Shown: in pieces, positions 1 to 50,631 of the stretch | Layout of the letters: every line of letters begins with the position of its first letter | Numbering within the stretch: the first letter of the stretch is position 1 | From: Bacteroidota bacterium | GTDB lineage: Bacteria > Bacteroidota > Bacteroidia > Chitinophagales > Chitinophagaceae | Direction: 5' to 3' | Assembly (NCBI GenBank): GCA_005883765.1 | Contig: VBAQ01000066.1 | Location: 1-50,631 of the forward strand | Length of the DNA stretch: 50,631 nt | Position numbers and translations under genes: made by a program | The notes under the pieces: model-generated | Seen by the model: the letters and a program-made list of their open reading frames with translations, nothing else | Databases searched by the model: none | Told to the model about the DNA's origin: nothing

Positions 1-81
1 CGGATCTACGGGCCACAGATTCAACAAGGCCTCGACAATTTGAAAACCTTGCTCGAAAAATCAGTGGTCAGAACTGATTAA
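1..81 (+). CDS. C-terminal tail of an unidentified protein (5' truncated)
   Basis: The first 26 codons are open in frame 1 and end at a TAA at 79-81. The visible tail reads as an amphipathic helix rich in Leu, Gln and Lys. It lies upstream of and in the same direction as the DeoR-type regulator, separated by 132 bp. Too little is present to name a family; a C-terminal helix of a small regulator or an enzyme is equally possible. Confidence 0.4.
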   Translation, partial: RIYGPQIQQGLDNLKTLLEKSVVRTD

Positions 82-213
82 GATCTCGTTAGTTATCGTC
101 TCAACTTGTCCCTTTCTGCCGATTTTTATAGAAAGAGTTGCATTTTTTTGCGGGAAAAATAATTTTTTTGTGAAGGTATTTGCCTATATTGCTTTTACTA
201 ACTGCTTCAGCGA

Positions 214-960
214 ATGCTTAAAAGAGAACGGCAATCGTTTATTTTACGCCAGGTCAATCTGCATAACAAAGTCCTTTCCTCTGACCTCAGCCAGGAGATG
301 AAGGTTTCAGAGGATACCATTCGCCGCGACCTCAATGAACTTTCTGAGAACGGAAAAATTATCAAGGTACATGGTGGCGCCCTGTCAAAATCTTTTCATC
401 TCTCTCTCAAGAATGCTAATGTCTATTCTCTTGATGAAAAGAAAACCATTGCGCACAAGGCTTCTCAACTCATCAAAGACGAGATGTTTGTTCTCACGAC
501 AGGAGGAACCACGATCATTGAGTTAGCAAAGGCACTCCCTTCCGAATTATCGGCGACGTTTATCACGGTCAGCCTACCTGTCGCATATGAATATATTCAT
601 CATCCCAATATCGAAGTGATATTTATCGGCGATAAGATATCCAAGAGTGCCCAGATATCGATCGGCGGGGAAGCCATATCAAAGATCAGACAGATAAAAG
701 CTGATCTCTGTTTCCTTGGCACCAATGCCATTGATATAAACAATGGGTTAACGGACAGTGATTGGGAAGTAGTGCAGGTAAAAAAAGCCATGATCGAATC
801 ATCAGAAAAAGTTATTTCCCTCGCCATTTCCGAAAAGTTGAACACAACCCAGCGAATAAAAATTTGTGAAGTGAGCGATATCGATGTATTGATAACGGAG
901 ATGGAGCCTTACAATGATCTATTGAAACCATATCATCAAGCAGGCATTGATATTTTATGA
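214..960 (+). CDS. DeoR/GlpR-family transcriptional regulator
   Basis: The 248-residue length is typical of the family. The first 55 residues form a winged helix-turn-helix of the DeoR type, with the recognition segment VSEDTIRRDLNEL followed by GKIIKVHGGAL. The rest is a DeoRC sensor domain, which in this family binds phosphorylated sugars; the TTGGTTI stretch near residue 95 is the usual phosphate-binding loop. Regulators of this family normally repress sugar-use genes until a sugar phosphate accumulates. The next gene on the same strand is a SusC receptor 52 bp away, so control of the SusC/SusD pair is a reasonable inference. The start is the ATG giving the canonical N-terminus; no Shine-Dalgarno sequence is visible. 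Confidence 0.88.
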   Translation: MLKRERQSFILRQVNLHNKVLSSDLSQEMKVSEDTIRRDLNELSENGKIIKVHGGALSKSFHLSLKNANVYSLDEKKTIAHKASQLIKDEMFVLTTGGTTIIELAKALPSELSATFITVSLPVAYEYIHHPNIEVIFIGDKISKSAQISIGGEAISKIRQIKADLCFLGTNAIDINNGLTDSDWEVVQVKKAMIESSEKVISLAISEKLNTTQRIKICEVSDIDVLITEMEPYNDLLKPYHQAGIDIL

Positions 961-1012
961 TCCATGTCATGAACGAAACCAAACATCATTTTCATCATTT
1001 AAAAACTGCTAT

Positions 1013-4000
1013 ATGACCCGAATCAAAAGAATAAGATCATTGAAATGGAAACACATTTCTTTTGTCTTGTTGCTACAACTATACAGCATGTGCCTGTTAG
1101 CGCAGGTAAATATCAGTGGCAAGGTAACGGATGCTGAAGGCAAGGGCCTTCCTGGTATCTCAGTATCGATCGCCAATACGAACTTTATAACGGCAACCGA
1201 TGTGAACGGTACATATACGATGAACGCAAATCTGCGTGCCGGCACTTATACGTTGCAGTTTTCGGGTGTAGGTTACAAAGCAAAATCGCAAACGATCCAG
1301 GTTGCTAACGAATCGTCTTATAAGGCGGATGCCCAATTGGCAGAAGATGTTTTAGGGATGGAGGAAGTCATTGTAACCGGTGTGTCGGCAGGAACAACCC
1401 GGAAGCAATTGGGAAATTATATCAGTACGGTGAAAGCCGATCAGCTCACCAAAGGTGCTACCAGCAATGTGCTGACGGCGTTGCAGGGCAAAACTGCAGG
1501 AGCACAGATCATTCAAAACAATGGTGATCCCGCAGGTGGCGTCTCAGTTCGGTTACGCGGCATCAGTTCTATTTTATCTTCATCAGAACCACTTTACATT
1601 GTTGACGGAGTCATTGTGAACAATGCGACAAACAGGGTTACCAATACTCAAAATTCTTATGATGGGGCAACTTTCGTTGGAACGATTGGACAAAATCGGC
1701 TGGCCGATATTAATCCTGCTGATATTGATCACATAGAAGTATTAAATGGTGCGGCAGCAGCGGCTATTTATGGCTCAAGAGCAAACGCAGGCGTGGTACA
1801 GATTTTTACAAAAAGAGGATTGGGTGGTGCCCCTGTTATAAATTTCTCAACCAGTGTAATGGTAAGTCATCTCCGCAATAAAATAGATGTGAATAAGGCA
1901 CCTACAAAATTTGGTGGCCCGACTGATGGCGTTGGAGCTTTTACGCAGGACATTATCACCCTTGTAGGAACTCCAGCCGCACTGCTTACCAATACTACTC
2001 CTGTTACACGATACGATTACCAGGATTATATTTTTCAAACGGGCATTGGTACCGACAATAATGTTTCAGTAAGTGGCGGCACAGACAAAACAAAATATTA
2101 TCTCTCCGGTTCTTATTACTACAATCAAGGAATTATTAAGAATACTGATTACAGAAGATTTAGTTTCCGGGCAAATATTGATCAGACATTGAATCGCTGG
2201 CTTAGTTTCAGTTTGGGATTAAATTATATTAACAGTGCCTCAAAAGAAAAACCTGATGGCAATTCGTTCTTTTCGCCAATGAATTCCGTTACCATTATTG
2301 GCAATTTTCACGATCTCTGGACGAGAGATGCAAACGGAAATTTAAAAGCGGTTGGTGAAAGAGGTCGTGTCAACCCGGTTTCTGTTATAGAAGATTTTAA
2401 GCAAAGAGAAGAGACCAATCGGCTCATTGCTGCCCTGGGTATGAAATTAAAACCTATCAAAGGATTGACATTTGACTATACACTTGGGATCGATAATTAT
2501 GGGCAGAATGGAACAACGTACATGCCACCATTTGCCTATAATGTAAACACGGCATTTTTTGGCGGCGGTGCTACATTGGATCCCACTCTAAATGGTTATA
2601 CAAGCACTGGTAATGATATTTTCTTCCAGATCAATAATGAATTGAACGGTACTTATCAATTCAATATTACAAGTGACATTGGTTCAACGACACAAATCGG
2701 CTATTCAGTGCAATATGAAAAGAATAAATATGCATTGTTGCAGGGTCGCGGATTAGCACCATTCATTGAAACTATAAACGGGGCAAGCACTCCTTTGCAA
2801 AGTGTAGATGATCGAAGTGAGATTTCTATATCAGGCGCTTATCTTCAACAAAATTTCCGTATCAAAAATAGATTGTTCCTAACCGGTGCGATTCGTTTGG
2901 ACGGTTCTTCTGTTTTTGGCGAGGATCAACGTAACCAGGTTTATTATAAAGCTAGTGGCAGCTATCTTTTATCGGACATTAAATTTTGGCAAAGAAGTAT
3001 GCCGTGGTGGAATACAGCAAAATTACGCATTGCTTACGGTGAATCCGGAAATCTTACGGGTATCGGTGCTTATGATCGCCTCAATACATATAGCAGCAAT
3101 TCATATTTAGGTAGAATTGCTCTGTCGGGTAATACACGCCTTGCGAACGAAAATGTGAAACCTGAAAGGCAAAAAGAACTAGAGGTGGGGACGGATATGT
3201 CATTTTTCAAAGATAGAATCACCGTGCAATTCAATGTATATCATAAACGTGTTGAAGATCTTTTGATCAACAGGCAGATTGCTCCGACAACCGGATATTC
3301 AAGCTTGCTCGATAATTTTGGTTCGCTTGAAAATAATGGTTTTGAAATTGTATTGGGAGGATCGCCCATTGCTAAAAAAGATCTTCAGTGGGATGCAACA
3401 TTAATTTACAACCACAATCGTAATAAAGTATTGGAAGTTGGTCCTGCACTAACTCTCATCAGTACTACAACAGGCGCTCCTGTTGCTCTGCTGGAAGGTT
3501 ATCCAATAGGAGTATTCTACGGAACTTTCTTTGCTGTTGATGCCGGCGGGGCTCTTGTAAAAAATACTTCCGGAATTCCGCAAATAGAAAAAGGAATTCA
3601 GAATTCGGCAGTTTCATACACGCCGCAGCGGGGTGTAAATGGATTACCAACTGGAACTACTTTAAGAAAAGTAATCGGTGATCCCAATCCTGACTATACA
3701 GCTACATTAACTAATGACCTTACCTATAAAAGGTTTGGATTGCATATACAATTGGACGCAGTGCAGGGCGTTGATGTTTTTAATGCAGACTTTAGAACAA
3801 GACAGGGAGTTGGAAATGGTAAGGTAGCGGAACAGGAAGATCTTGGGCAAATACCCCGTGGATATATTCTCGGTGTTTACCAGATTGAGCAATGGCGTGT
3901 TGATGATGGCTCATTTGTAAAGCTTCGTGAAGTATCATTGAGCTATAGCCTTGGAAAATTTAAATTTTTTAAAGACCTCGTGGTAAGTGTGAGTGGCCGC

Positions 4001-4153
4001 AATCTCATTTCATGGGACAATTATAAAGGGTATGACCCCGAAGTAAATTCGGGCGGGCAGAGCACTTTGCTCAGAGGAATTGATTTTGGTTCCGTGCCCA
4101 TCCCCCGAACTTTTAAATTGGGAATTGCCGCTAAACAAAAATCATTGGTATGA
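1013..4153 (+). CDS. SusC/RagA-family TonB-linked outer membrane receptor
   Basis: This is the outer-membrane transporter of a SusCD pair, which imports oligosaccharides or other large nutrients using TonB energy. From the ATG at 1013 it has 1046 residues: a basic N-terminus and signal peptide (about 1-31), a CarboxypepD_reg-like domain (about 33-110), then a TonB-box-like MEEVIVTG segment, the plug, and a large barrel with typical SusC sequences up to the C-terminus. An in-frame start at 947 is possible, but it would overlap the deoR-like gene and place 22 extra residues before the signal peptide, so 1013 is preferred. Its TGA shares four bases with the SusD start. The substrate cannot be read from the sequence; no glycoside hydrolase is adjacent. 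Confidence 0.92.
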   Translation: MTRIKRIRSLKWKHISFVLLLQLYSMCLLAQVNISGKVTDAEGKGLPGISVSIANTNFITATDVNGTYTMNANLRAGTYTLQFSGVGYKAKSQTIQVANESSYKADAQLAEDVLGMEEVIVTGVSAGTTRKQLGNYISTVKADQLTKGATSNVLTALQGKTAGAQIIQNNGDPAGGVSVRLRGISSILSSSEPLYIVDGVIVNNATNRVTNTQNSYDGATFVGTIGQNRLADINPADIDHIEVLNGAAAAAIYGSRANAGVVQIFTKRGLGGAPVINFSTSVMVSHLRNKIDVNKAPTKFGGPTDGVGAFTQDIITLVGTPAALLTNTTPVTRYDYQDYIFQTGIGTDNNVSVSGGTDKTKYYLSGSYYYNQGIIKNTDYRRFSFRANIDQTLNRWLSFSLGLNYINSASKEKPDGNSFFSPMNSVTIIGNFHDLWTRDANGNLKAVGERGRVNPVSVIEDFKQREETNRLIAALGMKLKPIKGLTFDYTLGIDNYGQNGTTYMPPFAYNVNTAFFGGGATLDPTLNGYTSTGNDIFFQINNELNGTYQFNITSDIGSTTQIGYSVQYEKNKYALLQGRGLAPFIETINGASTPLQSVDDRSEISISGAYLQQNFRIKNRLFLTGAIRLDGSSVFGEDQRNQVYYKASGSYLLSDIKFWQRSMPWWNTAKLRIAYGESGNLTGIGAYDRLNTYSSNSYLGRIALSGNTRLANENVKPERQKELEVGTDMSFFKDRITVQFNVYHKRVEDLLINRQIAPTTGYSSLLDNFGSLENNGFEIVLGGSPIAKKDLQWDATLIYNHNRNKVLEVGPALTLISTTTGAPVALLEGYPIGVFYGTFFAVDAGGALVKNTSGIPQIEKGIQNSAVSYTPQRGVNGLPTGTTLRKVIGDPNPDYTATLTNDLTYKRFGLHIQLDAVQGVDVFNADFRTRQGVGNGKVAEQEDLGQIPRGYILGVYQIEQWRVDDGSFVKLREVSLSYSLGKFKFFKDLVVSVSGRNLISWDNYKGYDPEVNSGGQSTLLRGIDFGSVPIPRTFKLGIAAKQKSLV

Positions 4154-5439
4154 AAAAATATTTAATCAAAATAATGGGGCTTGGGTTGATAATTTTTTTG
4201 TTTCTTTCGGAAACATCGTGCAAAAAAAATTATACAAATCCAACGGCAGTACCAGAAGCGCAGGCCTTCGGCTCGCCACAGGCAATGACAGGAGTGGCGA
4301 TAGGCTTACAGCGCTTGTATACCGCTGGTCGCGGAAGCTCTTTATATAATCGTGTTTCAATAAATGGATTACTGACAAGTGAACTGATAGTTTTGAACCA
4401 GGGTAACACGGGGGAGTACCAACTGCAGTTAGGGAGCGGCTCTGTTGATGGTACTAATTCATTGATGGGCGGATTATGGACAACCAGCAACAAGATGATC
4501 TTTGATGCGGACAATGTGATTAACAACGCGGCAAATCTTGGAGACAAAAATTATGCAAGCGGGTTAATTGGGTATGCAACAATATTTAAAGCTTTGGCAA
4601 TTGGTGATCTTGCTATGTTCTGGGAAAAAGTTCCCGCGGGCATTGGGCAAAATGTAAGTTTCACAGACAGGGCGCAAGGTTTTACTGCTGCAGTGGCAGC
4701 TATAGATAATGCCCTTACAGCTATTACCGCAAATCCTATTTCATCTGGATTTCTAACAAATCTCCCGGGCGGTATTGATATACCGAATACGCTCCATGCA
4801 CTAAAAGCCCGCTTTTCAATTTTCCTTGGCACTAACGCGCAGGCGTTAACGGAAGCTAATGCTGCGAGCCTTACAGTTAAATCAACATTCAATTTTACTA
4901 CTGTCAATTTGAATCCGATCTTTGAAACAGCAACTTCTACCAACAATGTAACGGCTGTGAGTAACGTTAATACTTTGGGTCTGCCTGCCGGTTTGCAACC
5001 AGATCCTTCTGATCAGAGATTGCCTTTTTACACGACCACCGCATATGCATCAAAGATCAAAGGCTTTGCCGCGGCATCAACAACACCGTGGCCGGTGTAT
5101 TTGCCCGGCGAAATGACATTAATAAAAGCAGAAGCGTATACCAGGCAGAATGATCTTGTCAATGGTTTGATCGAATTGAACAAAGTGGTGACAAAACAAC
5201 CAGCGAGCGACCCTTATGGTGTTGGCGCGGGGTTGGCACCCGTAGCGGGATTGACGCAGGCCCAGATCTTAGACGAGATCTATCGACAGCGCTGCATCGA
5301 GTTATTTATATCGGGTCTAAAATTAGAGGACATGCGCAGGTTCGGAAGGCCTAATTCGGAAAAGAAAAGAAATTTTTTACCCTATCCATTTTTAGAAAGA
5401 GATAATAATCCAAATACCCCTCCTGACCCCGCATTCTAA
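4150..5439 (+). CDS. SusD/RagB-family nutrient-binding lipoprotein
   Basis: SusD partner of the preceding receptor, anchored by lipid to the outer membrane and acting as a lid over the SusC barrel. The N-terminus has a hydrophobic signal followed by SETSCKK, with Cys24 the likely lipidated residue, although the residue at -3 is not the usual Leu. The 429 residues are shorter than common SusD proteins (about 500-600). The C-terminal part shows the usual SusD pattern, including ILDEIYRQRCIELFISGLKLEDMRRFGR. The start overlaps the SusC stop as ATGA, which means translational coupling. A strong terminator follows at 5465-5496. Confidence 0.88.
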   Translation: MKKYLIKIMGLGLIIFLFLSETSCKKNYTNPTAVPEAQAFGSPQAMTGVAIGLQRLYTAGRGSSLYNRVSINGLLTSELIVLNQGNTGEYQLQLGSGSVDGTNSLMGGLWTTSNKMIFDADNVINNAANLGDKNYASGLIGYATIFKALAIGDLAMFWEKVPAGIGQNVSFTDRAQGFTAAVAAIDNALTAITANPISSGFLTNLPGGIDIPNTLHALKARFSIFLGTNAQALTEANAASLTVKSTFNFTTVNLNPIFETATSTNNVTAVSNVNTLGLPAGLQPDPSDQRLPFYTTTAYASKIKGFAAASTTPWPVYLPGEMTLIKAEAYTRQNDLVNGLIELNKVVTKQPASDPYGVGAGLAPVAGLTQAQILDEIYRQRCIELFISGLKLEDMRRFGRPNSEKKRNFLPYPFLERDNNPNTPPDPAF

Positions 5440-5464
5440 CTTTTCTCATAGAGCAATCAAAATC

Positions 5465-5496
5465 GGGTTGCCTTTTTTAAGGCAGCCCCTTTTTTT
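5465..5496 (+). terminator. Rho-independent terminator after SusD
   Basis: A 10-bp stem with one G-U pair (GGGTTGCCTT with AAGGCAGCCC, 5465-5488) is followed by a run of seven T at 5490-5496. It closes the SusC/SusD unit. Confidence 0.85.
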
Positions 5497-5573
5497 GCTT
5501 CGTTCTCATCTCTGCAGGACTCATAGGAAGAATTAATGACTCGTATTTCTCCCGTGCAACGATATACTCACTT

Positions 5574-6158
5574 ATGTTGTCAAACGACAACAGGATAATG
5601 GATTACTACAAACTCGTGAAGAATTGCCTGAAAGGGAGACCTGACGCTCAGCGCCAGTTGTATGATCATTTTGCGGATACTATGCTCGGCGTGTGTTATC
5701 GCTACACCAAATCCACTAAGGACGCGGAGGATATTTTGCAGGAAGGCTTTGTAAAAGTTTTTTTTAGCCTGAAACAATATCGCCACGATGGCGAGTTGGG
5801 TGCATGGATCAGGAGAATAATGGTGACGACCGCGTTAAATTTTTTAAAACGCAACCGCAATTATCGTGATCAAATGTATTTTCTGCCGGAGCATTTGCAC
5901 CCAGTGGTCAACGATGGTCCTGTCGTGATGCTGCAGGCAAAAGAACTGGCCGACCTGATCAGGCAATTGCCACCCGGATATCAAACCATTTTTAACCTTC
6001 ATGCTATTGAAGGTTATTCTCATGTAGAAATAGGCGAGCTCCTGGGAATTACCGACGGCACGTCACGTTCACAGTATGCAAGAGCAAGAGCCTTGCTGAT
6101 CAGCTGGCTTCAAAATTATCCTGTCGATAATAAAAAAGAAAATTATGGCAGCAAATGA
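5574..6158 (+). CDS. ECF-type RNA polymerase sigma-70 factor
   Basis: A 194-residue ECF sigma factor. Region 2 covers FADTMLGVCYRYTKSTKDAEDILQ and the following WIRRIMVTTALNFLKR segment. Region 4 covers the stretch around LPPGYQTIFNLHAIEGYSHVEIG and the GTSRSQYARAR recognition helix. An in-frame ATG at 5598 gives the more typical start MDYYKLVKNCLKG and may be the real one. The 3' end overlaps the next gene by 14 bp, the normal arrangement for a sigma factor and its membrane anti-sigma protein. Confidence 0.93.
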   Translation: MLSNDNRIMDYYKLVKNCLKGRPDAQRQLYDHFADTMLGVCYRYTKSTKDAEDILQEGFVKVFFSLKQYRHDGELGAWIRRIMVTTALNFLKRNRNYRDQMYFLPEHLHPVVNDGPVVMLQAKELADLIRQLPPGYQTIFNLHAIEGYSHVEIGELLGITDGTSRSQYARARALLISWLQNYPVDNKKENYGSK

Positions 6159-7617
6159 ATTTGAAAAAAATGTGAGAGGAGTCATGGATGAATTTAAGAT
6201 TCACCCATCGGATGAGGTTTGGCCCAGGGTTGAACAAAGGATCAGGAAGGAAAAGCGAAAAAGGAGGATCATTTTCTTTTTCCTTTTTGCCTGCATTGGC
6301 CTGGCTCTCGGTGGCTATGGAATCTATAATTATTACGGCAGGCAAAATGTGGAGGCGCAGATCGGAACTGCGAAGAACGATCAGAAGATACAAGGCACAA
6401 GAGACAAGGTACAAGGCACAAGTGACAAGGGACAAGGCACAAGTGACAAGGGACAAAGCAACAACACTGAAAATATCAAGAATAAGGACCGGGCTAACGC
6501 AACGAACAAAACAAATATTTCCTCTGTGGTGATTAAATCAAATAGAAACCCAAGTGGTGATAAAAAGGTAGTTCATAAAAACATCTGCAATAAGAGAGTC
6601 AGCCAGGCTGTTGCGAGTATGAATAGAAAGATCACATCACCGCGAACTAACGAGGAACAAAAGGAAAATGATAAGAGAAACATTACAGATCGCATGGACC
6701 GCAAAGATATTTCGGTCGATAAAAACAAATCGGTTGTAGCAGACACCAGCGGCCAAAAACTAACATTCCAACCAACCGAAAAAAATGTTACAGTGAATTT
6801 CGCCGCTGACACCACTGCATTAACAAAGCAAGAAAAGAAAAAAGACGAAGAAATAGTGCCAGGGCAGAAATCAAAAAGCCGCGATCAAAATTTTAGGAAA
6901 TTGAAATGGGTAATAAGTTTTTCGGCGGGCTCATCAACGATTACGCAAGATCGTTTTTCCTTTAAAGGTACTCTTTACGCAAATTCAGCTTCTTATAGCA
7001 CGCCCGGAACTCCGACAGGAGGTGGGCCAGGGGTTTTCTATTCCCCATCACCTAACCGATCTGCCTTCGCTTTTAAAACAGGAGTTAGTCTTGCGAAAGA
7101 TATTTCTCCGCGGAGTAGTCTATCAGTAGGCCTTGCATATAGTGACCTGGGCGATCGGATTCGAATTGGATCAAAGCAAGGTAGCGGCCTGCAGTCAACC
7201 AATTCGTCTAGCCCCGTTTATTATAGCGGCGCCCCGCAAAATACATATGCCGATCATTTCCACTTTATCGAATTGCCGGTGATTTATGAGTGGCGCATCA
7301 ACAAAAATACCAATCGTTATTTTTCATTGAGCGGAGGCGCTTCCACAACCTATCTGCTTTCAACAAATGCACTTGTCTATGATACCACGCTGTCTGGTAT
7401 TTATTATCATAATAAATCTCTATTCACGCGAACCCATTTCAATTTTCTGTCGGGCATATCATACCATTTTACATCGGGAAAAGGGCTTGAACTTAATCTG
7501 GGTCCGAAATTTTCCTTTGACGTCACCAGACTCATAAAGAGCAATCTCGATGAAAGAAAGTATTTTTTGTATAGCGGAGTTGAAGCCCGGATATTTTTTG
7601 AGAGAAAGAAAAGGTAA
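6145..7617 (+). CDS. Anti-sigma-like protein with inner-membrane helix and C-terminal outer-membrane barrel
   Basis: The 490 residues read in order as: a cytoplasmic head (1-41) with the HPSDEVWPRVEQRI motif common in Bacteroidota anti-sigma proteins; one hydrophobic helix (about 42-64); a hydrophilic, Lys/Asn/Thr-rich linker (about 65-250) that holds three 7-residue repeats at 83-103; and a C-terminal region (about 252-490) of alternating beta strands typical of PorT/OMP_b-brl barrels. There is no signal peptide, so the protein appears to cross the inner membrane and insert in the outer membrane. It overlaps the sigma gene by 14 bp. The layout matches the dual-membrane-spanning anti-sigma factors (Dma) reported in Bacteroides. 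The likely role is direct sensing of outer-membrane state, with release of the upstream ECF sigma factor. Confidence 0.8.
   Translation: MAANEFEKNVRGVMDEFKIHPSDEVWPRVEQRIRKEKRKRRIIFFFLFACIGLALGGYGIYNYYGRQNVEAQIGTAKNDQKIQGTRDKVQGTSDKGQGTSDKGQSNNTENIKNKDRANATNKTNISSVVIKSNRNPSGDKKVVHKNICNKRVSQAVASMNRKITSPRTNEEQKENDKRNITDRMDRKDISVDKNKSVVADTSGQKLTFQPTEKNVTVNFAADTTALTKQEKKKDEEIVPGQKSKSRDQNFRKLKWVISFSAGSSTITQDRFSFKGTLYANSASYSTPGTPTGGGPGVFYSPSPNRSAFAFKTGVSLAKDISPRSSLSVGLAYSDLGDRIRIGSKQGSGLQSTNSSSPVYYSGAPQNTYADHFHFIELPVIYEWRINKNTNRYFSLSGGASTTYLLSTNALVYDTTLSGIYYHNKSLFTRTHFNFLSGISYHFTSGKGLELNLGPKFSFDVTRLIKSNLDERKYFLYSGVEARIFFERKKR
6390..6452 (+). repeat. Three tandem 21-bp repeats inside the anti-sigma linker
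   Basis: Three consecutive 21-nt units (6390-6410, 6411-6431, 6432-6452) differ at only a few positions and encode QGT(R/S)DK(V/G). A fourth, degenerate partial copy follows. Because 21 is a multiple of three, copy-number change would alter linker length without breaking the frame. Confidence 0.9.
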
Positions 7618-7665
7618 TTCCCCCTGGACGTGCCCGGAAAAAAAATTTTTAAAAATTCGCCACGC

Positions 7666-7702
7666 TCAGGCAACGCTTTTTCTTAAATGGTTGTCAGCCT
7701 GA
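7666..7702 (+). other. Imperfect inverted repeat in the leader of the LVIVD gene
   Basis: TCAGGC-AAC at 7666 pairs with GTT and GCCTGA ending at 7702, leaving a four-base bulge. It sits 14 bp before the ATG at 7716 and is followed by a short A run, so it is not a standard terminator. It could be a leader hairpin or an operator half-site pair. Confidence 0.3.
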
Positions 7703-7715
7703 AAAAATAACTGTT

Positions 7716-8951
7716 ATGAAAAAGATTCCTCTTGTTGTGTTTTGCTTCTCAGTATTTATTTTGCAAAGCTGTTTAAAGGATAAACTCACACACACCTATA
7801 CTTTGTTTATTCCTGTATATAAGAGTAAGGACGAAGTATATGCTAATATAAAAAGCAATCCACCCAGGACGATCGAGTCACCGGGCAAAATTTTTCTGTA
7901 TGGTAATTATGTTTTTCTCAACGAAACTGATAAGGGTGTTCACATAATCGACAATAGCGATCCTGCAAAACCGGTTGAAAAAGCTTTCATCGATATTCCG
8001 GGTAACCTCGATATTGCTGTTAAAGGCAATATTTTGTACGCCGATATGTACAAAGACCTTTTGGTCATAGACATTTCAAACCCTTTGCAGGCAAAGTTCT
8101 TAAAGTATGTTCCCAATATTTTTCCCGAACGTTACTATCCAGGTGGATTTATTGCAGACAACAGCAGGATTATCGTCGATTGGATAAAAAAAGACACCAC
8201 TGTTAACCTACTTCAGCCTTCGGGAAATTATATTGTTTATGGTGCTTTCTTACAATCTTCTGTTGGTGCAGTGCCGACCGCAGCTCCGTCGATACCCGGT
8301 ATTTCCGGTTCAATGGCTCGATTCACAATTGTGAATGATCACATATATGCTGTGAACAACCATTCCCTCGAACCCGTTTCAATTGCAAATCCCTCAGAGC
8401 CGATTGCCGGCACTCTAATCAGCGCTGGCTTTGATATTGAAACCATTTATCCATTTAAAAATAAATTGTTTCTTGGATCAATGGAGGGTCTATACATTTA
8501 TGATATTTCCAATCCTGATAATCCTGTGAAAGAAGGAACATTTACACATGCCCGGGCCTGCGATCCCGTAATTGCCGACAACGACTATGCTTATGTAACG
8601 CTGAGAGAAGGCACTAGCTGTGGTCCTACTTCAAATGAACTTGATGTCGTTAGTGTGCAAAATCTTCAATTGCCCTCATTGATAAAAACGTATGCGATGA
8701 CGGGTCCGTATGGATTGGCAAAAGATAACAATTTGCTTTTTGTCTGCGATGGGAAGGACGGGTTAAAAATGTATGACGCTACCAACCCCCCAAATATCAT
8801 TTTGAAGAAGCATGTCATAGGACTCGAAACTTATGACGCCATTGCCTGGAACAGAAATCTGATTGTTGTGGCAAAAGACGGATTGTACCAATTCGATTAC
8901 AGCGATCCAAATGATCTAATTCAAAGAAGCAAACTAACTGTTAACCGTTAA
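7716..8951 (+). CDS. LVIVD-repeat lipoprotein
   Basis: A 411-residue lipoprotein. The signal ends in FILQSC with Cys19 as the lipidation site. The body repeats a pattern of beta-propeller blades: the GVHIIDNSDPAKPV, DLLVIDISNPLQAK, GLYIYDISNPDNPV and GLKMYDATNPPNI segments are LVIVD repeats, found in surface or periplasmic propellers. It lies 98 bp after the barrel-type anti-sigma gene and 9 bp before the next small exported protein, on the same strand. No enzymatic motif is visible; a binding or scaffold role at the outer membrane is likely. Confidence 0.82.
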   Translation: MKKIPLVVFCFSVFILQSCLKDKLTHTYTLFIPVYKSKDEVYANIKSNPPRTIESPGKIFLYGNYVFLNETDKGVHIIDNSDPAKPVEKAFIDIPGNLDIAVKGNILYADMYKDLLVIDISNPLQAKFLKYVPNIFPERYYPGGFIADNSRIIVDWIKKDTTVNLLQPSGNYIVYGAFLQSSVGAVPTAAPSIPGISGSMARFTIVNDHIYAVNNHSLEPVSIANPSEPIAGTLISAGFDIETIYPFKNKLFLGSMEGLYIYDISNPDNPVKEGTFTHARACDPVIADNDYAYVTLREGTSCGPTSNELDVVSVQNLQLPSLIKTYAMTGPYGLAKDNNLLFVCDGKDGLKMYDATNPPNIILKKHVIGLETYDAIAWNRNLIVVAKDGLYQFDYSDPNDLIQRSKLTVNR

Positions 8952-8960
8952 AGCCAGTAT

Positions 8961-9539
8961 ATGAAACTAATTTTTGCAATTGCGGTCTTGTGTATGGCCA
9001 TATCGGGTAACGCCCAGAGTAAGATTACTTTTTCCTCGCAAAATTATGTCGGGTTACTTGAAGGCGAACAAGGATCAAAATTTCAGTTACAGACCATCAA
9101 TGGAATGAGAAATCGAACCTGGTTTGTTGGATTGGGAACAGGCATCGATTGGTATTATCGAAGAAGCATACCTGCATTCCTATCTGTGAATAAAGACTTC
9201 TTTCGAAGAGGCAATAGAAATTTTTTTATAGCAACGGATGCCGGCATCAACTTCCCATGGCGTGACGATAAAAATTATAACGTGTGGGGATATGTCGTTG
9301 AGAAATCGATTCCGGGTTTTTACGGCGAAGCTGGGCTCGGATACAAGGTAGGAATCGGGAAGACAAATGATGCCGTTTTGATTCAACTCGCATATAGTTA
9401 TAAGCATATCCGTGAAAAAGTCAAAAACATCTATTATTACCCGGGTATCATGATTGTGAGCCTTCAGCCGGAAGTTGTAACCGACCGTTTCGATTACTAC
9501 TTGCGAAGGTTGTCATTAAAACTCGGATGGAATTTTTAA
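8961..9539 (+). CDS. Small exported beta-rich protein of unknown function
   Basis: 192 residues with a clear signal peptide ending near GNAQ (residue 19). The mature part has short alternating strands with aromatic ends ([36 protein letters not shown], the final [14 protein letters not shown]), which suggests a small outer-membrane barrel. It starts 9 bp after the LVIVD lipoprotein stop, so the two are almost certainly co-transcribed. The last 24 bp overlap the 3' end of the convergent queG gene. No family is recognised with certainty. Confidence 0.7.
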
Positions 9540-10496
9540 CACCTGGTCTTTTTGATATGGCTTGTTTTTTTGAGCAGATAAAAATTTAAGGTTTCGCTTG
9601 ATGCCCGAAAATTTGGAACGTTTTATCGGGGAGTCTTTAAAAATCTTTTTGAATGATTCCTCGCTTAAGTCCTCCCAATCTTGAAAAGAGAAATTGAGTG
9701 TTTCCTGGATGGGTGTGAATTCAGTTTCATGGGTCGGTTTTGAAAATCTGTTCCATGGACACACATCCTGGCAAACATCACATCCAAACATCCAGTTGTC
9801 AAACTTTCCGTTCATTTCAGACGGCATCAACATTTCCTTCAACTCAATTGTAAAATAGGAAATGCACTTACTTCCATCGACGACCGTACCTGGAAGAATG
9901 GCATTCGTCGGGCAGGCATCGATACACTTGGTGCAGGAACCGCAGTAGTCTTTCGCAAAAGGATCGTCATATTCCAACTCCAGGTCGGTGATCAGCGTGG
10001 CAATAAAATAAAATGAACCGCCTTGTTTTGTTATCAGATTTCCATTTTTTCCTATCCATCCCAATCCACTCTTTTGCGCCCATGTTCGTTCCAGGACAGG
10101 AGCAGAATCGACGAAACCCCGTCCGTGAACTTCACCGATTTTTTCCCGGATAGTTTCCAGGAAACCGCGCAGTTTGTTTTTTATCACATCATGATAATCT
10201 TTTCCGTAAGCATACTTTGAGATTTTCGGCGAATCGGTAGTTTGTTGCTGGGCAGGAAAATAATTGAGAAGCAAAGTGATCACTGACTTTGCACCGGGCA
10301 CCAATTTTTGCGGATCGATCCGTAAATCAAAATGGTTTTCCATGTAGCTCATCGAACCATGCATGCCCTGGTCCAGCCATCGCTCCAGTCTACGGGCATC
10401 TTCATTCAATTTTTGAACCCTGGCGATGCCGCAAACATCAAAGCCAAAGGCCGAGGCTGTGTGTTTTACTATTTGAGTATGTTTATTCTTGCTCAA
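9516..10496 (-). CDS. queG: Epoxyqueuosine reductase QueG
   Basis: Reduces epoxyqueuosine to queuosine in tRNA wobble positions, using cobalamin and two [4Fe-4S] clusters. The 326 residues show the general-acid region [10 protein letters not shown] (Asp130), the first cluster motif [12 protein letters not shown] (Cys185, 188, 191, 195), Cys211, and the second cluster motif [11 protein letters not shown] (Cys239, 242, 246). It is shorter than the E. coli enzyme at the C-terminus and seems to lack the full HEAT-repeat extension, which is common in Bacteroidota. It is a single gene, convergent with and slightly overlapping the preceding small protein gene. Confidence 0.95.
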
Positions 10497-10614
10497 GAAA
10501 TTACTATGGTGAATGCAAATTTACGGTATTCAAGTCCCTCAGCCTGTCAGCACTAATGATTAACTCTTAGCTTCATTGACCAAGGTTAGCTCTCATTTAA
10601 TTCCGGCCATACTA

Positions 10615-10645
10615 TTTGATTTTTTGAATTTTTGAAATAACTTTC
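10615..10645 (+). promoter_or_regulatory. Candidate Bacteroidota promoter of the DUF3857 pair
   Basis: A TTTG box at 10615-10618, a 19-nt spacer and TAACTTTC at 10638-10645 match the TTTG / TAnnTTTG consensus with one mismatch. The start codon at 10674 lies 28 nt beyond. Confidence 0.4.
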
Positions 10646-10673
10646 GCGAATTATTACACCTAAACTAACTATC

Positions 10674-12680
10674 ATGAAAATTCTTTTCTACCTCCCATTT
10701 TTTGCCCTGTTTTCCTTTTCAGTTTTAGGCCAGGATAAAGTGAATGTAAAATTCGGAAAGATTTCTCCGGCAGACTTTGCCCCAAAGGTCTACCCGATTG
10801 ACAGTAACGCAAACGCTGTTGTGATCGCCGATGTGGGTTCATCAAAAATCGTGGGAAATACCAAGGGGCGATTTTCTCTTGAATTTAAAAGGTATCGCAG
10901 GGTGCATATATTAAACAAAAATGGGTTCGACGTAGCCACGGAAGAGATTCCTTTATATTCGGAAGGTGATGTTGAAGAACAACTCGTAAACCTAAAAGCG
11001 GTCACGTATAATCTGGAAAATGGCCAGGTTGTGGAAACAAGGCTCGATACAAAGGCCAATGTTTTTAAGGACAAGATCAACAAAAACCTGGTTGTTAAAA
11101 AATTTACGTTTCCGAATATTAAAGAGGGTTCGATCATCGAATTTGAATACACAATAACCTCCGATTATCTTCACAATTTGCAACCCTGGACGTTCCAGGG
11201 GGATTATCCTACATTATGGAGTGAGTACAATCTCTCGTTACCAGCTTTTTTTACATACGTTTTTCTCGCCCAGGGTTATCAAACCTTTTATATCAAAACA
11301 AGTAAAGACTCACGAGACAATTTCAGCGTAACATTCTCAAATGGCACCGACGCATCGGAGCACTATAATTTTTCTGCAAATGTTACTGACTACCGTTGGG
11401 TGGTCAAGGATGCTCCTGCGTTAAAGGAGGAGGGCTATGTTTCTACGGTAAAAAATCATATTCAGAAAGTGGAATTTGAGCTTACCGCGCAAACGGAGCC
11501 ACTTACGCCTCATGTGTATTTGAGTTCCTGGTCGCAGGTTGCCGACGATATGTTAAAGGATGAGGACTTCGGCTTGTCCTTGTCAAAAGATAATGGATGG
11601 CTTGGCGACGCAGTAAAAACAACGATTGCGGCTGCAACAACTCCGGAAGAAAAAGCAAAAAGACTCTATGCCTACGTCAGGGATAATTTTACCTGCACTG
11701 ACTATTCTGATCTCTGGCTGGGACAAACCTTGAAAAATGTTTTAAAGACGAGAAATGGAACTGTATCGGAGATTAATCTCCTGCTGATTGCCATGCTCAG
11801 GCATGCAGGCATTGACGCAGACCCGGTTATTTTGAGTACAAGAACTCATGGTTATACATATGCTCTCTATCCCATCATGAGCAAGTTTAACTACGTCATT
11901 TGCGATGCAAATATCAATGGAAAGCAATTTTTCCTGGATGCGACACATCCACGGCTCGGCTTTGGAAAATTAACTCCGGCTTGCTACAATGGCCACGCAA
12001 GAATAATTAATTCCTCTGCAACAGCAATTGAATTGTCCCCCGATTCTCTAATGGAAAGAAAGTTTACGTCGATAATGTTAAATACCGATGAGAAAGGGGA
12101 AATGACAGGATCACTGCAACAACAGCCGGGCTATTTCGAGTCGCACGAAATTCGCGAGAAAGTAAAAGAAAAAGGAAAGGATGAATTTTTTCAGGAAGTT
12201 AAAAAAGCCTATGGACAGGACGTAGAGCTCGTCAATCCAAAAATTGATTCGCTGGACAATCTCGAAGAAAGTGTTGCAGTTCATTACGATTTTAAACTAA
12301 GCACAAGCAAAGAAGATCTGATGTACATCAACCCCATGTTCGGTGAGGGATATAAGGAAAATGCTTTTAAATCTGTTGAACGCAAATATCCTGTGGAAAT
12401 GCCTTATACAGTTGACGAGATCTATACGTTCAGCATGTTCGTTCCGGAAGGGTACGTGGTAGACGAACTGCCGAAATCGATACTGGTAAAACTCAATGAG
12501 GCCGGCGATGGCCAGTTTGAGTATCGCATTTCTGAATCTGGCGGGACAATATCTATGCGATCGAGGATACAATTAAAAAGAGCTTATTACTCACCGGCCG
12601 AGTATGAAATGCTGAGAGAGTTTTTTAATCTCGTTGTGAAAAAACACAGCGAGCACATCGTTCTCAAAAAGAAAAAATAA
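10674..12680 (+). CDS. DUF3857/transglutaminase-like exported protein, catalytic residues absent
   Basis: 668 residues with a signal peptide ending at VLGQ. The first half is a DUF3857 beta domain (YRRVHILNKNGFDVATEEIPL onward) and the middle resembles a transglutaminase-like fold. Aligned by eye to the downstream paralogue, the catalytic Cys position is Val364 (NGTVSEINLLLIAML) and the catalytic His position is Tyr407 (KFNYVI); the third-residue region (FLDAT) is kept. It is therefore probably a non-enzymatic member of the family, located in the periplasm. The next gene starts 3 bp after its stop, so they form one unit. Similar Cys-less members may be common in Bacteroidota. Confidence 0.8.
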   Translation: MKILFYLPFFALFSFSVLGQDKVNVKFGKISPADFAPKVYPIDSNANAVVIADVGSSKIVGNTKGRFSLEFKRYRRVHILNKNGFDVATEEIPLYSEGDVEEQLVNLKAVTYNLENGQVVETRLDTKANVFKDKINKNLVVKKFTFPNIKEGSIIEFEYTITSDYLHNLQPWTFQGDYPTLWSEYNLSLPAFFTYVFLAQGYQTFYIKTSKDSRDNFSVTFSNGTDASEHYNFSANVTDYRWVVKDAPALKEEGYVSTVKNHIQKVEFELTAQTEPLTPHVYLSSWSQVADDMLKDEDFGLSLSKDNGWLGDAVKTTIAAATTPEEKAKRLYAYVRDNFTCTDYSDLWLGQTLKNVLKTRNGTVSEINLLLIAMLRHAGIDADPVILSTRTHGYTYALYPIMSKFNYVICDANINGKQFFLDATHPRLGFGKLTPACYNGHARIINSSATAIELSPDSLMERKFTSIMLNTDEKGEMTGSLQQQPGYFESHEIREKVKEKGKDEFFQEVKKAYGQDVELVNPKIDSLDNLEESVAVHYDFKLSTSKEDLMYINPMFGEGYKENAFKSVERKYPVEMPYTVDEIYTFSMFVPEGYVVDELPKSILVKLNEAGDGQFEYRISESGGTISMRSRIQLKRAYYSPAEYEMLREFFNLVVKKHSEHIVLKKKK

Positions 12681-12683
12681 ACT

Positions 12684-14597
12684 ATGAACAAATTTTTTTT
12701 AGCGGTCATTTTTTTATTCCCGGCCCTGTTTACAAATGCAAGCGACGGCGATTTTGCCGTTTCAAAAATTCCGGCTCCTCTTTTGAAAAATGCAAACGTG
12801 ATAAAAAGAACGGAAGAGGAAACCTTTGAACTAAAGAACGCGGGTGAAGCCTACCATACTTATCACTACGTGCTGACCATAATGAATGAGAACGGTGATA
12901 AATATGCTGAGTTAACTCAATTCTACAACAAATTCGTCGATATCCGATCCATCGGCGGCACTCTGTATGACGCAAATGGAAAGGAAGTAAAAAAGCTCAA
13001 GAATAAAGATCTGCAGGATGTAAGCGGAACGGGCGACGAGAGCCTGATCGATGATACACGCTACAAGGTTTTCCAGTTTTATTATAAAGTATATCCTTAT
13101 ACGGTAGAGTATAATGTGGAGGTCAAATATAATGGGACTATGTTTTATCCTTACTGGCAACCATGCGATGGGGAAAAAGTGGCCGTCGAAGAAAGCCATT
13201 TTATTTTTTCTTGCCCCTCAAATTATGAGTTTCGATATAAGGCTCTGAATTACCAGGGCGAGCCAGCTATTCAAAATAAGAATGATCGAAAAATTTACAC
13301 GTGGCAGGTAAAGGAATTGCCCGCTATTTTAGAAGAGGATCTTTCTTCAAGCTTGAAAAAACTTACCACATACGTCAGATTTGGTCCTACAGATTTTGAG
13401 ATGCAGAATTATAAAGGCAACATGAGAACTTGGCAGGACCTGGGCAAATTTGTTTATACACTCCGGATGGGGAGGGATGATCTTCCTGCGGAGATAAAGC
13501 AAAAGGTTCATCAACTCACTGATGGTGTCACCGATCAGCGGGAGAAGATTCGTTTGCTGTACCAGTTTTTGCAATCGAGCACCAGATATATAAGCATTCA
13601 ATTGGGAATGGGAGGCTGGCAACCTTTTGATGCAAAATATGTCTCGTCGAAAGGGTTTGGAGATTGTAAAGCACTTTCCAATTACATGTATTCCTTACTC
13701 AAGGAAGCGGGCATAAAATCGTTCTATACTTTAATCACAGCGGGCGATGAAGTCGATGAAGTCATGACCGATTTTCCATCTGCCAGCTTCAACCACGTGA
13801 TCTTATTTGCGCCGGTGAATAAAGACACGATATGGCTGGAATGCACCAGCCAGACCCTGCCTGCCGGTTATTTGGGTGAATTTACGAGCAACAGGTGGGC
13901 TTTGGCAGTTGATGAGAACGGAGGAATATTGGTACACACACCCAAGTATGATCTGAAAGAGAACTTACAAATAAGGAAAGTGAAAGCAGTTCTTGACGAC
14001 CAGGCCTACCTCGACGCAAAAATAGCCACGAGATACGAGGGCTTGCAGCAAGACCATGTTCACGAGCTGATCAACTATCTATCAAAAGACAAAATAAAAG
14101 AGCATCTGCAAAAATATCTTGACCTCGCTACGTATGATATCAATAGTTTTGACTACAAAGAAAATAAATCTATTCACCCGTTTGTGGATGAGTCATTGGA
14201 TATTTCCATCAGCAACTACGCTACTATCACGGGCAAGCGTTTGTTTATCCAGCCGAATATAATATCGAGAAGTTATCGCAAATTGAAAAGCGGCGAAGAG
14301 AGGAAATACGATATCGTTTTGAAAACCGAATATAATGACATTGATTCGGTCGAAATCGAATTGCCAAAGGGATATGAACCAGAAGTGCTGCCGCAGAATG
14401 TAAGCGTCGCCAGCAAATTCGGAAACTACTCCTGCTCCGTAAGTTTAAAAGACAATAAAATTTACTATTACCGGGAAGTAAAACAATACAGCGGCATTTT
14501 TCCTTCCAAGGATTATGACGATTTGGTAAAATATTACGATGCTGTTTATAAGGCAGATCGAAATAAACTTGTATTTGTAAAAAAAGAAAACAACTAA
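12684..14597 (+). CDS. DUF3857/transglutaminase-like exported protein with intact catalytic residues
   Basis: 637 residues with a signal peptide ending near TNAS. It has a DUF3857 N-terminal domain and a transglutaminase core: RYISIQLGMGGWQPF, then GFGDCKALSNYM with Cys328, FNHVIL with His371, and the WLECTS segment for the acidic residue. The C-terminal part is beta-rich. Members of this family may cleave or cross-link peptide bonds in the periplasm, but no substrate is known here. It follows its Cys-less paralogue with a 3-bp gap and has the same domain order, which points to a tandem duplication with division of roles. Confidence 0.83.
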   Translation: MNKFFLAVIFLFPALFTNASDGDFAVSKIPAPLLKNANVIKRTEEETFELKNAGEAYHTYHYVLTIMNENGDKYAELTQFYNKFVDIRSIGGTLYDANGKEVKKLKNKDLQDVSGTGDESLIDDTRYKVFQFYYKVYPYTVEYNVEVKYNGTMFYPYWQPCDGEKVAVEESHFIFSCPSNYEFRYKALNYQGEPAIQNKNDRKIYTWQVKELPAILEEDLSSSLKKLTTYVRFGPTDFEMQNYKGNMRTWQDLGKFVYTLRMGRDDLPAEIKQKVHQLTDGVTDQREKIRLLYQFLQSSTRYISIQLGMGGWQPFDAKYVSSKGFGDCKALSNYMYSLLKEAGIKSFYTLITAGDEVDEVMTDFPSASFNHVILFAPVNKDTIWLECTSQTLPAGYLGEFTSNRWALAVDENGGILVHTPKYDLKENLQIRKVKAVLDDQAYLDAKIATRYEGLQQDHVHELINYLSKDKIKEHLQKYLDLATYDINSFDYKENKSIHPFVDESLDISISNYATITGKRLFIQPNIISRSYRKLKSGEERKYDIVLKTEYNDIDSVEIELPKGYEPEVLPQNVSVASKFGNYSCSVSLKDNKIYYYREVKQYSGIFPSKDYDDLVKYYDAVYKADRNKLVFVKKENN

Positions 14598-14600
14598 TAT

Positions 14601-14960
14601 TTATTGGTCAGCTTCAAGATGCAACTTGTGAAAAATGCGGTGGAGGCCTGGTGCAAAAATATATCCCATTGCACCTACAAAAATGATTCCGCTGAACAAA
14701 GCATACAGAGAAGAAAAGATTTTGCCTCCATTTGTAAAGCCTGACGTAACGATAGGCCCCATTCCACTCAGGATCATCGAGGCGTTGTGAAATGCATCCA
14801 GCCACCCTGTAAATGGGCGGGTGGCGCAGTGATACCCAAATGTGCCTATTAACAGCATAATAGCAAGTAAACCTGACACACGGAACGCATTTCCTGCAAT
14901 TCGCTTGTAGAAAACCGTCCTGGGTGCCAGGGGTTCGGTCTTATTTTCGTACATGAACAT
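14601..14960 (-). CDS. Two-helix membrane protein resembling a K+ channel pore module
   Basis: From the ATG at 14960 the protein has 119 residues: a basic N-terminus, TM1 (about 29-46), a short re-entrant-like helix (about 55-69, AFHNASMILSGMGP) and TM2 (about 79-103), then a basic tail. The spacing and the NGGKIFSSLYALFSG segment after the loop closely resemble the pore-TM2 region of two-TM ion channels, but the TVGYG filter is replaced by SGMGP. A longer reading from a TTG at 15014 would overlap the upstream hydrolase. It could be a channel-fold protein with altered selectivity or none. Similar uncharacterised proteins are, from memory, widespread in Gram-negative bacteria. Confidence 0.7.
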   Translation of the reverse strand: MFMYENKTEPLAPRTVFYKRIAGNAFRVSGLLAIMLLIGTFGYHCATRPFTGWLDAFHNASMILSGMGPIVTSGFTNGGKIFSSLYALFSGIIFVGAMGYIFAPGLHRIFHKLHLEADQ

Positions 14961-14982
14961 AGTTTTTGCCAAACTGGGGAAT

Positions 14983-16056
14983 CTATTTACAGTGGCTGGC
15001 GAATTTTTGATCAATTACTCCTTTTATCTCCATTTGTGCATCGGCTCTTTCTTCGCCCAATAGATTCTTCACAAAAAATAAATACGCATATCCTCTGCAA
15101 TAGTCGATCATTGGCCACGTGCCAAACAAACCAGGACTCGCTATCGCTGTGGCCTTTCCATCTTTTTCTTCGACCACCCAGGCACCTAAGGCATAGTTAT
15201 AGCCTTGCGCCGCCTTGGGCGCATATTTGATCAGCTCCGGTTTCGTCTGGACCTGCAGCAATTGATTGATGGCATCTTCACTTAAAATTTTTCTGCCCTG
15301 GTAAACGCCCCTATTCAAAAGCATAATTAGAAAATGCATGTAATCGTCGGGCGTGGACTGCGCTCCGCCGGACGGATTTACCGCGCTGCCATCTAAAGTG
15401 CTGAAAGTGGTTTTTCTCATCGCCAGAGGTACAAATAATCTTTGTCTTATCAGCACATCAAACTTTTTCTTACTGATCACTTCCAAAACTCTGCCGGCGA
15501 TATTCAATCCAATATTGCTGTATCTAAATTCCTCTCCAGGATTTGCCAGGATATCTTTTGCAGCAAATGAGTTCACTTCCTCCTCCAGGCTAATAAATTT
15601 TTTTCTTTCGAGTAATTTTAAAATGGTTATCGGTTCCGAGCGAATGCCCGTGGTGTGTGAAAGACAATTGCGGATGGTGATATAGTTCTTCCCATATTTT
15701 TCAAATTCGGGTAACCACTTTGTGATCTTATCGTCGAGCGACAGCTTACCCTCGTCAACAAAAGTCATCACGAGGGCAGCCGTGAGCCACTTACTGCAAC
15801 TGGCAATCGGGGCCTGAGTTTTGCTGTTAAATTCTCCCAGTTCTTTTTTATAGACCAGGGTATCACCTTTTTTCTCCGAGGGAGTCTCTTTGGACCACAG
15901 CATCACGACAAAATCTTTCCCAAGCAGCTGTTGTTTTTGCTGAAGAATATCATTCAGATCATTGAAATTTTGTTGGCCAAACACAGGCTGCAATAATAAC
16001 AGAAGAGCTAATGCAATTGCGACTTTCATGCAGGTGGGAAAGTTTTTATATGCCAT
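14983..16056 (-). CDS. Serine hydrolase of the class C beta-lactamase/penicillin-binding family
   Basis: 357 residues with a signal peptide ending at VFGQ. The SxxK motif is SCSK at 86-89 and the YxN motif is YSN at 179-181, followed by a typical EstB/AmpC-type core (LSHTTGIRS, SIxGG-like NPSGGAQSTPDDY). Such periplasmic enzymes act as D-Ala-D-Ala peptidases, esterases or amidases; a true beta-lactamase role cannot be inferred. An internal Met at codon 10 (16029) would also give a good signal peptide. The small pore-like gene follows on the same strand 22 bp downstream. Confidence 0.88.
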   Translation of the reverse strand: MAYKNFPTCMKVAIALALLLLLQPVFGQQNFNDLNDILQQKQQLLGKDFVVMLWSKETPSEKKGDTLVYKKELGEFNSKTQAPIASCSKWLTAALVMTFVDEGKLSLDDKITKWLPEFEKYGKNYITIRNCLSHTTGIRSEPITILKLLERKKFISLEEEVNSFAAKDILANPGEEFRYSNIGLNIAGRVLEVISKKKFDVLIRQRLFVPLAMRKTTFSTLDGSAVNPSGGAQSTPDDYMHFLIMLLNRGVYQGRKILSEDAINQLLQVQTKPELIKYAPKAAQGYNYALGAWVVEEKDGKATAIASPGLFGTWPMIDYCRGYAYLFFVKNLLGEERADAQMEIKGVIDQKFASHCK

Positions 16057-16189
16057 AGTTACACACCCTGACCCCGTACGATGGGAATGAATGATTTTTG
16101 CTAAGAAATAACTTATTGTTGGAAATTTAGAGATTTAAATTTAATTAGAAACTTATTTAACTCCGCCTTAGGGGAAGGGGCACAACACC

Positions 16190-18829
16190 ATGAATCTTGG
16201 AAATTTTACCATAAAAGCAGCAGAAGCTTTCCAGCAGGCGCAGCAGCTTGCTTTTAATGCGCAAAATCCGAACATAGAAACGGAACATATCTTAAAGGCT
16301 TTGCTTGACCAGGAAGAATCTACTGTCGAATATTTGTTGAAAAAGAACAACGTCACGCTTAATCTTGTTGACAGCAGGCTTGACGAATTAATAGAGAGAT
16401 TGCCAAAGACAACGGGGGATGCTGCTCAATCCATCAGTCGTGACGCAAATAGTGTCGTGTTGCGTGCAGGTGCATCATTAAAGCAATTTAGTGATGAATT
16501 TGTGACGCCAGAACATTTGCTTCTGGCTATTGTGCAAGGGAATGACGCCTCCGCGAAATTGTTGAAGGACGCAGGACTTACTGAAAAGGGTTTGATAACT
16601 GCCATTAAAGAGTTGAGAAAAGGAGAGAAAGTAACCTCTCAAACGCAAACACAGGAATTCAACGCCCTGAATAAATATGCAAGAAACTTGAATGAGCTGG
16701 CCAGGCAGGGTAAGCTCGATCCGGTGATCGGACGCGATGAAGAGATCCGCAGAACTTTGCACATACTCTCACGCCGTTCGAAAAATAACCCGATTTTAGT
16801 TGGAGAGCCAGGTGTTGGTAAAACAGCAATTGCTGAAGGTTTGGCGATGCGCATTGTGAACGGTGATGTGCCCGAGAACCTGAAGTCGAAAATCATTTAT
16901 GCCCTCGACATGGGGCAACTTATCGCCGGCGCAAAATATAAAGGCGAGTTTGAAGAAAGATTAAAAGCTGTGATAAAAGAAGTGAGTACCAGTGAGGGTG
17001 AGATCATACTTTTTATTGATGAGATACATACACTTGTCGGTGCAGGAGGTGGCGAGGGAGCAATGGATGCAGCCAATATTTTAAAACCGGCCCTGGCTCG
17101 CGGTGAGTTGAGAGCGATAGGCGCCACAACCTTAAATGAGTATCAAAAATTTTTCGAAAAAGATAAGGCTCTTGAGCGGCGCTTCCAGAAAGTGATGATC
17201 GACGAACCCTCTGTCGAGGATGCCATTTCTATTTTGCGCGGCCTTAAGGACAGGTACGAAACACACCACCATGTTAGGATCAAAGATGAAGCCATCATCG
17301 CTGCAGTCGAATTATCCAATCGATATATCACAGACCGGTTTTTGCCTGATAAGGCGATTGACCTGATTGATGAAAGCGCTGCCAAGCTTCGCCTTGAGAT
17401 GAATAGTATGCCCGAAGAACTGGACAAGCTTGAAAGGCAAATTCGTCAACTCGAGATCGAGCGAGAGGCCATCAAGAGAGAAAATGACGAAGAGAAACTA
17501 AAAGAGCTGAATACCGAGATCGCTAATCTTGCGGTGGAGCGAGATACTTTCAAAGCAAAATGGAAGGAAGAAAAAGATCTTGTTGAAAAGGTTCAGAATG
17601 CGAAGGCAGACATTGAGAAGTTAAAACTTGAAGCCGAGCAGGCAGAAAGAAATGGGGATTATGGAAAAGTAGCTGAAATACGCTACGGAAAAATAAAAGA
17701 AAAAGAAAAGATCATAAGTGAGTATACACTTCAGTTAGATTCCATCAGTGACAAAAGAATTATGAAGGAAGAGGTTGATGCGGAGGACATTGCTGAAACC
17801 GTTGCGAAGGCGACCGGAATTCCTGTTTCAAGGATGATGCAATCGGAAAAAGAAAAATTGCTTCAGCTTGAGGAGCATTTGCATGAAAGGATAGTGGGCC
17901 AGGACGAAGCGATCACCGCTGTTGCTGATGCAATTCGTCGAAGCAGGGCAGGGCTACACGATCCCAAAAAGCCGATAGGCTCTTTCATTTTCCTGGGTAC
18001 AACGGGTGTGGGCAAAACGGAATTAGCGAAGGCGCTTGCCGAGTATTTATTTGATGACGAAAGCATGATGGCCCGCATTGATATGAGCGAGTACCAGGAA
18101 AAACACACCGTTAGCCGTTTGGTGGGTGCTCCGCCTGGTTATGTGGGCTATGATGAGGGTGGGCAATTGACAGAAGCCGTACGACGCAAACCCTATAGCG
18201 TCGTATTGCTTGACGAGATTGAAAAAGCACACCCGGATGTGTGGAATGTCCTGCTCCAGGTTTTGGACGACGGCAGATTAACCGACAACAAGGGGCGTGT
18301 TGTGAATTTCCGTAATACAATCATTATAATGACTAGTAACCTCGGAAGTCACATTATCCAGGAAAATTTTGAGAATATTAGTGAACGAAACAAGGAAGAG
18401 ATTGTTAATAGAACAAGGCTTGAGGTAATGAACCTCTTACGCCAGACCATACGTCCGGAATTCTTGAACAGGGTTGACGAGATAATCTTGTTCCAGCCCT
18501 TGCTTAAGAATGAGATCAAGGGTATAGTGAACATACAGCTGAACAACCTGAAAAAATTATTGGCTCAAAGTGGCATTCAGCTGGAATTTAGCGCCTACGC
18601 CCTGGATTTTTTAGCGGAGCAAGGCTTTGATCCTCAGTTCGGTGCAAGACCTTTAAAGCGGCTCATCCAAAAAGAGATCGTAAATCAACTTAGCAGGCGT
18701 ATCTTGGCGGGCGAAATTGATAAATCACAGCCTGTATTGGTTGACGTTTTCGACAATACAGTCGTATTCAGAAACGAAGTACCTCCAAAAAATTCTTTAA
18801 AAGAGAAGGCAAAAAAGGCAACTTCATAA
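16190..18829 (+). CDS. clpB: ATP-dependent disaggregase ClpB (Hsp100)
   Basis: Cytoplasmic hexameric unfoldase that rescues aggregated proteins with DnaK. The 879 residues show the Clp N-domain repeats (1-150), NBD1 with Walker [10 protein letters not shown] and Walker B FIDEIH, a long coiled-coil middle domain (about 400-530) that separates ClpB from ClpA/ClpC, and NBD2 with Walker [10 protein letters not shown] and the conserved [34 protein letters not shown] stretch read in parts. No CIRCE element is visible upstream. A DsbA-like gene follows after 35 bp on the same strand. Confidence 0.97.
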
Positions 18830-18833
18830 AAAC

Positions 18834-18847
18834 TTCCCCGATAGGGG
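18834..18847. repeat. Short GC-rich hairpin between clpB and the DsbA-like gene
   Basis: TCCCC-GATA-GGGGA forms a perfect 5-bp stem with no T run after it. It resembles other GC-rich CCCCTC/GAGGGG hairpins in this window (see 32756-32780) and may be a remnant of an intergenic repeat. Confidence 0.35.
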
Positions 18848-18864
18848 AGAGGAGTAGTTTAATC

Positions 18865-19434
18865 ATGGCATTTAAAAAAGAAGAAGAAATCATCATTGAG
18901 CCCCGGGATATATTCGTGGGCGACGAAGATGCACCTGTTACACTCATGGAGTTTGGTGATTACGAAAGCGAGGCCTGTGCAAAGGCAAATGAGGTAGTAA
19001 AACAGTTGTTGGAAGAATACCAGGGGAAAATAAAATTTAACTTTCGTCACTTTCCGCAGACAAAAATTCACCAGCGCAGTATGAAGGCAGGCGAAGCGGC
19101 CGTAGCTGCTGCGCAGGACGGAAAGTTTTGGGAGATGCATAATATCTTGTTCAAGAATCGCCGCCAACTAGGTACGGTGAGCTTAAAACTGCACTCTAAG
19201 GAAGCAGGTATAAAAAATAAAAAGTTCCTCGAGGAATTGGTTGATGGGAAGTTCGGCTGGCAGGTTCAGGATGATCTGAAAGAGGGCATCGATCGCGGAG
19301 TAAAAGACGTGCCTGCGTTTTTTATTAATGATGAGCTCTTCATTGGCAAGCCCAGTTTTGAAAATTTAAGTAAGGTTATTGATTCAGCGCTGAGAAAAGC
19401 AAAGCGCAAGGCTCCTGAAAAGAAAAGAGCGTAA
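18865..19434 (+). CDS. DsbA/thioredoxin_4-like protein with a single active-site cysteine
   Basis: 189 residues with a DsbA-like fold: the N-terminal strand VTLMEFGDYES leads to the active-site position, then the helical insert (HFPQTKIHQRSMKAGEAAVAA, DGKFWEMHNILF), and the VPAFFIN cis-Pro loop near the end. The usual CxxC is replaced by S35-E-A-C38, so only the second cysteine remains. No signal peptide is visible, so the protein looks cytoplasmic. A mono-thiol form could handle glutathionylation or bind rather than oxidise its target. The C-terminus is very basic. It sits 35 bp after clpB and is probably read with it, which hints at a stress role. A strong terminator follows. Confidence 0.82.
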   Translation: MAFKKEEEIIIEPRDIFVGDEDAPVTLMEFGDYESEACAKANEVVKQLLEEYQGKIKFNFRHFPQTKIHQRSMKAGEAAVAAAQDGKFWEMHNILFKNRRQLGTVSLKLHSKEAGIKNKKFLEELVDGKFGWQVQDDLKEGIDRGVKDVPAFFINDELFIGKPSFENLSKVIDSALRKAKRKAPEKKRA

Positions 19435-19459
19435 TCAATACTAATGATAGATAATAGTG

Positions 19460-19494
19460 ATCCCGCTGGTTGGAATATTAGCGGGATATTTTTT
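19460..19494 (+). terminator. Rho-independent terminator after the clpB/DsbA-like unit
   Basis: An 8-bp perfect stem (ATCCCGCT at 19460-19467 with AGCGGGAT at 19480-19487), a 12-nt loop and a T-rich tail at 19489-19494. Confidence 0.8.
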
Positions 19495-19544
19495 GCCGTG
19501 TCGCGGAAGGGCCCTCTCTTCGTGTCGGACCTTGCGCAAAAGAC

Positions 19545-19573
19545 AAAAGCGCTTCCCTTTTGAGAAGCGCTTT
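19545..19573 (-). terminator. Terminator of the OmpA-family gene (minus strand)
   Basis: A 10-bp perfect stem (19546-19555 with 19564-19573, AAAGCGCTTC and its complement) with an 8-nt loop lies just downstream of the OmpA-family stop at 19593. On the minus strand a short T-rich stretch follows it. Together with the terminator at 19460 it insulates the two convergent units. Confidence 0.7.
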
Positions 19574-19592
19574 CTGATTTACTACTCAGTTA

Positions 19593-20999
19593 TTAGTAGT
19601 GCAATTTTATTTCCGTTCTTTGATTCTTAGCACGGCCTGCTGCTGTCTTTGTATCAGCAATTGGCTGTTCTCCACCAAAGCCTGTTGCTTCAACCTGGCT
19701 ATCTTTCACGCCTTTGCTAACAAGATAACTCTTGACAGCATCAGCACGATTCTGACTGAGTGTCTTTGCTGCGTCACCCGTCGTGCTTGTGTGAACTGAA
19801 ATAGTAACCTTTAAGTTTGAATCTGCCACAAGCATATTGGCTACCTGGTCAAGGGCTTTGTTCGACCTGCTTGACAAAGTATATCCCGTCGAAGTGCTCC
19901 ATGAAACACCCTTCGCCATCATGTCAACCTTACTTTGAGTACTTGCATCTATTTCGGGACAACCATGATTAGCTGCTGTACCTGCTAGATGAGGACAATT
20001 ATCTTCTTCATCGTTGATGCCATCGTTGTCGGAATCTGGAATAGGACAACCCTGGTAACGCTCAACACCTGGTACGGTTGGACATTTGTCGTTGTCATCG
20101 TTAATTCCATCTCCATCTGTATCCGGTACAGGACAACCGTTGTATTTGGCTACACCTGGCACTGTCGGACATTTGTCATTGTCGTCGTTGATACCATCTC
20201 CATCGGTATCGGGCACTGGACAACCATTGTACTTAGCAACTCCTGGAGTGTTTGGACATTTATCCTGGTCATCTGGAATTCCATCGCCATCTGAGTCGAG
20301 CACAGCAGGAACTTCCGGAGTCGTGACCGCTACCGCTTTTTGTTTCCCACCAAACAAGCGGAAGTTCAATGTGGCCTGAACTCCACTGTTGTGAAGCTTG
20401 CCAGCAGCGAGGGTCTGACCATAAGCCGAATTAGAAGTTTCCATCAGGTTGCTCAATCCCTGCATATATCTTACGGTAACAGACACGGGAGAATTGGCCA
20501 TCAACTGTATTCCACCCGTAAGTGCGAAATCGAACTTTTTAAAATTGTCTTTGTTGTCGGTCGTATTATCATTCTGGTCCTTGATCTTTGCCCCAACAAG
20601 AAAATCAAATTGTGGTCCAACCAGGAAGGCAAAATGACTGCCTGCATTTATTTTCAAAGGAACAGGAATAGAAATGTATCCCAGCTTTTGAGTTAGCTTA
20701 GCACTGTGGCTACCTAACGTATCAGTATAAGAATAACTAAACTTGCTGCCCATTTGGGAGAAAAGTAAACTGGGCTGAAGGGATACACTATTACTAAACG
20801 GGAAATTCAGATAAAATCCTCCGACGCCGCCCCATTTCCATTTCCAATCATAATTGTAGCCAGTCGCTGCATCGCTCGATTTCAAATAAGAATAGTTGCC
20901 GCCGGCTGATATTCCACCTGAAACACCGTTAGTTTGCGCGAGAACTGTTGCTGCCACGAACACGCTTATAGTAAGCAACAGGAGTGTTTTTCTTTTCAT
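19593..20999 (-). CDS. OmpA-family protein with N-terminal barrel and thrombospondin type 3 repeats
   Basis: 468 residues: signal peptide (1-21, ending VLAQ), an eight-strand-like beta-barrel of PorT/OMP_b-brl type (about 25-215), four 29-residue TSP3 calcium-binding repeats (235-350, DxDGDGIxDDxDKCP pattern with paired cysteines), and a C-terminal OmpA peptidoglycan-binding domain (about 360-468, ending with NQRTEIKLHY). It anchors the outer membrane to peptidoglycan, with the TSP3 rod bridging the two. Its own terminator lies downstream. The intergenic region upstream (21000-21465) is unusually long and should hold its promoter. Confidence 0.93.
   Translation of the reverse strand: MKRKTLLLLTISVFVAATVLAQTNGVSGGISAGGNYSYLKSSDAATGYNYDWKWKWGGVGGFYLNFPFSNSVSLQPSLLFSQMGSKFSYSYTDTLGSHSAKLTQKLGYISIPVPLKINAGSHFAFLVGPQFDFLVGAKIKDQNDNTTDNKDNFKKFDFALTGGIQLMANSPVSVTVRYMQGLSNLMETSNSAYGQTLAAGKLHNSGVQATLNFRLFGGKQKAVAVTTPEVPAVLDSDGDGIPDDQDKCPNTPGVAKYNGCPVPDTDGDGINDDNDKCPTVPGVAKYNGCPVPDTDGDGINDDNDKCPTVPGVERYQGCPIPDSDNDGINDEEDNCPHLAGTAANHGCPEIDASTQSKVDMMAKGVSWSTSTGYTLSSRSNKALDQVANMLVADSNLKVTISVHTSTTGDAAKTLSQNRADAVKSYLVSKGVKDSQVEATGFGGEQPIADTKTAAGRAKNQRTEIKLHY
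19950..20297 (-). repeat. Four tandem 87-bp units encoding TSP3 repeats
   Basis: Residues 235-350 divide into four units of exactly 29 residues (4 x 87 bp = 348 bp). The middle two units are nearly identical at protein level, and similar at DNA level, which suggests recent duplication or gene conversion. Confidence 0.85.
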
Positions 21000-21465
21000 A
21001 TTTTTTAGTTTAGCGTTAATAATAGGGTAAGTAAAACCAGATAAGGCATACGAATAATTTATGTCTTACACAATCTCAGGGATGAATAATAAAAGTTCAT
21101 GCCACCATTGATTTTAACAGATAATTATTTATGGTATGAGTATTTTGTCTGTCGAAACAATCATAAAAAAAATTGCAGTTAAAAACACATTTATAAGAAA
21201 TAATGAATGACTGCGAATCCTGATTTGTAAATAAGAAGTAAAAGAAAAATATTTTGAAAAGCGAGTTGATCAGAACTTTATAACGAATCTTCCCACTCTT
21301 AATTGAAGAATTCTATTATTCCATTGTAGTGGAAGAAAATCCCCATGCAATTACCGATCAATAGTATGTATAATAAATTTGCAATTAATTTGTTTAGAGG
21401 GAGCAAACTCTTTTCTCATTAGAAAAAAAGAAAGGGTATTGATTTTGAACTGATCTGTCATCCGA
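21000..21465. other. 466-bp AT-rich divergent intergenic region
   Basis: No ORF or RNA gene is supported here. It separates the minus-strand OmpA-family gene from the plus-strand Omp85-like gene. An exact TAnnTTTG box (TAAATTTG, 21374-21381) points toward the latter, which would give a leader of about 75-80 nt. No good box was found for the OmpA-family gene. Confidence 0.5.
21374..21381 (+). promoter_or_regulatory. Candidate -7 box for the Omp85-like gene
   Basis: TAAATTTG is an exact match to TAnnTTTG. No clear TTTG box lies at the expected distance upstream. Confidence 0.3.
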
Positions 21466-23298
21466 ATGCGTAAACTTATCTTGGTTATATCGTTTAGCTC
21501 ACCGATTATTTCATGCCTGGCGCAGGACGATTCATTAGCAGCAAATAGAATTGATAGCTTTTTGATTCATCAAAAAGGTCTTCTCGGAAAACTTGCCCAT
21601 AATATAATGAACAATCAACCGACTTCTGTAAATGCACCGGTTCGAAATGATCTTTTGTACATGCGATACAAGGGAAAATTTATCAGGAACATCATCATCA
21701 GGCAACCGAATTTCGGAACACCGATAACGGATACAAGCAAAAGTTTTAAAAGTACGCTCACGCAATGGGCAAATGGACTTCATCATAAAACAAGAGAAGG
21801 CGTAATACGCAATAATCTTTTTTTTAAAAGTGGCGATATACTCGTTCCCTATCTTGTTGCGGATAACGAGAGACATTTGCGTGATCTTCCCTACCTGCAA
21901 GATGCAAAGATTATCCTGAGAAGCGCTGGCAGAGACTCTGTCGATGTAATTATAATCACCAAAGATGTTTTATCTATCGGCGGATCATATCGCATGCACA
22001 CTACGACCAGGATGGCCCTTGCCCTTTCTGAAGACAATTTTGCTGGCACAGGCGACGAGCTGCTGGTAACAACTTTTTTCGACAACGACCGTGACCCAAA
22101 ATTCGGATATGGTGCGGAGTATACCGGGCGAAACATCGGAGGTTCATTTATTAACTGGTATGGTGGCTATCTCAATTTTAATAGAAATTTTAACTCCGGT
22201 GAACCAAGCGAAGAAATGGCTCACACTGGTTTTGTGAGACCATTGGTTAACCCCTACATGAGATTTACATATGCTGCGGAAGCAGCATGGCATAATACGC
22301 TGGATGCTTATAAGAAAGATTCACTATACACTATCAATAACCGATATCGCTATTATAATTACGATGCCTGGGTGGGATGGAATACAGGAGCCTTCAGGCC
22401 CTCGGCCGCGGTGAATAAGGATCGCCGTTTGCGCACACTGCTCGGCTTACGGTATCTGCAGCAAAATTTTACCAGCGTGCCGGCAAAATTCGAAGGACGA
22501 TATTATTATCAATATGCCGATGTGCGAGCCGTATTATCTTCGGTCTCTCTTTTTCGCCAGGATTTTTATAAGGCTCAGAACGTATACGGGTTTGGCAGAA
22601 ACGAAGACATTCCTGAAGGAGCTGACCTGACCCTTACCGCCGGCTGGACAAATAAATCCGGAACTGACCGTCCATACATCGGCATAGATTTACAACGATA
22701 CTTTTTTACTGCCAGGGAAAGCTATTTTAATTACACACTAAAGGCTGATGGCTATTTGCGAAACAAGCAGATCGAAGATATCAATCTGTTATTTAACGTT
22801 GAGTATTTTAGCCGGCTTTTGCGCCTGGGGAATAAATGGAAACAAAGAAATTTTGTAACAGCAGGCATGGCTCATCAATTAAAAAGAATTTTGAATGAAC
22901 CACTTTTTCTACAAAGCGATTTTGGAGTTCGTGAATGGCATAACGATACGCTGATCACAGGGAATACACGGATTACCATAAAAATGGAATCGGTGTTTTT
23001 TACCCCCTGGCACCCGGCTAATTTTCGCTTCGCCCCATTTGCCTTCGCAAATATTTGCCTCTTTACTCCAGTTGATGAAAAATTTTCCCACAGCAATTGG
23101 TATAATAGTTTGGGTGGCGGCATAAAAATGAGGAACGAAAGCCTGATATTTGAGACCATGGAACTCAGAGCGTTTTTTTTCCCGCAGCGGAATTTTAGGC
23201 GTGAATACTGGAGAATGGAATTCAATACCAATATTCGTTTTAAATATAACAGACAGTTTGTAAAAAAACCTGATTTTGTAAATGCGAATGGGATGTGA
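21466..23298 (+). CDS. Omp85/BamA-TamA-like outer membrane protein with POTRA-like domain
   Basis: 610 residues with a signal peptide (1-20, ending CLAQ). The region about 70-170 reads like POTRA modules: YKGKFIRNIIIRQPNFG, then NLFFKSGDILVPYLVADNERHLRDLPYLQDAKI, the usual large-pore antigen pattern. From about residue 170 it consists of amphipathic strands typical of a 16-strand barrel, ending with an aromatic-rich C-terminus. It is smaller than BamA (about 800 residues), so it is a single- or double-POTRA relative rather than the essential assembly protein. No partner gene is adjacent; function is probably insertion or secretion of another envelope component. Confidence 0.75.
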   Translation: MRKLILVISFSSPIISCLAQDDSLAANRIDSFLIHQKGLLGKLAHNIMNNQPTSVNAPVRNDLLYMRYKGKFIRNIIIRQPNFGTPITDTSKSFKSTLTQWANGLHHKTREGVIRNNLFFKSGDILVPYLVADNERHLRDLPYLQDAKIILRSAGRDSVDVIIITKDVLSIGGSYRMHTTTRMALALSEDNFAGTGDELLVTTFFDNDRDPKFGYGAEYTGRNIGGSFINWYGGYLNFNRNFNSGEPSEEMAHTGFVRPLVNPYMRFTYAAEAAWHNTLDAYKKDSLYTINNRYRYYNYDAWVGWNTGAFRPSAAVNKDRRLRTLLGLRYLQQNFTSVPAKFEGRYYYQYADVRAVLSSVSLFRQDFYKAQNVYGFGRNEDIPEGADLTLTAGWTNKSGTDRPYIGIDLQRYFFTARESYFNYTLKADGYLRNKQIEDINLLFNVEYFSRLLRLGNKWKQRNFVTAGMAHQLKRILNEPLFLQSDFGVREWHNDTLITGNTRITIKMESVFFTPWHPANFRFAPFAFANICLFTPVDEKFSHSNWYNSLGGGIKMRNESLIFETMELRAFFFPQRNFRREYWRMEFNTNIRFKYNRQFVKKPDFVNANGM

Positions 23299-24501
23299 TC
23301 ACCTGGAAAAAGAAAAAATTTCTGCGTTCATATTTTTCCTGCCAAGTAAAAGGTCGGTAATGATCTCAGCAGCAACAAGGCTAAATGTGATGCCGTTGCC
23401 ACCGAACCCAAGTGCGTAAAATGTACGGGGGGTTTTAATGTAATTTCCAATATAAGGAAGTGAATCTTTTGTCTTTCCAAAAACACCGCTCCACGCAAAT
23501 TCTTTTTTGAATGAAAAAGAACGAAAAAGATTTTTAAAATCTTTCTCTAATTTAACCGATTTCCTGTCAAGATACTTGTGCACTGTTTTAATATTGCTAA
23601 ATGGCTCATCCCGTCCTCCGACAACAATGCGATTTTCTTGCGCGGAACATAGATACAAATAAGGGTCGTTCGTATTCCACATCATCACATTATCCTTCCA
23701 TGATTCTTTTTCCTCTGCCCTTGATTCTGAGATGATGGCATACGTGCAATCGAGATCAACTATTTTTTTGTCAATAAAATCAGCGACTTCATAGCCGGTA
23801 GCATTGACTGCGTAGCCGGCACTGATCAAACAGTCTTCCTCTGTTTTCAAAATGACCTGTTTTTTCTCATAAGTGATAGTTTTTATCCTTGTTCGGTCAA
23901 AAACTCTACACCCTTTTTGAAGACAGTATTGAAGTAGTCCATGCGTTAGAGCATAGGCATTACTTGTTGCCCCTTTTTGTGATAGGATGCCGTGCGCCGC
24001 CTGCAAATTGTAAGACTGCTTCATGTCCCGGGCAGATAACAATTCCACTTCGAAGCCCGCGTCTTTCCTGGCGCGCCATTCCCTTTCGATAAACTTTTTG
24101 TCACTGGTATGATCTGAGAAATAAAGACTCTGTCGCCTATCAAATTCCTTAAATCCAATGAGGTTCATCAAATCAATTAATTTATCAACTGCCTCGCCAC
24201 ACAATTGATAAGACCGAATTGCATTTTGCTGGCCAACGAGTTTTTTTAATTGATGAAGAGGAATGTCCAGTTCGTATTGCAGTAAGGAGGTACTCGCACA
24301 GGTGCTGCCCAGTCCGATCGTGCGGGCGTCAACCAGAATGCATTCTATCCCCGCGTTCGTCAGAAAGTAAGCGGTCAATGCCCCTGAAATACCCCCGCCA
24401 ATTATCACGGCCCCGCATCTCGTATTGTTCAAAAGTTTTGGATAATGGTAAGGAAGACCATTTTTAATAAGCCAATAGGGATAACCAGCTACTAATTCCA
24501 T
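23299..24501 (-). CDS. DAO-family FAD-dependent oxidoreductase
   Basis: From the ATG at 24501 there are 400 residues. The N-terminal Rossmann fold carries GGGISG at 35-40 and the adenine-ribose acidic residue in CILVDART, followed by the DAO pattern GLGSTCASTSLLQYELD. The C-terminal FAD part has PYIGNY and YALGFGGNGITFSL. It is related to glycine oxidase and gamma-glutamylputrescine oxidase-like proteins; the substrate is likely an amine or amino acid but cannot be read. The longer ORF start at 24549 adds 16 unlikely residues. No Rieske domain is present. The gene is divergent from the YdeI-like gene. Confidence 0.85.
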   Translation of the reverse strand: MELVAGYPYWLIKNGLPYHYPKLLNNTRCGAVIIGGGISGALTAYFLTNAGIECILVDARTIGLGSTCASTSLLQYELDIPLHQLKKLVGQQNAIRSYQLCGEAVDKLIDLMNLIGFKEFDRRQSLYFSDHTSDKKFIEREWRARKDAGFEVELLSARDMKQSYNLQAAHGILSQKGATSNAYALTHGLLQYCLQKGCRVFDRTRIKTITYEKKQVILKTEEDCLISAGYAVNATGYEVADFIDKKIVDLDCTYAIISESRAEEKESWKDNVMMWNTNDPYLYLCSAQENRIVVGGRDEPFSNIKTVHKYLDRKSVKLEKDFKNLFRSFSFKKEFAWSGVFGKTKDSLPYIGNYIKTPRTFYALGFGGNGITFSLVAAEIITDLLLGRKNMNAEIFSFSR

Positions 24502-24540
24502 GTTTCTAGAACAACATAAGATTGTGCCAGTCATTAAAAT

Positions 24541-24572
24541 TTTGTGCAATTATCAAAGGCTAAGTAAGTTTA
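24541..24572 (+). promoter_or_regulatory. Candidate promoter of the YdeI-like gene
   Basis: TTTG at 24541-24544, a 20-nt spacer and TAAGTTTA at 24565-24572 match the Bacteroidota consensus with one mismatch. The start codon at 24583 would then lie only a few bases after the transcription start. Confidence 0.4.
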
Positions 24573-24582
24573 TGTTTTAAAT

Positions 24583-25101
24583 ATGATTAGGCTTACCGCG
24601 ACAATGAAAAAATTTGAGAGGCAGGGAGAAAAAACTGGCTGGACCTATATTGAAATACCAGCAGACCTTGCACAAAAACTCAAACCGGGCAACAAAAAAG
24701 AATTCAAGGTTAAGGGTAAGCTGGATAAGTACGGTATTCAACGGGTGTCACTACTACCGATGGGAGGTGGTGGGTTTATAATGCCAATCAACGCAACCAT
24801 GCGAAAGGCAATTGGTAAAAGACATGGTGCCATGGTGCAAGTGCAACTGATGGAAGATAATTCCGAGTTTGTCTTTAATAAAGATCTTATGGAATGCCTT
24901 ACAGATGAACCGGTGGCACGTCAATTTTTTGAAACCTTAACTGGCTCACACCAACGTTATTTTAGCAAATGGATCGACTCGGCAAAAACAGAACAGACAA
25001 AAGCCAGGCGTATTGCCCAAGCCGTCAACGCGCTGGCCAAACGACAGGGTTATCCTGAAATGCTGAGATCATTACAGCAGCAACGAGAGCAATGGGGCTA
25101 G
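24583..25101 (+). CDS. YdeI/OmdA-like protein with DUF1905 domain
   Basis: 172 residues. The first about 95 are a DUF1905 beta domain (GEKTGWTYIEIPADLAQKL, LLPMGGGGFIMPINATMRKAIGK), the last about 65 a helical YdeI/OmdA domain (FETLTGSHQRYFSKWIDSAKTEQTKARR). The OmdA group was linked to bacteriocin and stress protection in enterobacteria, but the biochemical role is not known. Single gene with its own candidate promoter. The start is fixed by the conserved N-terminal pattern of the family. Confidence 0.88.
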   Translation: MIRLTATMKKFERQGEKTGWTYIEIPADLAQKLKPGNKKEFKVKGKLDKYGIQRVSLLPMGGGGFIMPINATMRKAIGKRHGAMVQVQLMEDNSEFVFNKDLMECLTDEPVARQFFETLTGSHQRYFSKWIDSAKTEQTKARRIAQAVNALAKRQGYPEMLRSLQQQREQWG

Positions 25102-25188
25102 CTAAACTGCCTCGCGCTAACTAACTTTTGTTCCTTAGTATTTCTGAACACCCTTTGCAAAAAACGAACTCTTGTGATACAATGGCAA

Positions 25189-25196
25189 TAGTTTTG
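25189..25196 (+). promoter_or_regulatory. Candidate -7 box before the zinc-ribbon gene
   Basis: TAGTTTTG is an exact TAnnTTTG match, 61 nt before the ATG at 25258. The nearest TTG upstream is only 14 nt away, so the promoter match is partial. Confidence 0.3.
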
Positions 25197-25257
25197 CTGC
25201 TCTTTTTCCGCTCGATAATCTGCCTTGCGCTTTTTGTCTCTGATTAATTAGTAGCAT

Positions 25258-25467
25258 ATGCATCTCATTTTAGAAGATGCTGATCCCGATGATCGGCAAG
25301 TAGAATGCCGCCATTGTCACTGGCAGGGTTCTGTCAGTGAGCTCAAAAAAGGAGATTATCTTTCCCTCACGAACATTACAGAGGTATTTTGCCCGAAGTG
25401 CTCCAGATATCTCGGCTTTATTCAACACGATGTTAAAGATGAAGAAGACAGCTTGAAAAATAGCTAG
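25258..25467 (+). CDS. Small zinc-ribbon protein
   Basis: 69 residues with two CxxC knuckles, Cys17/Cys20 (CRHC) and Cys45/Cys48 (CPKC), as in rubredoxin-like or zinc-ribbon proteins; it is acidic overall. No wider domain is present. It ends 4 bp into the 3' end of the convergent 152-aa gene. It may bind nucleic acid or a protein partner, but the family is not recognised. Confidence 0.65.
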   Translation: MHLILEDADPDDRQVECRHCHWQGSVSELKKGDYLSLTNITEVFCPKCSRYLGFIQHDVKDEEDSLKNS

Positions 25468-25922
25468 GCGTATGCTTCAACCGGGTAGCTGTTGGGCTGC
25501 TTTTCGACTGCGGCAGATATGTACCAGCACAGCAGTAGTATCAATAAATTGTTGCTTTGTGAATCGGGCGGTAATTCACATACAACAAGCATCTCTGCGT
25601 CTTTGTAGATCGCTGTCCTCCGGGGAAAATTATTTTGCACCAGGTAATTAAATTCTTCGTCATAGATCTCTATTCGTCCCTGGTTGTCCTCAATGCTTTC
25701 ATGATACAATTGTCCCATTCTGATCCCATATTCATTGCGTAGTACGGTGCGAGTACGCAAGAAACCTTCCTTGCCAATCAAGAAAACTCTTTTTTCATTA
25801 TTAGAGGTAATTCGTAAAGTGCCCTTTTCGCGATGATAATTTACAGTGAGAAGTTTATCCTTCGTAGTCCAGAGCTCATAAATTTCATGGTGTAAATTGC
25901 TATTGATTGCAAGCCATTTCAT
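25464..25922 (-). CDS. Conserved-looking hypothetical protein
   Basis: 152 residues without a signal peptide. The sequence is beta-rich (GTLRITSNNEKRVFLIGKEGF, YGIRMGQLYHES, GRIEIYDEEFNYLV), resembling a PH-like or tubby-like scaffold that reads expression as a small cytoplasmic domain, with a short hydrophobic helix near the end (NNLLILLLCWYISAAV). The function is unknown. The 3' end overlaps the zinc-ribbon gene by 4 bp. Confidence 0.6.
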   Translation of the reverse strand: MKWLAINSNLHHEIYELWTTKDKLLTVNYHREKGTLRITSNNEKRVFLIGKEGFLRTRTVLRNEYGIRMGQLYHESIEDNQGRIEIYDEEFNYLVQNNFPRRTAIYKDAEMLVVCELPPDSQSNNLLILLLCWYISAAVEKQPNSYPVEAYA

Positions 25923-26013
25923 ATCGGGTGTTTGTGAATTTGTTTAAAATTATTTCATTCGGCAAACAATATTTGGTGTTAAACTTTAGTTAACCCAAAA
26001 TTAATATTGCAAG

Positions 26014-26021
26014 TATTTTTG
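26014..26021 (+). promoter_or_regulatory. Candidate -7 box for the guanine deaminase gene
   Basis: TATTTTTG is an exact TAnnTTTG match. A transcript starting just after it would have a leader of about 34 nt to the ATG at 26062, which supports that start over the GTG at 26032. Confidence 0.4.
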
Positions 26022-26061
26022 TGGACAATCTGTGGTTAAATCTCGCAATAAAACCTGCCAT

Positions 26062-26541
26062 ATGATAAATGAAGACGAAAAAGGATTTCTCGAGAGGGCT
26101 ATCGAACTTTCGCGCCAGGGAATGAACCAGGGAAATGGCGGACCTTTTGGCTGCGTAATAGTGGTCAACAAGGAAATAGTGGGAGAAGGGTACAATATGG
26201 TTACGTCAACAAACGATCCCACTGCACATGCGGAGATAGTTGCCATCCGGCAAGCCTGCAAAAAATTAAAGACCTTCCAGTTATACGACTGTGAAATTTA
26301 TACGAGCTGCGAACCCTGCCCGATGTGTCTTGGTGCTATTTATTGGGCGAGACCGAAGCGGGTTGTGTATGCCAACACCCGTCATGACGCCGCGGCCATC
26401 GAATTTGACGATGAGTTCATTTACCAGGAGATGAATACCGATATACTGAAGCGGCAAATACCATTTGTCCACCAACCTCACCCACTGGCGTTGCAAGTTT
26501 TTGAAGACTGGAAAAAGATAGAGAACAGGATAAAATATTGA
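26062..26541 (+). CDS. guaD: Guanine deaminase (cytidine deaminase fold)
   Basis: Converts guanine to xanthine in purine salvage. The 159 residues match Bacillus subtilis GuaD along the full length from memory: GGPFGCVIV, STNDPTAHAEIVAIR with zinc ligand His56 and catalytic Glu58, TSCEPCPMCLGAIYWARP with zinc ligands Cys86 and Cys89, and the FDDEFIYQEM segment and terminal aromatic residue characteristic of that enzyme. TadA-type tRNA deaminases lack this C-terminal region. The GTG at 26032 is in frame but less likely. Single gene, convergent with the anti-sigma gene. Confidence 0.9.
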   Translation: MINEDEKGFLERAIELSRQGMNQGNGGPFGCVIVVNKEIVGEGYNMVTSTNDPTAHAEIVAIRQACKKLKTFQLYDCEIYTSCEPCPMCLGAIYWARPKRVVYANTRHDAAAIEFDDEFIYQEMNTDILKRQIPFVHQPHPLALQVFEDWKKIENRIKY

Positions 26542-26543
26542 GA

Positions 26544-26906
26544 TCACGGTTTTACCAGCAAGCGCTGAATAACAAAATAGCTGACAATAATAAGCAGGAT
26601 AATGATAACTACCGCGAGGTAAAGCCACGGCTGTTCTTTTAAATGGATCCTTTCCTTTTTTTTCTTTTTCTGCAATTTGTTTCTAAGATTGTGATTGAGT
26701 TGCTCAACGATCAGCGTTAGCTTGTCTTTATTTTTGAAATGTTGCAATCCTTCGGCGGCGTCATTCGCAAACTCGTTCTCAAGCAGTTTTTTTTCCACTT
26801 CGTGCCTTTTTTCTACAGAAAGTTTATCCTGCAGGTATAACAGCAACGTTTCCTGGTCTATCTCTGGAGAGAGGTGGGATAATATGTCTTTTAGATTTTC
26901 GGACAT
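26544..26906 (-). CDS. Minimal tail-anchored anti-sigma-like protein
   Basis: 120 residues. The N-terminal part (IDQETLLLYLQDKLSVEKRHEVEKKLLENEFANDAAEGL, about 16-55) is the helical anti-sigma-like module common in Bacteroidota, without a zinc motif. A very basic stretch (KKKKKERIHLK) precedes one hydrophobic helix (about 93-115), after which only about 5 residues remain. No periplasmic sensor domain is present. It lies 13 bp downstream of an ECF sigma gene and is probably its partner. Sensing would have to happen in the membrane or through another protein. Confidence 0.72.
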   Translation of the reverse strand: MSENLKDILSHLSPEIDQETLLLYLQDKLSVEKRHEVEKKLLENEFANDAAEGLQHFKNKDKLTLIVEQLNHNLRNKLQKKKKKERIHLKEQPWLYLAVVIIILLIIVSYFVIQRLLVKP

Positions 26907-26919
26907 TTGAGTTGATCTC

Positions 26920-27498
26920 TCATCTCTTAGGTTGCTTCAGTTTTTGCTCGATCATTATTCGTAGATTTCTTTTCCCATTTTGAATATAACTCTTCACCTG
27001 CATCATCGTAAATCCGGTTTTTTCGCTTATTTGCTGGTAGCTGTTCTTTTGAAGATAGAACAAAGTTACACATTGTTGCTGCTCCGGTGATAACTCCTTA
27101 AGCGCTTCAGCCATGTGTTCAATAGCATCATCACTTTGAAGCAAGCTTTCAGTCTCCCCGGGTTCATCAGTTGTTGACAGGTACCGTTCTGTCAGCTCTA
27201 CAGGCATTTTTCCATGGGTATCCCTTATTTTCATAAGGCAGTGATTTTTTGCCACCATGTATATCCACGATTTGAAATAATCAACCCGGTATTTTTTTAA
27301 TTCCGTAATGGCCTTTAAAAAAATTTGTTGTACACAATCTTTTGCTTCTTCTTCATTTTTTAAATATTTCATGCACACCCCCAGCAGCAGCAAGGTGTAT
27401 CGCGGCAATAGGATACCAAGCCACTCAGGATCATGGTCTGAATAAAACTGTTCAAGCAGTTGCTGATCCGTTAGATGTCTATACTTATCCGGGTTCAC
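26920..27498 (-). CDS. ECF-type RNA polymerase sigma-70 factor
   Basis: 192 residues with region 2 (TLLLLGVCMKYLKNEEEAKDCVQQIFLKA, then FKSWIYMVAKNHCLMKIR) and region 4 (LSPEQQQCVTLFYLQKNSYQQISEKTGFTMMQVKSYIQNGKRNL). It is the first gene of a two-gene unit with the small anti-sigma-like protein. It is distinct from the sigma factor at 5574 (different region 4 recognition helix), so the window holds two independent ECF systems. Confidence 0.92.
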   Translation of the reverse strand: MNPDKYRHLTDQQLLEQFYSDHDPEWLGILLPRYTLLLLGVCMKYLKNEEEAKDCVQQIFLKAITELKKYRVDYFKSWIYMVAKNHCLMKIRDTHGKMPVELTERYLSTTDEPGETESLLQSDDAIEHMAEALKELSPEQQQCVTLFYLQKNSYQQISEKTGFTMMQVKSYIQNGKRNLRIMIEQKLKQPKR

Positions 27499-27688
27499 AA
27501 ATAAACCAGTTCAAGAAAATTCACAAGTTCGAATATTTTAGGCTCTCATCATTAGTGTGCAATTTATGGAGTAAGTTGTAACGTTTTGAAACATAGGCAA
27601 CATCTTCAGCCATGCTAAGATGCAAATGAAATTATTTTTCACAATTGATTTTGTTTTTATTCATTACTTAGCCCCACAAAAGTATTTC

Positions 27689-28450
27689 ATGGAATTTGCA
27701 GTTTGTAGTGTACCTGCGGCGCCGGTAAGAAAAAGATCCTCACATAAAGCAGAAATGGTAAACCAATTACTCTATGGCGAATCCATGGTTATTCTAAAAG
27801 CAAAGCATAATTGGCTTAAGATCCAAAGCATGCATGATAACTATGAGGGATGGCTGAGAAACAATTTGGTTACGCACATTCAGGGAAACCTGCTGGATTA
27901 TTCTATGGTGGCCGGTGATCTTATCAATACAATTACCGTAGGAGAAACGAACATGCACCTTTCCATGGGCTATACTTTGCCGGGATTTAGTCATGGTGCG
28001 GGCCGTATCGGAGAACTATATTACCAGTTTAACGGGTTTTCATTCAACCGAAACGAAATAAAACCGTCAGGAGAAATGATCAGGCAATTAACTATGCCGT
28101 GGCTCAACGCTCCCTATCTATGGGGCGGGCGCACTCCTTTGGGTGTGGATTGTAGTGGCTTCGTGCAGGTAATTTTTAAAATAATGGGACTTGACTTATT
28201 GCGCGATGCAAAGTTACAGGCGGGGCAGGGCATGAGGGTTAAGAGTCTCAAGCAGGCACAGTGCGGAGATCTTGCTTTTTTTAAGAATAAGAAGGGGAGG
28301 ATTACGCATGTTGGGATTTTGCTGAGTCCTTCGCAAATAATCCATGCCTCCGGAAAAGTGCGTATCGATGCTATTGATGAAAAAGGCATTACCAACAGAG
28401 ACACAGGAACAAGAACTCATTCATTAGCGGTAATTAGGAGCTACTGGTAG
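27689..28450 (+). CDS. NlpC/P60-family C40 peptidase with SH3 domain
   Basis: From the ATG at 27689 there are 253 residues: an SH3b-like domain first (EFAVCSVPAAPVRKRSSHKAEMVNQLLYGE), then the C40 core with Cys155 (GVDCSGFVQVIF), His207 (RITHVGILL) and His219 (IIHASG). No signal peptide is present with this start, which fits YkfC-type gamma-D-glutamyl-diaminoacid endopeptidases that recycle cell-wall peptides in the cytoplasm. A longer start at 27620 adds 23 residues that do not form a clear signal. The 3' end overlaps the convergent lipoprotein by 27 bp. Confidence 0.88.
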   Translation: MEFAVCSVPAAPVRKRSSHKAEMVNQLLYGESMVILKAKHNWLKIQSMHDNYEGWLRNNLVTHIQGNLLDYSMVAGDLINTITVGETNMHLSMGYTLPGFSHGAGRIGELYYQFNGFSFNRNEIKPSGEMIRQLTMPWLNAPYLWGGRTPLGVDCSGFVQVIFKIMGLDLLRDAKLQAGQGMRVKSLKQAQCGDLAFFKNKKGRITHVGILLSPSQIIHASGKVRIDAIDEKGITNRDTGTRTHSLAVIRSYW

Positions 28451-29077
28451 TGTTGCTTCATTCTGCATGATCTTTATCCGAAAAGTAATTGTAAATATAT
28501 TCTGGTAGTCATCCAATTTTGCCCAGGTTATGGAAAGTGGTGAAAGAAGGCTCAAAGCAAATGAGAAATAATTTTTCACCATTCCAACAACTTCCTCCTC
28601 TTTCTTCAATTCAGAAATTTCACCGTAAAAGTTTTTTCCATATTTACGATCGAATTTTGAAAATTCTCTTTTTACTGCTTCTGTGCCTGCAGCACCATAG
28701 CTGTAGCCAACCAGTTGATAAAAAAGCAAGGTATCGATCGTCCGGAGCGAATCTTCCAGGTCAACTTCGCTTTCGGCCAATCTTATTTCAACCCTGTCAG
28801 CTTTAAAACTGTAAGGATTATGGCTGCTATAATCACCTTTGAAAAAGAAAAAAGCAGTATCAGATCTTTTGTTCAATGTTTTGTTCGAAAGTGTAGGATC
28901 ATTGATCAAGTGATTTAGAAACGTGCTAAAATGAATATTGTAGGGATTAGAGCGAAAATAGTTTTTCGCAACCTGGAAAATTGGATTGTCACTTGAAATT
29001 TGTTGAGCATTAGTTTGCTCTTGCGAGCGGCAACAGGCAGCAATCGTCAAGAGAAAAAAAACCTGGATAGTTCTCAT
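28424..29077 (-). CDS. Hypothetical lipoprotein
   Basis: 217 residues with a lipoprotein-like signal (LLTIAAC, Cys15 likely lipidated). The mature part is mixed alpha/beta without a recognised motif; it has a DTLLFYQLVGYSYGAAGTEAVKREFSKFDRKYGKNF segment near the centre. It is the last gene of the minus-strand run and starts 3 bp after the TauE/SafE-like gene, so is probably translated with it. The 3' end runs 27 bp into the convergent peptidase gene. Confidence 0.65.
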   Translation of the reverse strand: MRTIQVFFLLTIAACCRSQEQTNAQQISSDNPIFQVAKNYFRSNPYNIHFSTFLNHLINDPTLSNKTLNKRSDTAFFFFKGDYSSHNPYSFKADRVEIRLAESEVDLEDSLRTIDTLLFYQLVGYSYGAAGTEAVKREFSKFDRKYGKNFYGEISELKKEEEVVGMVKNYFSFALSLLSPLSITWAKLDDYQNIFTITFRIKIMQNEATLPVAPNYR

Positions 29078-29080
29078 GGA

Positions 29081-29482
29081 TCAAAACAAGCCCTTCAGCC
29101 ATTTAAAAATACCTTCGTCCCAGCCCATCATTTTAAAAGCTGTATAAAAAAGAACGATGGCAAATATTTTTTTAACGAGGTCCTGGGAGAGTGATAACGC
29201 GAGTTTACTCCCCAGCCATCCGCCCAGCACGAAGGCCGCGCACATAATGCCCACTACCTTTAAATCTATGAACCCTTTATTGTAATAATTCATCACAGCC
29301 AGGATCCCCACAGGGAGCAGGAGAAGTCCCAATGAAGTTCCCTGTGCTGCCTGCTGGGAAAATCCAAGAAAAAAAACCAACGCAGGTACGATGATGATCC
29401 CCCCACCAACGCCTACTAGCCCGCTCAATGTACCTGCCGCCAATCCTACCAGGATCAGAATTAAAATTGTTTCAGAATTCAT
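29081..29482 (-). CDS. Half-size TauE/SafE (TSUP) membrane permease
   Basis: From the ATG at 29482 there are 133 residues with about four hydrophobic helices. GLVGVGGGIIIVPALVFFLGFSQQAAQGTSLG is the hallmark repeat of the sulfite/sulfonate exporter family. Usual members have about 250 residues built from two such halves; here there is one, so it would need to pair with another half or a second copy. Longer start at 29551 adds 23 residues with Phe- and Lys-rich sequence and seems less likely. It is part of the minus-strand run downstream of ppa. Confidence 0.8.
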   Translation of the reverse strand: MNSETILILILVGLAAGTLSGLVGVGGGIIIVPALVFFLGFSQQAAQGTSLGLLLLPVGILAVMNYYNKGFIDLKVVGIMCAAFVLGGWLGSKLALSLSQDLVKKIFAIVLFYTAFKMMGWDEGIFKWLKGLF

Positions 29483-29574
29483 TTTTGCCAGCTTATTTTG
29501 TTTCACGAAATTCAATTTTCTGTCAAAAGGAAAAAGAAAAAAGAGCGACAAACATTTTGTTTTTCACGGTTGTC

Positions 29575-30126
29575 CTATCCCTTATCGTTCTGAAAACTTT
29601 CTTTATAAAATTTTATCGCTTCTTCGATGATCTTGAGTGCTGCTGCTTTATCCTGGAAGTTGTCTATCTCTACTTTTTTATTTTCGAGCACCTTATATTG
29701 TTCGAAATAATTTTTCAACTCAGCCAAGAAATGATGCGGCAGTTCCTCGATATTTTTATAATGGTTGACCGAAGGATCTTTTGAAGCTACGGCAATGATC
29801 TTGTCATCCATCGCCCCCTGGTCGATCATTTGCATGTTGCCGATTACTGTTGCTTCTACGAGGCAAAGCGGTTGGATGGACTGGGAACAGAGTACAAGGA
29901 TGTCAAGCGGATCGTTATCCTGCCCGAGTGTTTGTGGAATGAATCCATAATTAATGGGATAGTGGAAAGAGGAATAAATAACCCTGTCGAGTTTTAGCAA
30001 ACCAGTTGTTTTATCCACTTCATATTTTGATCTTGACCCTTCAGGAATTTCTATTATAGCATTGACTACTCGTGGCGCTCCGTCCCCATATGAGACTCCA
30101 TGCCAGGGATGATGAACGGTGAGCAT
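29575..30126 (-). CDS. ppa: Inorganic pyrophosphatase (type I)
   Basis: Hydrolyses pyrophosphate released by biosynthesis. 183 residues with the family pattern IIEIPEGSRSKYEVDKTTG, YPINYGFIPQTLGQDNDPLDILVL (the DxDPxD metal-binding motif at NDPLD) and ATVIGNMQMIDQGAMDDKIIAV. It lies between the DUF190 gene (59 bp) and the TauE/SafE-like gene (92 bp) in the same direction. Confidence 0.96.
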   Translation of the reverse strand: MLTVHHPWHGVSYGDGAPRVVNAIIEIPEGSRSKYEVDKTTGLLKLDRVIYSSFHYPINYGFIPQTLGQDNDPLDILVLCSQSIQPLCLVEATVIGNMQMIDQGAMDDKIIAVASKDPSVNHYKNIEELPHHFLAELKNYFEQYKVLENKKVEIDNFQDKAAALKIIEEAIKFYKESFQNDKG

Positions 30127-30185
30127 GTTATTGGTGATTGGTTTATTTATTAGTGTTTTTATATCTTACGACCCACGACTCGAAA

Positions 30186-30533
30186 CTACTTCTTTGGTTT
30201 ATAATACAACACCTCTACTTTTTCTACTGTGATCAATCCGCCACGGCCACATTTTTCAAACAACTCGTTTACCACGGGAATAAATGAATCGATCTTTTCT
30301 TCCTCGTCAACGATCTCAACCACGATAGGGAGGTCTTCGGACAGCTCGATCAATCTTGCTACATGAATGCGACTGCTGGCTCCGTAAGACATGATCCCTT
30401 TCAAGACAGTACCTCCTGCCAATCCTCTTTCCCTTGCTGCTAACAAAATGGCTTCATACAAGAGTCGATGTCCTATTTTATCAACTTCTCCAACAAAAAT
30501 GCGCAATAGTTTGGATCGCCCCTGCAATTCCAT
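30186..30533 (-). CDS. DUF190 PII-like protein
   Basis: 115 residues of the DUF190 family: LLRIFVGEVDKIGHRLLYEAILLAARERGLAGGTVLKGIMSYGAS then IVVEIVDEEEKI. These proteins fold like PII signal proteins and frequently accompany crcB; they may regulate the fluoride channel or bind small ligands. The start is 1 bp after the crcB stop, so the two genes are coupled. Confidence 0.93.
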   Translation of the reverse strand: MELQGRSKLLRIFVGEVDKIGHRLLYEAILLAARERGLAGGTVLKGIMSYGASSRIHVARLIELSEDLPIVVEIVDEEEKIDSFIPVVNELFEKCGRGGLITVEKVEVLYYKPKK

Positions 30534-30534
30534 A

Positions 30535-30912
30535 TTATAAAAGTTTCATGATCGCTATACCCCCAAATACCGCTGCAATGCCTAATACAACACTTGCAAT
30601 AGTATAAATTAAAAAATAAATCGTGTCATTGCCGCGCAGGAGGTTCATGTTTTCAAAGGCAAAGGTGGAGAAAGTAGTGAAGCCACCGCAAAAACCTGTT
30701 ACCAATAACAATCTTATCTGCGGCGTTATGAATGTTACTTTTTCTGCAGCCGCATAAATAACACCTATCAAAAAACAACCTGCCAGGTTTACAATAAAGG
30801 TCGCCCACGGAAATGGATGCGGGTGATCTTCGCTCAACCATTTTTGACAAAGATAACGGGCCATGCTGCCGGCCCCACCGCCAAATGCTACCAATAACAG
30901 ATTTTTGATCAT
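30535..30912 (-). CDS. crcB: Fluoride channel CrcB (Fluc)
   Basis: 125 residues with four hydrophobic helices. Key signatures are GGGAGSMARYL, TFIVNLAGCFLIG with the conserved Asn, and GFCGGFTTFSTFAFE. Fluc dimers export fluoride across the inner membrane. It shares 4 bp with the upstream lipoprotein gene and touches the DUF190 gene downstream. No fluoride riboswitch could be recognised ahead of the unit. Confidence 0.96.
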   Translation of the reverse strand: MIKNLLLVAFGGGAGSMARYLCQKWLSEDHPHPFPWATFIVNLAGCFLIGVIYAAAEKVTFITPQIRLLLVTGFCGGFTTFSTFAFENMNLLRGNDTIYFLIYTIASVVLGIAAVFGGIAIMKLL

Positions 30913-31364
30913 TTATGAATGGTATCAATGACTGGTTTGTTTAAGCTGGTATCCAGGTCGTGCTCGAAAAGATATTTCAGGTCGACAAGCCACTGTCCAT
31001 CTTGTTTTACAATTTTCAATGTGTCCTTGTCATTTTTGTAGGAATTAGAAAACACAGTGATGGTGGTGGAGTCATTTTGCAAAAGAGGATCGTAGAAACG
31101 AAGAGACGCGTTTCTCAGATTTCTTTTTTCATCCACATCCATGCGATTATATCTTCTCTCGGTCACGTCCAGGTAGCCTATATTCGTCGAGTCTTGAACC
31201 ATGTACCTGGCGGCAAGCTTATAGTCGCCTTTCAATGCTGCCTCCAGAAAATTTCTGGCGGCATCCAGGTCGTTATCTGATTTATTTTCCTTCGCGTCTT
31301 TGTCTGGGTTGTTGCAGCTGGTTAGCAGAAGAAGAAAAAAAACTACTGGCCTTATTTTTTTCAT
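30909..31364 (-). CDS. DUF4878-like lipoprotein
   Basis: 151 residues with lipoprotein signal LLLLTSC (Cys17). The mature part (AARNFLEAALKGDYKLAARYMVQDS..., ending in GQWLVDLKYLFEH) looks like an NTF2-like/DUF4878 domain. It overlaps the crcB start by 4 bp, which couples them. Role near a fluoride exporter is unknown; it may simply be co-transcribed. Confidence 0.7.
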   Translation of the reverse strand: MKKIRPVVFFLLLLTSCNNPDKDAKENKSDNDLDAARNFLEAALKGDYKLAARYMVQDSTNIGYLDVTERRYNRMDVDEKRNLRNASLRFYDPLLQNDSTTITVFSNSYKNDKDTLKIVKQDGQWLVDLKYLFEHDLDTSLNKPVIDTIHK

Positions 31365-31422
31365 TGGCGCAAAATAATGAAAGTTTGGCAGAGAGAACCT
31401 TGCCTCGCCCCTTGCTGAGGCC

Positions 31423-32661
31423 TCACCTGAACTGTATCGCCTTCACGGGCCTGACCCGTCTAACGATGAATGAAGGGATCATTAACACGAGGAAAGAGAT
31501 CAAAAGAGTTCCGCTGCAAACGAGTGCAACCTGCCACCACACAATTTTCACTGCCGCCTCGCTCATATAGTATGCTTCTTCCTTTAACTTAATAAAGCCG
31601 GTAGATTGCTGTAACCAGCAAATGCCGATGCCGAACGCGGTCCCGAGAATGATGCCGACACACGTGATAATGGTGGAATGCTGCAGAAATATTCTTTGTA
31701 CGGTCCAGTTTCGTGCACCCAGGGCCTTCAGAACGCCGACCATGCGGATGCGCTCAAGGACCAATATGATAAGGCATGTAATGAGATTGATGATAGCTAC
31801 GACGATCATAAAGCCGATCAATACATCCCTGGTCACGTCCTGCATGCTGAGCCAGTCAAAAATATTTGGATAAAGATCTTTAATGGTTCTTGTGTCCCAC
31901 GTCGACGGAAAGTTTTCAATATTGTAATAGAGATCATCGGAAATCTTCTGCATATCGTGATAATCCTTTATAAAAATCTCGTAACCGCCAATTTGATTGG
32001 GCTTCCAGCCGTTCAAACGCTGTATCAGTTTCAGATCGCCGATGGCAAAGGTTTTGTCATAATCTTCAATGCCCGTTTTGTAAATGCCGACTATGGCCAG
32101 TTTATCGGGTCGTAATGACCCATCGGGTTTTATAAAATAAATTACGACTTTGTCGTTGAGCTTTAGTTTTAATTCTCCGGCGGTATAACTTGAAATGATG
32201 ATCTCCCGGCTATAAGTTGTATCACTAAATCGAAGCCACCGTCCCTGCTTCATGAATTGCTTCAGGTGATCAAAGTTGTAGCTACTGTCAAGACCTTTCA
32301 TCAATACACCTTCCATTTCCTCCTTCGTTCTCAAAATGGCATACTTCGTCGCAAAAGGGTGAATGCTGACCACGGCCGCGTTTTGCCTGATGGCTTGTGT
32401 GATCGTATCATTTTTTTCTATTTGTTCTTCCTCCGCAATGCTTGATTTCATTGGTTGCTTGTATTGCACCCGGATATGCCCCCAGAAACTAAAAACTTTT
32501 TGGCTCACTGTTTCCTGGAAGCCATTCGTGAAGGCAAGCGTAACAATCATGACAGCCACGCTGATCACGGTGGCCACAATGGACAGGCGAATAATAAATC
32601 TTGAAAAAGATCTTTGCCGGTTAAATGCGATACGATTTGCTATGAAGCTTGCAACCTTCAA
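31423..32661 (-). CDS. ABC transporter permease of the FtsX/LolE type
   Basis: From a TTG at 32661 there are 412 residues: TM1 near the N-terminus (RLSIVATVISVAVMIVTLAF), a large periplasmic MacB-PCD-like domain (about 60-265), and three helices in the C-terminal FtsX domain. Members in Bacteroidota act like LolC/LolE in moving lipoproteins to the outer membrane; the ATPase is not encoded here. The longer reading from an ATG at 32748 begins in a GC-rich repeat and gives an odd acidic N-terminus. A TAnnTTTG box at 32695-32702 sits between the two starts and supports the TTG. The lipoprotein/crcB genes follow after 58 bp. Confidence 0.82.
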   Translation of the reverse strand: MKVASFIANRIAFNRQRSFSRFIIRLSIVATVISVAVMIVTLAFTNGFQETVSQKVFSFWGHIRVQYKQPMKSSIAEEEQIEKNDTITQAIRQNAAVVSIHPFATKYAILRTKEEMEGVLMKGLDSSYNFDHLKQFMKQGRWLRFSDTTYSREIIISSYTAGELKLKLNDKVVIYFIKPDGSLRPDKLAIVGIYKTGIEDYDKTFAIGDLKLIQRLNGWKPNQIGGYEIFIKDYHDMQKISDDLYYNIENFPSTWDTRTIKDLYPNIFDWLSMQDVTRDVLIGFMIVVAIINLITCLIILVLERIRMVGVLKALGARNWTVQRIFLQHSTIITCVGIILGTAFGIGICWLQQSTGFIKLKEEAYYMSEAAVKIVWWQVALVCSGTLLISFLVLMIPSFIVRRVRPVKAIQFR

Positions 32662-32694
32662 GGTTCTTAATTTGTCTTTTAGAAGTTCTCCAAA

Positions 32695-32702
32695 CAAAAA
32701 TA
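32695..32702 (-). promoter_or_regulatory. Candidate -7 box of the permease gene (minus strand)
   Basis: TATTTTTG on the minus strand is an exact TAnnTTTG match, about 33 nt ahead of the TTG start at 32661. No convincing TTTG box lies further upstream. Confidence 0.4.
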
Positions 32703-32755
32703 AGAGTAATATATTTTCCTCTTCCCTTTCCCTCTCCTCGTGTCGCAAGCGATGA

Positions 32756-32780
32756 CACCCCTCTCTTCACGAGAGGGGTG
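32756..32780. repeat. GC-rich 10-bp hairpin in the divergent intergenic region
   Basis: CACCCCTCTC-TTCAC-GAGAGGGGTG forms a perfect 10-bp stem, followed on the right by TGGGACGAGGG. The layout resembles GC-rich intergenic repeats common in this group of bacteria. It lies between divergent genes and has no T run, so it is not a terminator. Confidence 0.6.
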
Positions 32781-32830
32781 GGACGAGGGAAGGACTTAAA
32801 AAATTAAATCTTAATTTCACGTTCATCCAT

Positions 32831-34108
32831 ATGAAGCATTTTTTCTTCTCTTTCCTTTGTTTTTCTTCTATTGTGTCGACGGCACAGATCCCGGATCACA
32901 TTTACAAACCCAATATTCATTCTATTACTCTTACCAAGGCTGGTGATATTTACAGTTATCCCGTAATGAGTTTGAACAGCGGTGAACAATTTGAGCTTCA
33001 CTTCGATGACCTGGACGCTGATGTCAAGTCCTACTATTACACTTACTTGTTATGCAATGCCGATTGGAGCCCATCGACTCTTTTTACCTTTGATTATATA
33101 AAGGGGTTCCAAAACGTTCGGATCAGCAATTACCGGACTTCGTCCATTGCCTTTACCCGCTACACACATTACCAGGCTGTGCTGCCAGATCGCAATTGCA
33201 TTCCTACGCGGTCCGGAAATTATTTGTTAAAAGTTTTTATTGATGGTGATACGTCTAAGCTTGTTTTTGCCAAGCGCTTCCTCGTGGTCGAAAACAAAGC
33301 GTCCATTGCTGCGCAAATTCAGCAACCTTTTAATGCACGTTGGTTCCAGACCTATCAGAAAGTGAATGTCGGGGTCACTCTAAATAGTAATATAAATGTT
33401 TTCAACCAGCAAGACGCCAAGGTGGTGATATTGCAGAATTATGCCTGGCCAAATGCTATATATCTCAACCGACCTAATATTTTTCGTGGAAATTATTTTG
33501 AATACAATGATGAAGCAGCCACTTCATTCCCGGCAGGTAAGGAATGGCGCTGGATTGACCTGCGTAGTCTCCGATTGATGAGTGACCGCATGCAGCGGCT
33601 CGACAAGAATGGGAACATGACTGACGTATTTGTAAAGCCCGATGGTGAGCGCCAGCAGCAGCCTTACATTTATTATCGGGATCTCGATGGCATTTTTACT
33701 ATTGAAACGTTGGATAATGTGAATCCTTACTGGCAGGGTGATTATGCACGTGTTCATTTTAGCTATTTCCCTCCCGGTAATCGTCCTTACGAGGGCAAGG
33801 GCGTTTACCTCTATGGTGAATTGACCAATTATACTCCCGATGATTCCTCGAAAATGATCTTTAACACGGACCGAGGCGCTTATGAAAAAACCCTTTTTCT
33901 CAAGCAGGGCTATTATAATTATTCATACGTAACTGTACCGGATAAACCGACCGGTGAATATTTTTCTTTTGAAAACACGGAAGGAAATTATTGGGGAACC
34001 GAAAACGCTTACATGGTGCTGGTTTATTATCGTGCCTTTGGCAGCCGCGCTGACGAGTTGATCGCCTTCACTACACTTAATTCTATTTTTCAACGATCAG
34101 GCTTTTAG
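32831..34108 (+). CDS. Type IX secretion system plug protein (DUF5103)
   Basis: 425 residues with a signal peptide (1-19, ending STAQ). The sequence from IPDHIYKPNIHSITLTKAGDIYSYPVMSLNSG on is the DUF5103 / T9SS plug first domain, followed by the second beta domain. The family seals the large SprA translocon channel on the periplasmic side when PorV is absent. The T9SS gene porT and a T9SS cargo lie within 10 kb, but there is no operon with either. Confidence 0.9.
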   Translation: MKHFFFSFLCFSSIVSTAQIPDHIYKPNIHSITLTKAGDIYSYPVMSLNSGEQFELHFDDLDADVKSYYYTYLLCNADWSPSTLFTFDYIKGFQNVRISNYRTSSIAFTRYTHYQAVLPDRNCIPTRSGNYLLKVFIDGDTSKLVFAKRFLVVENKASIAAQIQQPFNARWFQTYQKVNVGVTLNSNINVFNQQDAKVVILQNYAWPNAIYLNRPNIFRGNYFEYNDEAATSFPAGKEWRWIDLRSLRLMSDRMQRLDKNGNMTDVFVKPDGERQQQPYIYYRDLDGIFTIETLDNVNPYWQGDYARVHFSYFPPGNRPYEGKGVYLYGELTNYTPDDSSKMIFNTDRGAYEKTLFLKQGYYNYSYVTVPDKPTGEYFSFENTEGNYWGTENAYMVLVYYRAFGSRADELIAFTTLNSIFQRSGF

Positions 34109-34271
34109 TTTTTTTTATTCTGCAGTAGCATCGTTGAACACTTTTGCGGCCTGCATCAGCATTTCAGGGCATATCGTTTGCTTGCTTATAAAAATTAAAT
34201 TTACCGGCTCATAATTCATCCCGATCCCGATCCCGATAGCTATCGGAACTTTGAACTGTTAACTCAAGAAC
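34109..34271. other. Intergenic region with CCGATAGCTATCGG palindrome
   Basis: Three direct copies of CCCGAT (from 34220) lead into a perfect 14-bp palindrome, CCGATAGCTATCGG, at 34233-34246. A 9-bp inverted repeat (TTCAACGAT at 34089-34097 with ATCGTTGAA at 34130-34138) spans the end of the plug gene. A 34-codon minus-strand ORF (34115-34219) was noted but not accepted as a gene. Confidence 0.6.
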
Positions 34272-35309
34272 ATGCCTCTGATAGAATTTAGCGATAAAGG
34301 CCTTTATTGCCGTGCCGGCGGTTTTTATATTGATCCATGGAAACCGGTTGACAAGGCCATCATCACCCATGCCCATAGCGACCATGCGCGGTGGGGATCA
34401 AAGTACTATTTGTGTCATGCGCAATGCAAGCCTCTTTTGCAAATGCGACTGGGTGAGAATAATTATCAAGCGGTAGAATGGGAAGAAAAAATATTCGTGA
34501 ATGGCGTCCAGGTTTCTTTGCATCCGGCAGGTCATATGATCGGTTCTTCACAAATACGTATTGAAGTCAATGGGGAGGTTTGGGTTGTTAGCGGCGATTA
34601 CAAAATTGAAGACGATGGATTGAGTGGAAAGTTTGAACCGGTAAAATGCAACACGTTTATTACTGAATCAACTTTCGGATTGCCTATTTACAATTGGAAA
34701 CCACAGATCGAGATTTTTCAAAACATCAGGGACTGGGTTTGCAGGAACAAAGAACTTGGAAAAACGTCGGTATTTATTGCCTATAGTTTGGGAAAGGCGC
34801 AAAGATTATTGCAATGTTTGCCAGAGATCGGTTTACCCATTTATGTGCATGGCGCTATCTGGAATGCACATCAGGCCATTGTAAGCAGCGGGTTTCAATT
34901 GCCGGATGTAAAACGAATAACTTATGAAACACCGAAAGGATCATATCTGGAAAATATCGTTATTGCACCTCCCGGTACCGAAGGCTCAGCCTGGATGAAA
35001 CGTTTTTATCCGTATGCAGTGGGTATTTGCAGTGGCTGGATGCAGGTAAGAGGAACTGTACGCAGAAAAAATGCGGATGCAGGATTTGCTCTTAGCGATC
35101 ATGCCGATTGGAAAGGATTATTACAGACAGTAACGGAAACGACGGCAGAAAAGGTTTATGTAACTCATGGCTACCAGGCTGTGTTCAGCCGGTATTTGAA
35201 TGAGATTGGGATTGCTGCCGCCGAAGTAAAAACAGAATTTGGGAACGAGGAAGAGGAAAATAGTGCTGCAGTTGCTGAAGCCCAGGAAACAATAGACAAT
35301 AATCAATAG
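34272..35309 (+). CDS. Ligase-associated DNA exonuclease (metallo-beta-lactamase fold)
   Basis: 345 residues of the MBL/beta-CASP exonuclease family that accompanies ATP-dependent DNA ligases. Metal-binding motifs are HAHSDHARWG (HxHxDH) near residue 34, HPAGHMIGSS, SGDYKIEDDG, and SDHADWKG near the C-terminus. It should trim DNA ends before ligation. The matching ligase begins 88 bp downstream on the same strand. Confidence 0.92.
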   Translation: MPLIEFSDKGLYCRAGGFYIDPWKPVDKAIITHAHSDHARWGSKYYLCHAQCKPLLQMRLGENNYQAVEWEEKIFVNGVQVSLHPAGHMIGSSQIRIEVNGEVWVVSGDYKIEDDGLSGKFEPVKCNTFITESTFGLPIYNWKPQIEIFQNIRDWVCRNKELGKTSVFIAYSLGKAQRLLQCLPEIGLPIYVHGAIWNAHQAIVSSGFQLPDVKRITYETPKGSYLENIVIAPPGTEGSAWMKRFYPYAVGICSGWMQVRGTVRRKNADAGFALSDHADWKGLLQTVTETTAEKVYVTHGYQAVFSRYLNEIGIAAAEVKTEFGNEEEENSAAVAEAQETIDNNQ

Positions 35310-35396
35310 GCAATGAGACGGTGGCGCAGAATATTACTACTAACTATTAAAGCATGAAGAATACAACCAGTGGTCGGTAATTAATACTTAGGAACA

Positions 35397-37019
35397 ATGC
35401 GACAATTTGCTGAACTAGTGCAAACATTGGGTACATCAACAAAGACTAATGAGAAGCTCGACGCTTTGTCCGAATATTTTTCTACTGCGAACGATAAAGA
35501 TAAAGTGTGGGTGATCGCTATTTTCAGCGGGAGGAGACCAAAACGTGCTGTCAACTCCACTCAATTATGGACGTGGTGTAATGAACTTGCTCAATTGCCT
35601 GGCTGGTTGTTCGAAGAATGTTACCATGCTGTGGGCGACCTGGCTGAGACGATCGCTTTGCTATTGCCCGAAGCAATTCCCTCGGACGCCTCCTATCCTT
35701 TGCATTATTATTTGGAAACACTGATCAGCATAGAAAAGCAAGATGAGGCCATACGAAAAGCATTTATTTTAAGATCGTGGCAAACGATGACCCAACCTGA
35801 ACGATTTGTTTTTAATAAATTAATTACTGGCAACTTCCGAATCGGTGTATCTCAAAACTCAATGGTGAATGCCTTAGCAAAAACTGTGAAGCTTGATCCG
35901 TCGGTAATTGCTCATCGAATAAGCGGAAACTGGGATCCAATGGCGACAAGTTTTGCAGACTTGCTGAGCGAGAATACCCTGACAAAAGATTATTCAAAGC
36001 CTTACCCATTTTACCTGGCTTACGCGATAGAAGATGATGTCAATTCTCTTGGCGAGCCAGTTGAGTGGCAGGCTGAGTGGAAATGGGATGGGATCCGCGG
36101 CCAGATGATCAAAAGAAACGGGGAGCTGTTTGTGTGGAGCAGGGGCGAAGACCTAATGACAGATAAATTTCCCGAGTATCATGCTTTGCGAAATCATTTG
36201 CCAAACGGTGTTGTGTTGGATGGTGAAATTTTGGTAGCGCAGAACTCCTCTTCCTCACAGCGCGGCGATGAGGTTTTCCCCCTTCCGTTTGCTCTCCTGC
36301 AAACAAGGATTGGCAGAAAAAATGTCACAAAGAAACAATTGACTGAGGCGCCCGTTAGTTTTTGTGCTTACGATCTTTTAGAATACGAAGGGAATGACAT
36401 GCGAGAAACTTTTTTAATTGAAAGGAGGGTGCTGCTGGAAAAGATTGTAAAAAGCATTAACCATCCAGCCTTGTTGTTGTCACCCCTAATTCCATTCTCG
36501 ACCTGGGAAGAATTAGCGAATCTGCGATCGCAATCCCGAAATATGGGAAGCGAGGGAATCATGTTGAAGAGGAAGGATTCAATTTACCAGGTTGGAAGAA
36601 AGCGGGGCGACTGGTGGAAGTGGAAGATCGATCCGCTGGTAATTGATGCAGTGATGATCTATGCGCAGAAAGGTCATGGCCGGCGAAGCAGTTTATACAC
36701 GGATTACACGTTTGCCGTAAAAGATGGAGATAAATTGGTGGGCTTTACAAAAGCCTATTCCGGATTGACAGATAAAGAATTTGCCCAGGTAGATCAATTT
36801 GTGAAAAGAAATTCTCTCGAAAAGTTCGGCCCAGTGAGAACAGTGAAGCCGGAGCTTGTTTTTGAAATTGCTTTTGAAGGCATTGCTGCTTCGAACCGGC
36901 ATAAGTCGGGGGTTGCTTTACGGTTTCCCCGCATTAACCGGTGGAGAAAAGACAAAACCGTTAATGAGATCAATACCATAGATGATCTCAAAAAAATGCT
37001 GGAGCTTTACGGAAAATAA
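35397..37019 (+). CDS. ATP-dependent DNA ligase
   Basis: 540 residues with an N-terminal DNA-binding domain, then the nucleotidyltransferase domain with the adenylated lysine in EWKWDGIRG (Lys229), followed by VVLDGEILV, EGIMLKRKDS and WWKWKIDPLVIDAVMIYA (motifs III-V), and a C-terminal OB-fold. It forms a repair pair with the preceding exonuclease. The helicase and phosphoesterase genes that often complete this cluster are not found nearby in this window. Confidence 0.94.
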   Translation: MRQFAELVQTLGTSTKTNEKLDALSEYFSTANDKDKVWVIAIFSGRRPKRAVNSTQLWTWCNELAQLPGWLFEECYHAVGDLAETIALLLPEAIPSDASYPLHYYLETLISIEKQDEAIRKAFILRSWQTMTQPERFVFNKLITGNFRIGVSQNSMVNALAKTVKLDPSVIAHRISGNWDPMATSFADLLSENTLTKDYSKPYPFYLAYAIEDDVNSLGEPVEWQAEWKWDGIRGQMIKRNGELFVWSRGEDLMTDKFPEYHALRNHLPNGVVLDGEILVAQNSSSSQRGDEVFPLPFALLQTRIGRKNVTKKQLTEAPVSFCAYDLLEYEGNDMRETFLIERRVLLEKIVKSINHPALLLSPLIPFSTWEELANLRSQSRNMGSEGIMLKRKDSIYQVGRKRGDWWKWKIDPLVIDAVMIYAQKGHGRRSSLYTDYTFAVKDGDKLVGFTKAYSGLTDKEFAQVDQFVKRNSLEKFGPVRTVKPELVFEIAFEGIAASNRHKSGVALRFPRINRWRKDKTVNEINTIDDLKKMLELYGK

Positions 37020-37082
37020 TCGCCCGCTGCTCTCCGTGCGTTTACGCGCGTTGCCAGTGAGGCGGAAAAATAAATCGCAGCT

Positions 37083-38471
37083 ATGAAAAAATTAATTGTC
37101 TGTGGTGTCTTTTTGATTGGATGTATTTCATTCATTACCGTTACGTCAAATGACGATCCTGTGCCCATTCCGCGGAGTCAGCAGCGCTTTGGCAACGCAG
37201 ATTCCGGATATCAGTACATCATCAGCGGGGATTATGTAAAAAGTGGGCTTCCACTCAATTTGTATCAGTTCATTTTTAAGAAAGAAAAAAATAACTTACT
37301 GGATCGCGCCGGCGATAATTCGCAGGTCCGCTATGACTTTAATGTTGTGAAGGCAGTTAATGGGGAGAGCGTTGTGGTGCCAAACTGTTTTCAATGTCAC
37401 GCCCAGTTTTTTGATGGCAAATTAATCATCGGTCTTGGAAATTCGACTGGTGATTTTACAAGAGAACAAAAGTTAAAACCGTTTCAGAAAATGTTGCTGT
37501 CATATTTGAAGCTAAAGCCAAAAAAATATGAGGCAGCAAAAGATTTTCTAACAGTCAGCCTGGACATTGGTGACGAACTTTTTACTGACATTGTGGGGGC
37601 AAATCCTGCGGATAGACTGACTGCATTGCTTGTGTCTCACCGGGATCCAGTAACTCTTGAGTGGAATCGGAAACCCAGCGTTATCTTACCCGAACAAGTT
37701 ATTCCTTCTGATGTGCCTGCATGGTGGTTATTGAAAAAAAAGAATGCGATGTTTTACAATGGTTTTGGCCGTGGCGATTTTGGAAGATTTTTGATGGGAT
37801 CGAGTTTGCTGACCACAAAAGATACTGTTCATGCAAAAGAAGTAGACACGCACATGCCCGATGTGCTTTCGTATTTATATACTATTGAAGCTCCCAAATA
37901 TCCAAAGGGAATTGATGAGCAACTAGCAGGAGAAGGAAAAACCATTTTCGAAAATAACTGCAGCCGTTGTCATGGAACTTACGGCGCGAACGGACAATAT
38001 CCGAATCTTCTGATTCCCGAATCCATAATAGGCACGGATTCGTTGCTCAACAAAAGCAACTATCAATATTCTGACCTGATCGACTGGTATAATAAGAGTT
38101 GGTTTAGTAAAGGCGATCATCCTGCAACACTTGCTCCCTTCAATGGTTACATTGCGCCACCATTGGATGGAGTGTGGATCACGGCACCCTATTTTCATAA
38201 CGGTTCTGTGCCAACCATCGAAGCAGTTCTGAACAGCAAACTTCGACCAAGGTACTGGGCCAGGGACTTCGTGCAGGGGACTTCCTCCGGAGACTCTTCA
38301 AAGTATGATTATGAAAAACTAGGCTGGCAGTATCAATCTCTCCCAGCTCCAGGTAATAAATATGTTTACAATACAATGCTGCCGGGTTACGGAAATTATG
38401 GCCACAGTTTTGGCGATCATTTGACAGATGCAGAGAGAAAAGCTGTGATTGAATATTTGAAAACTTTGTGA
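37083..38471 (+). CDS. Di-heme c-type cytochrome resembling RoxA-like peroxidase/oxygenase
   Basis: 462 residues with an N-terminal signal helix (1-20). Two CxxCH heme sites are CFQCH at 102-106 and CSRCH at 293-297. APYFHNGSVPT at 368-378 is the hallmark segment shared by RoxA-type rubber oxygenases and MauG/CCP-type di-heme proteins. It is shorter than RoxA (about 650-700). Exported and membrane- or periplasm-located; the substrate is unknown. It follows the DNA ligase by 63 bp but probably belongs to its own unit, as the functions do not match. Confidence 0.85.
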   Translation: MKKLIVCGVFLIGCISFITVTSNDDPVPIPRSQQRFGNADSGYQYIISGDYVKSGLPLNLYQFIFKKEKNNLLDRAGDNSQVRYDFNVVKAVNGESVVVPNCFQCHAQFFDGKLIIGLGNSTGDFTREQKLKPFQKMLLSYLKLKPKKYEAAKDFLTVSLDIGDELFTDIVGANPADRLTALLVSHRDPVTLEWNRKPSVILPEQVIPSDVPAWWLLKKKNAMFYNGFGRGDFGRFLMGSSLLTTKDTVHAKEVDTHMPDVLSYLYTIEAPKYPKGIDEQLAGEGKTIFENNCSRCHGTYGANGQYPNLLIPESIIGTDSLLNKSNYQYSDLIDWYNKSWFSKGDHPATLAPFNGYIAPPLDGVWITAPYFHNGSVPTIEAVLNSKLRPRYWARDFVQGTSSGDSSKYDYEKLGWQYQSLPAPGNKYVYNTMLPGYGNYGHSFGDHLTDAERKAVIEYLKTL

Positions 38472-38541
38472 CGGTCTAAAAAAAATCTCTGTTTAACCGG
38501 AAATGGTACAAAATAGTTCTCTTCTTTCAGGGGATAGGGGT

Positions 38542-39252
38542 CTATCCTTCCAGGTGAATACAAAAAATAATCATTCTCGAAGAAATGCGATCAAGTACGT
38601 TGGAGTACTTTAAATTCTCGTCGCGGCTGTGAATATTTTTCAAACCATTACTGATCTTTATTTCCGGCGACAAAATAAAACTGGGGAAGTAAAAATTACA
38701 GCCGAGACCGGCTTCAAATCCATAATCATATTTCTGGATCTTTACAAGCTCCTCCGCTCGTTTTGCACGCGCATTGCTGGCCAGATCAATATCAGCCTTC
38801 ACACCACCCAGCATGTACACGCGAAAATTGCCAATGCGATCGGAGAAAAACTTCAGCTGCAGTGGAAAAGTCGTAATTACCGATTCGACTTTTTTTGTTA
38901 CAGAATCAGTTTCTTCAAAGGGATCAGCATACTTGAGCTTGTAAAATAAATTTCGCTCCGTGAATAGCAATTGTGGATTGAACCGAAGTTCAAAGCGATT
39001 CGTCAACCTTGCTGTTGCCAGCAGTCCCAGTTGAAATCCTCCGGATGTCAACGGCTTTGCGACATACACGCTGTCATATTGCAAAAAGCGAGGATGCGGC
39101 TCGGCGTGAAAACTCGCAATATTAAATCCGAGTGTGATCCCAAAGTAGTATGGCTTCGCATCGTGCTCGGTTTGATAATAGTCTCGTTCCTGAGAATATA
39201 TTTTTGAAGTGACCAATAAAGACAGAATCACCAAAACATAAATAAAATTCAT
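38542..39252 (-). CDS. porT: PorT, Type IX secretion system outer membrane protein
   Basis: From the ATG at 39252 there are 236 residues with a signal peptide (1-20, ending KIYSQ) and a small barrel: YYFGITLGFNIASFHAE, LGLLATARLTNRFELRFNPQLLFTERNL, ITTFPLQLKFFSDR. The sequence pattern and the position right after menG/ubiE match PorT (SprT) of the T9SS, where this gene order is conserved. The start shares four bases (ATGA) with the ubiE stop, so the two are translationally coupled; the longer start at 39285 is unlikely. Assembly role in the secretion machine. Confidence 0.85.
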   Translation of the reverse strand: MNFIYVLVILSLLVTSKIYSQERDYYQTEHDAKPYYFGITLGFNIASFHAEPHPRFLQYDSVYVAKPLTSGGFQLGLLATARLTNRFELRFNPQLLFTERNLFYKLKYADPFEETDSVTKKVESVITTFPLQLKFFSDRIGNFRVYMLGGVKADIDLASNARAKRAEELVKIQKYDYGFEAGLGCNFYFPSFILSPEIKISNGLKNIHSRDENLKYSNVLDRISSRMIIFCIHLEG

Positions 39253-40004
39253 CTTAGGGGCTTTTTTCCCAGATATATGCAACATATTCCTGCGCTTAAT
39301 GATTTAAATGAGGTATCGGAATAACCAACTCTGTTTAAAATATCAATAAAATCGTGGCGGTCTGGAAATAATTTGGCCGACTGGTTCAGATATTGGTAAG
39401 CCTTCTTATTTTGGGAAAACCAACGGGCTACTTCCGGGGCAACGATGCCCATGTACAAATTATACAGGCTACGGAAAATTTTTATGCGGGGTCGTGAAAA
39501 CTCAAGTACTACCAGTTTACCCCCAGGCTTTAATACACGAAGCATTTCCCTCAAACCGTTCTCAAGATGCTCAAAATTTCTTACCCCAAATGCCACCATT
39601 ACCGCATCAAACGAATCATTGGTAAAATTTATTGTTTCGCTATCCCCAGCTTGTAACTGGATAAAGTTGGCAAGTCCTTCTTTTTCAACCTTTTTTATTC
39701 CTAGTTCCAGCATTTGCTCCGAAATATCAATTCCAATTATTTTCTCAGGGTTTAACAGATGGTAGGCAATGATCGCCATCTCGCCTGTGCCTGTAGCGAC
39801 ATCTAAAATTTGTTTCGGTTCATCTTTCTTCAGCTGGCTGACCGCTTTTTTCCTCCACTTTATGTCAATGCCGCATGAAAGCATGCGGTTCATCAGATCA
39901 TACCGGTCAGCGAGGTCATCAAACATTTCCGCAACCTGTTCCTTTTTTGTTTTTTTTGAATCGCTGAATGGCCTAACACTTTCGTGAGGTAAGCGTTTTT
40001 CCAT
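39249..40004 (-). CDS. menG: Demethylmenaquinone methyltransferase (MenG/UbiE)
   Basis: 251 residues. SAM-binding motifs are ILDVATGTGEMAIIAYHLL, IIGIDISEQML and SFDAVMVAFGVRNFEHLENGLREMLRVLKPGGKLVVLEF, all typical of the UbiE/COQ5 family. In Bacteroidota it carries out the last methylation of menaquinone. The stop overlaps the porT start. Confidence 0.95.
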   Translation of the reverse strand: MEKRLPHESVRPFSDSKKTKKEQVAEMFDDLADRYDLMNRMLSCGIDIKWRKKAVSQLKKDEPKQILDVATGTGEMAIIAYHLLNPEKIIGIDISEQMLELGIKKVEKEGLANFIQLQAGDSETINFTNDSFDAVMVAFGVRNFEHLENGLREMLRVLKPGGKLVVLEFSRPRIKIFRSLYNLYMGIVAPEVARWFSQNKKAYQYLNQSAKLFPDRHDFIDILNRVGYSDTSFKSLSAGICCIYLGKKPLR

Positions 40005-40150
40005 GAGGCTGCGAAGGTAAGAATTGACGATGAGTGATAAATAATGATCATCGGGTAAAAAATTGTTGCCGCCAATGTTTTGCCGACTGAATTTTCATCT
40101 ATAGTCGTCAATGCAAAGTTTTGCGCATCTTTACGCCCTTGCATGAAGCT

Positions 40151-40789
40151 ATGCAGATCAAACAAGCAAAGTATTTAACCAGTAGTCCCTCAGTCGATGA
40201 ATGCCCCGAACCTGACCGGCCGGAGATTGCGTTTATTGGCCGAAGCAATGTTGGCAAATCATCATTGATCAATATGCTCTGCAACAACAGCAAGCTGGCA
40301 AAGACCTCTGCTACTCCAGGCAAAACCCAATTAATAAATCATTTCGAAATACAAAGTTCCGCAACTCCTTCCTCTCGGGCAACGGTGGTGGAACGGCCGT
40401 GGTATTTGGTCGATCTTCCCGGCTATGGCTTTGCTAATGTCTCTAAAAGTAGCCGCAGGCGATGGGAGCAAATGATCGAAAACTATATTCGCAAAAGACG
40501 GAATCTTTTAAATCTTTTTGTGCTTATCGACAGCAGACATACGCCCCAAAAAATTGACCTTGAGTTCATCAGTAAACTCGGAAAGTGGCAACTACCATTC
40601 GCATTAGTCTTTACGAAAACAGATAAGAACAAACCAGGGGTAACAGAGAAGAATGTAAATCTATTTATGCAAGAACTGGAGCGATCATGGGAAGAACCGC
40701 CCATGTTTTTTATAAGTTCTGCCATTACAAAGGAGGGGCGAAATGAGATAATGGGTTATATTAGTCAATTCATAAATGCAGCCAGATAA
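40151..40789 (+). CDS. engB: Ribosome biogenesis GTPase EngB (YihA/YsxC)
   Basis: 212 residues from the ATG at 40151. GTPase motifs: G1 GRSNVGKSSLIN, G3 VDLPGYG, G4 TKTDK and the G5 region ISSAITKEG. It acts in large ribosomal subunit assembly. The longer reading from a TTG at 40121 adds 10 residues without support. It is divergent from menG, and has a candidate region upstream without a clear promoter box. Confidence 0.96.
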   Translation: MQIKQAKYLTSSPSVDECPEPDRPEIAFIGRSNVGKSSLINMLCNNSKLAKTSATPGKTQLINHFEIQSSATPSSRATVVERPWYLVDLPGYGFANVSKSSRRRWEQMIENYIRKRRNLLNLFVLIDSRHTPQKIDLEFISKLGKWQLPFALVFTKTDKNKPGVTEKNVNLFMQELERSWEEPPMFFISSAITKEGRNEIMGYISQFINAAR

Positions 40790-40857
40790 ATTCCGTTTTT
40801 CGCTATTGGAATTTTCAAAATTTATGAGCTATATTGCATTTAATATACTCCTTAGTT

Positions 40858-41064
40858 ATGAAAGTATTTTTTACCGAAAGAAATATTGTTGTGGTTTTGT
40901 TTGTGATGGTGTTGATTACTTTTTCGCTGGCGCAAAATGAAACAAAGAGGATAGAACAACTTTATAATGGCGGTCATGCCGCGATCAAAGACTTTCCCAC
41001 TCAAAAGTTCGATGCTAAAGTAAATATCAAAGACGTCAAAAATTTCCCGTCGTCCGTACAATAG
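40858..41064 (+). CDS. Small exported or membrane-anchored protein
   Basis: 68 residues with one N-terminal hydrophobic helix (about 8-24, NIVVVLFVMVLITFSLAQ) that looks like a signal peptide cleaved after LAQ or a membrane anchor. The rest is polar (NETKRIEQLYNGGHAAIKDFPTQKFDAKVNI). No family is recognised. Upstream engB ends 68 bp away; co-transcription is possible. Confidence 0.55.
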   Translation: MKVFFTERNIVVVLFVMVLITFSLAQNETKRIEQLYNGGHAAIKDFPTQKFDAKVNIKDVKNFPSSVQ

Positions 41065-41181
41065 CTCCTCATTATCCCTTCCTGGTTTTTGTAACCATGT
41101 TTATTCGGATCGTGAATAAAAATAGTGAGACAGCGTTCTGCTACCTCGGTGAGAGGCAGGATTCCACTTGCAAATCAAAGA

Positions 41182-41655
41182 TCAGTTTACGATCTTATTG
41201 GCGCAGCTGCTACTGGCAAAGGCCTCGGGCTTGGCTTTAAATGCAAAACCCATTCCCAGGATATAACCCATCGCTTCCTTCAAGGCATCATTACTCTTGA
41301 AGTGCGGATTCGTGTTAATGTCTGCATGTACTTCCATTTCTACATTGTAGATGGTAAAAAGGTTGCAAAGCTCATATGCAATTTCAATGCTCTTTGCCAC
41401 TTCCAATAACATTCTTTCTTTGATCGTGAACTTCTGGCGGGTCTTTTCATTATGAATAAACATGAAACCGCCGTGGCCCTCGCGCAAAAAAACAATGACA
41501 GTGGCAAATTCAGTGTCCTGGCCTTTTACCTGCGAATCGGTACCAATGCAAACTTTCAATCTGAAACCTTTTTCAGTTTCACGTTTGATAACGTTTTCAA
41601 CGGCCTGGTAAATGGGTAATTCAATTGGGTCGCCATTAAATTTTCTCCATCTCAT
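41182..41655 (-). CDS. YkuK-type RNase H-fold protein (DUF458)
   Basis: 157 residues of the DUF458/YkuK family: VCIGTDSQVKGQDTEFATVIVFLREGHGG, EVAKSIEIAYEL, and VHADINTNPHFKSNDALKEAMGYILGMGF read in parts. The fold is RNase H-like with acidic residues in the active-site positions (Asp of GTDSQ, Glu of MEVHAD), but activity is not proven. Its ATG is placed directly after the U tract of an upstream terminator-like hairpin, an unusual arrangement. It ends near 41182 with a 117-bp gap to the small exported protein gene. Confidence 0.85.
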   Translation of the reverse strand: MRWRKFNGDPIELPIYQAVENVIKRETEKGFRLKVCIGTDSQVKGQDTEFATVIVFLREGHGGFMFIHNEKTRQKFTIKERMLLEVAKSIEIAYELCNLFTIYNVEMEVHADINTNPHFKSNDALKEAMGYILGMGFAFKAKPEAFASSSCANKIVN

Positions 41656-41691
41656 AAAAAAAGAGGTTTTTCTAAGTTATAGAAAAACCTC
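41656..41691 (-). terminator. Terminator hairpin directly abutting the YkuK-like start codon
   Basis: On the minus strand a perfect 12-bp stem (41691-41680 with 41674-41663, loop of 5) is followed by exactly seven T at 41662-41656. The ATG of the YkuK-like gene starts at the next base, 41655. It can terminate transcripts of the metalloprotease gene. Confidence 0.85.
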
Positions 41692-41718
41692 GGACCAACA
41701 AATAGTGCACGGATTAAT

Positions 41719-41735
41719 GTTCCGCCTGGCGGAAC
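41719..41735. repeat. 17-bp palindrome after the metalloprotease gene
   Basis: GTTCCGCC-T-GGCGGAAC forms a perfect 8-bp stem with a one-base centre. It lies between the metalloprotease stop and the terminator, and has no T run. Confidence 0.5.
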
Positions 41736-41742
41736 GAAAAAG

Positions 41743-43344
41743 CTATTGTTTAACTAATTTTTCAGTCCATTGCTGATCTCCATCGATAAAACGGATGAGG
41801 TATATGCCGGTGATCATTCCGTTTGTATTGATGGTATTCATCCCGCTTTCCAATCTTCCTTTACTCAGCACTTTGCCGTTCAAATCAAACAATGAATAGT
41901 CGAAAGCCGAAGGACTTGTTACTGTAATCACTTCGTTTGTAATCAGGTTGTTTAAAAGTTTTGGCCTGGCATTATTAACAGATGGCTTAATGGCAACAAT
42001 GTTTGAATAGTAGTGGCCGCCATTATCAAATTCCGCATACACACGATATAGCGCGGCCTTTGTATCCACGGGTCGATAGGTGTAGGAGCGGTCCGAGTTA
42101 GCAGGTTGTGTCAATTCGGAAAAGTTTTTCCCGTCCGTAGATCTCTCTATAACTTGCCTTGTTAATGTTTCATCGGCCAGCAACGTCCAGTTCAGGATAT
42201 GGTTATCATTATTGAATGTTCCCTTTAATTCGAGCTTATGTAAAGGCAGCGGGCTCTCCACCAATTCTCCCTGGACGGAATACGATCCCTGGATAGCATA
42301 GTTCGGTGCGTAAGTATTTCCTGTTCCCTCTACTTTGAAATAGTAGGTGCCGGTACTTAAAGTAGTATCGATAAGTACGTTTAAGGTGGAACTTGAAGTA
42401 TACGTATTGAGCAAAGCTTGCGAATGGTCATACAAAGAAACCTTCAAATCGAGATTTGCTCCTGCATTGCCCGAACCCACATTGAAAGGGACAGCACTTA
42501 ACTGGAAAAGTTTTAGAGAAGGAACAGTGATTTTGAAATAGTTCTGATATGTATTTTTTACAAGAATGCTGTTAGCCGTAAACTGGTCGTTGGAAAATGT
42601 TTCGTTGACAGCAGTGTTAAAAGCGTTCGAAGAAAAGTCCGAACGATAGGTTATACCGTTTGCTGCGCTGGTAATTACATCAAGATCTTTTTGGATTGTA
42701 CTGCAGCTGATACTATTAGGACCGTTATACCATGTTGTTAAATTTCGACTATAGCCTACGCCCATGATCGGCGCCCAACTTATTTCACCTGTTCCAATGC
42801 CGGAGTTATATTCCGATGTTTTTACACAACTCGAGTTGTACACACTTTGATGTCGCAAACCGAGAGTATGGCCCGCTTCATGCGAGGAAGCCTCTGAGAT
42901 GTTTTTTGTATTGTATCCTAATAAAGCGGAAAACACAAAACAAGGAGTATTGTCACCCCAGGTAAATGAATTTACAAACGCGACACCACCTGCTGAACCA
43001 TACCAATCAGAAGTGACTGTAATAACAACTCTCATTCTTTTATTGGCGGGCGCACTCCAATATTTGGTTGAATCGGTGGTGATGTTTACAGTGAATGGAC
43101 GGTAATCTTCTGACACTCGGTTGAACACCTCTGTCATTTGTGCTGCGCTAAGCCCGGAAGCCCCGCAATAAATCGGACCACTTACATTCCAACTGGTGCC
43201 TGACACAGTCTGGCCATCAAAGTCAAGATAAATAGTCGGCGTGGCGGAGGGATAACTTTCCAAAATGGGAACCTGTGAAGATGCCACTAAAGCACTTGTA
43301 CAAAGTAGTCCCACAAGACAGGATGAACGGATCAGGTTTTTCAT
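41743..43344 (-). CDS. Secreted metzincin-like zinc metalloprotease with T9SS C-terminal domain
   Basis: 533 residues with a signal peptide (1-23, ending ASSQ). The zinc site is HEAGHTLGLRH at 155-165, with a candidate Met-turn at Met194 (PIMGVGY). The catalytic domain starts almost directly after the signal, so no long pro-domain is present. A beta-rich middle (about 250-370) and a beta-sandwich follow. The final about 60 residues (SLFDLNGKVLSKGRLESGMNTINTNGMITGIYLIRFIDG...EKLVKQ) form a T9SS type A sorting domain, so the protein is exported through the T9SS. A companion gene lies 64 bp upstream on the same strand. A terminator follows at 41656. Confidence 0.88.
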   Translation of the reverse strand: MKNLIRSSCLVGLLCTSALVASSQVPILESYPSATPTIYLDFDGQTVSGTSWNVSGPIYCGASGLSAAQMTEVFNRVSEDYRPFTVNITTDSTKYWSAPANKRMRVVITVTSDWYGSAGGVAFVNSFTWGDNTPCFVFSALLGYNTKNISEASSHEAGHTLGLRHQSVYNSSCVKTSEYNSGIGTGEISWAPIMGVGYSRNLTTWYNGPNSISCSTIQKDLDVITSAANGITYRSDFSSNAFNTAVNETFSNDQFTANSILVKNTYQNYFKITVPSLKLFQLSAVPFNVGSGNAGANLDLKVSLYDHSQALLNTYTSSSTLNVLIDTTLSTGTYYFKVEGTGNTYAPNYAIQGSYSVQGELVESPLPLHKLELKGTFNNDNHILNWTLLADETLTRQVIERSTDGKNFSELTQPANSDRSYTYRPVDTKAALYRVYAEFDNGGHYYSNIVAIKPSVNNARPKLLNNLITNEVITVTSPSAFDYSLFDLNGKVLSKGRLESGMNTINTNGMITGIYLIRFIDGDQQWTEKLVKQ

Positions 43345-43408
43345 ACAAGGTGGATTTAAAATTGGTTTTGCATAGGATTGGATTAAAACGGGCGCTTCGA
43401 AAAATCAG

Positions 43409-43882
43409 TTATTCGCTTATAAGATCATAAAGTCCTTTCTTTTTAAGATAATATTGATTATTCACTGAAATAATTTCATAACTATCTCCATGCTGAAGGC
43501 TAATGATTCGTCCAATATATTTAATGGTATTGTCAGCATCCGTAATTTTTGTAAACACAAGTCTAGCGCCCACACGATTGGTAGAACGGATCACCACGCT
43601 CACTGATTTAGGATCGTCAGATTTTGAAACTACCTGGCCTGAGAAGTTGAAATCCGAGCTGATGGGAACATCCACTGATTGACCAACTTTAAGCATGAAC
43701 AGGTTAGAAAGATTGACTGGATTGAATTCTAGCTGATCAGGGAGATCGGCAAACAACTTTGGCTTGTTGTAATCGGGTTCATTAATAGGAACCTTCGTCG
43801 AGCTACGATTGGTTTGCGCAAAAGAGCACAGAGCACAAAAAAGACAGCATGCGCTGAGTACAGCAATACTTAGGTTTCTCAT
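43409..43882 (-). CDS. Exported companion of the metalloprotease
   Basis: 157 residues with a signal peptide (1-22, ending SFAQ). The mature part is beta-rich, with a hydrophobic patch LSNLFMLKVGQSVDVPISS, and ends with YIGRIISLQHGDSYEIISVNNQYYLKKKGLYDLISE read in parts. No T9SS domain and no zinc motif are seen. Since it precedes a metalloprotease that lacks a pro-domain, it could be a separate inhibitor or folding helper, but this is an inference. The family is not recognised. An inverted repeat lies 34 bp upstream. Confidence 0.65.
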   Translation of the reverse strand: MRNLSIAVLSACCLFCALCSFAQTNRSSTKVPINEPDYNKPKLFADLPDQLEFNPVNLSNLFMLKVGQSVDVPISSDFNFSGQVVSKSDDPKSVSVVIRSTNRVGARLVFTKITDADNTIKYIGRIISLQHGDSYEIISVNNQYYLKKKGLYDLISE

Positions 43883-43915
43883 TTAGATATTGTTTAGACT
43901 AAATAGGATATTTCC

Positions 43916-43944
43916 ATCGACGGTTGAATTGATTCAACGTCGAT
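43916..43944. promoter_or_regulatory. Inverted repeat upstream of the companion/protease unit
   Basis: ATCGAC-(G)-GTTGAAT-TG-ATTCAAC-GTCGAT is a 13-bp dyad with one bulged G and a two-base centre. It is 34 bp ahead of the minus-strand gene at 43882, in promoter position. It may be an operator or a leader hairpin. Confidence 0.4.
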
Positions 43945-44087
43945 TTTCAACGGGGACGGATAAACAAATTTTGCAAATTAGTTTTCGGTTTGCAAGTGTT
44001 TGATTTGGAAAGATAAAAAATCAAGTGCTTACCCCTAGGGTGCTTTCGTACATTTTCGATTTGTCAACTAGTTTTTTACGATGCTGT

Positions 44088-44456
44088 TTAATACTGGCTC
44101 GTGGCAAGCATTACGAGAGTGCATGCTTCAACCGGTTGGATGCCATTTTGTGCAGCTAGCCCGGCCAGCTCATCATTTTCTGCGCCCGGATTAAAAATTA
44201 TGCGATTCGGCTTTAGGGACACTATATAGTCATAATATTCCTTTTGATGCATTGGATTAAGATACACCGTTATGGTGTCAACATCTTTCCACTCTTTTTT
44301 TCCCGTCTCAATTTGTACGTCACCAACTATACCTCGTCTTTTGCCAATAGCGACTACCGGGTGCTGGTGAGCTTGCAAGCGTTGCAAAGCAAGAAAACTA
44401 TAGCGTGAAGGATTTTCCGATGCACCCAGTACTAAAGTCTTTTTCTTTTTATTCAT
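44088..44456 (-). CDS. CoA-binding domain protein (YccU-like)
   Basis: 122 residues of the CoA_binding_2 family: TLVLGASENPSRYSFLALQRL, HPVVAIGKRRGIVGDVQIE, TVYLNPMHQKEYYDYIVSLKPNRIIFNPGAENDEL. The Rossmann fold binds CoA or a nucleotide; the physiological role is unknown. Single gene, divergent from the prolyl oligopeptidase gene. Confidence 0.9.
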   Translation of the reverse strand: MNKKKKTLVLGASENPSRYSFLALQRLQAHQHPVVAIGKRRGIVGDVQIETGKKEWKDVDTITVYLNPMHQKEYYDYIVSLKPNRIIFNPGAENDELAGLAAQNGIQPVEACTLVMLATSQY

Positions 44457-44621
44457 CGCGTAAAACTATTCCAAATATCAAACCAACACAAAACGAAAAA
44501 AGTTAGTTTGTTTTTGGAATTTTCTGGCATCTATCCACACTTTAAGTGATAGTGTCAATTATATTAATGGTGATTTTACAAGGGCATAAAATCTTAATTT
44601 AGAAAGCAAATCAGAAAATCT

Positions 44622-46772
44622 ATGAAACGGTTACTACTCGTTTTACTTTGGTTGGTTCCTGTTGCAGTATTACACGCACAAATCAAATATCCGGTTGCTA
44701 AGAGAGAAAATGTAGTGGACGATTACAATGGAGTAAAAGTGGAAGACCCATATCGATGGCTTGAAGATGATAACAGCGAGGAAACCAGGGCCTGGGCTAA
44801 GGAAGAGAATAAACTGACCTTTGATTATTTGTCAAAAATATCTTTCAGAGACAAGATCAAAAAACGCGTCGAGGAAATGTGGAATTATCCCAAATATGGA
44901 GCTCCATTCCGTAAAGGGAATTTTTATTACTTCACGAAAAACGAAGGTCTGCAAAACCAGGCGGTTTGGTATAGACAAAAGGGAGTGACAGGGCAACCTG
45001 AAGTCTTTATTGACCCGAATAAATTATCAGATGACGGAACGGTCTCCCTTGGCGGAGTTAATTTTTCACTCAATGGAAAATATGTTGCATACACTCTTCA
45101 AAAATCAGGAAGTGATTGGCAGGAGGGCCATGTAATGGATGTTGCAGCAAAAAAACTTTTGAGCGATAAACTGGGATGGTTAAAGTTCACGGGCTTTAGT
45201 TGGAAAGGCGATGAAGGATTTTATTATAGCCGCTATCCCGAACCAAAAGAAGGAGAGGCTCTGAAAGGGAAAAATATCGGTCAACAGGCATACTACCACC
45301 GCCTTGGCACGCCTCAATCAGAAGATAAATTGATTCATGAGGATAAGGAGCATCCGCAACGGTTTGCAAATGTTAGCCTGACTGAAGATGAACGTTTCTT
45401 GATTCTTAACACGTCGGAAGGGACAAGCGGTGGCGAAGTTTGGTTTTGGGACATAAAAGATCCTTTACAAAAAAATTTTAGTTTGTTAGTGCCAGGTTTT
45501 TCAACGGAACCACACGTCGTAGATAACGCTGGTGATAAATTACTGGTGCAGACTAATGACGGGGCGCCGAATTATAAATTGGTATTGGTTGATCCTAAAA
45601 ATCCGGGGAAAGAAAATTGGAAAACAATCATTCCAGAACAAAAAGAGGTCTTGCAAGGTGTTGGCACGGGAGGAGGTTATCTTTTCGCTTCCTATCTGAA
45701 AGATGCGTCTACCAAAGTGTATCAGTATGGCTATGATGGGAAACTGGTTAGGGAAATTAAATTACCGGGCATTGGTACAGCATTTGGTTTTGGTACGGAA
45801 AGACAATACAACGAATTTTTTTATACGTTCACATCTTTCAACTATCCGCCGACTATTTTTAAATATGATATTAAAACCGGGCAATCGACATTATTCCGCA
45901 AAACCGAAGTAAAGTTTAGGCCAGAAGATTATGATGTGGCGCAGGTTTTTGTTCCGGGCAAGGACGGAACAAAGGTGCCTGTGTTTCTTACTTTCAGAAA
46001 AGGCCTTGTGCTTAATGGAAATAATCCTACGCTGATGTATGGCTATGGTGGGTTCAACGCCGCTACTACGCCCGCGTTCAACCCATCTGTAATTTTCTTT
46101 TTAGAACAAGGTGGTTTATATGCCAGCGTATGCATGCGTGGAGGAAGTGAGTATGGCGAAGAATGGCACAAGAGCGGCATGCTCGATAAAAAGCAAAACG
46201 TATTTGATGACTTCATCAGCGCCGCCGAGTGGCTTATTAATAACAAGTATACCAACAGCGGTAAGCTGGCCATACAGGGTGCGTCAAATGGAGGTTTGTT
46301 GATTGGGGCTTGCATGACACAACGGCCCGAGCTTTTTAAAGTCGCCATTCCGCAAGTGGGGGTGATGGACATGTTGCGCTATCATAAATTCACTATTGGC
46401 TATGCATGGGCCGTTGAATACGGGAGCAGCGATAATCCAGATCAGTTTAAATATCTCTATAAATACTCTCCATTACAAAATCTAAAACCTGGTGTGAAAT
46501 ATCCTGCCACCCTGGTTACGACAGCCGATCACGATGACCGGGTCGTACCTGCGCATTCATTTAAGTTTGCCGCCACCCTGCAGGCCGACAATTCGGGAGA
46601 CAATCCTACTCTTATTCGCATTGAAACGAAAGCGGGTCACGGAGGCGGAATGCCAACCAGCAAAAGAATGGAACTTGCAACAGACATTTGGAGTTTTGTG
46701 ATGTATAATCTGGGAATGAATTTTAGGGAGCCTCAGAACTCACCCGAAAAGAAACCAATGAAAGCATTTTGA
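44622..46772 (+). CDS. Exported prolyl oligopeptidase (S9A)
   Basis: 716 residues with a signal peptide (1-19, ending LHAQ). The N-terminal region starts with IKYPVAKRENVVDDYNGVKVEDPYRWLED, as in prolyl oligopeptidases, then a seven-blade propeller, then the alpha/beta-hydrolase domain. The catalytic triad reads Ser555 (GASNGGLL), Asp639 (DDRVVPAHS) and His673 (AGHGGG). It should cut short proline-containing peptides in the periplasm. Single gene with no partner close by. Confidence 0.95.
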   Translation: MKRLLLVLLWLVPVAVLHAQIKYPVAKRENVVDDYNGVKVEDPYRWLEDDNSEETRAWAKEENKLTFDYLSKISFRDKIKKRVEEMWNYPKYGAPFRKGNFYYFTKNEGLQNQAVWYRQKGVTGQPEVFIDPNKLSDDGTVSLGGVNFSLNGKYVAYTLQKSGSDWQEGHVMDVAAKKLLSDKLGWLKFTGFSWKGDEGFYYSRYPEPKEGEALKGKNIGQQAYYHRLGTPQSEDKLIHEDKEHPQRFANVSLTEDERFLILNTSEGTSGGEVWFWDIKDPLQKNFSLLVPGFSTEPHVVDNAGDKLLVQTNDGAPNYKLVLVDPKNPGKENWKTIIPEQKEVLQGVGTGGGYLFASYLKDASTKVYQYGYDGKLVREIKLPGIGTAFGFGTERQYNEFFYTFTSFNYPPTIFKYDIKTGQSTLFRKTEVKFRPEDYDVAQVFVPGKDGTKVPVFLTFRKGLVLNGNNPTLMYGYGGFNAATTPAFNPSVIFFLEQGGLYASVCMRGGSEYGEEWHKSGMLDKKQNVFDDFISAAEWLINNKYTNSGKLAIQGASNGGLLIGACMTQRPELFKVAIPQVGVMDMLRYHKFTIGYAWAVEYGSSDNPDQFKYLYKYSPLQNLKPGVKYPATLVTTADHDDRVVPAHSFKFAATLQADNSGDNPTLIRIETKAGHGGGMPTSKRMELATDIWSFVMYNLGMNFREPQNSPEKKPMKAF

Positions 46773-46859
46773 TTATTTGGCTTGCGACTCTTTTTGACAT
46801 TTCAGCCCCGGCAAGAGGAAAGATTTTTTATCAAAACGGATTTGTATTTTTTTACATCC

Positions 46860-46867
46860 TAAATTTG
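46860..46867 (+). promoter_or_regulatory. Candidate -7 box before the 162-aa membrane protein
   Basis: TAAATTTG is an exact TAnnTTTG match, with TTTG at 46841-46844 (spacing of 15, shorter than usual). The ATG lies 31 nt downstream at 46899. Confidence 0.4.
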
Positions 46868-46898
46868 CTTAAATTTTTCCATTACAAAACCAAAGTTT

Positions 46899-47387
46899 AT
46901 GAAACCAACAATGTATGTGCTAATGCTTGGAACCCTTGCTCTGTTTACCTGTAACATTGCCAATGCCTTTACCAGCCTGGTCGTAATTTCTAAACCTGTC
47001 TCCACAACCACCATAAAAAACCCCAATCCGCTTTCGTTGATTTCTGCAAAGCAGTTTCTCACCCTCACGCCTCAGAAATTTCAGGAGCTGACGGGGAAAA
47101 AGATGAACATTATTCAACGGCTCGAATTTAAAATGCTTCAGCATAAAGTAAGAAAAATGGTAAGAAGAGGCGAGGTCGTTACCATGGCTGACGTACAGAA
47201 AAAATTTGATGATATCGGCTCAATGAATGTACTTGGATTTTTGTTGGGCCTTGTTTTAGGTCCGGTTGGCGTCGTGATCGCTCTTATCCTTAAAGAAACT
47301 GGTGACGTCGGAAGCGATGTAGTAAAATGGTCGTTATATGGTTTGTTGGTTTGGCTGGCCATTGTGTTGGTCGTGATCCTTCTCTAA
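46899..47387 (+). CDS. Small exported/membrane protein of unknown function
   Basis: 162 residues: a signal-like N-terminal helix (1-23), a basic segment with LTPQKFQELTGKKMNIIQRLEFKMLQHKVRKMVRRG, and two hydrophobic helices at the end (about 108-126 and 141-161). The FQELTGKKMN...RLEFKM pattern, as far as I recall, recurs in Bacteroidota hypothetical proteins of this type. Function unknown. A strong bidirectional terminator follows. Confidence 0.7.
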   Translation: MKPTMYVLMLGTLALFTCNIANAFTSLVVISKPVSTTTIKNPNPLSLISAKQFLTLTPQKFQELTGKKMNIIQRLEFKMLQHKVRKMVRRGEVVTMADVQKKFDDIGSMNVLGFLLGLVLGPVGVVIALILKETGDVGSDVVKWSLYGLLVWLAIVLVVILL

Positions 47388-47407
47388 CACTCTTCTCATA
47401 AAAAAAT

Positions 47408-47435
47408 CTTCGGCGTGTGAGCGCCGAAGGTTTTT
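47408..47435. terminator. Bidirectional terminator
   Basis: An 8-bp stem (CTTCGGCG at 47408-47415 with CGCCGAAG at 47422-47429) is flanked by A runs on the left and T runs on the right (47431-47435). It can end transcripts from the plus-strand gene at 47387 and from the minus-strand microprotein gene at 47468. Confidence 0.8.
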
Positions 47436-47467
47436 CTATAATCGTGGCTGTCGAAATCTTGTATTAG

Positions 47468-47623
47468 TCATATTATATCCATCGCCCAAACAAAGGATGT
47501 AGTGACGAAGGGGATGATAAGAGTTAGCCACGGCCAGTGACTGACAATCGCAAATGCCAATGCTGCTGCTGAGATGAAAAAAACAAGCCATGCAGCGCTG
47601 CGGTATTTTCTTTTCTGATGCAT
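47468..47623 (-). CDS. 51-residue two-helix membrane microprotein
   Basis: The minus strand encodes 51 residues from an ATG at 47623 to a TGA at 47468: a basic start (MHQKRKYRSAAW), a hydrophobic helix (about 12-28), a short loop (SHWPW) and a second helix (about 33-49). A good terminator is located right after the stop. Basic start, two clear helices and the terminator all support a real gene, though it is too short for certainty. No family is recognised. Confidence 0.5.
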   Translation of the reverse strand: MHQKRKYRSAAWLVFFISAAALAFAIVSHWPWLTLIIPFVTTSFVWAMDII

Positions 47624-47729
47624 GTTTACGAGTCTTTGTTTTAGGTGGTCGAAGTGAATAGAGGCAGTGCAAAAATAAGGGACAGAAAGGAATTTGTTGG
47701 ATTTTATTCGAGGGAAGTTGATTAAGCTA

Positions 47730-48257
47730 TTACCGGGAACGCCGTCGTTTTTTAAAAATAACTAAAACGATTGAAGTGAATATCCCTGCTAATGCAATTA
47801 ACCATTTTACCGCGACGATATTATGATAGGTGCTAAATTCCGAACCGATCTCAGGTTTGTCCATCCAGTTCAGCAAGAAAATATTTTCTGTGATATCAAA
47901 TGCCCATGCTACGGGCTGCAGCATTGCCAAAGCAAATAAAATATTCCTGGGAGCAGCATTGTATATTTTTCCCCTTACCATCATGCAAAGGCTTGCGATG
48001 CCCGGATAAACGCCGGTCATGAATACAAAATCAAAAATTAGTTGATAGTTGAGAGCTATTTTTGCCGGCTGCTTTATTTGAGTAAGCACGTCAATGACTT
48101 CTCTTTTTGAGTAGAACAATTCTAGGCCAAGGATTGAGAATTTTTGATCGTCCAGCCAAAAATCACTTGCCAGCCATTGCATAATAAATGTCGTCGCAAC
48201 TGCTATTCCAAGGCAAAATAAAAACAGGCTGCGCCATCGTACATCAAAAGATTGCAT
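47730..48257 (-). CDS. Hypothetical multi-pass membrane protein
   Basis: From the ATG at 48257 there are 175 residues with about four hydrophobic helices (FLFCLGIAVATTFIMQW, LIFDFVFMTGVYPGIASLCMM, ILFALAMLQPVAWAFDI and a C-terminal WLIALAGIFTSIVLVIF) and a very basic end (KKRRRSR). The longer start at 48296 would add a hydrophobic extension and is less likely. No family is recognised. It is divergent from the 4-alpha-glucanotransferase. Confidence 0.65.
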   Translation of the reverse strand: MQSFDVRWRSLFLFCLGIAVATTFIMQWLASDFWLDDQKFSILGLELFYSKREVIDVLTQIKQPAKIALNYQLIFDFVFMTGVYPGIASLCMMVRGKIYNAAPRNILFALAMLQPVAWAFDITENIFLLNWMDKPEIGSEFSTYHNIVAVKWLIALAGIFTSIVLVIFKKRRRSR

Positions 48258-48380
48258 AGAAAAAGATCCGGCAAGGATAAATAAAAATACATTCAATGAG
48301 GCTTTTTTTTATTTTCGCTGCCTAATGTGTTTCTAAAACACAACGTTTCTAATAAAATAACCAACTATAATTGCTTGCGC

Positions 48381-50631
48381 ATGAAAGTTCAGTTTTACTT
48401 GCGTTTTCAGACTGAGTTTGGGGATAGTCTTTTGATTAGCGGTAATACCGATGAATTGGGCAATGATGACTTGTCCAAAGGGTTGCCTATGACATACTTC
48501 AATGAGGAATTTTGGGGAGTGACGATCGAACTGAAACGAAAGAAGATCAATCAACTTCAATATCGCTATGTTTTCAAAACAAAAGATGGAGAGATTATCC
48601 CTGAATTTGGAAATGATCGTACCGCGGATCTTGTAAAGAATGGAATAGCCGAGTTGCAATTTATGGATACATGGAATCACGCCGGCGAATATGAGAATAC
48701 GTTTTACACCGCTCCTTTTCAAAAGACGCTGCTGAGTGCCAATGCAAGTAACATAAAGATAAAAACAGACAAACACCCTACTCATATTTTTAAAATAAAG
48801 GCGCCCTTGCTTCAAAAAAATGAAGTTGTTTGTCTGTCGGGTGCCAGTAAGGCTTTTAACTATTGGTCCACCGAGAAACTTTGTTTGATGAGCAAACAGG
48901 GGAATTGGTGGTTCGCCAGGATAGACCTCTCCGAAGAAGATTTTCCTGTTGCCTATAAGTACGGCGTCTATAGTCTGAAAGAAAAGAAATTCCTTCGCTA
49001 TGAAACTGGAAATAATCGCCTGTTATATGGAGAGCCGGCGAAAAAGAGGATCACCGTAATTCATGACGGGTTTATTCATCTTCCCAATAACACATGGAAA
49101 GGAGCCGGCGTTGCCATTCCGGTTTTCAGTTTGCGAAGTAAAAATAGTTTTGGCGTGGGAGAGTTTTCCGATTTGAAATTACTGGTGGATTGGGCCAAAG
49201 CTTCAGGATTAAAGTTGATCCAGGTTCTTCCTGTAAACGACTCCATAGCGACTCACACATGGACGGACTCATACCCTTACGCCGCCATATCTGCCTTTGC
49301 CTTGCATCCCTTGTATACCAATCTCGAAAAGGTCGCCGGAAAGCAGCACGCAGATAAACTTCGTTCATTAAAAAGAAAACAAAAACAGTTGAACGACCTG
49401 GCAGAACTGGATTATGAAGAAGTGATGAAGTTCAAGCTAAGTATGTTGAAAGAATTGTATGAATTATTAGGGAAGGACTGTTTTGAAAGTAAAGAGTACC
49501 AGCATTTCTTTGAAAACAATAAGCATTGGCTTACTCCTTATGCTGCCTTTTGTTATTTCCGGGATAAAAACAATGGTTCTTCGCATTTTGACCAGTGGAA
49601 AACGAACGGCGTCTACGACCCGCGAGACATTGAAAAACTGACGTCCCCGGGCTCAAAGACATTTGGCGACATAGCTCTTCATTATTTTATTCAGTACCAT
49701 TTGCATTTTCAATTGAAAGAAGCTGCGGATTATGCACATAAAAAAGGCGTTGTTCTGAAGGGCGACATTCCGATTGGGATACATCGTTATGGTTGTGACG
49801 CGTGGGTAGAACCCGAATTGTATAGTATGTGCATGCAAGCCGGGGCCCCGCCTGATGATTTTGCCATCAAGGGACAGAACTGGGGGTTTCCCACTTACAA
49901 TTGGAAACGGATGCAGGAAGATGGGTTCGCGTGGTGGAGGAAGAGGTTTGAGCAAATGAGTAGTTATTTTGATGCCTTTCGCATTGATCATATACTTGGA
50001 TTTTTTCGCATCTGGAGTATACCTATGCACGCCATAGAAGGGATCATGGGATATTTTGTCCCGGCCATTCCTGTGAGTATAGTTGAATTTGGTGAAAAAG
50101 GAATTTGGTTCGATTATTATCGCTATTGCAAGCCATTCATAACGGATGAGATCATCAACCAGGTATTTGGAATTCACGCACAAAGGGTGAGAAACGAATT
50201 TGTGGTACCAAACGAGTTTGGAAGGTATGAGCTTGAAATGGGAACAGCCACACAACGGCAAGTGCAGGATTATTTTGCCAGCCTCGATGATACTGGTGAA
50301 AACCGCGCCATTAAGCAGGGATTGTTTGACCTGATTTCAAATGTGATCTTATTTGAAGAAGAAAACTCTGAAGGTGAGAAATTTCATTTTAGATTCGGCA
50401 TGGAGAGCACTATTTCTTTTGGTCTCCTTGATTGGAACACACAACAAAAACTCAAAGACCTTTACGTAGATTATTTTTTTCGTCGCCAGGATGATTTCTG
50501 GAAAAAAGAAGCGATGCATAAGCTGCCCTACCTGAAAAGGTCTACCAACATGCTCATCTGTGGCGAAGACCTTGGGATGGTTCCACGATGTGTACCTGAC
50601 GTAATGAAGCAGTTGGGCATCTTAAGCCTGG
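48381..50631 (+). CDS. malQ: 4-alpha-glucanotransferase with N-terminal CBM20 modules (3' truncated)
   Basis: The frame stays open from the ATG at 48381 to the window edge: 750 residues without a stop. The N-terminal about 235 residues read as two CBM20-like starch-binding modules (FYLRFQTEFGDSLLISGN; HIFKIKAPLLQKNEVVCLSGAS), then the GH77 domain. The nucleophile region FDAFRIDHILGFF has Asp536, and the acid/base region GEDLG has Glu729. This long form resembles plant DPE2, which acts on maltose. It would move glucan units between maltodextrins in the cytoplasm. The right end lies outside the window. Confidence 0.93.
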   Translation, partial: MKVQFYLRFQTEFGDSLLISGNTDELGNDDLSKGLPMTYFNEEFWGVTIELKRKKINQLQYRYVFKTKDGEIIPEFGNDRTADLVKNGIAELQFMDTWNHAGEYENTFYTAPFQKTLLSANASNIKIKTDKHPTHIFKIKAPLLQKNEVVCLSGASKAFNYWSTEKLCLMSKQGNWWFARIDLSEEDFPVAYKYGVYSLKEKKFLRYETGNNRLLYGEPAKKRITVIHDGFIHLPNNTWKGAGVAIPVFSLRSKNSFGVGEFSDLKLLVDWAKASGLKLIQVLPVNDSIATHTWTDSYPYAAISAFALHPLYTNLEKVAGKQHADKLRSLKRKQKQLNDLAELDYEEVMKFKLSMLKELYELLGKDCFESKEYQHFFENNKHWLTPYAAFCYFRDKNNGSSHFDQWKTNGVYDPRDIEKLTSPGSKTFGDIALHYFIQYHLHFQLKEAADYAHKKGVVLKGDIPIGIHRYGCDAWVEPELYSMCMQAGAPPDDFAIKGQNWGFPTYNWKRMQEDGFAWWRKRFEQMSSYFDAFRIDHILGFFRIWSIPMHAIEGIMGYFVPAIPVSIVEFGEKGIWFDYYRYCKPFITDEIINQVFGIHAQRVRNEFVVPNEFGRYELEMGTATQRQVQDYFASLDDTGENRAIKQGLFDLISNVILFEEENSEGEKFHFRFGMESTISFGLLDWNTQQKLKDLYVDYFFRRQDDFWKKEAMHKLPYLKRSTNMLICGEDLGMVPRCVPDVMKQLGILSL

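Follow-up and report, generated by a model that had tools for sequence, protein, structure and literature searches.

How a disturbance at the outer membrane could reach a sigma factor directly, through one polypeptide, is the question raised by a pair of overlapping genes in a 50,631-nt stretch of DNA from a Chitinophagaceae bacterium, which was analysed as a whole and is hereafter called the window. The preliminary description of the locus had read the pair as an ECF sigma factor coupled to an anti-sigma protein that ends in an outer-membrane barrel. The features discussed below are collected in Table 1.

Table 1. Features of the sigma/anti-sigma locus and of its predicted target operon (window positions; residue numbers refer to the anti-sigma protein).
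Feature	Position	Strand	Size, motif or basis
Terminator-like hairpin between SusC/SusD-like genes and sigma operon	5465..5488	+	10-bp stem, T run; pattern scan
Predicted promoter of the sigma/anti-sigma operon	5555..5582	+	TGCAACG-N15-TTGTCA, exact match
ECF sigma factor gene (probable start)	5598..6158	+	186 aa; Pfam and alignment of 29 orthologues, 60-70% identity
Dma-type anti-sigma gene	6145..7617	+	490 aa; Pfam, orthologues, model, structural matches
Sigma/anti-sigma gene overlap, 14 nt	6145..6158	+	Exactly 14 nt in 25/28 orthologous loci, 11 nt in 3
Cytoplasmic head, residues 1-40 (putative)	6145..6264	+	Motif N-x-FEKQV...PS..VW..VE; conservation and model
Inner-membrane helix, residues 42-60	6268..6324	+	Hydropathy in orthologues; helix in model
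Disordered tether, residues 65-252	6337..6900	+	pLDDT below 50; length conserved across 29 orthologues
7-nt (21-nt) tandem repeat within tether coding sequence	6390..6460	+	Absent in orthologous genes
Outer-membrane barrel domain, residues 253-486, eight strands	6901..7602	+	Pfam PF13568, model, OmpA/NspA/OmpW matches
Second predicted promoter of the same type, before LVIVD lipoprotein gene	7669..7696	+	GGCAACG-N15-TTGTCA
LVIVD-repeat (propeller-type) lipoprotein, predicted sigma target	7716..8951	+	Pfam LVIVD 4.8e-13; mature start C-LKDK
192-aa exported barrel protein, second gene of predicted target operon	8961..9539	+	Model, neighbourhood

The product of the upstream gene contains the two Pfam domains Sigma70_r2 (9.5e-14) and Sigma70_r4_2 (3.2e-15). 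Its start had been listed at 5574, a position that falls within the conserved promoter described below and adds first residues that are unmatched in most orthologues; we therefore moved it to 5598 (ATGGATTAC), probably the true start as judged from the alignment. Of the 39 sigma factors placed in a tree, those linked to a barrel all group with a few barrel-less relatives in a clade with a support of 0.99, and the other ECF factors of the same genome and of Bacteroides faecis fall outside it. This clade contains both the window sigma and the B. faecis orthologue of Das2, which share 34% identity. The latter was recognised through its DUF4943-DUF4858-nitronate monooxygenase operon, which is the published dma2 operon, and Das2 itself has been termed a putative ECF21 (PMC13088901). 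A second ECF-type sigma of the window, at 26920-27498 on the minus strand, is distant (E 2.8e-7 to the sigma profile) and lies outside the clade.

The anti-sigma protein was modelled by AlphaFold2 with 30 orthologues. Structure prediction of the C-terminal region, one of the checks named in the preliminary description, returned a confident barrel of eight long strands between residues 253 and 486, most of them at pLDDT above 90, with low confidence at 274-292. The same region matches OMP_b-brl_2 with an E-value of 2.3e-8; the match passes the family cut-off, and this is the sole Pfam domain detected in the protein. The top structural match was the membrane domain of OmpA (Z 15.8, rmsd 3.5, 169 aligned residues), and NspA, OmpW and PagL were also retrieved. 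The product of the gene that overlaps the sigma gene is thus predicted to end in a barrel, as proposed. Another barrel match in the window, at 20442-20939 on the minus strand in a 490-residue open frame, was rejected as a candidate: it belongs to a protein of the usual OmpA form, in which the barrel is N-terminal.

Ahead of the barrel, the predicted organisation agrees with that first described, namely one inner-membrane helix, no signal peptide and a linker of about 185 residues. The helix has a mean hydropathy of 2.31, follows a Lys/Arg-rich stretch (residues 33-41) and occupies an identical position in every aligned orthologue with a complete N terminus. Because it holds this position behind a charged head of 41 residues in the complete orthologues, we conclude that the protein has no cleavable N-terminal signal peptide. 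The tether measures 188 aa, of which 17% are hydrophobic, and the model leaves residues 67-244 without structure, at pLDDT below 50. Its coding sequence includes about ten 7-nt units ACAAGGN that form a 21-nt super-repeat; one unit more or less would change the reading frame and so remove the barrel from the product. Other parts of the genome (L002, L007) have repeats of this family, and the orthologous anti-sigma genes have none.

At the N terminus, the model places helices at residues 5-16 and 25-65, and the alignment and the model together point to a conserved, two-helix head of 40 residues as the putative sigma-binding element. None of the known anti-sigma models matched the head in the Pfam search, since it is too short and diverges too far from them. 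NCBIfam yielded no model for the anti-sigma protein, and a profile search with its alignment against solved structures gave meaningless matches only. Class I anti-sigma domains comprise roughly 100 residues, and the heads of the CnrY type (class II) have about 40 residues in two helical segments, as here, a likeness of size only (PMC7406223). CnrY-like proteins hold their sigma at two places, regions 4 and 2, with a separate helix for each (PMC7406223), and by analogy the short two-segment head would fit such a hold. Since no more than about 6% of the ECF factors in Bacteroidetes have a class I anti-sigma neighbour (PMC7406223), short heads of this sort may fill part of the gap.

The pair is not unique: of 147 genomes from the same family, 62 hold a relative, with the sigma gene directly upstream in all 28 orthologous loci that had enough flanking sequence. 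The anti-sigma orthologues share 23-35% protein identity, yet keep the architecture, the gene order and the 14-nt overlap, and judged from this persistence the pair is more than a chance arrangement. Mean pairwise identity amounts to 46% in the head, 13.5% in the linker and 26% in the barrel, and the linker spans 185 ± 25 aa in 29 orthologues. Head and barrel appear to be constrained, and the tether would be a spacer whose length counts more than its sequence; a length kept without sequence is as expected of a spacer.

An initial scan of the contigs of the genome with the single protein gave no match. The genome contains at least three further barrel pairs (C73, C276 and C295), so that four per genome are possible. 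On contig C400 (L169, C400:10500-15500, reverse strand 1799-3299), the partner of another sigma from this clade is a barrel-less protein of 318 residues with three tandem head motifs PP..W..I..AL and one transmembrane helix. In other families of the class, two loci (L079, L081) likewise have a sigma of this clade, next to an anti-sigma of about 250-260 residues that consists of head and helix and has no barrel, which suggests that the barrel is a module gained or lost. A phylum-wide search gave fewer matches in distant families; as only three candidates per distant-family genome were scored, it is no census.

The likeness to the Dma type of Bacteroides, put forward in the preliminary description, is upheld by the domain order, the helix, the tether, the predicted barrel, the upstream sigma gene and the clade shared with the Das2 orthologue. 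The last of these places the pair within the known Dma/Reo kind. In Bacteroides thetaiotaomicron, Dma1/Das1 and Dma2/Das2 also combine a head, a helix, a long disordered tether and a C-terminal barrel with an upstream ECF sigma gene (PMC13088901). Profile comparison relates the Dma2-type barrel region to that of the window protein (probability 97.7%, E 1.8e-12), whereas the Dma2-type head gave no alignment to the window head. The downstream genes also differ: DUF4943, DUF4858 and nitronate monooxygenase genes in the Das2 operon, but an LVIVD lipoprotein gene and a barrel gene in the window. A second known system, EcfO-Reo of Bacteroides fragilis and Phocaeicola vulgatus, is alike by description: a large anti-sigma protein extends through the periplasm to a barrel in the outer membrane. 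Reo, the partner of EcfO, is a protein of the same kind in Phocaeicola and Bacteroides; transposon insertions in it turn the regulon on, toxins harmful to the envelope, a BamA inhibitor among them, induce the system, the EcfO regulon includes NigD surface lipoproteins, and Reo has been proposed to be an outer-membrane stress sensor (PMC9308784, PMC13114119).

In B. faecis, the best four matches to the sigma profile were two sigma genes with a helix-tether-barrel partner and two sigma-barrel fusions. The two fusions of this one genome (L164, L165) are single chains of 551 and 554 residues that run from sigma through helix and tether to barrel. The literature names one such fusion in B. thetaiotaomicron, Dma3. 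Fusions of the Dma3 type share the sigma clade, helix, tether and barrel with the window pair, but join in one chain what is encoded here by two overlapping genes.

Conservation among the loci also pointed to a promoter. The sequence preceding the window sigma start is TGCAACGATATACTCACTTATGTTGTCA, and all 28 loci (the window and 27 orthologous ones) have its core, GCA(A/G)CG-N15-NNGTCA, with unchanged spacing and 13-21 nt upstream of the start codon. The distance from AAC to GTC is 18 nt, which agrees with known ECF promoters such as the Escherichia coli sigma-E consensus. Only two exact matches to the core GCAACG-N14-GTTGTC occur in the 50-kb window, at 5556-5581 and 7670-7695; matches to sigma-70-type promoters in the region stayed at chance level. 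A pair TGCAGC ... GTCT that looks related by eye, with a spacing one base below that of the window promoter, lies upstream of the Das2 orthologue (L162, 1888) and of the C73 sigma gene (L179, 2593).

The second match precedes the LVIVD gene. Among 20 neighbourhoods, this gene comes immediately after the anti-sigma gene in 9, and the small barrel gene adjoins in 8. The promoter was found before the LVIVD gene in most of these neighbourhoods, several orthologous loci among them, and in five further genomes. The small barrel gene encodes the 192-aa protein, whose model shows eight long strands in addition to a signal helix (mean pLDDT 84; OmpA/OmpW/NspA-like).

The association of promoter and pair was quantified by counting the exact 28-mer pattern in 144 genomes of the family, with the reversed pattern as control. 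The 62 genomes that have the pair gave 132 sites and the 82 that lack it gave 29 (12 versus 5 for the control), and at least one site was present in 48/62 and 19/82 genomes, respectively (Fisher p 7e-11). Forty sites, chosen by hand, were then read. In thirteen cases no start codon followed at a distance of 8-60 nt; the other 27 and one site of the organism's own genome gave 28 readable targets with an ATG frame at this distance, and the products of all 28 have an export signal. A strict lipobox rule was satisfied by 21/28 targets versus 17/281 background open reading frames (p 1e-16), the background rate allowing any internal Met because over-extended starts mask signal peptides. Judged by eye, about 24 of the 28 are lipoproteins, and 23/24 read C-x-K at the mature end versus 5/12 background lipoproteins. 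This end resembles, as far as the predicted mature sequences tell, the surface-export signal C-X-K-(D/E)2-X (PMC5080379).

Sites with one mismatch in the organism's own genome numbered 7 versus 6 in the reversed control; as they do not exceed it, we propose a single site only as that of a third target, CGCAACG-N15-TTGTCA at C224:25463-25490 (L204), 17 nt before the gene of a cysteine-rich lipoprotein of about 96-99 residues. This gene would be the only plausible target in the genome outside the window cluster. Where the preliminary description had given the targets as unknown, the analysis thus offers a predicted promoter together with a predicted regulon composed mostly of lipoproteins. The conserved promoter and the predicted target set appear to be new here.

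The architecture, its conservation, the promoter, the association of promoter and pair and the nature of the downstream genes were all computed. Taken with the known systems, they make it probable, in our assessment, that the two genes form an outer-membrane stress switch of the Dma/Reo kind that induces surface lipoproteins. In the scheme we propose, the head would hold sigma inactive at the inner membrane, the helix and tether would cross the periplasm, and the barrel would reside in the outer membrane. A disturbance of the outer membrane or of barrel assembly would inactivate the anti-sigma protein, most likely by proteolysis in the periplasm first and then in the membrane, and so free sigma. 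Sigma binding, the location in both membranes, the stimulus and the proteolysis are the parts of this scheme that we infer. The genome has site-2 protease genes, which are no evidence for the last step since every control genome has them too. Freed sigma would transcribe its own operon in a positive feedback and, from promoters of the same type, a small number of genes for surface lipoproteins and for barrel proteins, those of the LVIVD protein and the neighbouring barrel first. The output would be the step with the best support and the input that with the least, on whose side Reo/EcfO may be adduced by analogy; the EcfO regulon, with its NigD genes, contains surface lipoproteins as do the predicted targets of the window. 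Effects may exceed the direct targets, since dma2 in Bacteroides acts on polysaccharide loci too (PMC13088901). A narrower version, which we put forward tentatively and would not yet favour, makes the barrel itself the sensor: failure of its own assembly would expose the chain to proteases and free sigma. The reasoning is that one end depends on the assembly machinery for its folding into the outer membrane and the other end, at the same time, holds sigma.

Other readings of the locus differ in what releases sigma and in whether the chain spans the envelope. The barrel could be the receptor for a particular outside ligand, whose binding, and not damage, would release sigma, perhaps with the LVIVD protein as a lid and the neighbouring barrel as a partner. 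The linkage of the LVIVD and small barrel genes in about half of the neighbourhoods, the variable barrel loops (with the stretch at 274-292 modelled at low confidence) and the possible four pairs per genome, which suggest different inputs, would suit such a receptor. We nevertheless regard it as unlikely: the two genes do not adjoin in the other half of the orthologous loci, the pore of an eight-stranded barrel is narrow, and both genes stand under sigma's own promoter, which makes them outputs at least as much as inputs. Less likely again is a precursor that is cut in its tether to give a separate inner-membrane anti-sigma protein and a free barrel, without any chain across the envelope. The tether is indeed long, disordered and unconserved, and the relatives with the same head and helix but no barrel indicate that the head can work alone; against this stand the fusion of head and barrel in every complete-frame member of the window's group, the constant length of the tether and the B. 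faecis single chain that holds sigma, helix, tether and barrel together.

The genes just upstream bring in a third reading, in which the SusC-like receptor (947-4153) would be the transducer of a nutrient signal as in FecI/FecR systems. SusC/SusD-like genes are close by, and SusD-like genes lie within about 5 kb at several orthologous loci, but SusC does not adjoin the pair in most of them. A terminator-like hairpin also parts the Sus genes from the sigma operon, weak evidence alone as the scan found 6 such hairpins versus 4.3 expected. In addition, the window sigma lies outside the clade that contains the FecR-linked sigma of B. faecis. Pfam finds no FecR domain in the anti-sigma protein and reports CarbopepD_reg and Plug domains for the SusC-like neighbour, without an N-terminal STN domain. 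Signalling through the SusC neighbour was rejected on the absence of these two domains, and we hold it to be highly improbable.

With the outer-membrane stress switch as the preferred reading, the locus extends a mode of regulation, direct outer-membrane-to-sigma coupling through one polypeptide, that is known so far from few gut Bacteroidales, in which work on its stimulus and direct targets is still under way. The Dma/Reo kind is widespread beyond the gut Bacteroidales, with up to four pairs per genome. Sequence conservation alone yielded a defined promoter and, within 4 kb, a minimal circuit of two promoters. Surface lipoproteins would be its direct output, a prediction that agrees with the control of NigD genes by EcfO. 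If the barrel is the sensor, the anti-sigma protein would be a built-in test client of outer-membrane assembly and the surface lipoproteins would be the response. The promoter and the predicted targets make the job of the switch testable.
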